DNA of 47,341 bases, taken from IMG/VR virus record IMGVR_UViG_3300022910_000007, positions 1-47,341 of that record; one strand, given 5' to 3'. The position numbers were made by a program, and so were the translations under genes. The notes below the pieces were generated by a model. The model did not search any database and had not been told where the DNA came from. It saw only the letters and a list, made by a program, of their open reading frames with translations. The DNA comes from a virus. Position 1 is the first letter of the stretch; each line of letters starts with the position of its first letter. Positions 1 through 47,341 of the stretch are shown here, piece by piece.

Positions 1-133
1 CAGCCACAATTAACATACTGATCCGAACTTCACAACGTCCGATATTGTTCCGGCGTTGTTTACAATCTATCCAGCAACAAACGTATAAGAATATCAGTGT
101 AATTGTTAGTTATGATTTTGAATGTGATTATAT
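1..133 (+). repeat. Terminal direct repeat, left copy
   Basis: Identical to 47208-47341 except that one T (CAGCCACTAATT in the right copy, CAGCCACAATT here) is missing. It is the overlap of a circular assembly or a terminal redundancy. Confidence 0.95.
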
Positions 134-599
134 TCCTGATTGGTGCGATAAGATTAGAGTGCAGAAAGGAGATAGTGGTTATTACTGGAATCTTTATTTG
201 AATGAACTTAAAGAGAAAGTTAATGATGGTTGGTTTATTATCATAGATGACGATGATTTCATTTACTCAAGGTATGCAATCGGTGATATAGTTAAGCACT
301 TAACTAATCCAGAGGTAGGTATTATCTGCCAGTTTCTTAGAGGTCAGATGCGCAAACCTGGATTAGTTCAGATGAGAAATAAAACTATTAAACGTGGTTT
401 GATTGGTATGCCTTGTATTATCTTACATCATTCGAAGAAAAATATAGCTATGTTCGACGGATTACCAGCAGCAGACTTTAGATTTATAACAGACGTATCG
501 AAAGTATTACCGTTAGAATGGGTTGAGAAAGTAATTGTAAAAACTGACCGAATAGGGAAAGGAAAACCGCATTTAGTAAGTAATAAAGCGAAAGTATGA
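3..599 (+). CDS. GT2-like glycosyltransferase, 3' part of a gene spanning the map ends
   Basis: This is the body of a glycosyltransferase whose true ATG lies at 47205 near the other end of the window. Joining 47205-47341 to 134-599 gives an uninterrupted 200-aa protein. The sequence shows a GT-A style start (ILIRTSQRPILFRRCLQSI) and an acidic DDDD stretch after GWFIII that fits the DxD metal/nucleotide-sugar site. The first bases here lack one T present in the copy at the other end, so no proper start is visible in this copy; an internal TTG at 45 is not credible as the start. The gene ends in an ATGA overlap with the GIY-YIG gene. Family GT2 is likely; donor and acceptor are unknown. Confidence 0.75.
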   Translation, partial: ATINILIRTSQRPILFRRCLQSIQQQTYKNISVIVSYDFECDYIPDWCDKIRVQKGDSGYYWNLYLNELKEKVNDGWFIIIDDDDFIYSRYAIGDIVKHLTNPEVGIICQFLRGQMRKPGLVQMRNKTIKRGLIGMPCIILHHSKKNIAMFDGLPAADFRFITDVSKVLPLEWVEKVIVKTDRIGKGKPHLVSNKAKV

Positions 600-1348
600 C
601 AGGAATTATTTATAAAATAACGAATCCGAAAGGCCTTGTTTATATAGGGCAAACAAAAAATTTAAAGAATAGAATTAAATTTTACAGGCTCGGTCACTGT
701 AAAAGACAATTCAAGGTTATGAGGTCTATAAATAAATACGGATGGGAATCTCATACATTACAAATAATACATGAAATAGAGTTTGATAAAACAGAATTAA
801 ACAGGCTTGAAGTATTAGAAGTATTAAGGTATGATTCTTATAATAATGGTTTAAATCTTACGCCGGGAGGCACAATGATAAGTGATTACAATATATCAAA
901 GCTGAAGCAATCGGCTAAGAATAGAATAATTTCACCTGAAACAAGAGCCAAAATAAGCAAAACGTTAACTGGTAAAAAACATTCTCCTGAAACGATATTA
1001 AAAAGAACATTAGCAATAAGGGGTTTGAAAAGATCGCCAGAAAGTAGGAAAAGAATAAGTGATGCTAAGAAAGGCGTAAAACTTAGTGAAGCTCATGTAC
1101 AGGCAATAAGAAACGTAATAAGAAAACCAAAAAGCGAAGCGTTAAAACAAAAGCACAGGGAAATAATGCTTAAAGCCCCTTACAAGTTTAACCCATCTAA
1201 AAAAGTAATTGATATTTCAACTAATGAAATATTTGATTCTTTAAAATCTCTTTGTGAAAAACTTGGTTACACATATAGTTATATTCAGGAAAGATTAAAT
1301 AATAGGGTTTATAATCATACAAACTTTAGGTGGCTATGCTCCATGTGA
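596..1348 (+). CDS. GIY-YIG homing endonuclease with NUMOD repeats
   Basis: This is a free-standing homing endonuclease of 250 aa. The N-terminus has the GIY-YIG core (GIIYKI, then LVYIGQTKNLKNRI). The middle carries NUMOD3-type DNA-binding repeats (KHSPETILKR, KRSPESRKRISDAKKG, KLSEAH), and the C-terminus resembles NUMOD1 (KVIDISTNEIFDSLKSLCEKL). It starts inside the stop codon of the upstream glycosyltransferase (ATGA) and its 3' end overlaps the start of the next one. It therefore looks like a mobile gene dropped precisely into a junction between two coupled genes. No intron or intein boundary is visible, because both neighbours look complete. Confidence 0.9.
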   Translation: MTGIIYKITNPKGLVYIGQTKNLKNRIKFYRLGHCKRQFKVMRSINKYGWESHTLQIIHEIEFDKTELNRLEVLEVLRYDSYNNGLNLTPGGTMISDYNISKLKQSAKNRIISPETRAKISKTLTGKKHSPETILKRTLAIRGLKRSPESRKRISDAKKGVKLSEAHVQAIRNVIRKPKSEALKQKHREIMLKAPYKFNPSKKVIDISTNEIFDSLKSLCEKLGYTYSYIQERLNNRVYNHTNFRWLCSM

Positions 1349-1863
1349 TAGAGCCATACGATACTACTGGGAAAAATCTCGGCAAGGCATACAACGAAGC
1401 TATGAAGTACTACAATGCCGATGATTGGGTATGCCTCAAAGATCACGACACATTGTTTTTACTTCCTGATACTATCAGACATATATCACGTTATACTGAG
1501 TTGAATCCTGATGCAGGGATATTGACTTGTTATACAAATAGGTTGGCTAATGGGGAGCAGTTGTTAACTGGTAGATGTATGGAAACCGATTCGATACAGT
1601 CACACATAGCACTTGCAAAAGAGCAAGAGAAAAGATTGTATCAGGTAACTGAAATGATTAAACCGATTAGTGGCTTCTTAATGGTCATTAGAAAATCAGT
1701 TTGGGATATGGAGAAATTTAATGATGGTTGTTTAGGAGTTGATAACAAGTATCATCTTAGAATAGTTTCAAGAGGTTTAAAAGTACTACGAATGGACGGT
1801 ATATTTTTATTTCATACTTACAGACTATTAAACGGAGTGAAAAACAAATCACATCTTGTCTAA
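1336..1863 (+). CDS. GT2-like glycosyltransferase
   Basis: The product is a 175-aa glycosyltransferase-like protein. A GKNLGKAYNEAM segment near residue 10 and a following LKDHDTLFL segment with a DHD motif fit the nucleotide-sugar and metal site of small phage GT2 enzymes. The ATG at 1336 (MLHVIEPYDTTG) places the first beta strand at the N-terminus. A GTG at 1330 would add only two residues. The start lies within the 3' end of the GIY-YIG gene, and the 3' end may overlap a TTG that could start TerL. It belongs with the glycosyltransferases at 44450-47341 across the map ends. The substrate is unknown; host surface glycans, virion or DNA are all possible. Confidence 0.7.
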   Translation: MLHVIEPYDTTGKNLGKAYNEAMKYYNADDWVCLKDHDTLFLLPDTIRHISRYTELNPDAGILTCYTNRLANGEQLLTGRCMETDSIQSHIALAKEQEKRLYQVTEMIKPISGFLMVIRKSVWDMEKFNDGCLGVDNKYHLRIVSRGLKVLRMDGIFLFHTYRLLNGVKNKSHLV

Positions 1864-1879
1864 ACCCTTCCAAATACGA

Positions 1880-3112
1880 ATGGATGAACTGCATCCAGGT
1901 CAGCAGAAAGTATTATCAGAGCGTAGAAGATTCAATACTTTAAAGTGTGGCCGCAGGTGGGGTAAAACTAAATTATCTGAAGAGTTACTACTATCACCCG
2001 AAGATAAAACCAACGGAGCGTTGAACGGTTATCCGGTTGCATACTTTGCCCCTACTTATAAAATGCTGATGGATGTTTGGAGAGCAACTAACAATATCGT
2101 TTACGGGATTACTAAATCAAAATCAGAAACGGAGAAGCGTATTGAATTACTATCTGGTGGCGTGATTGATTTCTGGTCACTGGAAGATCCAAACTCAATA
2201 AGAGGCAGGAAATATAAGCGGGTAGTATTGGATGAGGTTGAAGTTGCCCGTAACTTGAAAGAAGGTTGGCAGAATGTTATACGGCCTACATTAACTGATA
2301 TGAAGGGTGATGCTTGGTTTCTATCAACTCCGAAGTTCGGGAGTACATATTTCAAGCAACTTGCTAAACTAACTGATCCGGATTGGATGAACTGGACTTT
2401 TACAACTTATGATAATCCGTTTCTTGATCCTACTGAAATAGATGCAGCCCGTCAGCAGTTAGATGAATCAACGTTTCGGTGTGAATTTCTTGCTGAGGAT
2501 GTTACACTGGCAGTAAATAAGTTTATTTATAATTTCGATCGTTCTCGTCATGTTGTAAAGGGATTGCAAGCGATACCGCATTTACCTATACTGCTTTCGT
2601 GGGATTTTAATGTAGACCCTATCACTTGCTTAGTCGGTCAGTGTGACGGAATGGAAGATGTTAGGATATTAGACGAATACCGCTTGATGAACTCAGATGT
2701 TTATGAAGTATGTGCAAGAATATCTGCTGACTATTATGATAAGCCATTATTGGTTACAGGTGATGCTAGTGGACAATCAAGAACAGCGTTAAAGAAAGAT
2801 TTATCATACTATAAGATAATAAAGCAAGAACTTAAATTAGGAATGGGTCAATTTCGCCTTCCGGCTGCAAACCCTCCAATAAAAAGTACAAGAGTACTGA
2901 GTAATTCTTTATTGGGGAAGCATAAGAATTATCATTTCTCTGATCGTGTGCCGCATTTGATAATTGATATTGAAGAAACTGAAGTTGATGAGAATGGTAT
3001 AATTGATGAATCAAAAGATAAGCACAAAGGGCATTTGCTTGCGTGCTTTAGGTATTTCAACTGGACGTTTCTTCGTAAATTTTTAGACAATAAAATGTAT
3101 GATTCGGAGTAA
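1880..3112 (+). CDS. terL: Terminase large subunit
   Basis: This is the ATPase-nuclease motor that packages DNA into the prohead through the portal. The Walker A motif is GRRWGKT at residues 24-30 and the Walker B motif is RVVLDEVE near 113-120. The nuclease domain follows, with LSWDFNVDP near 237-246 and LLVTGDASG near 290. The last nuclease motif, near residue 382, reads HLLACFRY, where an aspartate is usual. I chose ATG 1880 (MDELHPGQQ), which puts the Walker A at the usual short distance from the N-terminus. A TTG at 1856, in frame and overlapping the upstream stop, would add eight residues. The small subunit is not adjacent; see 40932. Confidence 0.93.
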
Positions 3113-3129
3113 ATTATTTATATTTAAGT

Positions 3130-3618
3130 ATGAAAGAAATACCACTTACTAAAGGACTTTTTGCATTGGTAGATGATGAAGATTATGAAGAGTTGTCAAA
3201 ATATAAATGGTCTGCAACAAAAATAGGTAATACATTTTATGCTCTTAGATGTAGTAATTGGGATTACGAAACAAAGAAAAGCACTTTCGTGTATATGCAC
3301 AGACAGATACTTGGTTTGACAGATAGGAATATATTTACAGATCATGAAGATAGAAATGGGTTAAATAATCAGCGTAATAATATTAGGGTTGCAACTAGGT
3401 CACAAAATTTATCCAACGTCAGAAGCGGAAAAGGTTCTACCTCTAAATATTTAGGCGTTAGTTTTATGAAGCGAGATAGTGTTTGGGTTGCACAAATATC
3501 AAAGAATAGAAAGTTTATATGGTTGGGTAGACATAAAACAGAAGAAGAGGCAGCGTTAGCATATAACAAAGCAGCAAAAGAGTTACACGGTGAGTTTGCA
3601 AATCTTAATCAGGTATGA
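3130..3618 (+). CDS. HNH endonuclease with AP2 DNA-binding domain
   Basis: This 162-aa free-standing homing endonuclease-like protein has the HNH core [19 protein letters not shown] and [13 protein letters not shown]-terminal AP2 domain follows ([37 protein letters not shown]). It is a paralogue of the gene at 8443, sharing domain order and most motifs. It sits between terL and the genes leading to the tape measure and overlaps the next ORF by ATGA, as expected of a mobile gene that has settled into an operon. The start at 3130 follows an A/T-rich stretch with no Shine-Dalgarno sequence. Confidence 0.9.
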
Positions 3619-3818
3619 AACCGACATACTCAGCCCTCGAAATTAAAGATATGTGCATTAACTTTTCACTAGAATATAGTATCTTTAAAACTATTGTTGA
3701 TATAATCGAAGATGAGTTTGAGTTGTATAATGATGAAGATTTAATAATTTTGATGCAAGCTAGTGTGATAATGTTTAGTAGAAGTATGTTGAAGTTAAGT
3801 TTAAATAATATGAGATGA
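3615..3818 (+). CDS. Small hypothetical protein (67 aa)
   Basis: I do not recognise this 67-aa protein. It begins [18 protein letters not shown], has an acidic middle ([11 protein letters not shown]) and a basic C-terminus. It is predicted mostly helical and has no clear membrane segment. It overlaps both neighbours by ATGA, so it is part of the terL-to-tape-measure operon. Small tail-joining proteins are common at this position, but nothing in the sequence shows that role. Confidence 0.6.
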
Positions 3819-4096
3819 AAGAAGATTTAAAAACATTCTGCGAAAGAGTACTACCCCACTTCGGTTCTATAAATGTGCCAAGTGTTTTTGTAGTTTCATT
3901 TATTACAAACCGTAAAAGGTATAAAGAGATTGAAAAGTGTCTTAAAGGTTATAAGAGTATATGGATTTCAGATTTAGAATATACTCTTCCTGAAGGAATA
4001 TATAGAATTGCAATATCTTCAAGACGAGATATGAAAGAAAGCAAGATTGAGTCAAAGAAAGCTGAAAAGAAATTAGGCATTAAATTTTCGTTCTAA
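3815..4096 (+). CDS. Hypothetical protein (93 aa)
   Basis: The function of this 93-aa basic protein is not recognised. It starts [17 protein letters not shown] and ends in a lysine-rich helix (ESKKAEKKLGIKF). It overlaps the upstream gene by ATGA and shares its last base with the ATG of the chaperone gene (TAATG), so it is probably co-translated with it. It lies directly before the tail assembly chaperone, so a role in tail assembly is possible but unproven. Confidence 0.6.
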   Translation: MKEDLKTFCERVLPHFGSINVPSVFVVSFITNRKRYKEIEKCLKGYKSIWISDLEYTLPEGIYRIAISSRRDMKESKIESKKAEKKLGIKFSF

Positions 4097-4632
4097 TGTG
4101 GAAACTAGAATCAGATAACGGCAAAGAAAGGAGCTACTTAAATTCAGCTACAGGCACAAAATCTGTAATGAATTTAATGTACACTGATAAGGATGGCAAT
4201 AAATGGTGGTCGTTTTCTGATCTTACTGCAATGCCTTATACGAGAAACTTCGCAGCTACTAAAATTACTTCACTGTATGCTTTAGGGTTGAGTAAGGACG
4301 ATCTAAGCAATCATATATCTGGATTGAAAACTATACTGAAGTCACAAGATGCTGACCGATACGAAAAAGCCTATGCGAATATTCTGGACTTCGAGAGTAA
4401 AGCTAACAACGCTACTGATGCAATAAAGCAAATGTCATCATTAGTCTGTGTTTACTTCACGTTGAATGATGAACCAATAGATTCGTTTGATAATAATTTA
4501 CAGATAAAGAAAATGTCACTATTGGAGGCCGACATCGAGATGCATGGTTTTTTTTTGAAACATCAGATCGGTATCACAGAACGGTATTCAGCGTTCTTAG
4601 CACAACTTTCCCAAATTGCTTCGGTACAATAA
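4096..4632 (+). CDS. Tail assembly chaperone, unshifted product (gpG-like)
   Basis: This 178-aa protein occupies the classic position just upstream of the tape measure gene. Near codon 152 it crosses a run of nine T (4548-4556) followed by G, read in frame as TTT TTT TTG. That is a canonical X XXY YYZ slippery site. The unshifted frame ends at 4632, while the -1 frame stays open to 4847. In lambda and many siphophages, the short (gpG) and frameshifted (gpGT) chaperones coat the tape measure protein and recruit tail tube subunits. Assignment rests on position and frameshift architecture, since primary sequence of this family is poorly conserved. Confidence 0.75.
   Translation: MWKLESDNGKERSYLNSATGTKSVMNLMYTDKDGNKWWSFSDLTAMPYTRNFAATKITSLYALGLSKDDLSNHISGLKTILKSQDADRYEKAYANILDFESKANNATDAIKQMSSLVCVYFTLNDEPIDSFDNNLQIKKMSLLEADIEMHGFFLKHQIGITERYSAFLAQLSQIASVQ
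4548..4557 (+). promoter_or_regulatory. Programmed -1 frameshift slippery site
   Basis: Nine T followed by G. In the reading frame of the chaperone this is T TTT TTG, so both tRNAs can re-pair as TTT TTT after a one-base backward slip. I did not identify a clear stimulatory stem immediately 3' of it. Confidence 0.75.
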
Positions 4633-4847
4633 AGAAACAAGCTGGCTCATTTAGTGAAGAGATCCAGAAAGCAGCAGATTCGGAACGATCAATGCAACTA
4701 ATGATGCGAAGTATAACAAACGGAGTAATATCAGAACGTGATCGGTTGTTTCAATATACTACTGGGGAATATTACCAGGAGTTATCGTTATTTATTCAGG
4801 AAGTTGAGCAGAAGAATGAGGATTATAAGAAGTTAAATAAAAAGTAA
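4557..4847 (+). CDS. Tail assembly chaperone, -1 frameshift extension (gpT-like)
   Basis: This frame is entered by -1 slippage at 4551-4557 and adds 96 residues to the first 154 codons of the 4096 ORF, giving a fusion of 250 aa. The frame is open from 4497 to the TAA at 4845-4847. Its composition is that of a real protein (for example KKQAGSFSEEIQKAADSER, then a charged helical tail ending KKLNKK). It has no convincing start of its own near its 5' end, which supports production by frameshift. It fills the gap before the tape measure ATG at 4894. The main alternative is a homopolymer length error that falsely splits one gene. Confidence 0.75.
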   Translation, partial: ETSDRYHRTVFSVLSTTFPNCFGTIKKQAGSFSEEIQKAADSERSMQLMMRSITNGVISERDRLFQYTTGEYYQELSLFIQEVEQKNEDYKKLNKK

Positions 4848-4893
4848 TATATTTACCCTGCTATTATAGACAGACTGGGGAGTTTGTTTTATT

Positions 4894-7800
4894 ATGGCAG
4901 ACGAAATTCAACGGACGATCTACAAACTGGAGATAGACGATTCAGCCTATATCAAAGGGGTTGATTCGCTAACTGCATCTACTCAAAAATTCTCCCAAGC
5001 ACAAGACGCAGCTAATAAAAAACTTGCAGAAGCTAAGATTGCACTCAAAGCCGCATCAGATGAAGTAGCACGTCAACAACGTGAACTTGAAAACGCAAAC
5101 CGTAGCAGCAATACCGGAGTAATTAAGATCCGTGAGGATGCTTTGAAGAAAGCACAGGTAGAACAACAGAAACTTACCGACTTAGTCAAACAAACTGAAA
5201 TAGAATATCAGAAAGCTACGAAACTGGCTACTGACTTTGCAAACTCAGCTACCAGGGTAGGGCAGGGCCGTGTTCCTTTACCGCCTGTAACTCCGCAGAA
5301 TATACCTCAACTGCCATTAGGCGGTACTGGGTTGGGTGAGGCTGTAGCTACATCAGCAGCCGAATTTGAGCAGCTACGAGGTGCTATTTCAGCCGCTGAA
5401 CTGGCACTGGAAGGAATGAACCAAGAATCCGAAGAGTTTAAGGCACTGGCCCCGGCTGTTGATGCGGGTAAGAAAGCATTGGCGGATTATGATGCAGCAG
5501 CAGAATCAGCCGGACAATCTACAGTATCACTTAGAACACAGATTCGTCAAGGCAGGGAAGAGTTGGTGAAGTTAGAACAGCAAGGTAAAGCAAACACTAA
5601 AGAATATTTCGAACTTGAAAAGAATGTAGCCAGGTTAACTGATGCTTTCGGTGATCAGCAACAACGGATTAAGATACTCGCCTCAGATACAAAAGCTTTG
5701 GATTTCGGTAAAGGCGCTATCACTGCTGCAACTGCTGCATTTTCAGCTTATACTTCCGTAGCAGTATTAGTAGGTGATCAGAATGAAGAGCTACAGAAGA
5801 AAACCCTACAGCTATTCGCAGCGATGCAGTTACTTCAGTCATTAGAGCAGCTTTCGAATCTGACAAGACGGGAAGGAGTGCTGGCTACATTGGCGCAATC
5901 GGGTGCGCAATCAGTTTATACTACTGTAGTCGGGGCGAGTACTGGAGCTTTAAAAGCGTTCAGAATAGCATTAGCTGCTACGGGAATAGGAGCAGCCGTT
6001 ATTGCAATTACATTATTAGTCCAAAGATTTAGAGAATTACAGGAAGCCGAAAGATTAGCAGCAGTTGAGCAGGAAGCATTACTTGATATAAGCAAACAGG
6101 CTGTTGATAGTTATTCTGAAGAGGTAACTCATTTAAAATTATTATCTGCTGAATATACAAACTCAGCTACATCGTTAAAAAGAAAGAAAGATATTCAGGA
6201 CGAATTACAAAAATCTTACCCATCGTATTTTAAAGACTTAGATACACAAGCAGATAAGGAAGCATTCGTTGCCGAACAAATTGATAAGGTAACTAAGGCG
6301 TTAATTCTGCAAGCTAAAGTTCAGGCAGCGCAATCATTATTATCACAGAAGTTTGGTGATTTATTAAAATCTCAATTCGATCCTACTGAAGCGGTTGATT
6401 TCTTCGATGCTGCTGGATCTTCATTAAGAAATATTTTTGGAACAGCAGCAGATGCATCTATTGATTTAAGCAAAACTGCTCAAACCAATATTGCTAAAGC
6501 TCAAACAGAATATAATAAATTTGAAAAGTTCATTATTGATTTTGTAAATAATTCTAATGCCGAACTTGAAAAACTTGGTGGCGATCCTAAGAAAGACCCT
6601 AAGAAAGTTGATTCTAAATCTGTTGAAAATGTATTTGTGGCAGAAAGAGCAAGACTGCTTGCCCGTATAGCTGAACTAAGAAGGTCTGAGCAAGAAGGTG
6701 TTCAAAGAATAAACGATGAGTTTATTACAAAACTTGAAGTCGAGATTAACAGGATAAATAAACTACTTGAAGAAAAAAAGCTAACAGATACTCAAAGCAG
6801 AGTATTAATAAAATTAGCTGTTGATGCCAATAGAATAGAACTTGATAAAGCCCTCGCAGACTTCAACAAAAAAGTACTTGATGCAAGAGAAAAACTGAAT
6901 GATGATCTTCGCAAACTGCAAGACGTACAAACCGAAGATTCATTAAATCTTATTCAAGATGAGTTTGAAAGACGGAGAGCATTAATTGATTTTAATGAGA
7001 AACAAGAGCTGGCCGATGCGGCTGAACGAAACGAGGACAGATTAGCGGCTCTGGATCTTGATCGTTTACTACTTGGTGAACAGGCTTACCAGAACGCAAA
7101 GAATATTATTATAACTACTGGGGAGCAGGAGGCGAATAATATACTGGCCAGGTTCGCAGCGCTCAGACAAGATTTAGCAGCCGATACGTTCCGTAGCCTA
7201 CTTGATTCTATTGGTGCAGGACTTCAAACAGGTTTAATATTCCGGGATGAAAACCTGGCGCAGGAAATAAGGGATGCTTCGGATCGTTTCTTACAAGGCA
7301 AGATTACTTTCGAGCAGTTTCAAAAAGAACTTACTGCGATTCAGAAACGTGAAGAGGGTATTCGTAGGGATGCTACGTTATCAAATCAGCGTTCTCAACT
7401 TTCGGAATTAGAAACTCAGATAGCAACTATTGAGGATAAAACTTCAACTCACTATAAAGAATTAATTCGTTTACGAGATGAATTAAGAACTAAGATTGCA
7501 GCCGGAGAAAAAGAAGATGCAGTTAAGGATGCTGAAGATACTAATACGGACGCAAATGCCCAGAAGGTTGAAACCCTAAACGATTACGTTGTTGCCGTTG
7601 GTGATTTAGCTAACTCGGTAATCCAATTCTGGCAAGCTGCCAACGAAGCTGAATCAGCAGCATTAGATAGGTCAATATCATTACAAGAGAAACGAGTTGA
7701 AGCGGCCCAACGAATAGCAGAGCGTGGTAATGCTCAATATCTAAAAGCCGAAGAGGATAGATTGAAAGAACTTACTATAAAACGTGAGAATGCAGCCCGT

Positions 7801-8430
7801 AGGGAATTAGCTATTAATGCAGCATTACAAGCATCACAGTTATTAGTTGGTATTACTGGGGCGATTAGTAAGATCGCAACGCCTGGTATTGGTATTGCTG
7901 AATCAATAGGAGCGTTTGCAGTTATTGTTTCTTCACTTGCTGCCGGTTATGGTTTAGTAAAATCATTGCAAGGTAGCCAACCACGATTAGCGAAAGGTGA
8001 TCCCTATGTTAAGAGGGGTAATAATCCTTCAGGTGTAGATACAATTCCAGCATGGTTGAACGAGGGTGAAGCAGTAATCCCAACTGAAACTAATAAGAAA
8101 TATCATCCAGCTATCAGAGCTATCTATGATGAAAAGATACCAGCGGAAGATATAAACAACTTCGTTAAGAATTATCATGCTGTTAAGTCAGTTCCAAGAG
8201 TAAACTATGATCGTATAAAAGAATCGGCTGAGTTAAACGTTACGCATGACGGGCGAATGTCAGTTGCTTTACAGGAGCAGAATAAATTAATAATTGAGAA
8301 TAATGAACTTCAGCGTATGACGTTAAGAGCTATGAAAAACATGGCAGTAAGCGCAACTATTGATAGGGATGGGGTTGCTATTTCGGTTAATGAATATATT
8401 CAGCAAATGAATATTGATAAAAGAGTTTAA
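4894..8430 (+). CDS. Tail tape measure protein
   Basis: This 1178-aa protein is the longest in the window and sits just after the frameshifted chaperone pair, the hallmark of the tape measure protein that sets tail length. By the usual rule of about 0.15 nm per residue the tail would be near 175 nm. Long charged coiled-coil stretches (residues 20-110, 580-730, 800-960) are broken by hydrophobic segments near 345-378 (IALAATGIGAAVIAITLLV) and 985-1030 (ESIGAFAVIVSSLAAGYGL). These may insert in the host membrane during DNA delivery. A GGVDTIPAWL-like feature (SGVDTIPAWLNEGEAVIP, near 1047) is common in such proteins. No peptidase or lysozyme motif was seen. Confidence 0.92.
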   Translation: MADEIQRTIYKLEIDDSAYIKGVDSLTASTQKFSQAQDAANKKLAEAKIALKAASDEVARQQRELENANRSSNTGVIKIREDALKKAQVEQQKLTDLVKQTEIEYQKATKLATDFANSATRVGQGRVPLPPVTPQNIPQLPLGGTGLGEAVATSAAEFEQLRGAISAAELALEGMNQESEEFKALAPAVDAGKKALADYDAAAESAGQSTVSLRTQIRQGREELVKLEQQGKANTKEYFELEKNVARLTDAFGDQQQRIKILASDTKALDFGKGAITAATAAFSAYTSVAVLVGDQNEELQKKTLQLFAAMQLLQSLEQLSNLTRREGVLATLAQSGAQSVYTTVVGASTGALKAFRIALAATGIGAAVIAITLLVQRFRELQEAERLAAVEQEALLDISKQAVDSYSEEVTHLKLLSAEYTNSATSLKRKKDIQDELQKSYPSYFKDLDTQADKEAFVAEQIDKVTKALILQAKVQAAQSLLSQKFGDLLKSQFDPTEAVDFFDAAGSSLRNIFGTAADASIDLSKTAQTNIAKAQTEYNKFEKFIIDFVNNSNAELEKLGGDPKKDPKKVDSKSVENVFVAERARLLARIAELRRSEQEGVQRINDEFITKLEVEINRINKLLEEKKLTDTQSRVLIKLAVDANRIELDKALADFNKKVLDAREKLNDDLRKLQDVQTEDSLNLIQDEFERRRALIDFNEKQELADAAERNEDRLAALDLDRLLLGEQAYQNAKNIIITTGEQEANNILARFAALRQDLAADTFRSLLDSIGAGLQTGLIFRDENLAQEIRDASDRFLQGKITFEQFQKELTAIQKREEGIRRDATLSNQRSQLSELETQIATIEDKTSTHYKELIRLRDELRTKIAAGEKEDAVKDAEDTNTDANAQKVETLNDYVVAVGDLANSVIQFWQAANEAESAALDRSISLQEKRVEAAQRIAERGNAQYLKAEEDRLKELTIKRENAARRELAINAALQASQLLVGITGAISKIATPGIGIAESIGAFAVIVSSLAAGYGLVKSLQGSQPRLAKGDPYVKRGNNPSGVDTIPAWLNEGEAVIPTETNKKYHPAIRAIYDEKIPAEDINNFVKNYHAVKSVPRVNYDRIKESAELNVTHDGRMSVALQEQNKLIIENNELQRMTLRAMKNMAVSATIDRDGVAISVNEYIQQMNIDKRV

Positions 8431-8442
8431 GTATATTGTAGT

Positions 8443-8922
8443 ATGAAAGAAGTACAATTAACACAAGGAAAAGTTGCTCTAGTAGATGATCAGGATTACG
8501 ATTTTCTGAATCAGTTTAAATGGTATGCGAAGAAAGACCCATTTGCAAAAACATATTATGCTGCAAGAAATAATCCAGAAGTAAAAGGGTTACTAATATT
8601 AATGCATAGGCAAATATTAGGTTTAGATGATCCAAAATTATTTTGCGACCATTCTGATCATAACGGATTAAACAATCAAAAGTATAATTTACGAATTGCA
8701 ACTAGATCGCAGAACAATGCGAACAAACAACCTACTGGGACATCAAAGTATTTAGGCGTTTCTTGGGATAAATCAAGAAATAAGTGGAAGGCTGAAATAA
8801 GAAAAAATAAGAAAGGCATACACATAGGCAGATTCAAGAATGAAGCCGAAGCAGCCCTTGCCTATAATAAAAAAGCTGTTGAAATGCATGGTGATTTCGC
8901 TAACTTAAATAATGTTAATTAG
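8443..8922 (+). CDS. HNH endonuclease with AP2 DNA-binding domain, second copy
   Basis: This 159-aa paralogue of the 3130 gene has the same order: an N-terminal segment beginning MKEVQLTQGKVALVDD, an HNH core ([30 protein letters not shown]) and a C-terminal AP2 domain ([36 protein letters not shown]). It is inserted between the tape measure gene and the next tail gene, and shares one base with the following GTG start (TAGTG). Divergence from the first copy argues for separate arrivals or an old duplication, not a recent copy. Confidence 0.9.
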   Translation: MKEVQLTQGKVALVDDQDYDFLNQFKWYAKKDPFAKTYYAARNNPEVKGLLILMHRQILGLDDPKLFCDHSDHNGLNNQKYNLRIATRSQNNANKQPTGTSKYLGVSWDKSRNKWKAEIRKNKKGIHIGRFKNEAEAALAYNKKAVEMHGDFANLNNVN

Positions 8923-11030
8923 TGGCTTCTCGTTTCAAAATATTATTAAGACGCAGACAAAACAACGAAGAGGGTGTTGATGTTATAGTGCAATGCAATC
9001 CTTTAACTGGTGCTGCTGAGTATATTCCAGGAACAGTTGATAACGTAACTTCATTCAGAAACATTGCGCCCGTTGATAGCTGGTATAATTTCACAAACTT
9101 TATCGAAGATGCAGAGAAATTAAATCTAACATGGGATAAGGTAAATCAGGGTAATACTACTTCGGCACAAACGAATCAAGATGGGTCTAATTACGATAAA
9201 GGTATTTCATCCGATTTATTTTTCTTTGATTCAGCATACCATTTCATTTATGATTGGTTATTAGAAAACGAATGTCAGATATTAAACGCTATTGAAGTAA
9301 AGATTATTGATCTTATTGCAGGTGGTACTTATAGGCTATTTGAAATAAAGAATGACAATATTGAATATGCTCCTATAGATGAGCCTTGTCAGTTCAGGAT
9401 TAAACTAAGGGAGCAGGATGGCACTTGGCATTGTATTCACAAGACTTTTATTTGGGATAACTGGCAGAATTGGTTCAAAGATGATTCGCTTAAAGAACAC
9501 CCATGTTTTTTAACTTGTATAGAACCAAGACCAAGATTAGTGCAGTCGGCAAGGATGGGATTATTATTATTCGTTCACTCAAATCCGGTAGCTGAAGCAA
9601 TAGATTTCTTAACTGGGTTTTCAATACACGAACACGCTCGAAGGATCTTTAACGCTGATCGTTTCGTTGACGCTCCACTGATAAGAACTTACATTGAAAA
9701 TGTAGCTGGTAAATGCGGTCTGTCAATGGACACTATTTTCGATGAAGGTGAAGATTGGGAAAACCTGTGTTTATACTACCCGCAGGCAGGGTTTATGCAC
9801 GAATCAGAGGACGATGCTATTGCTTCGCCTTCGTTAGCGTTTCACTTTGATAATCGTTGGCTAGTTACTATTCCTGAATTACTTGATAAACTTAAACCAG
9901 TCTTTGCGGCTGAATGGTATGTTACTCCTGATAATACAATAGTATTTAAGCATACTAAAGACTTAATTGATCTTGATCCTATTTATGACTTCACTTTAGA
10001 TTCGTCTGCTGATATTTATAATTTACGATACACTTTCAACGGGACTAAGAAAGCCGCTTATGGTCGTTATCAATATACTGACGATGGTTCTGATTTAGCT
10101 TCGCAAGAGATGTCAACTCTGTATTCTGATATTATAGACTATGACGGAACGGCTAACAACCCGATGCTCGAAGGAGAGAAAACCAAAAACATTGAGTTTG
10201 CGCCTACTGGATTCGTAAGAGACGGAAGGGCGAAGGATTATATGGATCTATTAATTGATGACGGTACGTTAGTGGCGAATATATTGATTGCTGCGATATT
10301 TGTTGTAGCAGCAGCCTTAACAATAGGAGTTATAACAGTCCCGGCAGCAGTAGCATTGACAGCTTTTATAGTTGCTTGGAAGATCGCCCTTAATGCAGAG
10401 AATAACGAGCTGCAAGAAAGTTTCCGTAATAATCCAATCTATGATGGTGCTGTTCGTCTAACTTCAGAGCAAACATTAACGCCTCGTTTATTACTTTGGG
10501 ATGGTGAGAGTGAGTATAGGGCAAAGACAGTTCAGCAAGAGATACCAGTTCCTAATGCTTACTACAATCCTGATCTAACACCTTATAACGAGAAAAATAA
10601 AATTGACCAGGATAACCCGAACTTAAACGTTTATAACTATCCGTTATATTTCGATGGAGATTTTAAAGGCAACTTATATGACAGATACCACGAAGTAATT
10701 GATAATCCTTTGAAGTCTCTAGAAACTCATCAGGATGCTAAATGGTCGGTTGATCTTTGCGAAGATATGTTGAACTTGTTTGGAGTATTTCAAAATCAGT
10801 ATGCTCAGATAGGAAAGATAGTTAAACTAGAAAGAAGGAATAATTATAACATCTTTGTTCGTATTGGGAATATAGCAGTTGATTATGATAACAACACGAT
10901 CAATTTAAGGGGTACAGTAATAAGAAGGCGCAGAACAACAGAAGAAGATTTACTTTGTACTACTTTTGAGATAAATACTGAGTGCTTGGTTATTAACGGG
11001 CATAATATAAAAATAAACGAAGCGGCATGA
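8922..11030 (+). CDS. Putative tail tip/baseplate protein (702 aa)
   Basis: This large protein follows the tape measure gene, where siphophages encode distal-tail and hub proteins, so I infer a tail-tip role. No catalytic domain is recognised. An unusual feature is a long hydrophobic stretch at about residues 450-487 (NILIAAIFVVAAALTIGVIT followed by more of the same), enough for two membrane-spanning helices, inside an otherwise soluble protein. The start is a GTG sharing a base with the upstream TAG; no ATG gives a better start. It overlaps the next gene by ATGA. Confidence 0.75.
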   Translation: MASRFKILLRRRQNNEEGVDVIVQCNPLTGAAEYIPGTVDNVTSFRNIAPVDSWYNFTNFIEDAEKLNLTWDKVNQGNTTSAQTNQDGSNYDKGISSDLFFFDSAYHFIYDWLLENECQILNAIEVKIIDLIAGGTYRLFEIKNDNIEYAPIDEPCQFRIKLREQDGTWHCIHKTFIWDNWQNWFKDDSLKEHPCFLTCIEPRPRLVQSARMGLLLFVHSNPVAEAIDFLTGFSIHEHARRIFNADRFVDAPLIRTYIENVAGKCGLSMDTIFDEGEDWENLCLYYPQAGFMHESEDDAIASPSLAFHFDNRWLVTIPELLDKLKPVFAAEWYVTPDNTIVFKHTKDLIDLDPIYDFTLDSSADIYNLRYTFNGTKKAAYGRYQYTDDGSDLASQEMSTLYSDIIDYDGTANNPMLEGEKTKNIEFAPTGFVRDGRAKDYMDLLIDDGTLVANILIAAIFVVAAALTIGVITVPAAVALTAFIVAWKIALNAENNELQESFRNNPIYDGAVRLTSEQTLTPRLLLWDGESEYRAKTVQQEIPVPNAYYNPDLTPYNEKNKIDQDNPNLNVYNYPLYFDGDFKGNLYDRYHEVIDNPLKSLETHQDAKWSVDLCEDMLNLFGVFQNQYAQIGKIVKLERRNNYNIFVRIGNIAVDYDNNTINLRGTVIRRRRTTEEDLLCTTFEINTECLVINGHNIKINEAA

Positions 11031-11974
11031 AAATGAATCCGGGTTCTGGTACGATTTCCAATTACAGCAGCTACACAAATAACTGTGTGAAAAACCAGTA
11101 TCCGTATAAGATACCCGTTAATAATTTACAGGACGTTCAGCTTTACATTGATATTGGTGGCATAAAACCATCAGCAGTACAGTATGAGTTAATTCACACT
11201 TGCGGAGAATTAGGTGGCACTATTGAAACTGTAACGCCTTCGGATTATGTAGTTGGACAAGACCCAGATAATTATTGGTACGGGGTATTTAAGAACTTCT
11301 CAGGAGCTACGCCAACTTGTTTTGTGATTGCAATTACTTTAACGATAAGTGGGACTGATTATATTTATTTCTCAGACGAATATTGTATTGAGCCTTGCAG
11401 ACCGCTAACATTAGTAAAGTCATGCTACGGTAATCTTGATCCTGAAATATCAACGGACTGTCAGGATATTTATTTCGGAGTTCATGCAGGAGAAGATACT
11501 GCAATGGGTGACGTAACTGTTTTCTATGAGCATAAAGTATTACTTAGGGATGTTGAAGTATCAAGATCGGCAATTAAAAATACTTTCAAGCAAGGTAGAA
11601 CAAGAACATTCAGAGTTGAGAAGGAAAAAATTTATCAGTTCTACGGTGAGTTTATCCCTGAATGGTATTTGGACGAAATAGACGCAGTGTTTTCAAGAGG
11701 TGAAGTATTTGTTGGTGATGATGCTTATTTACTTAACGAAACACAGTTTGAGAAGATAGAAGATTGTAAACGGATATGGAAACCTTCGGCAACATTTAAA
11801 GCAAGTTGTTTCCAGTCGTTCAGTTGCGAAGTTGATCCATGTGCTGCACCTTCGCCTGAGTGTTGTGATCCTATTGGAATTAGCGCAACGGTCGAATGGG
11901 AAGATAGCGGGATTGAATGTTGCAGACCTCAAATTATTAGCACCGAAGTCGAATATGATAGCGGCGGCGGTTAA
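11027..11974 (+). CDS. Putative tail protein, cysteine-rich C-terminus
   Basis: This 315-aa protein of unknown fold is probably a tail or tail-tip component, by position. It is predominantly beta, and its last 70 residues carry many cysteines in pairs (SFSCEVDPCAAPSPECCD, then ECCRPQ), a pattern seen in metal- or disulfide-stabilised modules. Further cysteines occur throughout (CIEPC, KSCYG, TDCQD). It is translationally coupled to the 702-aa protein by ATGA. Confidence 0.65.
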   Translation: MKMNPGSGTISNYSSYTNNCVKNQYPYKIPVNNLQDVQLYIDIGGIKPSAVQYELIHTCGELGGTIETVTPSDYVVGQDPDNYWYGVFKNFSGATPTCFVIAITLTISGTDYIYFSDEYCIEPCRPLTLVKSCYGNLDPEISTDCQDIYFGVHAGEDTAMGDVTVFYEHKVLLRDVEVSRSAIKNTFKQGRTRTFRVEKEKIYQFYGEFIPEWYLDEIDAVFSRGEVFVGDDAYLLNETQFEKIEDCKRIWKPSATFKASCFQSFSCEVDPCAAPSPECCDPIGISATVEWEDSGIECCRPQIISTEVEYDSGGG

Positions 11975-11984
11975 ATTATAAAAC

Positions 11985-12503
11985 ATGAATACAGTTACAG
12001 TAAATTTTATTCCTTGCACTCCCGCTCCAGCCAACGGTTATAGATTAACGTGGCGTGTTGCTGGTACAGAAGATGCTTATACAGACGAAGGATTGTTTAC
12101 GGAAAGCCCTGCGATATTTCAGGATTTAATAAACCCTGAAGGGACTTGCTATGAAGGCTTCCTTCAATCTGATTGCTCAGAAAGTGGTGAATCTGGTTCA
12201 ATAGTCGGGCAGTCCGTTGCATGGGCTACACCTTGCGAAGAAGAAAGCGGCACACCTGTTTATGCATTCTTAGTAAGGGCTAACGATGGGACTGTCGGAC
12301 TTTGCGGTCAAATACCAATACTTGTTTATTCATCAAGTTCGAGTTTGGGTGTAGGGGTGTTTATATATTTTGACGAAGCACTAACGATGCCAGTAGATTC
12401 GTTTTACTACATTGTAGAAGGCAACCAAGATGCACCAGGAATTATTTATACCGTTAGTACATCAGGGGAAATAGAAACCAATTCAGGCTTAAACTGTTCT
12501 TAA
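11985..12503 (+). CDS. Putative tail protein with fibronectin-III-like start
   Basis: The first 70 residues of this 172-aa protein (VTVNFIPCTPAPANGYRLTW, then an IFQDLINPEGTCYEGFL segment) look like an Fn3 or other Ig-like beta sandwich of the kind often added to tail proteins. Cysteines recur (CSESGESG, TPCEEE, the final NCS). It begins ten bases after the previous stop and is followed by the 129-base leader of the next gene, so it probably ends the tail-tip operon. The role is inferred from position only. Confidence 0.6.
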   Translation: MNTVTVNFIPCTPAPANGYRLTWRVAGTEDAYTDEGLFTESPAIFQDLINPEGTCYEGFLQSDCSESGESGSIVGQSVAWATPCEEESGTPVYAFLVRANDGTVGLCGQIPILVYSSSSSLGVGVFIYFDEALTMPVDSFYYIVEGNQDAPGIIYTVSTSGEIETNSGLNCS

Positions 12504-12632
12504 AATAAAATGATTAACTTTACTTTACTACTTATATTTATGTCGCCTCGAAGTAGGCTCACAACTTCAAAAATCGCCGTAGCGGTATGGCTTAAATACA
12601 GCAAATTATTTAATTCAAAAATTCTTTAAATT
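12504..12632 (+). promoter_or_regulatory. Leader of the tail tube gene, probable promoter region
   Basis: This non-coding stretch precedes a putative highly expressed structural gene. It holds TATATTTA at 12533-12540, near the Bacteroidota -7 consensus TAnnTTTG, and then a possible H-type pseudoknot. In the latter, stem GCCT (12546-12549)/AGGC closes loop CGAAGT, whose GAAGT can pair with ACTTC downstream. It shares AGGCTCACA, CGTAG-GG, CTTAAA and TATTTAAT, in that order, with the capsid leader at 20130-20249. The promoter call is tentative. Confidence 0.45.
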
Positions 12633-13244
12633 ATGCCAGTATTAACAGCAGCGGCCTGTATTCCTTCGGTGGAATGCCCTGCAACGCCATTCCCCGTAGC
12701 TACGGCAAATTGTAGCTGTACGCTATCAACTGGAGGCGTTAATGATCTTTATTTTATCCCGTGTTCGGAGGAGATGACCGAAGTAAATCTTCTCGATGTA
12801 TCATGGTGGTCGGCATTGAAAGATGGTAGTTCACCAGGTTTCTCTAATCTCGGAAATATCGGTATCGGTCTTGGGTCAGTTGGTAAAAAGACTGATAAAA
12901 AAGAACGAGTAAGTTCATGCAAAGTTGAGCAACTTGTTTCAACTACATGGGCGTTGAAATATGTATTGAAATGCTTCGATAAAAGTGCTGAAAAGATCAC
13001 TCACGAGCAAATCAATGCGTTGATCAACAATGCCGGTAATTATCTCCTTATTGCCCGTATGTGTGATGGTAGCGATACCGTTCTGCCTATTGGTATTTTC
13101 ACAGTATCAGATTTTAATTGGATCGTTCCTGACAACTTCGAGGAAGTACAGTCAGTAGAACTTGAACTGTCATGGTTTGAGTTAGGACTTCCAAAAACGT
13201 ATGATGTATCTGGGCTGTCAGCAGTAGTGCCTAAAGCCGCTTAA
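12633..13244 (+). CDS. Probable major tail tube protein
   Basis: Several things fit the tail tube subunit: the size (203 aa), the position next to tail genes, a dedicated leader shared with the capsid gene, and a hairpin terminator directly downstream. The protein is beta-rich, with an internal LLDVSWWSAL segment and a second half ending in a repeated amphipathic pattern (SVELELSWFELGL). Several cysteines lie near the N-terminus (ECPATPF, ANCSCTL). An alternative is another abundant decoration or tail protein. No enzymatic motif is present. Confidence 0.6.
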   Translation: MPVLTAAACIPSVECPATPFPVATANCSCTLSTGGVNDLYFIPCSEEMTEVNLLDVSWWSALKDGSSPGFSNLGNIGIGLGSVGKKTDKKERVSSCKVEQLVSTTWALKYVLKCFDKSAEKITHEQINALINNAGNYLLIARMCDGSDTVLPIGIFTVSDFNWIVPDNFEEVQSVELELSWFELGLPKTYDVSGLSAVVPKAA

Positions 13245-13249
13245 TTATT

Positions 13250-13283
13250 ACCCCTGCCTATGGTGGGGGTTTAATTTATTTTA
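13250..13283 (+). terminator. Hairpin terminator after the tail tube gene
   Basis: ACCCCTGCC pairs with GGTGGGGGT around a TAT loop (nine pairs, two of them wobble), followed by TTAATTTATTTT. The T-run is interrupted, so termination may be partial and allow readthrough into the portal gene. Confidence 0.6.
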
Positions 13284-15083
13284 ATGCCTGAATATATAAA
13301 CGAACAAGTTCCCGAAGCTGAAGATTTCTTAACAGAGATCCAGCAAATAGTTAAGATGATACAAGAGGCGAAGATGCCTGAATGGTGGATGAGCTATGCA
13401 GGGCAGTTAGCTTACAATCTTCAGGTACATACTAAAGGTTTAATGTTCGATAAGGTTACTGGGTTATATCCTAATGAACATCCAGATTCACAGAGGCATT
13501 GCATAAATTCTTACGAGAGTATAACTAAAGGTTCTATCTGGAAAGCAATCAATAATATTATCAGGGTTTTTAATAACTCATCCTATAATATCCAAATATC
13601 AGATAAGACAAAAGCGGTAATTGAAACGTATCAGAATAGCGAAGGAAGTTTGTTCTCACAGTTCTTAGAAGATTGGATTAAAAACGCTATTGCTACCGAC
13701 CCGAATGGGATTTGTGTTACTTACCCGATAGAATATACTGATGACTTGTATCGTTATGTTTGCTATAAAGATTTAATTAAAGTGTCTGATGATATTTTAA
13801 TCTTTAAATCTGAAGTTGAGAGTGAAAAGAAATATGAGTATGATGATACAGAGTATGGGAAAGAAGTTTTCCTGGATTATGAGTATGCTAAAGAAGGGCA
13901 GCCTAATGTAAGGCGAACAACTACAAGAACATTTAACAGGAGGTTGAAAGTAACTTATCTAAATACTGTTTACCATGCTTTTACTAAAGAATACTTTGTA
14001 AAATTCTATAAAGAAAAACCAAGTGATACTGAATTTAAGTATGAATACTTTGATCACCCTAAAGAATTAGAAACATTACCTTACTTTGAAAGTGGTGGTG
14101 TTGAAGTTGAAAATAATCTTTATGAATCATTCGTTCAGGCTTTCGTTCCGTTTGGTAATCTCGCTCTAATGTCTCACCGTAATCACAGGGCAGTTGATCT
14201 GATGTTCAGCTACCCAAAGATGAGTGAGGTTCAGCAGCCGTGTGATACTTGTAATTCAGTAGGTACAGAATCGTGTGCTGATTATACCGGAGTATGCAGA
14301 ACTTGTAGAGGAAGCAAGTACATAACTATTCAAAGCCCTTATAAAACATACCGTAAAGTTCAGGATTCATTTGATACAGATGGAAAAGTTTTCAGTACAC
14401 CATCGGTTGAGTATTATTCTCCTGATGTTGGTATTTTAGACTACTCTAAAAACCAATGGAAAGATTATCTGTCAGAAGCTGAAGTTGCGGTATTTGTTCA
14501 ACAGAAAACCGAAACAGGTAACACTGAATCTGCAAAATCAAAAGAGTTAGATCGTGAAGAGTTATATTCATGGTTAGCTAATATATCAAAGGTGTTTTAC
14601 AATAACCTTCAGATGTTCTTACAGAATTTGGAAAACTACATTAACCCTAACCCTATCGAGGTAAGCGTTATTCAACCATATTCGTTTGCTATACTTACAG
14701 AATCAGAAGCATTTGAAGCATTGAACACAATGTTAGCATCCAATGCCCCAGTTATCTTAAAGGCTTCTCAGATAGATAATTTTGTAAGTAAATTTATTTC
14801 AGAATCATCACCAGTTAAAAGAGCATTGGAAATATTAAAGCAATATGATTTACTTTTATACTATTCTGATGATGCAGTGGGTAACTTGAAAGGGAATAAT
14901 TTTGTAAGTTCTAAAATGTGTCAGCAACATACATTAGCCTACCCTGTATTGATTCAGATGTATGAGATGGATAAAACATTATTCGATTTGGAAGATGAAG
15001 CGATCATAAAGAAGTTATCTGTTGAAGTTGATAAGTATGATTTAACTAAGGATTTGAAAACATCAGTTATAAATGCCCAATAA
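13284..15083 (+). CDS. Portal protein with zinc-finger insertion
   Basis: I call this 599-aa protein the portal, the dodecameric DNA gate, because of its size, its mixed alpha/beta style with a helical C-terminal third, and the MuF-type gene that overlaps it. Around residues 318-345 it carries a cysteine cluster, PCDTCNSVGTESC and then GVCRTCRG, which resembles a DnaJ-type CxxC zinc ribbon and is not part of the canonical portal fold. It is probably a family-specific insertion exposed on the portal wing or clip. The sequence before it (HRNHRAVDLMFSYPKMSEV) leads straight into the insert. The gene is 3' of a terminator hairpin and overlaps the MuF gene by 11 bases. Confidence 0.72.
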   Translation: MPEYINEQVPEAEDFLTEIQQIVKMIQEAKMPEWWMSYAGQLAYNLQVHTKGLMFDKVTGLYPNEHPDSQRHCINSYESITKGSIWKAINNIIRVFNNSSYNIQISDKTKAVIETYQNSEGSLFSQFLEDWIKNAIATDPNGICVTYPIEYTDDLYRYVCYKDLIKVSDDILIFKSEVESEKKYEYDDTEYGKEVFLDYEYAKEGQPNVRRTTTRTFNRRLKVTYLNTVYHAFTKEYFVKFYKEKPSDTEFKYEYFDHPKELETLPYFESGGVEVENNLYESFVQAFVPFGNLALMSHRNHRAVDLMFSYPKMSEVQQPCDTCNSVGTESCADYTGVCRTCRGSKYITIQSPYKTYRKVQDSFDTDGKVFSTPSVEYYSPDVGILDYSKNQWKDYLSEAEVAVFVQQKTETGNTESAKSKELDREELYSWLANISKVFYNNLQMFLQNLENYINPNPIEVSVIQPYSFAILTESEAFEALNTMLASNAPVILKASQIDNFVSKFISESSPVKRALEILKQYDLLLYYSDDAVGNLKGNNFVSSKMCQQHTLAYPVLIQMYEMDKTLFDLEDEAIIKKLSVEVDKYDLTKDLKTSVINAQ

Positions 15084-15900
15084 CCCAATAGATACAGAAA
15101 AAGACAAAGCGTTGAAAGCTATCTTTCCGAAAGTGGATGAGATGAGCGCAACTGCTTATGCTATTTTCTTAAAGTCTATTGAGGATATATTTGACTTCAA
15201 AGCAGGGAAGTTTGTAGTTGAAAAGAATTTCATCAAGCAGTTAAATAAACTAACTGTTCAGGTGTTGGATCTATTGCAATCAGAACCTAAATTCACCGGC
15301 CCGGTTAGTCAGTTCGTGAAACGTTTAACTCCTGTTTCAGAAGCAATAACAGATTTCCAGAAGTCAACTAACAATATTAAAGTTCCTGCTTACGAAACTG
15401 CAAAGAAAGTAGTAATTGATGAGATCATTGATAAGATGCTTGATAATGGACTGAATGCTGAGTTCGTACAACCATTACGGGACATCGTGTATCAAAACGC
15501 AACTACTGGAATAAGTTTGAAAGATGCTAAGATCCAGATAAAAGAGTTTATAAGCGGCGGAGGTGATAAGTCTGGAAAACTTGGTAGCTATTTAGAGCAG
15601 ACTGCACAACAAGGAGTGGATGCTTATTCAGGCGCAATTAATAAACGGTTACTTGAAACTTTCGATTACGATGCTCTGTTAATGACAGGATCGTTAATTG
15701 ATAACTCAAGCCCTCAGTGTAGATATGTGGTTGAAGAGTTAGGGGGTAGAATACTAGAAAGCGATTGGCCTAAAGTAAAAGCAATAGCAGAAAAGAACGG
15801 CTTGATTGACGGAACTACTTTTGATAACTTACCACAGAATCGTTTACATTGGGGATGCCGTCATAGTTTTTATCCAATCATAAATAAAAAAGTTGCATAA
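15073..15900 (+). CDS. MuF-like minor head protein
   Basis: The C-terminal part of this 275-aa protein matches the phage Mu gpF-like domain. It has a LLMTGSLIDNSSPQCRY segment followed by PQNRLHWGCRHSF near residues 254-264, with the Cys and His positions typical of the domain. MuF proteins are minor capsid components associated with the portal, and are thought to help portal incorporation or DNA ejection. The N-terminal half is helical. The gene overlaps the portal gene and shares its last base with the next start (TAATG). No toxin domain is fused at the C-terminus. Confidence 0.85.
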   Translation: MPNNPIDTEKDKALKAIFPKVDEMSATAYAIFLKSIEDIFDFKAGKFVVEKNFIKQLNKLTVQVLDLLQSEPKFTGPVSQFVKRLTPVSEAITDFQKSTNNIKVPAYETAKKVVIDEIIDKMLDNGLNAEFVQPLRDIVYQNATTGISLKDAKIQIKEFISGGGDKSGKLGSYLEQTAQQGVDAYSGAINKRLLETFDYDALLMTGSLIDNSSPQCRYVVEELGGRILESDWPKVKAIAEKNGLIDGTTFDNLPQNRLHWGCRHSFYPIINKKVA

Positions 15901-16892
15901 TGGCAATAGAATGTTTAAACAGTTTAGTAGGTCTCAAGGAACTTTGCACAGCAGATTCAATTCAGCCTTACTTTTGGATTGATGATGGTCAGGGATTAGA
16001 TAGAAACGCACTCGCCCAGCTTGCTAAACAATCTAACGGATCAGGTAAGGCTTTCGGTAATGAGATTATAGAATCGTCTGCCAGATTTCTAATGACTGAT
16101 ATTGAAACTTTAATCCCTAAAGGTTACACGGTTAAGACTTCATTAAATTCATTCTGCAATACCTGCACTTATACGGGCATGACAAGTTCAGCTAATAAGA
16201 CAGGTGTTATAATTAAAAACAAATCTACTTCGCCGAATGGATCCTTATCAATAGATTCTTTGAAAGTAATGATCGCAAGCACAGGTGATTATACAATAGT
16301 ACTTGATGATAATATTCTACCGAAACAAATCAGTCATGCTTTCACAGGTGGAACTGAGGTTATTATTACAAATATCAATTTTAAAACTACTGCCAAGTCA
16401 GTTAAAATATATTTTTTGGAATCGAATGTAGCTGTAAATGCTTTGAATTGCCCTACTCAGAAATCGTGCGGTTGTTCAGGTCGGACCGCACAAAGTAAAG
16501 ATATTGAGGTTAAAGGCTTGCTTAGTAATGGTGAATTTACAACTCAGTACGGATTCGTTCCATGCGCCTCTGTAGTCTGTTCCTTAGACGGTGTGATTTG
16601 CCAGATAGTAAAGAATCAACCCCGTTTATTCGCCCTGGCACTGTTTTACAGAAGTGTGGCAAGGATATTTCAAGAGGTTGAGGTAACGCAGCGGAATAAT
16701 ATGTTTGCATCGTTCTCTAAAGAAGAAAAGAAAGCGTTAGCAGATGAATACATGGCTTTGTACTATGAAAGGTTGAATGGGTCGGGGAATATTAAGGGGA
16801 TTTCAGATAACATGGGAGCAGCATTAAATAGCTTAAGCGATCCGTGTGTGGAATGTATCAGGCCTGTTTCGGTAGCATGGGCAACATCATAA
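15900..16892 (+). CDS. Hypothetical head-associated protein (330 aa)
   Basis: Not recognised. It lies between MuF and the connector genes, so it is probably a virion or head-assembly protein. The middle is beta-rich, the C-terminal 90 residues are helical, and cysteines are frequent (NSFCNTC, CPTQKSCGCSG, CASVVCSLDGVIC, DPCVEC). It is coupled to both neighbours by one-base stop-start overlaps. A beta-sandwich decoration module fused to a helical anchoring domain would fit, but this is inference. Confidence 0.6.
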   Translation: MAIECLNSLVGLKELCTADSIQPYFWIDDGQGLDRNALAQLAKQSNGSGKAFGNEIIESSARFLMTDIETLIPKGYTVKTSLNSFCNTCTYTGMTSSANKTGVIIKNKSTSPNGSLSIDSLKVMIASTGDYTIVLDDNILPKQISHAFTGGTEVIITNINFKTTAKSVKIYFLESNVAVNALNCPTQKSCGCSGRTAQSKDIEVKGLLSNGEFTTQYGFVPCASVVCSLDGVICQIVKNQPRLFALALFYRSVARIFQEVEVTQRNNMFASFSKEEKKALADEYMALYYERLNGSGNIKGISDNMGAALNSLSDPCVECIRPVSVAWATS

Positions 16893-17488
16893 TGAGTTTC
16901 GATACTACCATATTATCCAAGAAAATCGAAGGTATCAAAGAAGCATTTGAGAATGGTAACTTTGCTGATGCTTTAGTAGGTGCATTGAATACTGGTAATG
17001 GATTAATGCAGCAACGGATCTTCTCGCAGAATAAAGATGTTCAGGGTCAAGACTTCGGGACTTATGTAGGTAGTAAATCAAAGCAGTCTGATCGTTCACA
17101 GGTAAAAGCGTTATTCGGTACTACAAGTAAGACTGATAAAAAACGTATCAAGGCTTCGGCTGGTCAGGAACTAACTTACTATCAGCGCAAGAGGGCGTTA
17201 AGAGGTAGGCAGACTGTAAAGAAAGATTTGGAGTTGGAAGGCTCATTACGCAGATCAATAGAAACACAAGTTGAAGATGAGCGTTCAGCAGTGATTAATT
17301 TCAGCAACACCGAATCAGCCTTAATCGCACACGGTCAGGAGCAACAGATAACTAATATAAGAAACGGTAAACCTGGTACAACTAAAGGAACTGGAGCTAT
17401 TAAGATATTTACCCTAGATACGAAAGAACGTGAAGAGGTAACAGAGCAAGGGGCTGAACTTATTAAACAGATATTGAAACCGAAATGA
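16892..17488 (+). CDS. Putative virion morphogenesis/tail completion protein
   Basis: The 198-aa protein starts at ATG 16892 (MSFDTTILSKKIEG), which overlaps the upstream stop as TAATG. An in-frame ATG at 16844 is inside the previous gene and is less likely. The architecture is a basic helical N-terminal half, an LEGSLRRSIE segment and then a short beta region (AVINFSNTESALIAHGQEQQ). This resembles the Mu gpG/HK97 gp10-type morphogenesis proteins that act at the head-tail junction. The position between MuF and the capsid genes agrees. Confidence 0.6.
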   Translation: MSFDTTILSKKIEGIKEAFENGNFADALVGALNTGNGLMQQRIFSQNKDVQGQDFGTYVGSKSKQSDRSQVKALFGTTSKTDKKRIKASAGQELTYYQRKRALRGRQTVKKDLELEGSLRRSIETQVEDERSAVINFSNTESALIAHGQEQQITNIRNGKPGTTKGTGAIKIFTLDTKEREEVTEQGAELIKQILKPK

Positions 17489-18027
17489 CATATCAGGAAG
17501 TAATATTAAATCTTGCTAATAGTTTACTCGTTCACTTTGACGAGGTGCATCACTCTGCTGAAATAGTACAAACTGAAGATCAGGATAAGTTACCAACTGT
17601 AACACTTAAAAATGAATGGATCTCATTAGCACCTACCGATACAAAAGAAACTGTTTACATAAGACGTAACGGTGATGACGAAGTAATGGATGAATTGAAA
17701 CTTGGTAGCTGCATTAAGTCTTACAAGATGCGAAGTCCATTAAGGGTGGTATTTTTTAAAGACAATGTAGAACTTCATAACGAAATATTAGCTCATTTAC
17801 TTCAATCTGTTTTAATCGGCGGAACTAAGCTAACTAAAGTTATAAGAGATAAATGGAAACTGAAGAAAGATGAAAGCTCAGGTGATTATCATTTCGGGGC
17901 AAAGACGGCTTACTTTGCAGTTGATATAAATATATTCTGGGAACTTAAACCAGATTCGTGCGAGGAAGATTTTTGTCAGGATATTGTAAACCCTTTAACT
18001 AAATCATTATGCCCTGCTGCTGTATAA
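17485..18027 (+). CDS. Putative head-tail connector/tail terminator protein
   Basis: The 180-aa protein has an opening helix (YQEVILNLANSLLVHF) followed by alternating beta strands and a helix (LHNEILAHLLQSVLI). The size and the location after the morphogenesis gene suit a tail terminator or head-closure protein. It overlaps the upstream gene by ATGA and the next by 19 bases. No defining motif is seen, so the role is inferred from order. Confidence 0.5.
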   Translation: MTYQEVILNLANSLLVHFDEVHHSAEIVQTEDQDKLPTVTLKNEWISLAPTDTKETVYIRRNGDDEVMDELKLGSCIKSYKMRSPLRVVFFKDNVELHNEILAHLLQSVLIGGTKLTKVIRDKWKLKKDESSGDYHFGAKTAYFAVDINIFWELKPDSCEEDFCQDIVNPLTKSLCPAAV

Positions 18028-18335
18028 AGACATTGAATCTTTGCATGACACCTGTCTGCGGCTATCTTGAAATTGAGAAAGTTGCTGAAGGTGTTTCAGG
18101 TTCAGGCGAAGAAAATAATTATCAGTTAGTGATTGACTTCCTACAAACTCAAATAACTTTAACTGAGGCGCAGATTGAAGGTGAAAATATTCAATTCGAT
18201 GTATCTGCATTAAATGAAAACTTTGAATATACTGGAAAGATATATGATGCTAATGGTGATTTAGTAACTATAACTATTGGCGAAGATGAGTTTGATTGCG
18301 TAAAATTTAAAACAGTTGTGAATGTTTCTTATTGA
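18009..18335 (+). CDS. Small hypothetical structural-region protein (108 aa)
   Basis: The first 20 residues of this 108-aa protein are rich in cysteine (MPCCCIKTLNLCMTPVCGYL). The rest is an acidic beta-type domain (VIDFLQTQITLTEAQI, YTGKIYDANGDLVTI). It resembles small accessory virion proteins encoded in this region of Bacteroidota phages, but no family can be named with certainty. It overlaps both neighbours. Confidence 0.55.
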   Translation: MPCCCIKTLNLCMTPVCGYLEIEKVAEGVSGSGEENNYQLVIDFLQTQITLTEAQIEGENIQFDVSALNENFEYTGKIYDANGDLVTITIGEDEFDCVKFKTVVNVSY

Positions 18336-18747
18336 AATGGTATTGCTTGCTTCAGCAGTAACGATATTTCTAAACTACTGTATTGGAAAACCAGCTGGTG
18401 ATTTCTCGCCCTATGAAATATTTTCCAGCTATACAGTATGGCTATCTATTCGCAGACTTAAAAACGTAGGTCTTTATGATCAATACTCAGAGCAATACCA
18501 TGACAACTTGCAACGGGTGAAAACGAAGTACGAAGTTATAAGTCTGAAGAATGATTTTAAGAAGATGCTGTACAATGCAGCCGACTCGTATTTCACTTGG
18601 GAAAGGGCAGTTGGGATGTGTCCTATCTGTAGCGGTTTTTGGATTTCATTGATAATTGCTATCTTAGCTACTGGTAATATCTTACATATAATTGAAATTG
18701 TTGTATTTTCACATATTATTATTAGGATTGCAAATAAGTTATTATGA
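18322..18747 (+). CDS. Membrane protein with CxxC motif (141 aa)
   Basis: This protein has an N-terminal hydrophobic helix (LLASAVTIFLNYCI) and a C-terminal pair (FWISLIIAILATGNILHIIE, then a final helix). A CPICSGFW motif lies directly before the second helix, reminiscent of DUF1360-type small membrane proteins, in which CPxCxGFW precedes a transmembrane helix. A membrane protein between connector and scaffold genes is odd for virion assembly. It may act on the host membrane or be a passenger in the operon. It overlaps the next gene by ATGA. Confidence 0.6.
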   Translation: MFLIEMVLLASAVTIFLNYCIGKPAGDFSPYEIFSSYTVWLSIRRLKNVGLYDQYSEQYHDNLQRVKTKYEVISLKNDFKKMLYNAADSYFTWERAVGMCPICSGFWISLIIAILATGNILHIIEIVVFSHIIIRIANKLL

Positions 18748-19247
18748 CTGACCTCGTTAAACTATACAACCCTGCTAATGCCGCTGGACTTACACCAGAT
18801 CAGGTTGCAGGGCTTCAGAAACTTACTGACAGCGAATTGAAAGAACTTGCAAAGGCTTACCCGAATGTAACAATGCAACGGGCTTACTTGTTAATAATTG
18901 ATACCCGTAAATCACCAGATAAGCAACTACCGACATTATCAAGTTTTGAGAACTTGTATAATCTCAGGACTAAGAATAATATGAAAAGTTATGTAGCTTA
19001 TAACTTTAAAGGATATAAAGCACCGAATAAAACAGTAACTAATAAAGGCAAATCAGTTAAGAAAAAAGTCGAAGTGCTTGATTTAAGTGATGCTGAGTTA
19101 TTGACATTACCAGGATTTAAATCAATACCAGTAACGAGTGTACCTGTTAAGAAAGTAGGAAAGGTGCTTGACAGGGTAAAGGCCGATGCTGATACGGCCG
19201 CAAAGAAAGAGGCTAACATTCTATCATCCGAAATAAAAACCCAATAA
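18744..19247 (+). CDS. Hypothetical protein (167 aa), possible capsid assembly accessory
   Basis: The N-terminal half of this 167-aa protein is helical (GLTPDQVAGLQKLTDSELKE) and the second half is basic and low in complexity, with KKVEVLDLSD and a KVGKVLDRVKADADTAAK helix. It directly precedes the scaffold and capsid genes and is coupled to the upstream membrane protein by ATGA. I do not recognise a family. Confidence 0.55.
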   Translation: MTDLVKLYNPANAAGLTPDQVAGLQKLTDSELKELAKAYPNVTMQRAYLLIIDTRKSPDKQLPTLSSFENLYNLRTKNNMKSYVAYNFKGYKAPNKTVTNKGKSVKKKVEVLDLSDAELLTLPGFKSIPVTSVPVKKVGKVLDRVKADADTAAKKEANILSSEIKTQ

Positions 19248-19250
19248 TAT

Positions 19251-20129
19251 ATGCCCAAACACATTCAGGATATTTTAATCGCCGCTGGCATCCCGGCTGA
19301 AGATGCTGAAAAGATTGACTCGCTACCTGAAGCTGATCAGGCAACTTTCGATTCAAAGCCTTATATGGATAAGGTGAAAGAAAGTTATAAAACACAATTC
19401 CAGAATGATCCTGAATTTTTTACTGACCTTACTTTAGAAAAACTACCACCTGCTGTTAAAAAGAAAGTGGAATCAGCTCAGTATGGCAGGGCTGCAAACG
19501 TAATGCGTGATAAGTTTCTGAAAGGTTTGGGTATGAGCGATGCCGATATTGCTGACTTAACTGATGAGCAACGTGAGAAGTTAGAGCAATTCATTCCAGC
19601 AGTTACAGAGAAGTATGCAAAGACTAAAGCTGGTGATAAACAACTTCAGCAAGATTTAATTGAAGCTCGCAAGAAACTTGAAGGCTATGATGGATATGAG
19701 GATAAAATAAAAGTGAAGTATGAGACTGAATCGAATCAAAAGATAGCTGCTGCAATATTCAGAGCTAATTTGATCGGTGAACTTTCCCGCATACCGGGTC
19801 TGAAAATATCAGCTTCAGATATTGCTAAAACTGCTGATGAAATTGTTAATAGTAAATATGCTTTCGAAAGGGTTGGTGATTTCGGAGTTGAATTGAGACA
19901 AAAGGCAAACCCTCAGATGAAAGTTTTGAAAGATAATTCGTCGCATGAATTAACTTTGTCAGAGGCGTTACTTGAAATAGCGAAGGAAAGAAAATGGGTT
20001 GAGGAAGAGCAAGAGCAGAAGAAAGGTGGCGGTACGATAAAGATTACGCCGGACAAGAACGGAGCCTTATCAATGGTTCCACCACATTTGCAAGATCGAA
20101 TAAGTAGTAAAATAGGGGCTGCGAAGTAA
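19251..20129 (+). CDS. Putative capsid scaffolding protein
   Basis: The 292-aa protein is highly charged and almost entirely helical, with long coiled-coil regions (residues 110-170). Its glycine/basic C-terminal segment (KKGGGTIKITPDKNGALS) ends just before the capsid gene. Scaffolding proteins of HK97-fold phages have this composition and position. No protease motif is visible in it, and I see no separate prohead protease gene nearby. Confidence 0.7.
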   Translation: MPKHIQDILIAAGIPAEDAEKIDSLPEADQATFDSKPYMDKVKESYKTQFQNDPEFFTDLTLEKLPPAVKKKVESAQYGRAANVMRDKFLKGLGMSDADIADLTDEQREKLEQFIPAVTEKYAKTKAGDKQLQQDLIEARKKLEGYDGYEDKIKVKYETESNQKIAAAIFRANLIGELSRIPGLKISASDIAKTADEIVNSKYAFERVGDFGVELRQKANPQMKVLKDNSSHELTLSEALLEIAKERKWVEEEQEQKKGGGTIKITPDKNGALSMVPPHLQDRISSKIGAAK

Positions 20130-20249
20130 GCACCAAACAATTGCCACGCACAGGCTCACAGGCATAAATTTCGTTCCAAGTGAACTAAAAAACGTAGAGG
20201 ATCAGGAGTGATCTTAAACACTATTTAATCACTTTAAAAACGAAAAATT
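20130..20249 (+). promoter_or_regulatory. Leader of the major capsid gene, promoter candidate and RNA hairpins
   Basis: The 120-base leader includes TTG (20141-20143), 21 bases, then TAAATTTC (20165-20172), close to the Bacteroidota TTG/TAnnTTTG arrangement. Downstream are two perfect small hairpins: GTTC/GAAC at 20173-20185 and GATCA/TGATC at 20200-20213, the latter presenting GGAG in its loop. Blocks AGGCTCACA (20152-20160), CGTAG-GG, CTTAAA and TATTTAAT are shared in the same order with the leader at 12504-12632. Confidence 0.5.
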
Positions 20250-21359
20250 ATGCCTTTTGGACAAGTTGGTGCGTATGCCTGTAGAGACCTACAAACCAAA
20301 TTAATAGAACATTTCGGAGCCAACGCAGCAGAGTTCAGAACACTCGGCTCAATCGGACTTCTGAAATTCCTTACCTCCCCTCAAAATACACGGGGCTTCC
20401 GTAAGATAGACGTTGAATCAATTCCAGGTAAAAAACGTGGAGTTGCAATGTTAATTGATAATCCTTTCTGCTTTGATATTTGTTCCCTTTCTGCTGATTG
20501 TAACACAACCAGAATCGAGAATGATAACCCAGCCCAGGAAGTAGTTTTTGATTTAACCGGCCCTGAGTATCGTGTTTGCGATACTGCTTCAGGTGAATCT
20601 GGTTCGTCTCCTGCCGTTCTTACTTTCTCTGAAGAGGATTTAATGCGTTATTGCACAGAGACAGACACAAGCTATATCACCCGTCAAATCGCACGTTACA
20701 ACAAGCGTTTCATTGAATCTCTTGATCAGCGGATCTTCGAGGTTCTTTCAGCTCAGGTTGGAACTAACGGTGCTGGTGATTCTGTAACGAATCTGAAGTT
20801 CTTTACAACTAACGCTGATACTGGTCAGTCAAACTTGAACGCTACTGCGGTTTTCTTCCTGAATCAATTCTGGAAAGATGCTGCTAATGACGGACAGTTT
20901 GCATTGATCGGTGGACAAACTCTTGCTATGATCGCTGAGTTTAAAAAATGGCAGGGTCTGAATGATATGGGTGTTGATCTTAGAAATATCAACGAAGAAA
21001 TTCCTTTCATTTATTATGATCGTAATTCAGACGGTGAGCTTGGTTTGCATGACTTCCTTCAAATTGCTCCTGGTGCTGCTCAGTTAGTTACCTGGAATAT
21101 GTTTAAAGGTGAGAAACGCAGGTCAGTAACTGATCTTTATACGCATGATACGTTTATTGATCCTGCAACTGGTATCGAGGTTGATTACCGTTGGTATTTT
21201 GATTACAAGTGCGGCAAATGGACTTATGAGCCGTTCTTGTTTGCAGAATTAGCGGTTAATGCTCCGGGTGGTTGTGGAGAGAATCTGGAAGGGGTTAACG
21301 GTATTGTTCGTATTCACGATTGCTCTGATACTTCAGGTGCAGTTTGTGAATCAGTTTAA
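20250..21359 (+). CDS. Major capsid protein
   Basis: The 369-aa protein follows the scaffold gene, has its own structured leader and a strong terminator behind it, and has the size of an HK97-fold capsid subunit. Features that fit are a RFIESLDQRIFEVLSAQVG spine-like helix near residue 152 and an FALIGGQTLAMIAEFKKWQG segment near 220. The C-terminal WYFDYKCGKWTYEPFLFAEL near 310 is like the P-domain strands of Bacteroidota phage capsids. The protein is cysteine-containing, and no N-terminal delta domain is apparent; the scaffold is a separate gene. Confidence 0.85.
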   Translation: MPFGQVGAYACRDLQTKLIEHFGANAAEFRTLGSIGLLKFLTSPQNTRGFRKIDVESIPGKKRGVAMLIDNPFCFDICSLSADCNTTRIENDNPAQEVVFDLTGPEYRVCDTASGESGSSPAVLTFSEEDLMRYCTETDTSYITRQIARYNKRFIESLDQRIFEVLSAQVGTNGAGDSVTNLKFFTTNADTGQSNLNATAVFFLNQFWKDAANDGQFALIGGQTLAMIAEFKKWQGLNDMGVDLRNINEEIPFIYYDRNSDGELGLHDFLQIAPGAAQLVTWNMFKGEKRRSVTDLYTHDTFIDPATGIEVDYRWYFDYKCGKWTYEPFLFAELAVNAPGGCGENLEGVNGIVRIHDCSDTSGAVCESV

Positions 21360-21365
21360 TTAAAA

Positions 21366-21426
21366 CTCCCCGTTTGTCTTTAATAGTTAACAAAGGGGAG
21401 AGCAATTAGCTTTCCCCTTCTTTTTA
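21366..21426 (+). terminator. Terminator after the capsid gene, with a competing upstream stem
   Basis: GGGGAGAGC (21395-21403) pairs with GCTTTCCCC (21409-21417) around AATTA, with one wobble pair, and is followed by TTCTTTTT: a clear intrinsic terminator. Just upstream, CTCCCCGTTTGT (21366-21377) can pair with ACAAAGGGGAG (21390-21400), which would use the same GGGGAG and prevent the terminator. The upstream arm begins seven bases after the capsid stop codon. Confidence 0.8.
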
Positions 21427-21432
21427 AAGAGT

Positions 21433-21813
21433 ATGTCAATAAATATTCAGCAGGTTCCAAATGCTCCGGGTGGGTATAGTTTAACCGGGAAGAAAATAAT
21501 GGTTCACGACCAGACGGCTCCTTTAGCTACGTCAACTGTCATGGTCAATGCTACTTCGTTAGGTGGGGGCGGAGGAGGTGGATTAGTTTCAAGGTACTGG
21601 AAAGAGGCTGATGCGGATATGCTGGCTGGTTCAAACGATATTCAAAATAATGATCTGATAGGAGCTACTGAATTACATGAAATATCTGTGAATAAAGTTT
21701 TAGAGTATTTAGACGAAGATTTCACTTTCGACGATGTTACGGGAACGATCACACGAACTAATATTTGGTTCGCTGGTGATAAGATGGTTGCAAAATTCAA
21801 ATTAGCAATATGA
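21433..21813 (+). CDS. Putative tail fibre accessory protein (126 aa)
   Basis: The N-terminal segment of this 126-aa protein (SINIQQVPNAPGGYSLTGKK) is followed by a glycine run of seven (residues 44-50) and a C-terminal beta region (TFDDVTGTITRTNIWFAGDK). Glycine-hinged short proteins upstream of fibre genes are frequent. It begins just after the capsid terminator and overlaps the fibre gene by ATGA. The role is inferred. Confidence 0.55.
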   Translation: MSINIQQVPNAPGGYSLTGKKIMVHDQTAPLATSTVMVNATSLGGGGGGGLVSRYWKEADADMLAGSNDIQNNDLIGATELHEISVNKVLEYLDEDFTFDDVTGTITRTNIWFAGDKMVAKFKLAI

Positions 21814-24800
21814 AAAAAATATTATTATTTATATTGATTGCTGCTTATATAGATGCGTCAGGGCAGTTCCCAGGTACTCAGTCAATGGCAAACGCATCGA
21901 CCAAGTTATTAGTTAATGGAGGCCTGGAAGCCAAACGAGGTATCATAAATGGCGTCTTTACTGATACGACTACAGCAAACGCCGATCACATTGACTTCTA
22001 TAACGGAGCGCAAATTTATACAAGGTCAGATCGTAATTTTTGGTTGCGTGATTCTGTTTTGAATATGTGGATCAGGATGGCTAAGTTTAGTGAGGTTGGT
22101 GTTGCTGGTGCAAACATCTACAACTCAAACGGGATTTTAACAGGGGATAGGAATTTATCAGGCTTAAATAATACTTACTACTTGCAGTTTGATAGCCTCA
22201 ATGCTTTTCTTGTTAATAGAGACGGGCAACAAAGAATTTATATGAACAGCTTAGTTACCAGAATTAATTCACCTGATAATACTCAATACATAGGCACAGA
22301 GGATGATTCTTCTTATGTGATAGCCGATGCAAATAATATGATATGGAAAACAGACAGTACATTAAGTAAAAAGAAAATTTCATATTATGAAAACATTAGA
22401 AGTACGTTTAATCAATATACGCTTGTAGATAAAGGCTATGTTGATAGTGTTTCTGGTGGGGGAGGGTTAAGCGGATTAGATACCTTAACAGCAAGAACAA
22501 ATATTTGGGATGTAGTACAGAATAGCGGTGGTACAACTTATAAATCTACGAGACAAATAGTTTACAACGTAAAAGACTTTGGAGCAACGGGAGACGGGGT
22601 TACGGACGATCAACCATTCATTCAGGCGGCTATAGATGGTTGCCATGCGGGAGGTGGTGGTGTTGTTTATTTCCCCAATGGTATTTATATTATTTCAGGA
22701 GCAGCAGACGGTAACGGGAATCAATTACATATTCCTTTAAGTTCGTACTCTGCGCCTGATACGGCAGTTACTATTGAGTTGAGAGGTGAAACATCACCTG
22801 TTCCATTTTCGAATCCTTTTGCTGATGCTGGGTCTGCTTTACCTCCGTTAACAGGGGCTATTTTAAAAAGTACATTATTGAGTAATACAAGCATTTTGGG
22901 GTCAGACCTTGAATCTGTTTCTTGGGGGGCGTTTAATTTCTGTAACGTAGTTATTAAAAACTTGACATTTAGAGTAAGAAGTAAAACAGGATTAACTCAT
23001 GTTGCTCCACAGGGAACGGGTATAAACGGAGAAGGGATGGCTTATGTGCAAGTAGATAATGTAATGGTAGATACAGAAAGCCCAAGAGATTCAACCGTTT
23101 CTCCAAATTCAACATCAAGAGGAATTGTATTCCCTACTGTAAATAATTTTGTCCAAAACAACATTACAAATTCAATCATTATTGGGCTGTATAAAGGGTT
23201 TATAGTAGGTGAGCATTCAAAAGCCAATAATGTTATGATTGACGGATGTTATTATGGACTTGCAACTCATAGCGCATCCGATAATCATCTCATTGCAATA
23301 GAACAAATAGGAATTTACCGAACTAAATATAACATTCAAATAAACGGCACTCACTATATCAACATAGGTAATGCAATGTTTGAAGACCATTTGTCTGGTA
23401 GTGAGTGGTTCGTAAATACAGCAGATATTGACGAACCTTCTCCGGGTTCTTCTTTTGGATCTATCGGCTATCATAGAGTTATTTCAGGCTCAGGTGCAAA
23501 TAATACAATTACGAGAACAAATTCCTCTGGTTCTAATATTTCAACTTATCCGGCAGTTAATGGCCCTACCTATGTTTCTGGATATGGTAGGGGCTTAATG
23601 GAGAATCTTACACCCGCCGCACTTGCTGCCTATGATTTTAAAGCCGTAGGGAATGCTGGCAATATGCTTGTAGGTTCGGCAAGCAGCACTTATGCAGGTC
23701 TTGGAGCTATAACAGCTAATGATGCTTTTATATACACTCCTAATGCAGGGGATATAACATTAATGGCAACTAATTCGACGAGTAAAGTAAAATTTGCAAC
23801 AGGAGGAACGGGATTGACTGGGTATATTGATGGGAATGGGTATCACTATTCATCTTCTACGCAAGCGGCAAGAATGGGGTCACTTAGTGGTTATCCCGGT
23901 TTGTGGTTAGGCTCAGGAGCTAATTCGCCAAATTTTGCAAACTACGCTATACTACAAGATGGGCCTAATGAGCAGACGGTTTTTAACGGTACGGGTTCTG
24001 TTCCTTCTATAAATTTCAGGTTAAACAACGGAGCTACAAACACTTTTTTATATAAAGGGGACAGGTCTGGTTTTGGATTTGCTAATACCGGCACTCCGTC
24101 TGCATTGATACACGCAGCAGCTTTAGGAAGTACTTCGGCGGGTACAGCTCCTTTTAAGATGACAACATCAGGCGCAGCTTTATTAGCCACTCCTGAAGCA
24201 GGAGCAATGGAGGTTTTAGTTGATAGCCTTTACTGGACAGGGAATAGTGGAACACGATATAAAATTTATCCGCAAGGAGGAAGCGTTACAGCAGACGAAG
24301 GCATTACTGCTAATACATCAACTAATGTTCAGCTTGGCAGCACATCAAATTCCGGAGTACCATTTTCATCAACAAGATATATAAATACTGGATCAAATAC
24401 TTTAAGAATTAGAGGGTCTTCTTCTTCTCAAACATTACAAGCAGAAAATACTAGCACAGGAGTTGCAATAAGATCAGAAGCAATAGGAAGTTCAGCGACA
24501 TTTGTTACTACTCCGGCAAGCACAAATACAGGAGTGCCTGTTATAAATTTAAGCATTGCATCAACAGGAAGTGCAGCTAATAATTTTGGAGGTCACATAG
24601 CATGGGATATTGAAAACACAGCAGGCACAAACGTACAAGCCGGTTCTCTTGGAAAGAAATTATACGATGCTGTAAATGCTACGCTAACGACACAAGATTA
24701 CAATATAGGTATAAGTAAGGCCGTAACAGATACCTTATCAACAATGGGCGGTTATGTTAATCTAACAGAATCTTCAGCAACAAAATTTACCTCTACTACA

Positions 24801-25097
24801 ATAGCGAATAGTAAAATTCAAGGGGGATCAATACTTGTAACTGTTGAAGCAAATGACGGAACAGATTTTCAATCCAGAACGTTAAGATTTATTTGGACTG
24901 CGGTAGCGAAAGCCGGAACGCTTACAATAACAATCAGCACTCCTGAAGAAGTTGCTGCGGTTTCTTCTGGTACTTTAACCTGTACGATCACAGCAGTAGA
25001 TGCAGGAAGTGGTGTCTTAGACTTTAAAGCAAATGCGGTTAGCTCATTAACGCAAACAACATTAAGAGCCACTTATCAAACCTTTAAAAACTTCTAA
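21810..25097 (+). CDS. Tail fibre/tailspike with pectate-lyase-like helix and N-terminal signal peptide
   Basis: This 1095-aa protein probably binds or degrades host surface glycans. From about residue 252, VKDFGATGDGVTDDQPFIQA and then a GGGGVVYFPNGIYIISG segment are the classic start of a right-handed beta-helix of the pectate lyase 3 family, common in tailspikes. The following 300 residues are beta-helix-like, and the C-terminal third is a Ser/Thr/Ala-rich fibre. The N-terminus, MKKILLFILIAAYIDASGQ, has the form of a Sec signal peptide, which is unexpected for a cytoplasmically assembled fibre. It is coupled to both neighbours (ATGA upstream, two bases to the next ATG). Confidence 0.8.
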   Translation: MKKILLFILIAAYIDASGQFPGTQSMANASTKLLVNGGLEAKRGIINGVFTDTTTANADHIDFYNGAQIYTRSDRNFWLRDSVLNMWIRMAKFSEVGVAGANIYNSNGILTGDRNLSGLNNTYYLQFDSLNAFLVNRDGQQRIYMNSLVTRINSPDNTQYIGTEDDSSYVIADANNMIWKTDSTLSKKKISYYENIRSTFNQYTLVDKGYVDSVSGGGGLSGLDTLTARTNIWDVVQNSGGTTYKSTRQIVYNVKDFGATGDGVTDDQPFIQAAIDGCHAGGGGVVYFPNGIYIISGAADGNGNQLHIPLSSYSAPDTAVTIELRGETSPVPFSNPFADAGSALPPLTGAILKSTLLSNTSILGSDLESVSWGAFNFCNVVIKNLTFRVRSKTGLTHVAPQGTGINGEGMAYVQVDNVMVDTESPRDSTVSPNSTSRGIVFPTVNNFVQNNITNSIIIGLYKGFIVGEHSKANNVMIDGCYYGLATHSASDNHLIAIEQIGIYRTKYNIQINGTHYINIGNAMFEDHLSGSEWFVNTADIDEPSPGSSFGSIGYHRVISGSGANNTITRTNSSGSNISTYPAVNGPTYVSGYGRGLMENLTPAALAAYDFKAVGNAGNMLVGSASSTYAGLGAITANDAFIYTPNAGDITLMATNSTSKVKFATGGTGLTGYIDGNGYHYSSSTQAARMGSLSGYPGLWLGSGANSPNFANYAILQDGPNEQTVFNGTGSVPSINFRLNNGATNTFLYKGDRSGFGFANTGTPSALIHAAALGSTSAGTAPFKMTTSGAALLATPEAGAMEVLVDSLYWTGNSGTRYKIYPQGGSVTADEGITANTSTNVQLGSTSNSGVPFSSTRYINTGSNTLRIRGSSSSQTLQAENTSTGVAIRSEAIGSSATFVTTPASTNTGVPVINLSIASTGSAANNFGGHIAWDIENTAGTNVQAGSLGKKLYDAVNATLTTQDYNIGISKAVTDTLSTMGGYVNLTESSATKFTSTTIANSKIQGGSILVTVEANDGTDFQSRTLRFIWTAVAKAGTLTITISTPEEVAAVSSGTLTCTITAVDAGSGVLDFKANAVSSLTQTTLRATYQTFKNF

Positions 25098-25099
25098 TA

Positions 25100-25669
25100 A
25101 TGAGAATAATAACCATATTGATTTTTATTATTATGAGCCTTTCGTCTAAAGGTCAGGCGTATGAAATCTATAAGGTTTCTTATTACTCAAATGGGTATAA
25201 TGATACAACATTTGTAAGGAATGATAGTGTTTTTAATAGAGTACCTGGGGGTGGTTATCAATTTAATTATAAAAGACCTTTTAAAACATTCGTTACCACT
25301 TCTCAAATAACAGGTTTTGAAAACGTAAGCAACACAAGTGATCTATCAAAACCAATTAGTACAGCAACACAAACAGCGTTAAATACAAAGATGAATATTT
25401 GGTTTGCAGCAGATGCGCAGGCAAGTGATAGTTATGTAATTACTCTTAGCCCTGTTCCCGCTTCATATACAACAGGAATGATGATAGTGTTTAAGGCTAA
25501 TACCGCAAATACAACCGGATGTACAATAAATGTAAATGGGCTTGGCGCAAAGGACATAACAAAACGAGTAAGCACAGCACTTTCAACAGGCGATATTTTA
25601 CAGAATATGCTTTGTTGGTTGGTATATGATGGAACGAGGTTTATAATTCTTAATCCGGTAGTAAATTAA
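25100..25669 (+). CDS. Tail-fibre-like protein with signal peptide (189 aa)
   Basis: The N-terminus (MRIITILIFIIMSLSSKGQ) looks like a cleavable signal peptide. The rest carries elements familiar from phage tail fibres: DLSKPISTATQTALNTK and a C-terminal domain with SYTTGMMIVFKANTANTTG and CTINVNGLGAKDI. It follows the large spike gene by two bases. It could be the second fibre subunit or a secreted adhesin-like product. The signal peptide makes the usual virion role uncertain. Confidence 0.65.
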   Translation: MRIITILIFIIMSLSSKGQAYEIYKVSYYSNGYNDTTFVRNDSVFNRVPGGGYQFNYKRPFKTFVTTSQITGFENVSNTSDLSKPISTATQTALNTKMNIWFAADAQASDSYVITLSPVPASYTTGMMIVFKANTANTTGCTINVNGLGAKDITKRVSTALSTGDILQNMLCWLVYDGTRFIILNPVVN

Positions 25670-25672
25670 GTC

Positions 25673-25978
25673 ATGCCAGGACTACCATCATTTAAAGATT
25701 TTCTGCAAGGTCTAAAAGACGATGTTAAAGGCACGATTATGTATGTAGCTTTTATTGCAATAGTTGTTCTGTTTGGAATATTAAGGTCTTCAGATAAGGA
25801 TAAGACTGCAAAACTTGAAAAACAAATTGCCGATTGTAATACAAATTCAAGAGCAAATGCCTTTACTTCAAAATCAGAGAACGATCAGTTAAGGGGTCAG
25901 ATAGTAGAATTAATTGGGGGATTCAATGAATTAAAAGGACAAATGAAAACTTTAAAAGATTTAGGAATTATAAAATGA
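25673..25978 (+). CDS. Membrane-anchored coiled-coil protein, possible inner-membrane spanin
   Basis: The 101-aa protein has one transmembrane helix (residues 21-36, IMYVAFIAIVVLFGIL) followed by a charged coiled coil (KLEKQIADCNTNSRANAFTS and the helix after it). That is the form of a Rz-type i-spanin, inserted in the inner membrane with a periplasmic coiled coil. It overlaps the next gene, a lipoprotein, by ATGA, so the pair could form a two-component spanin. A separate u-spanin-like gene at 27023 makes the assignment uncertain. Confidence 0.5.
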   Translation: MPGLPSFKDFLQGLKDDVKGTIMYVAFIAIVVLFGILRSSDKDKTAKLEKQIADCNTNSRANAFTSKSENDQLRGQIVELIGGFNELKGQMKTLKDLGIIK

Positions 25979-26724
25979 AATACATCTGCCTACTAATACT
26001 GATTTCTTGTAACTCATCTTCAGATAAAAAGATGATCGATAAAGTCACCCATTCATCTTTTGTTGATTCAGTTTCCAAGATCGTTGATAGTATTAATACT
26101 GCTATGGATGATTTTAAGGAAGTCGCAAACTTTGCCATAGATGCCAAAGCGCAAATAAAAGATTTGGAAGAAAGAAAAGCATTAACACAGGCACAAGTTG
26201 AAAACGAACCAACTTATTTATCAATGATGCGGTCTGAAGATTACAAACCCGTTGATGATAAGGACAAAGAAATTTACCGACTAACTCAGAAAATTAAGGA
26301 ATATGAAAGGGAAATAGCGAAGTTAAAGAATAGACTTTTTTACGATAGTATGTCGAAGGTTAGTCAGAATTACGACCAAGTTCCAAACGAGATAAAGCCA
26401 GATGATAAAAGTTTAATTATTACTTTGAATAAGAAACTCAGGGGTGACGGTGATATATCTGAGCAAGGTGTTTCAGTTTGGATAATGAAGTACACTAAGA
26501 AGGCTAAAAAGCAGTTTAAGGGCTATGATAATTGTCAATTAAAAGACTTAAATTTATTAGATGCAAAAGAGGCTAACTATTATAAAGGGCAGTATTTTTT
26601 CAACGATATAGAACCTGGAGAGTATTTAATAAAGGTTTGTGCTTTATATGGAAACTGGATGGTAATTAATAAGAAGGATTATAAACAGGAGATTGAAATA
26701 TTAATGTCTCCTCCTATTCAATAA
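25975..26724 (+). CDS. Putative lipoprotein with coiled coil
   Basis: This 249-aa protein has a very short signal and lipobox (LISC, lipidated Cys at residue 12) followed by NSSS. The middle is a long charged helix (residues 60-125). The C-terminal part looks like a beta domain with a GEYLIKVCALYGNWM segment. It is coupled by ATGA to the membrane coiled-coil protein before it and lies in the lysis region. An o-spanin or other outer-membrane lysis role is possible, though it is larger than typical o-spanins. The carboxypeptidase-regulatory-like C-terminal strand pattern is only a guess. Confidence 0.5.
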   Translation: MKYICLLILISCNSSSDKKMIDKVTHSSFVDSVSKIVDSINTAMDDFKEVANFAIDAKAQIKDLEERKALTQAQVENEPTYLSMMRSEDYKPVDDKDKEIYRLTQKIKEYEREIAKLKNRLFYDSMSKVSQNYDQVPNEIKPDDKSLIITLNKKLRGDGDISEQGVSVWIMKYTKKAKKQFKGYDNCQLKDLNLLDAKEANYYKGQYFFNDIEPGEYLIKVCALYGNWMVINKKDYKQEIEILMSPPIQ

Positions 26725-26735
26725 AAATTAAAACT

Positions 26736-27026
26736 ATGAATGTAACAACTTCATCAAAACGGTTTACACTTAACGGCAATGACTTTGTAAAGGGTCTGAT
26801 TATGGCAGTCGGAGGTGCAGCCGTAACGCTTGCACTTGATAGTCTTAATGCCGGATCATTCGATTTTGATTGGAAGAAAATACTTGCAGGGGCATTAACT
26901 GCGGGGCTTACTTATTTGGCTAAGAACTTCTTTGATAAGCCTAAAGTGGTGATCACAGATGTAAAAGATACAACTATTGAAGCTGTAAAAGACGGAACAG
27001 CAAACGTAGATATTACTCATCAATGA
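26736..27026 (+). CDS. Putative holin
   Basis: This 96-aa protein has two hydrophobic segments, at residues 18-35 (VKGLIMAVGGAAVTLAL) and 48-64 (ILAGALTAGLTYLAKNF), then a polar tail. That is class II holin topology. It lies upstream of a u-spanin-like gene and near the endolysin. Holins form pores in the inner membrane that release or activate the endolysin. It overlaps the next gene by ATGA. Confidence 0.65.
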   Translation: MNVTTSSKRFTLNGNDFVKGLIMAVGGAAVTLALDSLNAGSFDFDWKKILAGALTAGLTYLAKNFFDKPKVVITDVKDTTIEAVKDGTANVDITHQ

Positions 27027-27646
27027 AGAAATGGGCGCTTATATTACTCGTTGGATTAGCTTCCTGCTATACAGAAAACAAAGCAAGACAGCAATTTTCA
27101 AAGGCTGCTATTGCATACCCGAAGCTCCCTGCTGATTATTGCGCTACAACTTACCCAGTGAATGTAGTAACAGATAGCACAGAGTACAAAAACAGTAAAC
27201 GAATAATAGATTCTTTAGCTAGCGCATTACTGAATGATAGTCTTTTGAGTAATGATGAAAGGATTCGCCTAACGTTGGAAATAGAAAGAGTGAGATCGTT
27301 AATTGTAGAGCCAAAAAATTGTGACTCTCTAAGTAATACTATTTACAAATTAGTAAGCAGGGAAAAACAAAGGGGTGATAAATTACAGTCTGCATATAAT
27401 AACTTATTAGTTGCATCTCAGAATTTAAAGCCAGTACATGATACTGTTGAAAATACTGCTAAGTTAAAAGCCTGTGAACTTGATAATTCACGCTTAACTG
27501 CATTACTTGTAAGTGTAACTACTGACAGGGATAAGTATAAAGCGAAGGCTAATAAACGGGGCTGGATGTTTTGGGGCTTGATATTTTTAGTCGTAGGAGC
27601 TATTGGAACGAGACTTTACTTAAAATCAAAATCAATAATAAAATGA
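27023..27646 (+). CDS. Putative unimolecular spanin (u-spanin)
   Basis: The 207-aa protein has an N-terminal lipoprotein signal (MKKWALILLVGLASC, lipidated Cys at residue 15) and a C-terminal transmembrane helix (residues 180-200, GWMFWGLIFLVVGAIGTRLY). In between is a mainly helical periplasmic region of about 160 residues. That combination defines u-spanins such as phage T1 gp11, which tether outer to inner membrane and fuse them in the last step of lysis. It sits directly after the holin candidate, with ATGA overlaps on both sides. Confidence 0.65.
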   Translation: MKKWALILLVGLASCYTENKARQQFSKAAIAYPKLPADYCATTYPVNVVTDSTEYKNSKRIIDSLASALLNDSLLSNDERIRLTLEIERVRSLIVEPKNCDSLSNTIYKLVSREKQRGDKLQSAYNNLLVASQNLKPVHDTVENTAKLKACELDNSRLTALLVSVTTDRDKYKAKANKRGWMFWGLIFLVVGAIGTRLYLKSKSIIK

Positions 27647-27819
27647 AACGATTTAATTACTATTGGGCAGGGTTTGCAATATTCGCCTTTGCTGCTGTGA
27701 TTTCTTTTTTCCAGGTTAATGGGTATTGGGCAGACCAACATCATTTAGGAAATTTAATGTGGATAGGGTTAGGAATTTTGTTTGCTGCTATTTCAATTTT
27801 CTGCATTAAGAAAGTATGA
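27643..27819 (+). CDS. Small membrane protein (58 aa)
   Basis: The protein has two transmembrane helices (WAGFAIFAFAAVISFF and MWIGLGILFAAISIFC). I start it at ATG 27643 (MKRFNYYW), which overlaps the u-spanin stop as ATGA. The open frame further upstream lies inside that gene. It could be a second holin or an antiholin; the sequence alone does not decide. Confidence 0.6.
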   Translation: MKRFNYYWAGFAIFAFAAVISFFQVNGYWADQHHLGNLMWIGLGILFAAISIFCIKKV

Positions 27820-28196
27820 TTCCTTTAACCTACATACTATTAAATTTAATCCATGCCCTTTGGCACTCTTACTTAATTAAGAAAAACCGTTTGATACAAT
27901 CGGGACAGAAGATAATCGAATACTCTATTGTAAGCATATTGGCGGGGGTAATATTAAAAATCGTTCTTGGTTGTAAATTGCTCCCGCTGATTTTATTTTG
28001 TTTCCTTATAAGGTTAGCTTTCTTCGATCCTTTTTTAAACGTACTAAGGGGTAAACCGATTGCTTACGAAGGGGAGATTAAAAAGAAAAAGTCTTTTTAC
28101 GATTGGTTTGAACAACAAACAGGGCTTCCGATAATGTTTTTACGGGTGGTTTACCTGGCTGCGTTTTTAATTTATTTGATAATCTGGATGAGATGA
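27816..28196 (+). CDS. Membrane protein (126 aa)
   Basis: This protein has three or four hydrophobic segments (LTYILLNLIHALW, IVSILAGVILKIVLG, LLPLILFCFLIRLAFF, then VVYLAAFLIYLII at the C-terminus). It is coupled by ATGA on both sides within the lysis block. I do not recognise its family. A holin-related or membrane-modifying role is plausible from context only. Confidence 0.6.
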   Translation: MIPLTYILLNLIHALWHSYLIKKNRLIQSGQKIIEYSIVSILAGVILKIVLGCKLLPLILFCFLIRLAFFDPFLNVLRGKPIAYEGEIKKKKSFYDWFEQQTGLPIMFLRVVYLAAFLIYLIIWMR

Positions 28197-28390
28197 AAGA
28201 TGCCCGTAAAATAATAGTCTTAATGTTCGCCCTTACTATTTGTGCGATAATGATGGCTATAATTTCATCTTGGATTTATTACGGATCGGCAAAGCCTGAA
28301 TCGGTGAATATCTTAGGGCATTTAATTGATACCATGTTAGGAGCTATAATTGCTTATTTAATGCTAAAACCTGATAAGAATGAGGGATAA
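28193..28390 (+). CDS. Small membrane protein (65 aa), holin-like
   Basis: Two hydrophobic helices (KIIVLMFALTICAIMMAII and a C-terminal MLGAIIAYLML segment) with a short charged tail (KPDKNEG). It overlaps the endolysin gene by 11 bases. With several two-helix membrane proteins in a row, this one, next to the endolysin, is an equally good holin or antiholin candidate. Confidence 0.6.
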   Translation: MKDARKIIVLMFALTICAIMMAIISSWIYYGSAKPESVNILGHLIDTMLGAIIAYLMLKPDKNEG

Positions 28391-28877
28391 AATCTCAGAA
28401 GGCCGTGTAGCCTTATTACATCCGGCTGTAAGGGCTGAAGTTAAACAGCTAATAGAACAAGCCGAATCAGGTTTCCCGCCTTCTATGGCTGTCAGAATCG
28501 TTCAGGGGCTAAGAACTATTGCCGAACAGGATACGCTGTATGCTCAAGGCCGGACAAAGCCGGGGAATATAGTTACCAAAGCGAAGGGTGGGTCTTCTTA
28601 TCATAACTATGGCTTGGCAATCGACTTCGCAATCCTGACGGATAAAGACGGCAACGGATCGTTTGAGGACTTGTCATGGGACATTAAACGAGATAACGAC
28701 AAAGACGGGATTGCTGATTGGCTGGAAGTAGTTAAGATATTTGAAGCTGCCGGATGGACTTGGGGCGGTAAATGGGCAACTTTAAAAGACTATCCGCATC
28801 TTCAGAAAACTTTCGGTTATACCTGGCAGCAGTTATTTGAGAAAGTTAAAAGGGGTGAAGAGTATGTATCATTATAA
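28380..28877 (+). CDS. Endolysin, M15 family peptidase (VanY-like) with calcium-loop-like insert
   Basis: This 165-aa enzyme is predicted to cut peptidoglycan peptide stems as an L-Ala-D-Glu endopeptidase or D,D-carboxypeptidase. The M15 zinc motif SxHxxGxAxD appears as SYHNYGLAID (residues 72-81) and the third metal ligand is the His of DYPHLQ near 139. Between them lie DKDGNGSFEDL and DNDKDGIADWLE, which look like EF-hand-type loops, as in the calcium-regulated endolysin of phage T5. No signal peptide is present, so release should depend on a holin. Confidence 0.92.
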   Translation: MRDKISEGRVALLHPAVRAEVKQLIEQAESGFPPSMAVRIVQGLRTIAEQDTLYAQGRTKPGNIVTKAKGGSSYHNYGLAIDFAILTDKDGNGSFEDLSWDIKRDNDKDGIADWLEVVKIFEAAGWTWGGKWATLKDYPHLQKTFGYTWQQLFEKVKRGEEYVSL

Positions 28878-28889
28878 CCCATGCTCTTC
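28857..28889 (+). terminator. Hairpin between convergent genes
   Basis: GAAGAGTATG pairs with CATGCTCTTC (ten pairs, one G-U) across a 13-base loop, spanning the end of the endolysin gene and the gap to the leftward gene. The + strand continues TTTAAA, and the - strand reads CCCCTTTT after it. It is probably a shared two-way terminator. Confidence 0.55.
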
Positions 28890-28896
28890 TTTAAAC

Positions 28897-29328
28897 TCAA
28901 AAATCCCAAAAAGCACGCTCAACTAAATACTTCAGCCTTTCTATTTCTTGGTCTTTCTCTGTGCATTGAGATTGAAGGGCGGTGATTTCGGATAAAAGAT
29001 TCTTTCTTTCTAATTCGATTTGTTTATAATATCGGTCATCTCCTTTTTCTATGGATTCTTTAAATTCAACAAGATCATTATATTTTGATGCAAGCTCCCG
29101 CCTATCAGCAGCCATTTCAAGTATTAGCTTTTCCAATTCTTCCCGCCCATCGGTTGCAAGTTGGTAACCAGCAATAAAATCTTGTTGTCTTTGTTTTATA
29201 CCGTCTGAAATATTACTATGAAGTTGTTTATATTCTTCTTCGGTATAGCCGGGGTGATTACTAATATAAGGAAGGTTTGGAAATCTTTTTTCTGCTTCGT
29301 CCTGAATCGCTTTCGGTATAGTTGACAT
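28897..29328 (-). CDS. Coiled-coil hypothetical protein (143 aa)
   Basis: This is the last gene of the leftward block. The C-terminal 90 residues are a strong coiled coil (LEKLILEMAADRRELASKYN; KNLLSEITALQSQCTEKDQE). The N-terminal part (IPKAIQDEAEKRFPN and YTEEEYKQLHSNISDGIKQR) resembles short phage proteins that precede variable tails. The function is unknown. Confidence 0.7.
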   Translation of the reverse strand: MSTIPKAIQDEAEKRFPNLPYISNHPGYTEEEYKQLHSNISDGIKQRQQDFIAGYQLATDGREELEKLILEMAADRRELASKYNDLVEFKESIEKGDDRYYKQIELERKNLLSEITALQSQCTEKDQEIERLKYLVERAFWDF

Positions 29329-29333
29329 TGTTT

Positions 29334-29477
29334 TTATTTTTGGTTTGAGGGATGTTCATACAATAATTGGTAAAGACGGAATTTCCAATATAAAATCTCG
29401 GTTGTCACATCTCTGTATAAATCCATTGATTCCAAATAGCCAAGTTTATTTCTTATTTGAATTTCCTCCTTCGTCAT
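29334..29477 (-). CDS. Small hypothetical protein (47 aa)
   Basis: This ORF fills the gap between the coiled-coil gene and the YopX gene. It reads MTKEEIQIRNKLGYLESMDL, then ends EHPSNQK, helical throughout. It keeps the leftward direction, tight spacing (a few bases to the next gene) and composition of its neighbours. It is short, so the call rests on context. Confidence 0.55.
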   Translation of the reverse strand: MTKEEIQIRNKLGYLESMDLYRDVTTEILYWKFRLYQLLYEHPSNQK

Positions 29478-29489
29478 AATTTTTATTTT

Positions 29490-29939
29490 TTATCCCCCGA
29501 AAGGGTTTTGTTTAATTTGTTTGTCAGCTTCATTCAACAAGTGTGGATGTTCGTATATGTTGCCGACGATTTCTGCTTGCGGTTCATTTTTTATGTACAC
29601 CCAAAGCATCGGGTTTCCATGTGCCGTTATTTCTTCGCCTTCTGCATTACCAATAGAAACCGTTTTCCATAGGACCAACTTTTCATCCCAAATAACTTTA
29701 TGATATAAATAATTCCACGATCTGTTGGACGGGTAATGTGGGCAACACAAGACATCCCCTTCATAAATCTCTTTCCCATTCTTATCTTTTAATCCTGTGT
29801 ATTGCATGATAGGATATTTCCCGTTAAGGGCATCTATCAAATATCTTGATTGAGTGGCATAATTCATATCTATCATTAGCCCAACGTATCCATCCTCAAC
29901 AGGGGCTACATCCCAAATTCTAAATTTAATTTCTCTCAT
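29490..29939 (-). CDS. YopX family protein
   Basis: The protein (149 aa) begins MREIKFRIWDV and contains MQYTGLKDKNGKEIYEGDVL (residues 44-63), the characteristic YopX block. The end, AEIVGNIYEHPHLL, is also typical. YopX proteins are common in phage and prophage early or accessory regions, and their function is not established. It is in a leftward series of small genes. Confidence 0.9.
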   Translation of the reverse strand: MREIKFRIWDVAPVEDGYVGLMIDMNYATQSRYLIDALNGKYPIMQYTGLKDKNGKEIYEGDVLCCPHYPSNRSWNYLYHKVIWDEKLVLWKTVSIGNAEGEEITAHGNPMLWVYIKNEPQAEIVGNIYEHPHLLNEADKQIKQNPFGG

Positions 29940-30142
29940 TGTTTAATATTTATTTCTGCTCAATAATTCCCCCGTCTAAAGACGGAAGCGGTTTAGAGGT
30001 TTATTTTTTTCTTTGTCTTTTCTATTTCGGCGGCACTTCTCAAATCTTTTTTATTTTCCATGATTAAATGTTTTATTTTGGTTATCAACTTCATTGCTAC
30101 TATTGAGCTTGGTTGTGTCACTCACTTGTACAAAAAGTAATT
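29940..30142. other. Short non-coding gap in the leftward block
   Basis: About 200 bases without a convincing gene. It contains a perfect CCGTC/GACGG hairpin at 29972-29985 without a T-run. A 22-codon leftward ORF (29993-30061, MENKKDLRSAAEIEKTKKKI) is present but too short to accept. Confidence 0.4.
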
Positions 30143-30385
30143 CTATTCGGCACCGCAATAACAATCTGCTACATGAATAGGGTTTCCATCTTTGCTTAGT
30201 TGCCACGCTCCACAGGTACAAGAGCAGGCCCGTTCAAATCTTTCTTGCTCTTCGTCTTCTTCCTCATCGGCATCCCAATCATTTTCATCATCGTCGTTTG
30301 CTAATTCTTCTTCGTAACGCAACCATTCCTCATAATCATCAACAATCTTTTTAGCGGCTTGGTATTGTTCAAATGTTATGTTCAT
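30143..30385 (-). CDS. Acidic protein with C-terminal cysteine cluster (80 aa)
   Basis: The N-terminal half is a helix (MNITFEQYQAAKKIVDDYEE), followed by a very acidic run (residues 30-49) and a C-terminal cluster ACSCTCGAW and DCYCGAE that could bind zinc. It overlaps the upstream DUF551 gene by ATGA. An acidic stretch of this kind can mimic DNA, but there is no direct support for an anti-restriction role. Confidence 0.65.
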   Translation of the reverse strand: MNITFEQYQAAKKIVDDYEEWLRYEEELANDDDENDWDADEEEDEEQERFERACSCTCGAWQLSKDGNPIHVADCYCGAE

Positions 30386-30705
30386 ATACTTGGTTTATTT
30401 GGTAGTGGCATCCAATGGGTGATGGACGGGTATCTTTCAGTTGTTCCCTTTATTAAATTTTCTCCGCACAAATAGCCCAATTCAATTCTTGTTTGTCCTC
30501 CAAATTCATAGCATATTAAAATATCTTCACCCAACACTTCCGGCAATCCATCTTCCACCCTCGTCCATCCCTGCCTATTGAGGGAGGCGTATTCGGTCAT
30601 GGCTGCTTTTGCCGCATCATATAAAGCAAAAGAATCAACGGTATAGCTTTTTTGCTCATAATAGAAACCATGCTTTTTCAGCACATCTTCAATAGTAGGT
30701 GTCAT
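30382..30705 (-). CDS. DUF551 domain protein
   Basis: The second half of this 107-aa protein matches the DUF551 pattern: WTRVEDGLPEVLGEDILICY, a YLCGENLI segment and the end SITHWMPLPNKP. DUF551 proteins are small phage-encoded proteins of unknown function. The N-terminal helix (IEDVLKKHGFYY; ALYDAAKAAMTEYASL) is a common add-on in Bacteroidota phages. Confidence 0.85.
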   Translation of the reverse strand: MTPTIEDVLKKHGFYYEQKSYTVDSFALYDAAKAAMTEYASLNRQGWTRVEDGLPEVLGEDILICYEFGGQTRIELGYLCGENLIKGTTERYPSITHWMPLPNKPSI

Positions 30706-30725
30706 AGTCTTTTATTGTTTGTAGG

Positions 30726-30938
30726 TTAACTTGTAGTTGCAGAAATTAAATTAAACGGTTTTATAATCATCCAATCTCCGTTATCACATTTGAAATAAAG
30801 ATTCCCAAATTCATAGTTTTGGAATGTTCCACCATCTTCATACTCTTTGCCATTATACATATACTTCACATGGTAGTATTTACCTTTAACCATCACATCT
30901 TCCCATTTTAATTTTTTAGTAGGTTTGTCTTGTGTCAT
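30726..30938 (-). CDS. Small hypothetical protein (70 aa)
   Basis: A beta-rich 70-aa protein (KYYHVKYMYNGKEYEDGGTF, NLYFKCDNGDWMII) of unknown function. It overlaps the upstream gene by ATGA. Confidence 0.65.
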   Translation of the reverse strand: MTQDKPTKKLKWEDVMVKGKYYHVKYMYNGKEYEDGGTFQNYEFGNLYFKCDNGDWMIIKPFNLISATTS

Positions 30939-31186
30939 ATCTCATCAGTTTTAGTTTCTATTAATTCAATCTGATCTAACGGAGGGTTGTAAGATCCGCT
31001 CCTACCTGAAATATCTTTCGTTTCCTGGTTGCGGAAATCATCACTGAACTGCTGCCATGCTTTACCGAGATCAGGACGGCGATCTATTCGCTCGTAGGCT
31101 TCGTAGGGTTTGCCGAAGTAATCCAAGCGGGTTACTTTGTTGTGATCGGGTAGTTGCCATCCTTCAGGTCTGGTTGTGTCTTGCAT
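30935..31186 (-). CDS. Small hypothetical protein (83 aa)
   Basis: The 83-aa polar protein begins MQDTTRPEGWQLPDHNKV and has no hydrophobic segment and no recognised domain. It is the first gene after the hairpin at 31204-31233 in the leftward direction and overlaps the next gene by ATGA. Confidence 0.65.
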   Translation of the reverse strand: MQDTTRPEGWQLPDHNKVTRLDYFGKPYEAYERIDRRPDLGKAWQQFSDDFRNQETKDISGRSGSYNPPLDQIELIETKTDEI

Positions 31187-31203
31187 AACTGTAATTTTTA
31201 TAA

Positions 31204-31233
31204 ACGTCCCCTACTTTCGATTTCGGGGAACGT
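31204..31233 (-). terminator. Hairpin between leftward genes, possible terminator
   Basis: On the - strand ACGT, a bulged T, CCCC, a 13-base loop, GGGG and ACGT form an eight-pair stem followed by TTTATAAAAATT. The T-run is short and interrupted, so it may terminate only partly after the 31242 gene. Confidence 0.45.
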
Positions 31234-31241
31234 AAACTATT

Positions 31242-31466
31242 TTATTTCTGGATTGAAAAATTAGATGTTTTTATTAGGCCAATGTGACCAACTTTGCTAA
31301 TTGTTATCTCATTAGTATGATGATTAAAAACATCATAAAGCTGACCATCTAAATTATTAACACACATAAAAGCAGGGACATCGTTATTATCCCATTTTTT
31401 ATATTGGCCTTTTACAGTAAAAGTAGCTTCTTGAGTGCCTTTGAAGTTGTGGATTAAGATTGTCAT
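31242..31466 (-). CDS. Small hypothetical protein (74 aa)
   Basis: The 74-aa protein (MTILIHNFKGTQEATFTVKG and FNHHTNEITISKVGHIGLI) looks like a small beta-barrel fold. I know no function for it. A copy of the palindromic operator-like site lies 58 bases upstream of its start (31524-31535), which suggests it has its own regulated promoter. Confidence 0.65.
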   Translation of the reverse strand: MTILIHNFKGTQEATFTVKGQYKKWDNNDVPAFMCVNNLDGQLYDVFNHHTNEITISKVGHIGLIKTSNFSIQK

Positions 31467-31523
31467 TTTGTTTACGTTTAATTGTGAATTGATATGTAAA
31501 TATAGTAAAAGGTTTGGATAAAA

Positions 31524-31535
31524 TACTATATAATA
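31524..31535. promoter_or_regulatory. Operator-like palindrome, copy 1
   Basis: TACTATATAATA, one mismatch from the perfect palindrome TATTATATAATA. It lies between the 51-aa basic protein gene and the 31466 start, in the promoter region of the downstream leftward genes. A partial copy (ATATAGTA) is at 31500-31507. Confidence 0.55.
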
Positions 31536-31546
31536 TTAAAAAGTTA

Positions 31547-31702
31547 TTAACATTCGGGCAAAACCCCTTGTGTAAGAGCTAATGTCAGAGTTTCGTATTT
31601 CGCCTCGATCTTCTTTTTATCAGAAGGCTTTACATATACATAGGCTGTCTTAACTCTTTCGCCATTTGTTTTAGGACGACCAGCTTTCTTTTTCTTTGCC
31701 AT
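31547..31702 (-). CDS. Small basic DNA-binding protein, probable local regulator (51 aa)
   Basis: The 51-aa protein begins MAKKKKAGRPKTNGERVKTA, with an AT-hook-like GRPK core. The remainder (YVYVKPSDKKKIEAKYETLT) has the strand-then-helix order of a ribbon-helix-helix protein. The gene is bracketed by three copies of a 12-bp AT palindrome, two in its own upstream region and one just behind it. The simplest inference is a repressor that controls the divergent early promoters and its own expression. A role in nucleoid or DNA compaction is the alternative. Confidence 0.65.
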   Translation of the reverse strand: MAKKKKAGRPKTNGERVKTAYVYVKPSDKKKIEAKYETLTLALTQGVLPEC

Positions 31703-31735
31703 AAAGATTATTTTTATACAATATTAAGCATTTTT

Positions 31736-31747
31736 TATTATATAGTA
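31736..31747. promoter_or_regulatory. Operator-like palindrome, copy 2
   Basis: TATTATATAGTA, the exact reverse complement of copy 1 (TACTATATAATA) and one mismatch from the perfect palindrome. Confidence 0.6.
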
Positions 31748-31772
31748 AAAATAAATTTTTTTATGTGAAAAG

Positions 31773-31784
31773 TATTATATAATA
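31773..31784. promoter_or_regulatory. Operator-like palindrome, copy 3
   Basis: TATTATATAATA, a perfect 12-bp palindrome, ending seven bases before the ATG of the rightward GIY-YIG gene. Confidence 0.6.
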
Positions 31785-31791
31785 TTGCTAA

Positions 31792-32091
31792 ATGATTACG
31801 CATTACATATACGCTATCTACTATAAAAATGAGCCGTTTTATATAGGCATTTCTGTAAATCCAGCTACAAGATTATTCGCTCATTTTAAAGGAATTTCAG
31901 GACGGCGTAAATTTAATCCTAATTATAAAATTTCAATACTTCAGAGAATCGTTACCAGATCAAACAGAATGTGTAAAAAATGCTACGCAAAAGAACAGTA
32001 CTGGATTAATAGATTTATATTAGAAGGATACAAACTTAAAAATACCGCAATCAATAAAAACTATCGTATATGGACATCACCCAACAAATAA
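31792..32091 (+). CDS. GIY-YIG nuclease domain protein (99 aa)
   Basis: The 99-aa protein consists of little more than a GIY-YIG core: HYIYAIYY, then EPFYIGISVNPATRLFAHF, with KEQYWINRFILEGYKLKNT at the C-terminal side. It lacks the NUMOD repeats of the 596 gene, so target-site specificity would be low. It is the first gene of the rightward replication operon. Small GIY-YIG proteins of this size also act as repair or anti-host nucleases, so homing is not certain. Confidence 0.85.
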   Translation: MITHYIYAIYYKNEPFYIGISVNPATRLFAHFKGISGRRKFNPNYKISILQRIVTRSNRMCKKCYAKEQYWINRFILEGYKLKNTAINKNYRIWTSPNK

Positions 32092-32240
32092 TCAACATCT
32101 CAAAAGCGGGAGCTTACGATGTAGTATCTCAACACAGGAACGAACTACTGGAAGAAAACGCTAAGTTGAAAGAGCGTGTGAAGTTTCTGGAAAACCTGAT
32201 CAAAGAATATTCTGATAAAATGTTAAACCAACTCAAATGA
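32070..32240 (+). CDS. Small coiled-coil protein (56 aa)
   Basis: The 56-aa ORF (MDITQQIINISKAGAYDVVS and then a leucine-spaced helix ending MLNQLK) overlaps the GIY-YIG gene by 22 bases and the next ORF by ATGA. The overlaps and the clear coiled-coil periodicity support it as a real gene; the function is unknown. Confidence 0.6.
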   Translation: MDITQQIINISKAGAYDVVSQHRNELLEENAKLKERVKFLENLIKEYSDKMLNQLK

Positions 32241-32365
32241 TCTACGCATTCCTTCTCTCCGTCATCATTAATATCCTTCTTTGCTCATGGATCGCTATAA
32301 TAACTACGAAACAGAGCAGGATAGAATCAGATTTCGATGATACAGATTCATTCTATAATAATTAA
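32237..32365 (+). CDS. Small membrane protein (42 aa)
   Basis: The 42-aa ORF starts in the ATGA overlap and encodes one transmembrane helix (IYAFLLSVIINILLCSWIAI) followed by an acidic tail (ESDFDDTDSFYNN). It ends 11 bases before the ATPase gene. The tight packing argues that it is real. Confidence 0.55.
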   Translation: MIYAFLLSVIINILLCSWIAIITTKQSRIESDFDDTDSFYNN

Positions 32366-32375
32366 ACTATAATTT

Positions 32376-33254
32376 ATGCAACTCCAAAAAGCGACCCGGA
32401 AGAAATCAAAGCTACGGCTGAACCTATCCGGCCCGGCTGGTAGCGGGAAAACCTACTCAGCTTTATTAATGGCAAAAGGTCTTATCGGATCTTGGGATAA
32501 GATAGCCGTAATTGATACAGAGAACGGATCAGCTTCGCTGTACTCTCATCTCGGTGACTTCAATACTATTGATCTGCAACCACCCTACACGCCTGAAAGG
32601 TATAACGAGGCGATAGATGCTTGCATAGCTGGTGGGATTGAATGTATCATCATTGATAGCAGTTCACACGAATGGTCTGGTACTGGTGGCTGCATAGAGA
32701 TCAACGAGAAGTTGGCTCAGTCTAAATTCAAAGGCAATACCTGGTCAGCATGGAGCCAGACAACTCCCCGTCACGATTCGTTCGTTAATAAAGTACTGCA
32801 AGCTCCTGTCCATATTATTACTTGTACCCGTAGTAAGATGGAAACCGTAATGACCGATGATAAGAAGGTAAAGAAGTTGGGTATGAAAGATATTCAGCGG
32901 GAAGGTTGGGAATATGAATTAACCGTATCGTTGAATATCGACAGAGATACCCACATGGCTATGGCATCAAAAGATCGTACTAATTTATTCGAGGGTAAAG
33001 ATCCGTTTGTGATTACTGAGAAAACAGGTAAGGCTATATTGAAGTGGTGTGAGACTGGGGTTGAAGCTCCGAAGAAACTCACGAATCAGGACGCAGAGTT
33101 CTATACTGAGTGGCAGAAAGAAATATCAGCGGTCGGTAATCCGGCTGACTTGCTATATTTATACAATACCCATGCAGCAACAGTCTCTGAAGATGAGAAA
33201 CTGAAAGCAATGTTCAAAACTAAACAGGGAACTTTTAAAACTCAAGCGGTATGA
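32376..33254 (+). CDS. RecA-like AAA ATPase (AAA_24/Sak4-like)
   Basis: The 292-aa protein has a Walker A motif GPAGSGKT at residues 19-26, an acidic strand CIIIDSSSHEW near 90-100 (Walker B), and the basic-rich KDRTNLFEGKDPFVI segment near 207. It belongs to the phage AAA ATPase group related to Sak4, single-strand annealing or RecA-like recombinases that work with phage replication. A C-terminal helical domain follows (AEFYTEWQKEISAVGNPADL). It is upstream of the DnaA-like, clamp and helicase genes in one operon. Confidence 0.85.
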   Translation: MQLQKATRKKSKLRLNLSGPAGSGKTYSALLMAKGLIGSWDKIAVIDTENGSASLYSHLGDFNTIDLQPPYTPERYNEAIDACIAGGIECIIIDSSSHEWSGTGGCIEINEKLAQSKFKGNTWSAWSQTTPRHDSFVNKVLQAPVHIITCTRSKMETVMTDDKKVKKLGMKDIQREGWEYELTVSLNIDRDTHMAMASKDRTNLFEGKDPFVITEKTGKAILKWCETGVEAPKKLTNQDAEFYTEWQKEISAVGNPADLLYLYNTHAATVSEDEKLKAMFKTKQGTFKTQAV

Positions 33255-33517
33255 AAAGAGTAATTCAGGAAACAATCGAAAAATCAGTTGATGTTGAAAT
33301 GCCATGCTATGTAAAGAATGGTGATAATCATTTTACAAAAGTCTTAGATGATAAGACCGCAATGATTGTTAAATCATACTCCTTTAGTTATGGAATTGAA
33401 ATTGTCAGCTTAGATCAGTATAACCCCTTTACTAACGGGTGGCAATTTGTTGGCGAAGATGATTTTAACATTGCTAAAAACAAGGTTATAGAACTTCTTA
33501 AAATACACGTCGTATGA
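33251..33517 (+). CDS. Hypothetical protein (88 aa)
   Basis: The 88-aa protein (MKRVIQETIEKSVDVEMPCY, NPFTNGWQFVGEDDFNIAK) is not recognised and looks like a small alpha/beta domain. It is coupled by ATGA to the ATPase and to the DnaA-like gene. A single-strand DNA binding or ATPase-partner role is conceivable but has no direct support. Confidence 0.6.
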   Translation: MKRVIQETIEKSVDVEMPCYVKNGDNHFTKVLDDKTAMIVKSYSFSYGIEIVSLDQYNPFTNGWQFVGEDDFNIAKNKVIELLKIHVV

Positions 33518-33867
33518 CCTACAACATCGCATCAACAAACTACTGGACAGTACCTGGAATGCTTAAAGGAACTAAGTTTATAAAGAATCTTTTAGCGGAT
33601 CATATTATTAAAATAGTCAGCGAGCAACTAGATGTTAGCAGAGTAGAGATGTTTTCAATCCATCGGTACAAAAGAATAGTTCAGGCAAGACAGATAGCAA
33701 TGTACTTGATTAGAAAAAATACTACTCGTTCATGGACTGATATTTCTAACCTGTTTGGTGGTCGTGATCACACTACAGCCATACACTCCTATCGGACTGT
33801 TGAGAACTTATGCTTCTCTGACGAACAATACAAACAACGTTTACTTCAAATTGAAAATTTATTATGA
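33514..33867 (+). CDS. Stand-alone DnaA domain IV (origin-binding domain)
   Basis: This 117-aa protein ends in the DnaA C-terminal DNA-binding domain. The signature GRDHTTAIHSYRTV lies near residues 83-96, preceded by the helix VEMFSIHRYKRIVQARQIAM. The AAA+ domain of host DnaA is absent. Such a protein could bind DnaA boxes at the phage origin, compete with host DnaA, or act as a regulator. ATGA overlaps on both sides place it in the replication operon. Confidence 0.88.
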   Translation: MTYNIASTNYWTVPGMLKGTKFIKNLLADHIIKIVSEQLDVSRVEMFSIHRYKRIVQARQIAMYLIRKNTTRSWTDISNLFGGRDHTTAIHSYRTVENLCFSDEQYKQRLLQIENLL

Positions 33868-34886
33868 TGCTTAAACTAAACACTAAATCACTACAAGCGT
33901 TTTTTTCTAAGGCGGCAAAGATTCAAAGATCTACGCAGTTGCCAATATTATCTTACCTGAAACTATCGTTCGATAACAAGATAGCGACACTAACAAAATC
34001 GAATTTAGAAGCTACTATTATAGGCCAAATAGAATATGAAGGTGATGGATCAGATATGTTAATTGACGAAAACGATTTACAAATATCTGCCAGTAATGCC
34101 ACATCTGAATTTATAGATGTTGAGTTTATAAACAATGTAGGCAAGTTCGATGTAGTACTAAAATATAATAAGGTTAAGAAAGTTACCCCGTCGGATGACA
34201 TAAATTTATTCCCTGCTATGCCAGAGATAAAAGAATCTGAAATTATAAAACTAACTTCTGACCATTTGAAGGCTATTGAAAAGGCATCTCATTTTTCAGG
34301 AGAATCAGAAGCGTTATCATTTGTACAGATAACCCCTGCTGCTATCGCTGCATTTTCACAACAGTCTTTTTATATCAATACTAACTTTAATGAATTACCG
34401 GCAGTCTTATTAAGGCCCGACGAAATAAAGGTGCTCCCAAATAATGAACTTGAATTTTCTGATCTCGAAAGACATCATGTTTTTTATGTGCCGGGATTTA
34501 CTTATATATTTACTAAGATCGAAGGTAAGGCAGCTCCGGTTGATGCGGTATTAAGTAGATTAAAACAACCGGGGAAAGATTTTACATTCGACCCATTCGA
34601 ATTAATATCATTTTGTAACGAAGCAAACGCAACATCTAAATCAGAAATCTCAACTTGTACTATGAATGGTAGTTCGCTGTCTCTTAATGATGCAGCCTAT
34701 TCACGTTCAATTGATGCAGAATATAATTGCGAAGGCGAACCAGATGAATTTACATTCAATTCAAGATCGGTCTTATCTGGTTTGAAAGCGCTGCCAACAG
34801 GCAAGGTAAATGCAAAGACAAACCAAAATTGTCTTATCATAAACGATAACCAGGAATGGTATTGTTTTATCGGAATGGCAAAATAA
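33864..34886 (+). CDS. Beta sliding clamp-like protein
   Basis: The 340-aa protein starts like a DnaN domain I: LNTKSLQAFFSKAAKIQRST, LPILSYLKLSF and then ATLTKSNLEATI. It ends NQEWYCFIGMAK, where DnaN normally ends in a hydrophobic strand. The length is close to the roughly 370-aa bacterial clamps. Since no DNA polymerase gene is visible in the window, a phage clamp could recruit host polymerase III. The resemblance is divergent; structure prediction would settle it. Confidence 0.65.
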   Translation: MMLKLNTKSLQAFFSKAAKIQRSTQLPILSYLKLSFDNKIATLTKSNLEATIIGQIEYEGDGSDMLIDENDLQISASNATSEFIDVEFINNVGKFDVVLKYNKVKKVTPSDDINLFPAMPEIKESEIIKLTSDHLKAIEKASHFSGESEALSFVQITPAAIAAFSQQSFYINTNFNELPAVLLRPDEIKVLPNNELEFSDLERHHVFYVPGFTYIFTKIEGKAAPVDAVLSRLKQPGKDFTFDPFELISFCNEANATSKSEISTCTMNGSSLSLNDAAYSRSIDAEYNCEGEPDEFTFNSRSVLSGLKALPTGKVNAKTNQNCLIINDNQEWYCFIGMAK

Positions 34887-34910
34887 TTATCAATCTATAA
34901 ATTTATTATT

Positions 34911-35222
34911 ATGACAAACATTGATAGACTTAACGACATACTTGAGGGTAATGATATAGCTCTCGAGCTACTTGAGAAGATTGAAAGTGAAATGGAAAAT
35001 CTACAGGAACAACTCGACGGCGCTGAAGACGAAATTAAAGATTTGGAAAGAGAAGTCGATAACTTAAAGGATGAATCCATATCTGAAGATGACTTAGAAT
35101 CAATCGACCTCGGATTAGATACGATTAATTTTTACTTTGAGAAAGGTAACCTGCAAATACGTCAACAGTTTGATTCTCTTATGGAAGTATTAAACAAAAC
35201 CCCCAATGCAATCATACACTGA
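34911..35222 (+). CDS. Coiled-coil hypothetical protein (103 aa)
   Basis: This 103-aa acidic coiled-coil protein (residues 14-56, LEGNDIALELLEKIESEMEN and the following 22 residues) has no domain I can name. It overlaps the helicase gene by 17 bases, so the two are co-translated and may work together. Confidence 0.65.
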   Translation: MTNIDRLNDILEGNDIALELLEKIESEMENLQEQLDGAEDEIKDLEREVDNLKDESISEDDLESIDLGLDTINFYFEKGNLQIRQQFDSLMEVLNKTPNAIIH

Positions 35223-36645
35223 TTTCTTAGAGCGCAAATCACACTTAGGCGGCAATCATGGGTTCGATCCCTTATTCCTTCCAGATTGGTTATTTGATTT
35301 TCAAAAGTACCTGGTCAATTATTCAACACTTAAAGGAAGATCCGCAATATTCGCCGACTGCGGATTAGGTAAAACTCCAATGCAGTTAGTATGGGCGCAA
35401 AATGTTTTACAGCATACTAATAAACCAGTATTGATCGCAACCCCTTTAGCCGTATCATACCAGATATTAAAAGAGGCAAATAAATTTGGTATCGAAGTTC
35501 ATAAAATACAGGATGGGAAAAACATACCGACCTCAATAGTAATTACAAACTATCAAAGATTACACCATTTCAACCCCGCTGATTTTTCAGGAATGGTATG
35601 CGACGAATCATCTATCCTTAAAAACTTTGATGGCGCAACGAAGCAGACCATAACAAACTTCATGCGGAAGTTGCCTTATAGGTTATTATGCACCGCAACA
35701 GCGGCCCCGAATGATTATGTAGAATTAGGAACGAGTAGTGAAGCACTCGGCGAACTTGGTCACATGGATATGTTGAATAGGTTTTTTAGAAATGTGGACG
35801 GATCAACTCTTGGCGGCTCACATGGTTTCAGGCATAAACATCAAGCAAGGTTAGACGCTTTTACCGGGAAGAAATCTTTTTGGCGGTTCAAACATCATGC
35901 AGAAATACCATTTTGGAAATGGGTTTGTTCGTGGGCCAGAGCAATAAGAAAACCATCTGACTTTGGTTTTAATGATGTGCAGGATAATTACTCCTTTATA
36001 CTTCCTGATTTAATAGAAACGCTGCACGAAGTAAATGCGCCATCAATAAACGAAAACCTATTCAGTGATTTATCATTCCTTAATCCTGCTGAACTTGGTT
36101 TAAAAGCAGAAAGGAAAGAGAGAAATAAATCATTAACTCAAAGGTGTGAAAGAGTTGCTGAACTTGTCAACGATCACGACTATTCTGTTTCATGGTGTCA
36201 ATTAAACCCGGAAGGTGATTTATTGGAGGAGTTAATACCAGGATCAAAACAAGTATCGGGATCACAGTCAGATGAAGAGAAGGAAGAAATATTAATGGCA
36301 TTTAGTAACGGTGAATTAAAGAAGCTAATAACCAAGTCAAAGATCGCTGGCTTTGGTTTGAACTGGCAACACTGTAATCATACAACATTTTTCCCATCTC
36401 ATAGTTATGAACAATATTACCAATCATTGCGCCGCTTCCTTAGATTTGGACAAACCAGAAACGTTATTGCCGACATGGTTGCAAGCGAGGGGCAAAAACC
36501 AATCATAGAAAACCTGCACAGAAAAGCGGTTGCAATAGATAAAATGTTTACGGAATTAGTAAAATACATGAATGAATCAATTTCGATATCAAAACAATCT
36601 TTAGATCAAAAACAAATAAATATACCATCATGGCTACAGAAGTAA
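35206..36645 (+). CDS. SNF2-type DEAD/DEAH helicase
   Basis: The 479-aa ATP-dependent helicase/translocase has motif I ADCGLGKT (residues 50-57), motif II CDESS near 133, motif III CTATAAP near 163 and motif VI RRFLRFGQTR near 409-418. The DExx box variant DES and the AP-N-DY segment after motif III are typical of phage SNF2-like helicases. It overlaps a DNA methyltransferase gene. This helicase-methyltransferase pair is a recurrent phage arrangement and may link replication or restriction evasion to DNA modification. Confidence 0.88.
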   Translation: MQSYTDFLERKSHLGGNHGFDPLFLPDWLFDFQKYLVNYSTLKGRSAIFADCGLGKTPMQLVWAQNVLQHTNKPVLIATPLAVSYQILKEANKFGIEVHKIQDGKNIPTSIVITNYQRLHHFNPADFSGMVCDESSILKNFDGATKQTITNFMRKLPYRLLCTATAAPNDYVELGTSSEALGELGHMDMLNRFFRNVDGSTLGGSHGFRHKHQARLDAFTGKKSFWRFKHHAEIPFWKWVCSWARAIRKPSDFGFNDVQDNYSFILPDLIETLHEVNAPSINENLFSDLSFLNPAELGLKAERKERNKSLTQRCERVAELVNDHDYSVSWCQLNPEGDLLEELIPGSKQVSGSQSDEEKEEILMAFSNGELKKLITKSKIAGFGLNWQHCNHTTFFPSHSYEQYYQSLRRFLRFGQTRNVIADMVASEGQKPIIENLHRKAVAIDKMFTELVKYMNESISISKQSLDQKQINIPSWLQK

Positions 36646-37598
36646 TAACCGACAAGTATGCGATTTATAAAGATGATTGCATGAATGTAATGAGACAATT
36701 ACCAGATAATTCAATTCATCTATCTGTTTATTCGCCTCCATTTGGGGGGCTGTATCATTATTCATCTTCCGAACAGGATTTGAGTAATTGTAAAGATTAC
36801 GATGAGTTTTTTGAACACTATGAATATATTGTAAAAGAAAAACATCGCATCACTATGCCGGGAAGATTAACCGGCGTTCATTGCATGGATGTGCCAAGTG
36901 GTAATACCGGGTGTGACGTTTTAATAGATTTCCCAGGGGATATAATAAGGCTTCATAAGAAATTTGGATTTGAATATGTGGCAAGATATTCGGTTTGGAA
37001 AGAGCCATTAGGTGTTAGGAATAGAACAATGGCAAAGAACCTGGCCCACAAAACAATAGTTGATGATAGTTCAAAATGTTCGGTTGCCTCAGCTGATTAT
37101 TTATTAATGTTTCGTAAGCGTGGCACAAACCCTGTACCAATAGACCACCCAACAGGACTACATTACTATGCGGGGGAAAGAGAGATGCCATCTGAGCTAC
37201 ATCAATACAAGGGATGGAAAGGAAACCAAATTGAAAATAGGTATAGTCATTGGATTTGGAGACAATACGCATCTGCTTTTTGGGATGATGTTAGAATTGA
37301 TAATGTATTGCCGTTTGAAGATGGCAAAGATCCGGAAGATGAAAAACACATACACCCACTACAGTTAGATGTTATTGAAAGATGTATTATACTTTGGTCC
37401 AACCAGGGCGAAACCGTGTTCACTCCTTTCATGGGCGTTGGTAGTGAGGTTTATTCTGCTGTTAAATTAGGAAGGATGGGTATTGGTGCAGAACTTAAGC
37501 AGTCTTATTTTAATCAAGCTGTACGCAATCTTAAGGCCTGTAAAATAATGAGTGAATTTTCACAGCAAGATGTTTATGATTTTATAAAAACAGAATAA
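36630..37598 (+). CDS. DNA methyltransferase (N4/N6 type, SPPF)
   Basis: The 322-aa protein has the catalytic motif IV SPPFGGLYH near residue 35 and the SAM-binding motif I FTPFMGVGSEVY near 264. This is the beta-class order (motif IV before motif I) of N6-adenine or N4-cytosine methyltransferases. The GAELKQSYFNQAVRNLK segment after motif I is also typical. It overlaps the helicase by 16 bases and the MazG gene by one. Its target sequence cannot be read from the protein, and no matching restriction enzyme is visible, so it is probably protective. Confidence 0.9.
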   Translation: MATEVITDKYAIYKDDCMNVMRQLPDNSIHLSVYSPPFGGLYHYSSSEQDLSNCKDYDEFFEHYEYIVKEKHRITMPGRLTGVHCMDVPSGNTGCDVLIDFPGDIIRLHKKFGFEYVARYSVWKEPLGVRNRTMAKNLAHKTIVDDSSKCSVASADYLLMFRKRGTNPVPIDHPTGLHYYAGEREMPSELHQYKGWKGNQIENRYSHWIWRQYASAFWDDVRIDNVLPFEDGKDPEDEKHIHPLQLDVIERCIILWSNQGETVFTPFMGVGSEVYSAVKLGRMGIGAELKQSYFNQAVRNLKACKIMSEFSQQDVYDFIKTE

Positions 37599-37849
37599 TG
37601 ATCAGCGAAAACATTATACTTTACGAAGTAACTAAAGAACTTCTACGAGCAGAAAATAAATTTCCATTCTGGCCTAAAGATCATATTCATGCGGCTGCAA
37701 TAGTTAATGAAGAATCGGGTGAACTTATCCGGGCATCATTACAACTTAAATACGAGAATGGCAATATTGAAGATTTGAAAACCGAAGCGATTCAATGCGC
37801 TGCTATGTGTATTCGTTTCCTAAAAAATATTGATAGTTATGAACTATAA
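37598..37849 (+). CDS. MazG-like nucleotide pyrophosphohydrolase
   Basis: The 83-aa all-helical protein has the MazG metal motif, EESGELIR, near residue 38, and a second helix pattern KTEAIQCAAMCIRFLKN near 62. MazG-like enzymes hydrolyse nucleoside triphosphates or lower ppGpp. In phages they are thought to tune nucleotide pools or blunt host stress signalling. It shares one base with the methyltransferase stop and overlaps the nuclease gene. Confidence 0.8.
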   Translation: MISENIILYEVTKELLRAENKFPFWPKDHIHAAAIVNEESGELIRASLQLKYENGNIEDLKTEAIQCAAMCIRFLKNIDSYEL

Positions 37850-38303
37850 ACAACGTTACTCCGAAGCCCACAAACTATACTACGATATTAACTTTCCCAA
37901 CGTAGTTAAGGATGGATTTTATTCGCCGCCTGTAATGCCTGATGTGATTACAACAAACGGGTTAACTAAGTACTGCCAGAATATGATCACCTGGTTAGGC
38001 GGTAGATCGAAGCGGGTTAATGTTGTAGTAAGGGCATCTGATAAAATAACCACTGAAGCATCGGGCGCAAAATTTACTGATAAGCGTTATACTAGATCGG
38101 TAAAAAAGAACACAGCCGATTTATTAAATGTTTTACGAGGCACTTCTATTGATATTGAAATTAAAAATAAGCATACAGGTGATTATATGAAGCCGGGACA
38201 ATGGGAAGAAAAAGCTAATGCTGAACGTGCTGGTGGAAAGTACTGGATCGTCACTTGTGTAGAAGATTTTTTATTTGAGTTGGATGGGTTTTTGTATGGG
38301 TAA
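37839..38303 (+). CDS. PD-(D/E)XK (VRR-NUC-like) nuclease
   Basis: I start this 154-aa protein at ATG 37839. The core shows NTADLLNVLRGTSIDIEIKN near residues 90-109 and KPGQWEEKANAERAGGKYWI near 115. These are the D, E-x-K and Q signatures of VRR-NUC/Holliday-junction-resolvase-like folds. A nuclease in the replication operon could process branched DNA before packaging. An upstream TTG (37830) would add only three residues. Confidence 0.7.
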   Translation: MNYKQRYSEAHKLYYDINFPNVVKDGFYSPPVMPDVITTNGLTKYCQNMITWLGGRSKRVNVVVRASDKITTEASGAKFTDKRYTRSVKKNTADLLNVLRGTSIDIEIKNKHTGDYMKPGQWEEKANAERAGGKYWIVTCVEDFLFELDGFLYG

Positions 38304-38308
38304 TAGTG

Positions 38309-38316
38309 TATCTTTA
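38309..38316 (+). promoter_or_regulatory. Promoter -7-like element before the kissing-loop leader
   Basis: TATCTTTA, one base off the Bacteroidota TAnnTTTG pattern, four bases upstream of the structured leader at 38321. No convincing -33 element is present at the usual spacing, so this is tentative. Confidence 0.3.
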
Positions 38317-38320
38317 TAAT

Positions 38321-38405
38321 GCCGGGTCACAGCGGCTGAAATTGTTTTATTTTCCCTGAGGGAGTAGGTCACTGTGACGGCCGAAACCTCAGGGATTATT
38401 TTTAT
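38321..38405 (+). ncRNA. Structured RNA leader A of the primase gene (kissing-loop candidate)
   Basis: Hairpin 1 is GCCG (38321-38324)/CGGC (38333-38336) with the 8-base loop GGTCACAG. Hairpin 2 is CCCTGAGG (38354-38361)/CCTCAGGG (38387-38394), perfect. Loop sequence GTCACAG (38326-38332) is exactly complementary to CTGTGAC (38372-38378) within hairpin 2, so a seven-pair loop-loop contact is possible. Inside hairpin 2, GGTC and GGCC can form a short inner stem. ATTATTTTTAT follows, so hairpin 2 is also terminator-like. The layout matches leader B at 41439. Confidence 0.6.
38354..38405 (+). terminator. Terminator-like hairpin in leader A
   Basis: Eight perfect pairs, CCCTGAGG/CCTCAGGG, followed by ATTATTTTTAT. 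It lies 15 bases before the primase ATG, so it would control transcription into the primase gene. Confidence 0.55.
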
Positions 38406-38419
38406 ACTCGCACCTTGAA

Positions 38420-40183
38420 ATGATCTCAAACATTGAAGAAATAAAAGCTGCTGCAAACATCATTGATATTATCTCTGATTACGTTAAGCTAAAACAGGAC
38501 GGGGTAAACATGGTTGGCAAATGCCCATTCCATGAAGAAAAAACCCCATCATTCAAAGTACATAAGACACAACAATTTTTTAAATGTTTCGGTTGTGGTA
38601 AGTCGGGTGATGCAATCGCATTCCTTCAGGAGTTTAACAATATAAATTATATTGAAGCTATAAAATTGATAGCCACTAAGTGTAATATTGGGATTGAAGA
38701 AACAGATAAACGCAAGTATGAAAAACCAATACCGAGAACAGAACAACCAAAAGATAATATAATTCAATACTTCGTAAAACGAAATATATCTGCTGGTACT
38801 GTACGACATTTTAATATTACTGAAGCGGTGGAATGGATGCCTTTGGCTAAAAAAGAAATTCCTGTTATTTGTTTTAACTATTATAAAGACGGCGAACTAA
38901 CTAATATTAAATTCAGAGGCAAGGATAAGGATTTTAAGCTATCAAAGAACGCTGAAAAAATATTTTACAACATTGATTCTATTTCAGATGAAAACGAAGC
39001 TGTTATTGTTGAGGGTGAAATTGATTGCATGAGTATGCACGAAGCCGGGATAAGAAACGTGGTATCTATTCCTAATGGCACACCTCCAGCAGGAAGTCAA
39101 CTTAATATTGAGTACTTAAATAACTGTTGGAAAGCATTTGAAGGCAAGGATAAAATAATTATAGCTACCGATAATGACGAACCAGGTAAAGCGATCCGTG
39201 ATGAATTAGCTAGAAGATTAGGTTATGAACGCTGCTATATGGTAGAATATCCTAAAGATTGTAAAGATGCTAATGATATTTTAAAACTTCATGGCAAGGA
39301 TGCCGTCAGATACATGATCTCATACGCAAAGAAATGGCCAATACAAGGCGTTCTTATGATGGATGATCTTTACCCGATAGTAGAAGATTACTATAATAAT
39401 GGCTATCCCAAAGGGTATGAAGCTGGATTAGGAGATTTTGATGATTACCTAAAGTTTTCTGGTGGGCAAATGACAGTATTAACTGGATCTCCGGGCAGTG
39501 GGAAGTCTGAATTTTTAGACTGGTTAACAACATCACTTGCTAAAAAACATAATTGGAAGTTCGCTGTTCTATCTTTTGAAAATCCTGCCGCTATTCATGT
39601 TACTAAACTAATGGAAAAGTTTATAGGCTTATCATTTTCTCATAGAAAAGATCATAATCACAGGATGGATAATAATCAATTTAAAGAAGGTGTTGGATTA
39701 ACTGATCTATATTTTTCATTTATAGATATTGAACAATGTGAAGTTGATATTCAAAGCATACTATCAAAATGCAAAGAACTTGTTTTGCGGCTAGGTGTAA
39801 AAGGAATAGTTATTGATCCGTGGAATTACATTGAGCATAAAGTTCCTGCTGGTTATACCGAAACGCAGTATATTTCAGAAGCATTATCTTTAGTAAAGGA
39901 GTTTGCTATTAAAACAAATACCCATGTTTTTATTGTAGCACACCCTCGTAAGTTAATGAAGGATCAAAAGACAGGGCAATACCCTGTTGCTACGATGTAT
40001 GATGTATCTGGATCGGCGCATTTCTTTAATAAAACTGATAACGGTTTATCAATTCATAGAGATTTTAGTAATGGAGTTGTTGATGTTTATATTCAAAAAG
40101 TTAGGTTTTCCTGGCAAGGTATGGTAGGATTTGTTTCTTATGAATTTGATACAATGACTAGAAAATATATTCAAATAAATTAA
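38420..40183 (+). CDS. Primase-helicase (DnaG/Twinkle-like)
   Basis: This 587-aa fusion supplies both priming and unwinding. The N-terminus has a CHC2 zinc ribbon (CPFH near residue 35, CFGC near 56). A Toprim domain follows (VIVEGEIDCMS near 194, IIATDNDEPG near 246). The C-terminal half is a RecA-like DnaB/Twinkle helicase with Walker A GSPGSGKS near 356. The protein resembles T7 gp4 in layout. Its gene is preceded by the structured leader A, so its level is probably regulated. No separate DnaB gene is needed. Confidence 0.93.
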   Translation: MISNIEEIKAAANIIDIISDYVKLKQDGVNMVGKCPFHEEKTPSFKVHKTQQFFKCFGCGKSGDAIAFLQEFNNINYIEAIKLIATKCNIGIEETDKRKYEKPIPRTEQPKDNIIQYFVKRNISAGTVRHFNITEAVEWMPLAKKEIPVICFNYYKDGELTNIKFRGKDKDFKLSKNAEKIFYNIDSISDENEAVIVEGEIDCMSMHEAGIRNVVSIPNGTPPAGSQLNIEYLNNCWKAFEGKDKIIIATDNDEPGKAIRDELARRLGYERCYMVEYPKDCKDANDILKLHGKDAVRYMISYAKKWPIQGVLMMDDLYPIVEDYYNNGYPKGYEAGLGDFDDYLKFSGGQMTVLTGSPGSGKSEFLDWLTTSLAKKHNWKFAVLSFENPAAIHVTKLMEKFIGLSFSHRKDHNHRMDNNQFKEGVGLTDLYFSFIDIEQCEVDIQSILSKCKELVLRLGVKGIVIDPWNYIEHKVPAGYTETQYISEALSLVKEFAIKTNTHVFIVAHPRKLMKDQKTGQYPVATMYDVSGSAHFFNKTDNGLSIHRDFSNGVVDVYIQKVRFSWQGMVGFVSYEFDTMTRKYIQIN

Positions 40184-40211
40184 GTATATTTAATACTGCT
40201 TACTTATTATA

Positions 40212-40316
40212 ATGAAATTAATTTACACGAAATTACCGGCGCACAGACGTTATCTCACTCCGAAAGGTGTTATGATAAGTAAGCCGTTTGTGTGTCCGGT
40301 ACTTACGTTTTTATGA
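40212..40316 (+). CDS. Small ORF before the initiator gene (34 aa)
   Basis: ATG at 40212 encodes a basic 34-aa peptide beginning MKLIYTKLPAHRRYLTPKG. Its stop overlaps the initiator ATG as ATGA, the arrangement used throughout this genome. The overlap is the main support. It may be a coupling leader, not a functional protein. Confidence 0.45.
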   Translation: MKLIYTKLPAHRRYLTPKGVMISKPFVCPVLTFL

Positions 40317-40873
40317 AAAAAGATGCTTACTACTTTAGCCATGATGCCAATGCGTCAAGTGATCCAAAATGCGCTGCTTTAATTAATGATTTTGGGATGA
40401 AGGGGTACGGGTTTTATTGGATGATGATAGAAATTTTACACCAGCAAAAAGGGGGTAAACTTGAGAAGTTTCCAAAACTAATGGAAGGCCTAGCACACCA
40501 ATTTAGAGTTGAAAAAGATTTTGTAGTGAAGCAAATCGAAGCATTGCTTCACGATTATTTTTTGCTTCAAGAAGATGATAAATTTATCTGGAGTGATCGT
40601 GTTTTGCGAAATTTGGATGAAAAAAACGATAAACGGGAAGCTAGGGTAGAAGCTGGAAGGATTGGAGGTATAAAATCTGGATTATCAAGACAATCGAAGC
40701 AAAACGAAGCACCGCTTAAAGCAATCGAAGCACCGCTTACAAAATCGAAGCAAAGTAAAGTAAAAGAAAGGAAAGAAAAGGAAAGTATTAATGGCAATAC
40801 AGATTTTTCTGGCGAAAAAAAGGAATACAATGCAGGCGAATTTATTCCTCCTAAAAAAGGAATGGTTTATTGA
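40313..40873 (+). CDS. Replication initiator-like protein, DUF4373 (Lin1244/Lin1753 domain)
   Basis: The 186-aa protein begins MKKDAYYFSHDANASSDPKC, followed by GMKGYGFYWMMIEIL and DKREARVEAGRIGG, the Lin1244/Lin1753-type N-terminal domain found in phage replication initiators. The C-terminal part is a low-complexity basic linker and an acidic tail. The start is ATG 40313; an in-frame GTG at 40292 would add seven residues. The linker-coding DNA contains direct repeats that look like iterons (see 40534-40752), as in the lambda O gene. Confidence 0.75.
   Translation: MKKDAYYFSHDANASSDPKCAALINDFGMKGYGFYWMMIEILHQQKGGKLEKFPKLMEGLAHQFRVEKDFVVKQIEALLHDYFLLQEDDKFIWSDRVLRNLDEKNDKREARVEAGRIGGIKSGLSRQSKQNEAPLKAIEAPLTKSKQSKVKERKEKESINGNTDFSGEKKEYNAGEFIPPKKGMVY
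40526..40552. repeat. Inverted repeat in the initiator gene enclosing an iteron
   Basis: GTGAAGCA (40526-40533) and TGCTTCAC (40545-40552) are exact inverted arms around an 11-base centre that starts with the decamer AATCGAAGCA. Confidence 0.55.
40534..40752. repeat. Iteron-like direct repeats in the initiator gene, replication origin candidate
   Basis: The decamer AATCGAAGCA occurs at 40534-40543, 40692-40701, 40723-40732 and 40743-40752, with a variant AACGAAGCA at 40703-40711. The last three exact copies and the variant cluster within 61 bases, with CGAAGC starts 10, 21 and 20 bases apart, about whole helical turns. CGAAGCACCGCTTA is present twice, 21 bases apart. An AT-rich stretch follows at 40880-40930. 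This arrangement matches an origin of the lambda O type. Confidence 0.6.
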
Positions 40874-40931
40874 TGATACAAGTGATTGAAATTAAATAAC
40901 TAACTTTATTGAATAATCAATATTTTTTCAT

Positions 40932-41213
40932 ATGAGAGGTGGAGCAAGGCCGGGATCTGGTCGTAAAACTAAGGTAGACGAGGATATGGTTCGAAATCAA
41001 TCTATGCAAGCTATAACAGAGCTTTATGGAAGTGTCGAGGAAGGGCTTAAAACACTGCTTAGATCAGGAGAGGCATCTTTAATAAAATTTGTTTACGAAC
41101 ACGCTATCGGTAAACCAAAAGAAAAAGTTGAGTTGTCGGCTGATTCGGATGCAACACCTATCATAAACATAAACGTAATAAGAACGAAGAAAGAAATTGA
41201 TGATTCGTTGTAA
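40932..41213 (+). CDS. terS: Putative small terminase subunit/DNA-binding protein
   Basis: This 93-aa protein starts with the basic GGARPGSGRKTKVDEDMV segment seen on many TerS-type DNA-binding proteins. It continues with a helical TLLRSGEASLIKFVYEHAIG and GKPKEKVELSADSD, which is typical of small terminases in Bacteroidota phages. TerS recognises the packaging start and loads TerL. It lies about 8 kb upstream of terL on the circular map, so the two are not adjacent. The gene symbol is a suggestion. Confidence 0.6.
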   Translation: MRGGARPGSGRKTKVDEDMVRNQSMQAITELYGSVEEGLKTLLRSGEASLIKFVYEHAIGKPKEKVELSADSDATPIININVIRTKKEIDDSL

Positions 41214-41436
41214 TGATTTTCATACATAGGGTTAATGGTTTACGTCCTGGAGTTTCTACTTCGGGACTTCTTGTAAATAAGAGAGCCGGGTAGAAACCCA
41301 GCTCGTTATCAAAACTAATTGTTATCCTATGAAAACAGACCTTACTGTAGAAACAGTCTGATCGAGAAATTGACTAGAAAATAAAGTTACTACCATTTGA
41401 TTAAAATATGAAAACTTTTATTATCTTAGTTATCTG
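41214..41436 (+). other. Non-coding region with several hairpins, candidate packaging site or leader
   Basis: This is the first part of the largest gene-free stretch (41214-41531). Elements: GTTTCTAC (41252-41259) pairs perfectly with GTAGAAAC (41290-41297). The competing hairpin GAGC-c-GGG/CCC-a-GCTC is at 41283-41304, and ACTGT/ACAGT with loop AGAA is at 41344-41357. Two tiny ORFs begin ATGAAAAC: 41329-41361 (10 aa, MKTDLTVETV) and 41408-41437 (9 aa, MKTFIILVI). Being next to the TerS candidate, it is also a natural place for a pac or cos site. No known RNA family is recognised. Confidence 0.45.
41396..41429 (+). promoter_or_regulatory. Candidate promoter of the methyltransferase leader
   Basis: TTTG at 41396-41399, 22 bases, then TATCTTAG at 41422-41429, one base off TAnnTTTG. 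A start site near 41436 would begin the transcript right at the structured leader (41439). Confidence 0.35.
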
Positions 41437-41438
41437 AT

Positions 41439-41531
41439 GCCAGTGGTGAGGCTGGCAAAAACTTTTTAGGGCTTCGTAGTCTTGTTTAATCCTCACCGAT
41501 TAGCTTGGTTATTGAAGCCCTGATTTATTTT
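41439..41531 (+). ncRNA. Structured RNA leader B of the methyltransferase gene (kissing-loop candidate)
   Basis: Hairpin 1 is GCCAG (41439-41443)/CTGGC (41452-41456) with the 8-base loop TGGTGAGG. Hairpin 2 has the outer stem AGGGCTTC (41468-41475)/GAAGCCCT (41514-41521), perfect, and the inner stem TAATC (41487-41491)/GATTA (41498-41502) with apical loop CTCACC. An 11+11 internal loop separates outer and inner stems. CTCACC is exactly complementary to GGTGAG (41445-41450) in loop 1. GATTTATTTT follows, so hairpin 2 is terminator-like, and the ATG is 10 bases behind it. It looks like a riboswitch or attenuator; no known class matched by eye. Confidence 0.65.
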
Positions 41532-42143
41532 ATGAAAGTATTAAATCTAAGATGTGGTGTTGGGGGAAATAGAAAACTATGGGAAGGTGTAGAAGTAACA
41601 GCTATTGAAAATATTCCAGAGATTGCAGCAGTTTATCAAAGGTTGTACCCAAATGATACCGTTATTGTGACAGATGCAAACGAATATTTAGAGCAGCATT
41701 ATTCAGAATTTGATTTTATATGGGATTCGCCAAGTTGCCAAAAAGAAAGTAGGATGGTAAAGTTTACAAGACATAAAAACAAACACTTGCCTTCGTTAGA
41801 GGTTTACAGGACTGTTATATTCTTACAGAATTTCTTTAGAGGTAAGTGGGTTGTTGAAAATGTTATTCCATACTATAAACCATTAATTGAACCTACGGTT
41901 AAATGTGGGAGGCATTTATTTTGGAGTAATTTCCCAATAACTTCTTTAGAAATAAAGCAACCAAAAAATACAATAAACCTCGCATCATTGGCTGGTAAAA
42001 AAATTATGATGGACTGGCTTGGTATTCACTACGAAGAAAATATTTATTACAAAGGGAATCATTGTCCTGCCCAGGTCCTAAGAAATTGTGTTCATCCAGA
42101 ATTAGGGTTGCATATCTTAAAACAATTAAATTTACATATATGA
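41532..42143 (+). CDS. DNA cytosine-5 methyltransferase-like protein
   Basis: The 203-aa protein begins MKVLNLRCGVGGNRKLW, a motif I-like SAM site, followed by EVTAIENIPEIAAVYQRLYP and the catalytic-loop equivalent SPSCQK near residue 69. VVENVIPYY near 111 matches motif VI (ENV). The usual motif is SPPCQ; the proline before Cys is replaced by Ser but the catalytic Cys is kept. The protein lacks the long target-recognition domain of classical Dcm enzymes, as is usual for this phage subgroup. The start is ATG 41532, behind the structured leader. Confidence 0.75.
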   Translation: MKVLNLRCGVGGNRKLWEGVEVTAIENIPEIAAVYQRLYPNDTVIVTDANEYLEQHYSEFDFIWDSPSCQKESRMVKFTRHKNKHLPSLEVYRTVIFLQNFFRGKWVVENVIPYYKPLIEPTVKCGRHLFWSNFPITSLEIKQPKNTINLASLAGKKIMMDWLGIHYEENIYYKGNHCPAQVLRNCVHPELGLHILKQLNLHI

Positions 42144-42325
42144 CAGAAACTAAAAAAACCAGGACACCTAAGAATGCAGAAAGTATTACCAAAGGCGCAT
42201 TAGCATTACCGTTGCAAGAAAGGGTTGATCTTGTTACAGCTCTTAACGAATCTATTAAATCTGAAGTAGAAACTATTAAAGCTGCGGCGGTCCATGCAGA
42301 GAAGATTGCGAATGGGTCATACTGA
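42140..42325 (+). CDS. Small hypothetical protein (61 aa)
   Basis: It begins MTETKKTRTPKNAESITKGA and has a helix (LALPLQERVDLVTALNESIK). The basic start and single long helix suggest a nucleic-acid- or protein-binding peptide; the function is unknown. It starts in the ATGA overlap with the methyltransferase; upstream in-frame starts lie inside that gene. Confidence 0.65.
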   Translation: MTETKKTRTPKNAESITKGALALPLQERVDLVTALNESIKSEVETIKAAAVHAEKIANGSY

Positions 42326-42326
42326 T

Positions 42327-42650
42327 ATGATAATAAATACAAAATTTGAGGTCGGATCATTGATACAAATGAGATACGACAGAAATACTGAAGATATGTT
42401 TCAGTTATTAGAAGTAAAGGAAGTATTTGCACAAGTTTGCTATGGAGGTACTCAAGTATTTTATGATTGCCGAACTATTATTGCGAAGAAAGAGTTTAAA
42501 GGATTTAAAAGAGAAGGAGAATTTGAATGGGTTGTTGGTCATTCACTTTCTAAAGAAGATAATAAAACTGGATGGAGAAGGTACAGAGAAGATGAGCTTA
42601 TCGAGGCAGAGCAAAAGTTAATAGAAATTATTAATACTAAACCAAAATGA
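42327..42650 (+). CDS. Hypothetical protein (107 aa)
   Basis: The 107-aa protein (IINTKFEVGSLIQMRYDRNT; CYGGTQVFYDCRTIIAKKEF) looks like a small beta-barrel, SH3-like, with a helical tail. I started it at ATG 42327, one base after the previous stop. Its last bases overlap the next start by ATGA. The function is unknown. Confidence 0.6.
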   Translation: MIINTKFEVGSLIQMRYDRNTEDMFQLLEVKEVFAQVCYGGTQVFYDCRTIIAKKEFKGFKREGEFEWVVGHSLSKEDNKTGWRRYREDELIEAEQKLIEIINTKPK

Positions 42651-42973
42651 AAATCCACATCTACCATCACATAGTTCAGGAAGATAACTGCTATGAGTTG
42701 GATCTTAAACAGTCTCTTAATTCAATTTTTAATATTCTAAAACAAATCAAGATGGAACAATCAGAATTAACTGCGAAACTTGTTTCGTTAGCAACGCAAC
42801 TTGAAAAGGTAAAGACAGAGATCAATGCGAAACTTGCATCACTTGAAGAAGCTATCGAAGCTGCTGATGATGTAAGCCCTGAAGTTGAAGCAGCTTTCGA
42901 AGCTGTTAAGACTGCCGTCCAGGGTATTGATGACATTAACCCTGATGCAGAACCAGAATCAGGAACTGTGTAA
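42647..42973 (+). CDS. Coiled-coil hypothetical protein (108 aa)
   Basis: The 108-aa protein begins MKIHIYHHIVQEDNCYELDL and continues with a strongly helical region (residues 46-76) and an acidic C-terminus. Proteins of this style, with a histidine-containing MKIHI start and a coiled coil, recur in Bacteroidota phages without known function. The ATGA overlap supports the first ATG over an internal one at 42752. Confidence 0.65.
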   Translation: MKIHIYHHIVQEDNCYELDLKQSLNSIFNILKQIKMEQSELTAKLVSLATQLEKVKTEINAKLASLEEAIEAADDVSPEVEAAFEAVKTAVQGIDDINPDAEPESGTV

Positions 42974-42976
42974 CTC

Positions 42977-43000
42977 ATAGCCCTGAGTGATCGGGGCTAT
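42977..43000 (+). terminator. Hairpin after the coiled-coil gene, weak terminator candidate
   Basis: ATAGCCC (42977-42983) and GGGCTAT (42994-43000) are exact inverted arms around a 10-base loop. Only TTAATTC follows, so termination would be weak. Confidence 0.4.
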
Positions 43001-43013
43001 TAATTCAACTATC

Positions 43014-43256
43014 ATGAGCAGACAACATCACGAATTAAAAACAGAAACATCTTACTACCAAGCCGTAGAAAAAGGTATAAAGAAGTTTGAGTTGAGAAAG
43101 AATGATAGAGATTTTAAACTTGGTGATATTCTAACTCTTCGTGAAACTGTTAACGGAATTTATACTGGTCGCTCAATACCCACTCTTGAAATTAAATATA
43201 TTTTTCATGGTGGTAGTTTTGGATTAGATGAAAATCATTGTATCATTTGTTGGTAA
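43014..43256 (+). CDS. DUF3850 (ASCH-like) domain protein
   Basis: The 80-aa protein matches the DUF3850 pattern: HELKTETSYYQAVEKGIKKF followed by ELRKNDRDFKLGDILTLRE and YTGRSIP. This family belongs to the ASCH/PUA-like RNA-binding fold, with suspected roles in RNA modification or translation control. I start it at ATG 43014, after the hairpin at 42977-43000; the open frame upstream lies in that hairpin. Confidence 0.85.
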   Translation: MSRQHHELKTETSYYQAVEKGIKKFELRKNDRDFKLGDILTLRETVNGIYTGRSIPTLEIKYIFHGGSFGLDENHCIICW

Positions 43257-43266
43257 ACTAATCATT

Positions 43267-43527
43267 ATGCGCTTCACCCTCTTCATACTAATCTGCTGTA
43301 TCATTGCTTCACTGTGTTCGTGTAGTAAAGGCTGGGAAGATATTCAGACCATGCCCAAAGAACCGAAGATGTACCGCGTTAGTAAGTGGTATGAACTAAA
43401 CTGGAAGTTCAGAGATAGTTCGTTTGTTGAAGTTGCTTATAACCCTGCGTTACTTCATTACTCAGATACAACTATTTTCCCGGTAACTTGCCCGTTGAGT
43501 GGTATAGAAGTGAGGTATTACAAATGA
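43267..43527 (+). CDS. Putative lipoprotein (86 aa)
   Basis: The N-terminus MRFTLFILICCIIASLCSC is a lipoprotein signal with the lipidated Cys at residue 17 or 19, followed by a short polar protein (KGWEDIQTMPKEPKMYR; YELNWKFRDSSFVEVAYNP). Phage early lipoproteins of this size often block superinfection by binding host receptors; that role is a guess here. I started it at ATG 43267; the longer frame upstream has no signal sequence logic. Confidence 0.6.
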   Translation: MRFTLFILICCIIASLCSCSKGWEDIQTMPKEPKMYRVSKWYELNWKFRDSSFVEVAYNPALLHYSDTTIFPVTCPLSGIEVRYYK

Positions 43528-43718
43528 CATCCAAACTCCTAACCATAAAACTCTTTTACAACTTAGCAAACCAGTTGCACTATATTCAACTAGGTGGGAC
43601 TATCTATTCAGTTCCTGCTACATGGGCAATAGAGATCAAGAAACGTGAAGGGTTGGATATTAGGAACGCTAGGGATGTACATGATATGCAAGAAATAAGT
43701 AATAATGATAAGGTATGA
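43524..43718 (+). CDS. Small hypothetical protein (64 aa)
   Basis: The 64-aa protein (MTSKLLTIKLFYNLANQLHY; PATWAIEIKKREGLDIRNAR) begins in an ATGA overlap with the lipoprotein gene. It is soluble and of unknown function. It is coupled to the following PAPS-reductase-like gene, also by ATGA. Confidence 0.6.
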   Translation: MTSKLLTIKLFYNLANQLHYIQLGGTIYSVPATWAIEIKKREGLDIRNARDVHDMQEISNNDKV

Positions 43719-44446
43719 AAAGAGTGATAAACTTTAGTGCTGGTAAATCATCTGGATTAATGACTATCAGAAATTACAGAGAAGGCGATATTGTTATTTT
43801 TTGCGATACAGAAAGGGAATTTTATAAATCATATAAGTTTTTAAATGACTTTGAAGCGTACGAAAACATTCCAATAGTTAGATTAAAATACGAAGGTGGA
43901 TTTAATGGATTTCTTACTAAGTGGGGAAATGGTGATTACGGTAAGAAAATCCCTAATAGAATGATGCGTGAATGTACAATCCAATTAAAAGTAAAGACAG
44001 CAAGGAGATATTTACGATCTATTGGTTTGATTGAGTATGAAAATCTAATTGGATTTAGGTATGATGAACAGGAACGAGTTAAAAAGCATAAAGAGAAATG
44101 GCAGAAAGTAAAAACTGTTTTCCCGTTGTATGATGATAAGATCACTAAAGAAGATGTTAACAGATTTTGGGAATCGAAACCATATACATTAGAAATACCG
44201 CATATACTTGGCAACTGCACGTTATGCTTTATGAAAGGCAAGGATGCCATTATAAAAATATTAAAAGAATATCCTGAGCTTGCCGATCCTTGGATTGCAG
44301 ACGAAGAGGCGGCTAAAGGATTTTATAATCATACATACATTCCTGGATTTACTATTAAACAACTTTTAGAAATATCAAAAATGCCAATAAAACAATACAC
44401 ATTAGAAGATATTCACCCGTCTTTTAGTTGTGCTTGTACGGCTTAA
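43715..44446 (+). CDS. PAPS reductase-like PP-loop protein
   Basis: The 243-aa protein has the PP-loop FSAGKSSGLM at residues 7-16, the conserved RMMRECTIQLKVKTARRYL near 86-104, GFRYDEQE near 112 and a Cys pair GNCTLCFMKG near 166, with SCACTA at the end. It belongs to the phosphoadenosine-phosphosulfate-reductase family, often carried by phages. Some relatives work in sulfur assimilation or, as DndC, in phosphorothioate DNA modification. No dnd partner genes are visible, so the substrate is open. Confidence 0.85.
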   Translation: MKRVINFSAGKSSGLMTIRNYREGDIVIFCDTEREFYKSYKFLNDFEAYENIPIVRLKYEGGFNGFLTKWGNGDYGKKIPNRMMRECTIQLKVKTARRYLRSIGLIEYENLIGFRYDEQERVKKHKEKWQKVKTVFPLYDDKITKEDVNRFWESKPYTLEIPHILGNCTLCFMKGKDAIIKILKEYPELADPWIADEEAAKGFYNHTYIPGFTIKQLLEISKMPIKQYTLEDIHPSFSCACTA

Positions 44447-44449
44447 CTT

Positions 44450-45088
44450 ATGGTCATAGCCTACCCCCTCAAATCCCAATCTGACTACTCAGAGTTAAAG
44501 TACTCACTAAGATCAATTGAAAGATTTTACAGAGGTAATGAAGTTGTGATCATTGGTAGTAAGCTACCGGACTGGATTGATAACGTAACCTGGATAAGAG
44601 TTGAAGATATACCAAATAGAAAGCAATTAACTATCAAGTACAAGATACTGGCAGCGTTAGAATATACTGATGAGATTTATTTTATGAATGATGATGTTTT
44701 CTTACTTGAGCCACCTACATTCAAGTATTACTATCACGGTGACTTGGCTTCAGTAGGTGAATCAGGGGCAAGGCCGTTACTGAAGCAGTTGCAGTCATTC
44801 GGTAAACCAACTAAGAACTTCGATGGGCATTATCCGTTAGTATATCGTAAAGACTTTGCGAAAGTATTGGATAACTTTGCACATGATGTAATTGTGAAGA
44901 GTGCATATTGTAATTACTTAGGCATTGAAGGTGAGAAAGTACCTGATAATAAAATCATAGGTAAGAAAGTTGAATTGAAAGAGTTTATTTGGAATCGTAA
45001 TTCAATCTCAACTGGTGAGAGTAGTTGGGCGGTAGTGCAGCCTGTTATACAAGAGATATTTAAACAGAAATCAATGTATGAGAAATGA
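44450..45088 (+). CDS. Stealth-like glycosyltransferase/sugar-phosphate transferase
   Basis: The 212-aa protein begins MVIAYPLKSQSDYSELKYSL, with an RGNEVVIIGSKLPDWI segment and the acidic motif YFMNDDVFLL near residue 78. NDDVF is characteristic of the CR2 region of Stealth-type capsular transferases and of some GT-A enzymes. It opens the run of glycosyltransferase-like genes that continues through the map ends. Its acceptor is unknown. Confidence 0.7.
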   Translation: MVIAYPLKSQSDYSELKYSLRSIERFYRGNEVVIIGSKLPDWIDNVTWIRVEDIPNRKQLTIKYKILAALEYTDEIYFMNDDVFLLEPPTFKYYYHGDLASVGESGARPLLKQLQSFGKPTKNFDGHYPLVYRKDFAKVLDNFAHDVIVKSAYCNYLGIEGEKVPDNKIIGKKVELKEFIWNRNSISTGESSWAVVQPVIQEIFKQKSMYEK

Positions 45089-45732
45089 TACAGAACGTCC
45101 CATTATCTTTCTACTGTAATCGCTTAGATGCAGGCGAAAACTTCAAGTTCCTTCGCTTCGGTGATGGTGAGTTTCATTCTTACTTAGGTAGTGATATTGT
45201 AATCGGCAAGAACGAGCATGAAGTTTACCCAGAGTTAACGAATAAGATCAGATCAATAGTTGATAACTTAAACCCGTCGCATTATAACGCTTTACAGCCA
45301 TTTAGTTTAACGATACCAGCGTTTCAAAGTATTATACCTAATCATAACTGGCTTAATGCTGATGTGTTTCATAACGCTTCAGAAGCTGGTGAGTTAGCTC
45401 CGTTCTTTAGGTCACTTAGTCAGCGGAACGTAGTACTTGTAAGTAACTGGGAGAAAAGAAAGTTTAATAAGTCGTGGGGATTCTTGGAAGTTGTAACCAG
45501 GAATAGCTTTGATGATTACGAATGGGTGTTGGAAGGCGTTACCAAATACCCAAAGAATACGGTATTTTTATTCGCAGCATCCCGTCTATCAGTTCCAGTA
45601 ATCTACGACGGCCCGGAAGATTGCACTATGATTGATATTGGGTCGTTGTTAGATCCGTATATTGGGCGGGTGACAAGAGGGTATCATAAGAGGATGACGG
45701 AGGAGGTAATGAAGAAAAATTTAAGTGTATGA
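45085..45732 (+). CDS. GT-D (DUF1792-like) glycosyltransferase
   Basis: The 215-aa protein has LRFGDGEF near residue 23, the hallmark GDGE motif of the GT-D fold (DUF1792) known from a streptococcal adhesin glycosylation enzyme, in which this acidic pair binds the metal and sugar nucleotide. The end TMIDIGSLLDPYIGR near residue 184 is also typical. It overlaps the previous gene by ATGA and belongs to the glycosyltransferase run. Confidence 0.8.
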   Translation: MIQNVPLSFYCNRLDAGENFKFLRFGDGEFHSYLGSDIVIGKNEHEVYPELTNKIRSIVDNLNPSHYNALQPFSLTIPAFQSIIPNHNWLNADVFHNASEAGELAPFFRSLSQRNVVLVSNWEKRKFNKSWGFLEVVTRNSFDDYEWVLEGVTKYPKNTVFLFAASRLSVPVIYDGPEDCTMIDIGSLLDPYIGRVTRGYHKRMTEEVMKKNLSV

Positions 45733-46097
45733 TACAAGAGATGCGAGCCAACAATGAATTGATTGCTAATTTTATGAACTGGCAACATCATGAAGATCCA
45801 AAGTATCACAATCATGAAATGGCTAATCTTAAATACCATTTTGATTGGAATTGGTTAATGCCAGTAGTTGAGAAGATTGAAAGTATACAAGATGAACATC
45901 ACGGATATTTTGGAGTTCATATAAGCAGTAACTCATGTTCAATTCAAGGTACTAATTTATGGAAAGCTATTGAGCCAAATAGTAAATACGGAGCAGTTTA
46001 TATGTCAGACCCTAATGCTATACTGAGTACTAAAATAGAAAGCACTTACTATAACGTAGTTGAGTTCATTAAATGGTATAACTTACAATCGCAATGA
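45729..46097 (+). CDS. Hypothetical protein (122 aa) in the glycosyltransferase cluster
   Basis: The 122-aa protein has MNWQHHEDPKYHNHEMANLK near residue 16, a LKYHFDWNWLMPVVEKIES segment and the tail YNVVEFIKWYN. It occurs often as a conserved hypothetical of phages. It is coupled by ATGA on both sides between two glycosyltransferase genes. No catalytic motif is recognised. Confidence 0.7.
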   Translation: MIQEMRANNELIANFMNWQHHEDPKYHNHEMANLKYHFDWNWLMPVVEKIESIQDEHHGYFGVHISSNSCSIQGTNLWKAIEPNSKYGAVYMSDPNAILSTKIESTYYNVVEFIKWYNLQSQ

Positions 46098-47011
46098 CAA
46101 TCGGCTTTCTCATACGAACAGGTGGTATCTTCGGATCAGTTAGAGAAGTAATTGAGAACGGAAACGTACTTACTGACTTAGGCCATGACGTAACTATCTA
46201 CACTGATCATGGTAAAGACTTAGGTTGGTTGCCTAATAACTGTCAATGGGAATCTAATGAGAAGATAAAGCCGTTAGATTGTTTAATCTTCATTGATGAC
46301 CCTGACGAGAAGTATTACGAATTATTCAAACGAGCTGAAGCGAAGGTAAAAGCCTATTGTATGTTAGGGTTTGATAAATCAAGAATAAACGGGCAGTTTG
46401 TTTCACCTGTTCACCATGAATTAATAACTAACTATTGGCCGCTGGCTGATTCGGATTGGCAGTTGGAGATTATCAGATACTTTAATCCAGATTGCGGTCC
46501 GTCAATAGGCGGTATTAATACTACTCAATTCAAACCAGTAGTCAGAAAGAAGATATTTGATGTTTCCTGGTCTAATGATCCACGCCCCAGAAAGGATAGC
46601 AAGACTGTAGCAGCTGCGATCGGGAAGATCAGTAATAAATCATACTACCGTAAAGGAATTAAGCAAGACGACTTAAAGAAGTTCCTATGCGATAGCCGTG
46701 TGTTTGTAGACGGTCATCTCAGAGGCGGGTGGTGTAACCCAGTAGCTGAAGCAATGGCCTGTGGTGTGCCTGTGGTGTGTACAGAAACGCCTTGCAACTC
46801 TTCATTTGCGATAGATGATTTTACTTGTATCAGGGTTAAAGAAGGTGATAGTGAAGCTATGAGAGCAGGGATATTGAAGCTATTAAGTAACGATCAGTAT
46901 GCAAAGTATATTTCGGGTAATGCGTTGGATCTTATTCGTAAATTCGATTATAGAATAGTGGGGAAGAGGTTGAGTGATGCTATTATTGAGAAAGTAAATA
47001 AAACACTATGA
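46094..47011 (+). CDS. GT4-like glycosyltransferase
   Basis: The 305-aa protein has a Rossmann-type start (TIGFLIRTGGIFGSVREVIE) and a C-terminal domain with GGWCNPVAEAMACGVPVVCT near residue 212. The latter is the EX7E-type donor-binding region of GT4 enzymes, with Glu in PVAEAMACG. GT-B fold is likely. It is coupled to its neighbours and forms part of the glycosyltransferase run. Confidence 0.88.
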   Translation: MTIGFLIRTGGIFGSVREVIENGNVLTDLGHDVTIYTDHGKDLGWLPNNCQWESNEKIKPLDCLIFIDDPDEKYYELFKRAEAKVKAYCMLGFDKSRINGQFVSPVHHELITNYWPLADSDWQLEIIRYFNPDCGPSIGGINTTQFKPVVRKKIFDVSWSNDPRPRKDSKTVAAAIGKISNKSYYRKGIKQDDLKKFLCDSRVFVDGHLRGGWCNPVAEAMACGVPVVCTETPCNSSFAIDDFTCIRVKEGDSEAMRAGILKLLSNDQYAKYISGNALDLIRKFDYRIVGKRLSDAIIEKVNKTL

Positions 47012-47205
47012 GCGATTTAAAAACACTTAACGCAGTGATGCTTGAAAAAAGTTTCTTAGAAAGAGACATTTCAGATTCGTTAAATATGTTTATTAGAGAT
47101 AATCCAGATGTTAAGAATATTGAAGTTATTACAAGCATTTACGTTTATGAAGGTAAGTGTGGAGAATCAAAAGATGTGTCTGTTTATGTTAAGCTAACTA
47201 TTTAA
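47008..47205 (+). CDS. Small hypothetical protein (65 aa)
   Basis: The 65-aa protein (MSDLKTLNAVMLEKSFLERD; IEVITSIYVYEGKCGESK) is a helix followed by two beta strands, of unknown function. It overlaps the GT4 gene by ATGA and shares its last base with the start of the end-spanning glycosyltransferase (TAATG). Confidence 0.65.
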   Translation: MSDLKTLNAVMLEKSFLERDISDSLNMFIRDNPDVKNIEVITSIYVYEGKCGESKDVSVYVKLTI

Positions 47206-47341
47206 TGCAGCCACTAATTAACATACTGATCCGAACTTCACAACGTCCGATATTGTTCCGGCGTTGTTTACAATCTATCCAGCAACAAACGTATAAGAAT
47301 ATCAGTGTAATTGTTAGTTATGATTTTGAATGTGATTATAT
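47205..47341 (+). CDS. GT2-like glycosyltransferase, 5' part of the end-spanning gene
   Basis: The ATG at 47205 opens MQPLINILIRTSQRPILFRR and runs off the window end. The sequence from 47208 repeats positions 1-133, so the gene continues at position 134 on the circular map and ends at 599, giving 200 aa. This copy has the T missing at the start of the window and keeps the frame intact. Confidence 0.85.
   Translation, partial: MQPLINILIRTSQRPILFRRCLQSIQQQTYKNISVIVSYDFECDY
47208..47341 (+). repeat. Terminal direct repeat, right copy
   Basis: 134 bases repeating positions 1-133. The extra T here keeps the glycosyltransferase reading frame open from the ATG at 47205, so this copy is probably the correct one. 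Confidence 0.95.

Follow-up and report, generated by a model that had tools for sequence, protein, structure and literature searches.

Bacteroidetes phages are abundant in the gut, the sea and fresh water, and to our knowledge hardly anything is known about the control of their genes. The IMG/VR virus record analysed here (47,341 nt, referred to as the window) carries, ahead of a primase gene and again ahead of a DNA-methyltransferase-like gene, two leaders in which a short hairpin is followed by a longer one that encloses the complement of the first loop. This raises the questions of whether both leaders belong to one class of RNA, and what such an RNA would do at the start of a replication operon.

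Two leaders with one layout

The leader ahead of the primase gene (copy 1) lies on the plus strand, as do all features described here for both copies. It is preceded by a -7 promoter box of the Bacteroidetes type TAnnTTTG, recognised from the sequence (TATCTTTA, 38309-38316), which overlaps the end of the upstream gene region; the transcript is expected to start at the foot of the first hairpin, H1. H1 (38321-38336) consists of GCCG (38321-38324), the loop GGTCACAG (38325-38332) and CGGC (38333-38336), with GTCACAG (38326-38332) as the contact-making bases of the loop. An A/T-rich linker (TGAAATTGTTTTATTT, 38337-38352) connects H1 to the second hairpin, P2/P3 (38353-38395), in which the outer stem P2 pairs TCCCTGAGG (38353-38361) with CCTCAGGGA (38387-38395), the internal loop is GAGTA/GAAA, the inner stem is GGTC/GGCC and the apical loop is ACTGTGAC. 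The exact complement of GTCACAG, CTGTGAC (strand K, 38372-38378), occupies the 8-nt apical loop of the inner hairpin GGUC-ACUGUGAC-GGCC, and the contact is therefore a loop-loop (kissing) contact; the isolated 7-bp loop duplex is worth -9.0 kcal/mol. Directly 3' of P2 follows a U-rich run resembling the tail of a terminator (TTATTTTTA, 38396-38404). The primase/helicase gene (38420-40183), with zinc-ribbon DnaG, Toprim and DnaB-like domains, starts with the ATG at 38420, which is 24 nt past P2 and beyond the interval given for the leader in the first-pass annotation. The short hairpin at 38321 reported there, with a loop complementary over seven bases to a segment of the second hairpin, is present in the sequence, and so is the second hairpin, although its stem is one pair longer than the 8 bp claimed.

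The promoter of copy 2 (41396-41429) reads TTTG ... TATCTTAG, with the latter box at 41422-41429. H1 of this copy (41438-41457) is built from TGCCAG, the loop TGGTGAGG and CTGGCA, and its contact bases are GGTGAGG (41445-41451). P2 (41466-41523) pairs TTAGGGCTTC (41466-41475) with GAAGCCCTGA (41514-41523) and encloses strand K (CCTCACC, 41491-41497), which here lies towards the inside of a long hairpin; the isolated loop duplex reaches -11.3 kcal/mol. The U-rich run TTTATTTT (41524-41531) abuts the ATG at 41532 of the DNA-methyltransferase-like gene (41532-42143), which matches the DNA methyltransferase family phrog_363 with an E value of 1.3e-10 and has no Pfam match. The copy at 41438-41523 thus has the same order of parts in different letters, as had been proposed. 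The ATGCC ... GGC ends shared by both first hairpins are a coincidence, since other members of the class are without them, and a common trans-acting target of the two loops is not expected, because the loops differ.

Between the end of a gene at 41213 and the copy 2 promoter, three further hairpins are found (41240-41370). Hairpin A (41244-41267) contains GTTTCTAC, while its complement GTAGAAAC lies in or at the loop of both hairpin B (41283-41304) and hairpin C (about 41339-41363). The surrounding stretch of the window (41156-41377) has 90% identity in the relative L206, and another CCTGTAGAAACAGAGG hairpin is located near position 11316 of L205. These hairpins are possibly a second RNA or protein-binding element.

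Recurrence and covariation across relatives

When the whole window was searched with a simple descriptor, matches were obtained at the two copies only, copy 2 being matched in two registers, and the other strand gave no match. Markov-shuffled windows gave 0.22 matches per strand with the same descriptor, and a stricter one matched once in 10 shuffled windows. Relatives were retrieved with the primase, methyltransferase, DUF6291 and DUF4373 proteins. A first loose scan for kissing loops was too noisy in A/T-rich DNA, and stricter descriptors with shuffled controls were therefore used. The locus descriptor asked for an H1 whose loop can pair by at least 6 bases with the loop region of a following stem, then a T-rich tail and an open reading frame; three scans of this kind gave 20 versus 3, 24 versus 0 and 30 versus 4 matches in real and Markov-shuffled loci. 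A structure-only scan of 2.43 Mb, in which neither tail nor ATG was required and selection for either was thus avoided, returned 50 matches, compared with 6 after Markov shuffling. In nearly all phage leaders among the 50, a T-rich run lies directly 3' of P2 and is followed by an ATG, on the coding strand. Removal of near-duplicates left 46 matches, and about 40 distinct ones look like true members. Matches in L050, L082, L262 and L114 (minus strand) were set aside as noise, as they lack a promoter box or lie within coding sequence. The element occurs in the cultured phages Cellulophaga phi10:1 and phi19:1 and Flavobacterium lillamy9-1 and elemoA. In scans of genome contigs, the primase alignment identified two Bacteroidota MAG contigs, and the DUF6291 alignment found nothing.

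Conservation of the contact can be followed in 18 homologous leaders of DUF6291 genes. Their loop-loop helix, counted with a pseudoknot bracket, is 98.1% paired and both sides have changed at 4 of its 9 pairs; over the whole structure 99.0% of cells are paired, compared with 30-45% when the rows are slid by 1-3 columns, where cell counts are not independent events because the 18 rows are kin, a kinship that the slid controls share equally. The covariation score of these leaders is 0.300, compared with 0.122 after shuffling, and none of 500 shuffles reaches 0.300. Loop pairs that alter in step are AGGTAGAATC/GATTCTACC, AGGTCGAATC/GATTCGACC and AGGTCGTATC/GATACGACC, together with AACTGGAATC/GATTCCAG and AGGTAGTAGC/GCTACTACC. 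The primase leader of L205 is almost unchanged from copy 1, including a near-identical H1, and those of L204 (a Chitinophagaceae MAG), L203 (a Saprospiraceae MAG), L207 and L208 differ in their stems and loops but not in their layout; one P2 position of L208 is unpaired as drawn. The proposal of a real RNA class is therefore borne out by conservation in related phages with compensatory changes, and the loss of contact across relatives that would have spoken against it did not occur.

The position of the loop segment, which in most members abuts the 3' arm of H1 with 0-2 nt on its 5' side, together with the covariation identifies the fold as an H-type pseudoknot. The pairing between H1 and K covers 6-9 bp across members, occasionally 10-11, and the linkers between H1 and P2 are mostly 15-20 nt long. 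The subfamilies of the element share no sequence conservation with one another.

Two short sequence features recur. AAC(N)TT is often found in the linkers between H1 and P2 (20 of 43, compared with 3.0 after shuffling), where it perhaps makes groove contacts in the pseudoknot. The internal loop between P2 and P3 appears in unrelated stems as GAGUA/GAAA, GGAU/UGAA or GGA/GAA (window 38362-38386, L204, L203 at 9750, L208, L230 and L251), which suggests a conserved non-canonical motif; by eye, the GAGUA/GAAA version of copy 1 and L204 resembles the bulged-G (loop E) motif.

A chance pair of hairpins, or a site acting at the DNA level (an origin, say, or a palindrome bound by a protein), would agree with the single descriptor instances that arise in shuffled sequence, but in our reading it is refuted by the covariation, the structure-only scan and the promoter-box enrichment described below. 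The strong excess over shuffles and the constant strand on which the element lies with respect to genes, promoter and ATG likewise leave this explanation a negligible likelihood. The existence of a class of kissing-loop leaders and its architecture are practically beyond doubt.

Position in the transcript and proposed mode of action

Of the 46 elements, 29 have a TAnnTT[TA]G box no more than 30 nt ahead of H1, compared with 2.5% of random places; for a relaxed -7 box the count is 35 of the 46, compared with 9.3%. In Flavobacterium, the sigma-A box TAnnTTTG has been mapped to positions -12 to -5 (PMC9723704). As the -7 box sits just upstream of H1 in most elements, this hairpin is probably the very 5' end of the transcript, and the element can be assigned with high confidence to leader RNAs at the transcript start. 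The element is a leader RNA, cis-acting and about 75-105 nt long, with which early or replication-region transcripts of Bacteroidetes phages begin.

The genes behind the leader include replication genes (primase/helicase, DUF6291, DUF4373, DnaD-like replication initiators, a primosomal protein and helicases), DNA methyltransferases, HNH nucleases and small unknown proteins; no SSB is among the downstream genes identified. The suggested co-regulation of replication and DNA modification is thus matched by the kinds of genes, which are mostly these, while co-regulation itself is unsupported. Primase homologues have the element upstream in L203, L204, L205, L207 and L208, and those of L002 and L206, which start directly behind or inside another reading frame, are without it. 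Where the window has copy 2, L205 and L206 carry the element ahead of another gene and no methyltransferase intervenes; in L205, the gene directly behind it is the one that follows the methyltransferase in the window. Because the downstream gene is swapped in L205 and L206 and the primases of L002 and L206 lack the element, the unit is promoter plus leader, tied to the start of a transcription unit, and not a primase- or methyltransferase-specific signal. A comparison of window positions 41532-42143 with 11426-11640 of L205 shows that the methyltransferase-like gene is absent at this place in L205, which gives it the look of an exchangeable insert, with the leader in front as the fixed part.

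In the leaders of all members, a GC-containing stem is followed at once by a U-run, as in an intrinsic terminator. The distance from P2 to the start codon is 9-14 nt in 29 of 43 elements, with a peak at 11-13 nt and a range of 6-43 nt. The T-rich run adjoins P2 even where the ATG is 24-43 nt away (copy 1, phi10:1 and L241), and this constancy of the run against a more variable ATG supports a terminator-like P2. In background genes, the final 12 nt ahead of the ATG contain 3.8 T and 5.3 A, and T-rich spacers are therefore not the local norm. Our tentative preference is for a promoter-proximal, tertiary-folded terminator (attenuator) that would set read-through into replication operons. The 5'-terminal H1 would pair by its loop with strand K inside P2, P2 and the U-run would form an intrinsic terminator sited in the leader, and kissing contact and terminator would make up one compact co-transcriptional fold. 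This fold would set the share of RNA polymerase that continues into the replication operon, and a phage or host factor binding the fold or the polymerase could shift that share. From sequence it cannot be told whether kissing would promote or relieve termination. A generic terminator scan listed the P2 of neither copy, owing to its loop limit of 8 nt.

The 11-13 nt peak could instead be a sign of a role in translation. The leader would then be a translation or mRNA-stability module, in which the whole mRNA 5' end, to about -10, is closed off by the kissing fold and the U-rich start region is left unstructured, so that the message is protected or, in hosts without Shine-Dalgarno initiation, the ribosome is positioned; a phage protein would possibly act as repressor, in the way that gp32 of T4 represses at its pseudoknot operator. 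The common 9-14 nt spacing, the location of H1 at the presumed 5' end, the replication genes downstream, as in the gene 32 case, and the absence of Shine-Dalgarno sequences from Flavobacterium mRNAs (PMC9723704) agree with such a module. It does not explain why the T-rich run stays behind P2 when the ATG is 24-43 nt off, nor a T-rich spacer that background genes do not share, and with several unrelated genes downstream, autorepression by one product is improbable. This module is accordingly rated as somewhat unlikely.

Within the terminator reading, one compact tertiary fold is favoured over a switch between two folds. A long nested antiterminator helix containing K was rejected by a test of its flanks, which pair with H1 no better than shuffled flanks do (mean z +0.6, n=41). 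Taken over these 41 members, the complementarity does not extend beyond the loop, which argues that the selected feature is a loop-limited contact between intact hairpins and leaves a classical two-state attenuator with mutually exclusive helices unsupported. The idea of such a helix came from folding truncated leaders, some of which adopted different folds; these suggested that, before P2 is complete, the H1 and K regions might join in one long helix. Regulation by a terminator whose tertiary contact is fixed is, however, less usual.

Replication-gene leaders with a terminator or with pairing of a loop to a downstream segment are also known from plasmids, namely the pT181 and pIP501 attenuators and the IncI/IncB repZ pseudoknot, and these depend on antisense RNA and alternative helices. 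The likeness is one of place and parts: the phage leaders lie upstream of replication genes and expose loops of 7-10 nt, and an antisense RNA might bind the H1 loop, as happens in the rep leaders of pT181/pIP501 or IncI plasmids. In the phage, however, the loops differ between two copies in one genome, several different genes lie downstream, and there is no sign of a long alternative antiterminator helix. Antisense control is rated as very unlikely.

A broader reading is that of a widespread, nearly sequence-free RNA class of Bacteroidetes phages, in which the first two hairpins of a transcript kiss within one molecule and thereby influence the host RNA polymerase or the ribosome directly, switching on replication operons with no conserved ligand or protein site needed; this is possible, if doubtful. 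The element is recognisable by shape and not by sequence, which is why sequence-profile searches such as Rfam miss it. A leader RNA that recurs at the start of replication operons of Bacteroidetes phages, including cultured ones, offers a directly testable model for replication timing in these phages, and, since its loop pairs can be exchanged, it supplies a natural collection of kissing-loop control parts that are independent of one another.

Relation to known RNAs

Rfam 15 gave 0 matches in the window at the gathering threshold, only a tRNA and a group II intron, both elsewhere, in 13 member loci, and only weak matches far below threshold in a low-threshold search of 38280-41560. No function can be borrowed, since Rfam has no match, and the open-licence literature searched held nothing relevant on kissing-loop leaders in Bacteroidetes phages. 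The class looks new, as a new kind of phage control element.

In topology, the leader is similar to the pistol ribozyme, in which a 5' hairpin uses its loop to pair with a strand lying inside the following stem and the linker is A-rich. The ribozyme was dropped as a candidate, as there was no Rfam match even at low threshold and its conserved core was not seen; in the phage element, moreover, K is usually located in a hairpin loop. The ColE1 RNA I/RNA II kissing complex has 7-nt loops fully paired loop to loop, but it is intermolecular and has neither leader nor terminator, whereas the phage contact is intramolecular.

The putL site of phage HK022 is about 70 nt long, forms two stem-loops and is located just downstream of PL (PMC9378689). 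Like putRNA, which acts in cis without a dedicated protein (PMC9378689), the element appears as a phage leader directly behind an early promoter, and its layout and -7 boxes reproduce the two stem-loops in that position. RNA-only antitermination of this type, with the leader binding polymerase and resisting pausing and termination further downstream, would suit the promoter-proximal site, the length of 75-105 nt, the two hairpins resembling putL (PMC9378689) and the association with transcription units instead of genes. Yet putRNAs occur in different hosts and share a conserved sequence, of which the kissing-loop elements have almost none, PMC9378689 describes no contact between the putRNA loops and mentions neither kissing nor a pseudoknot, and a U-run and start codon do not follow it directly, whereas the element has its own terminator-like tail. 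Antitermination in the manner of putRNA is therefore considered unlikely.

The operator of T4 gene 32 is likewise a 5' pseudoknot in a leader upstream of a replication gene, and the stretch from it to the start codon is rich in A and U (PMC535899). This H-type pseudoknot measures about 28 nt, has no second closed hairpin beside it, serves one gene that is autoregulated by its product, and has an unstructured region of more than 40 nt. Neither SSB autoregulation nor UUAAA repeats running to the start codon are found for the phage leaders. Unlike the gene 32-type operator, the kissing-loop leaders hold P2 between the pseudoknot and the ATG.
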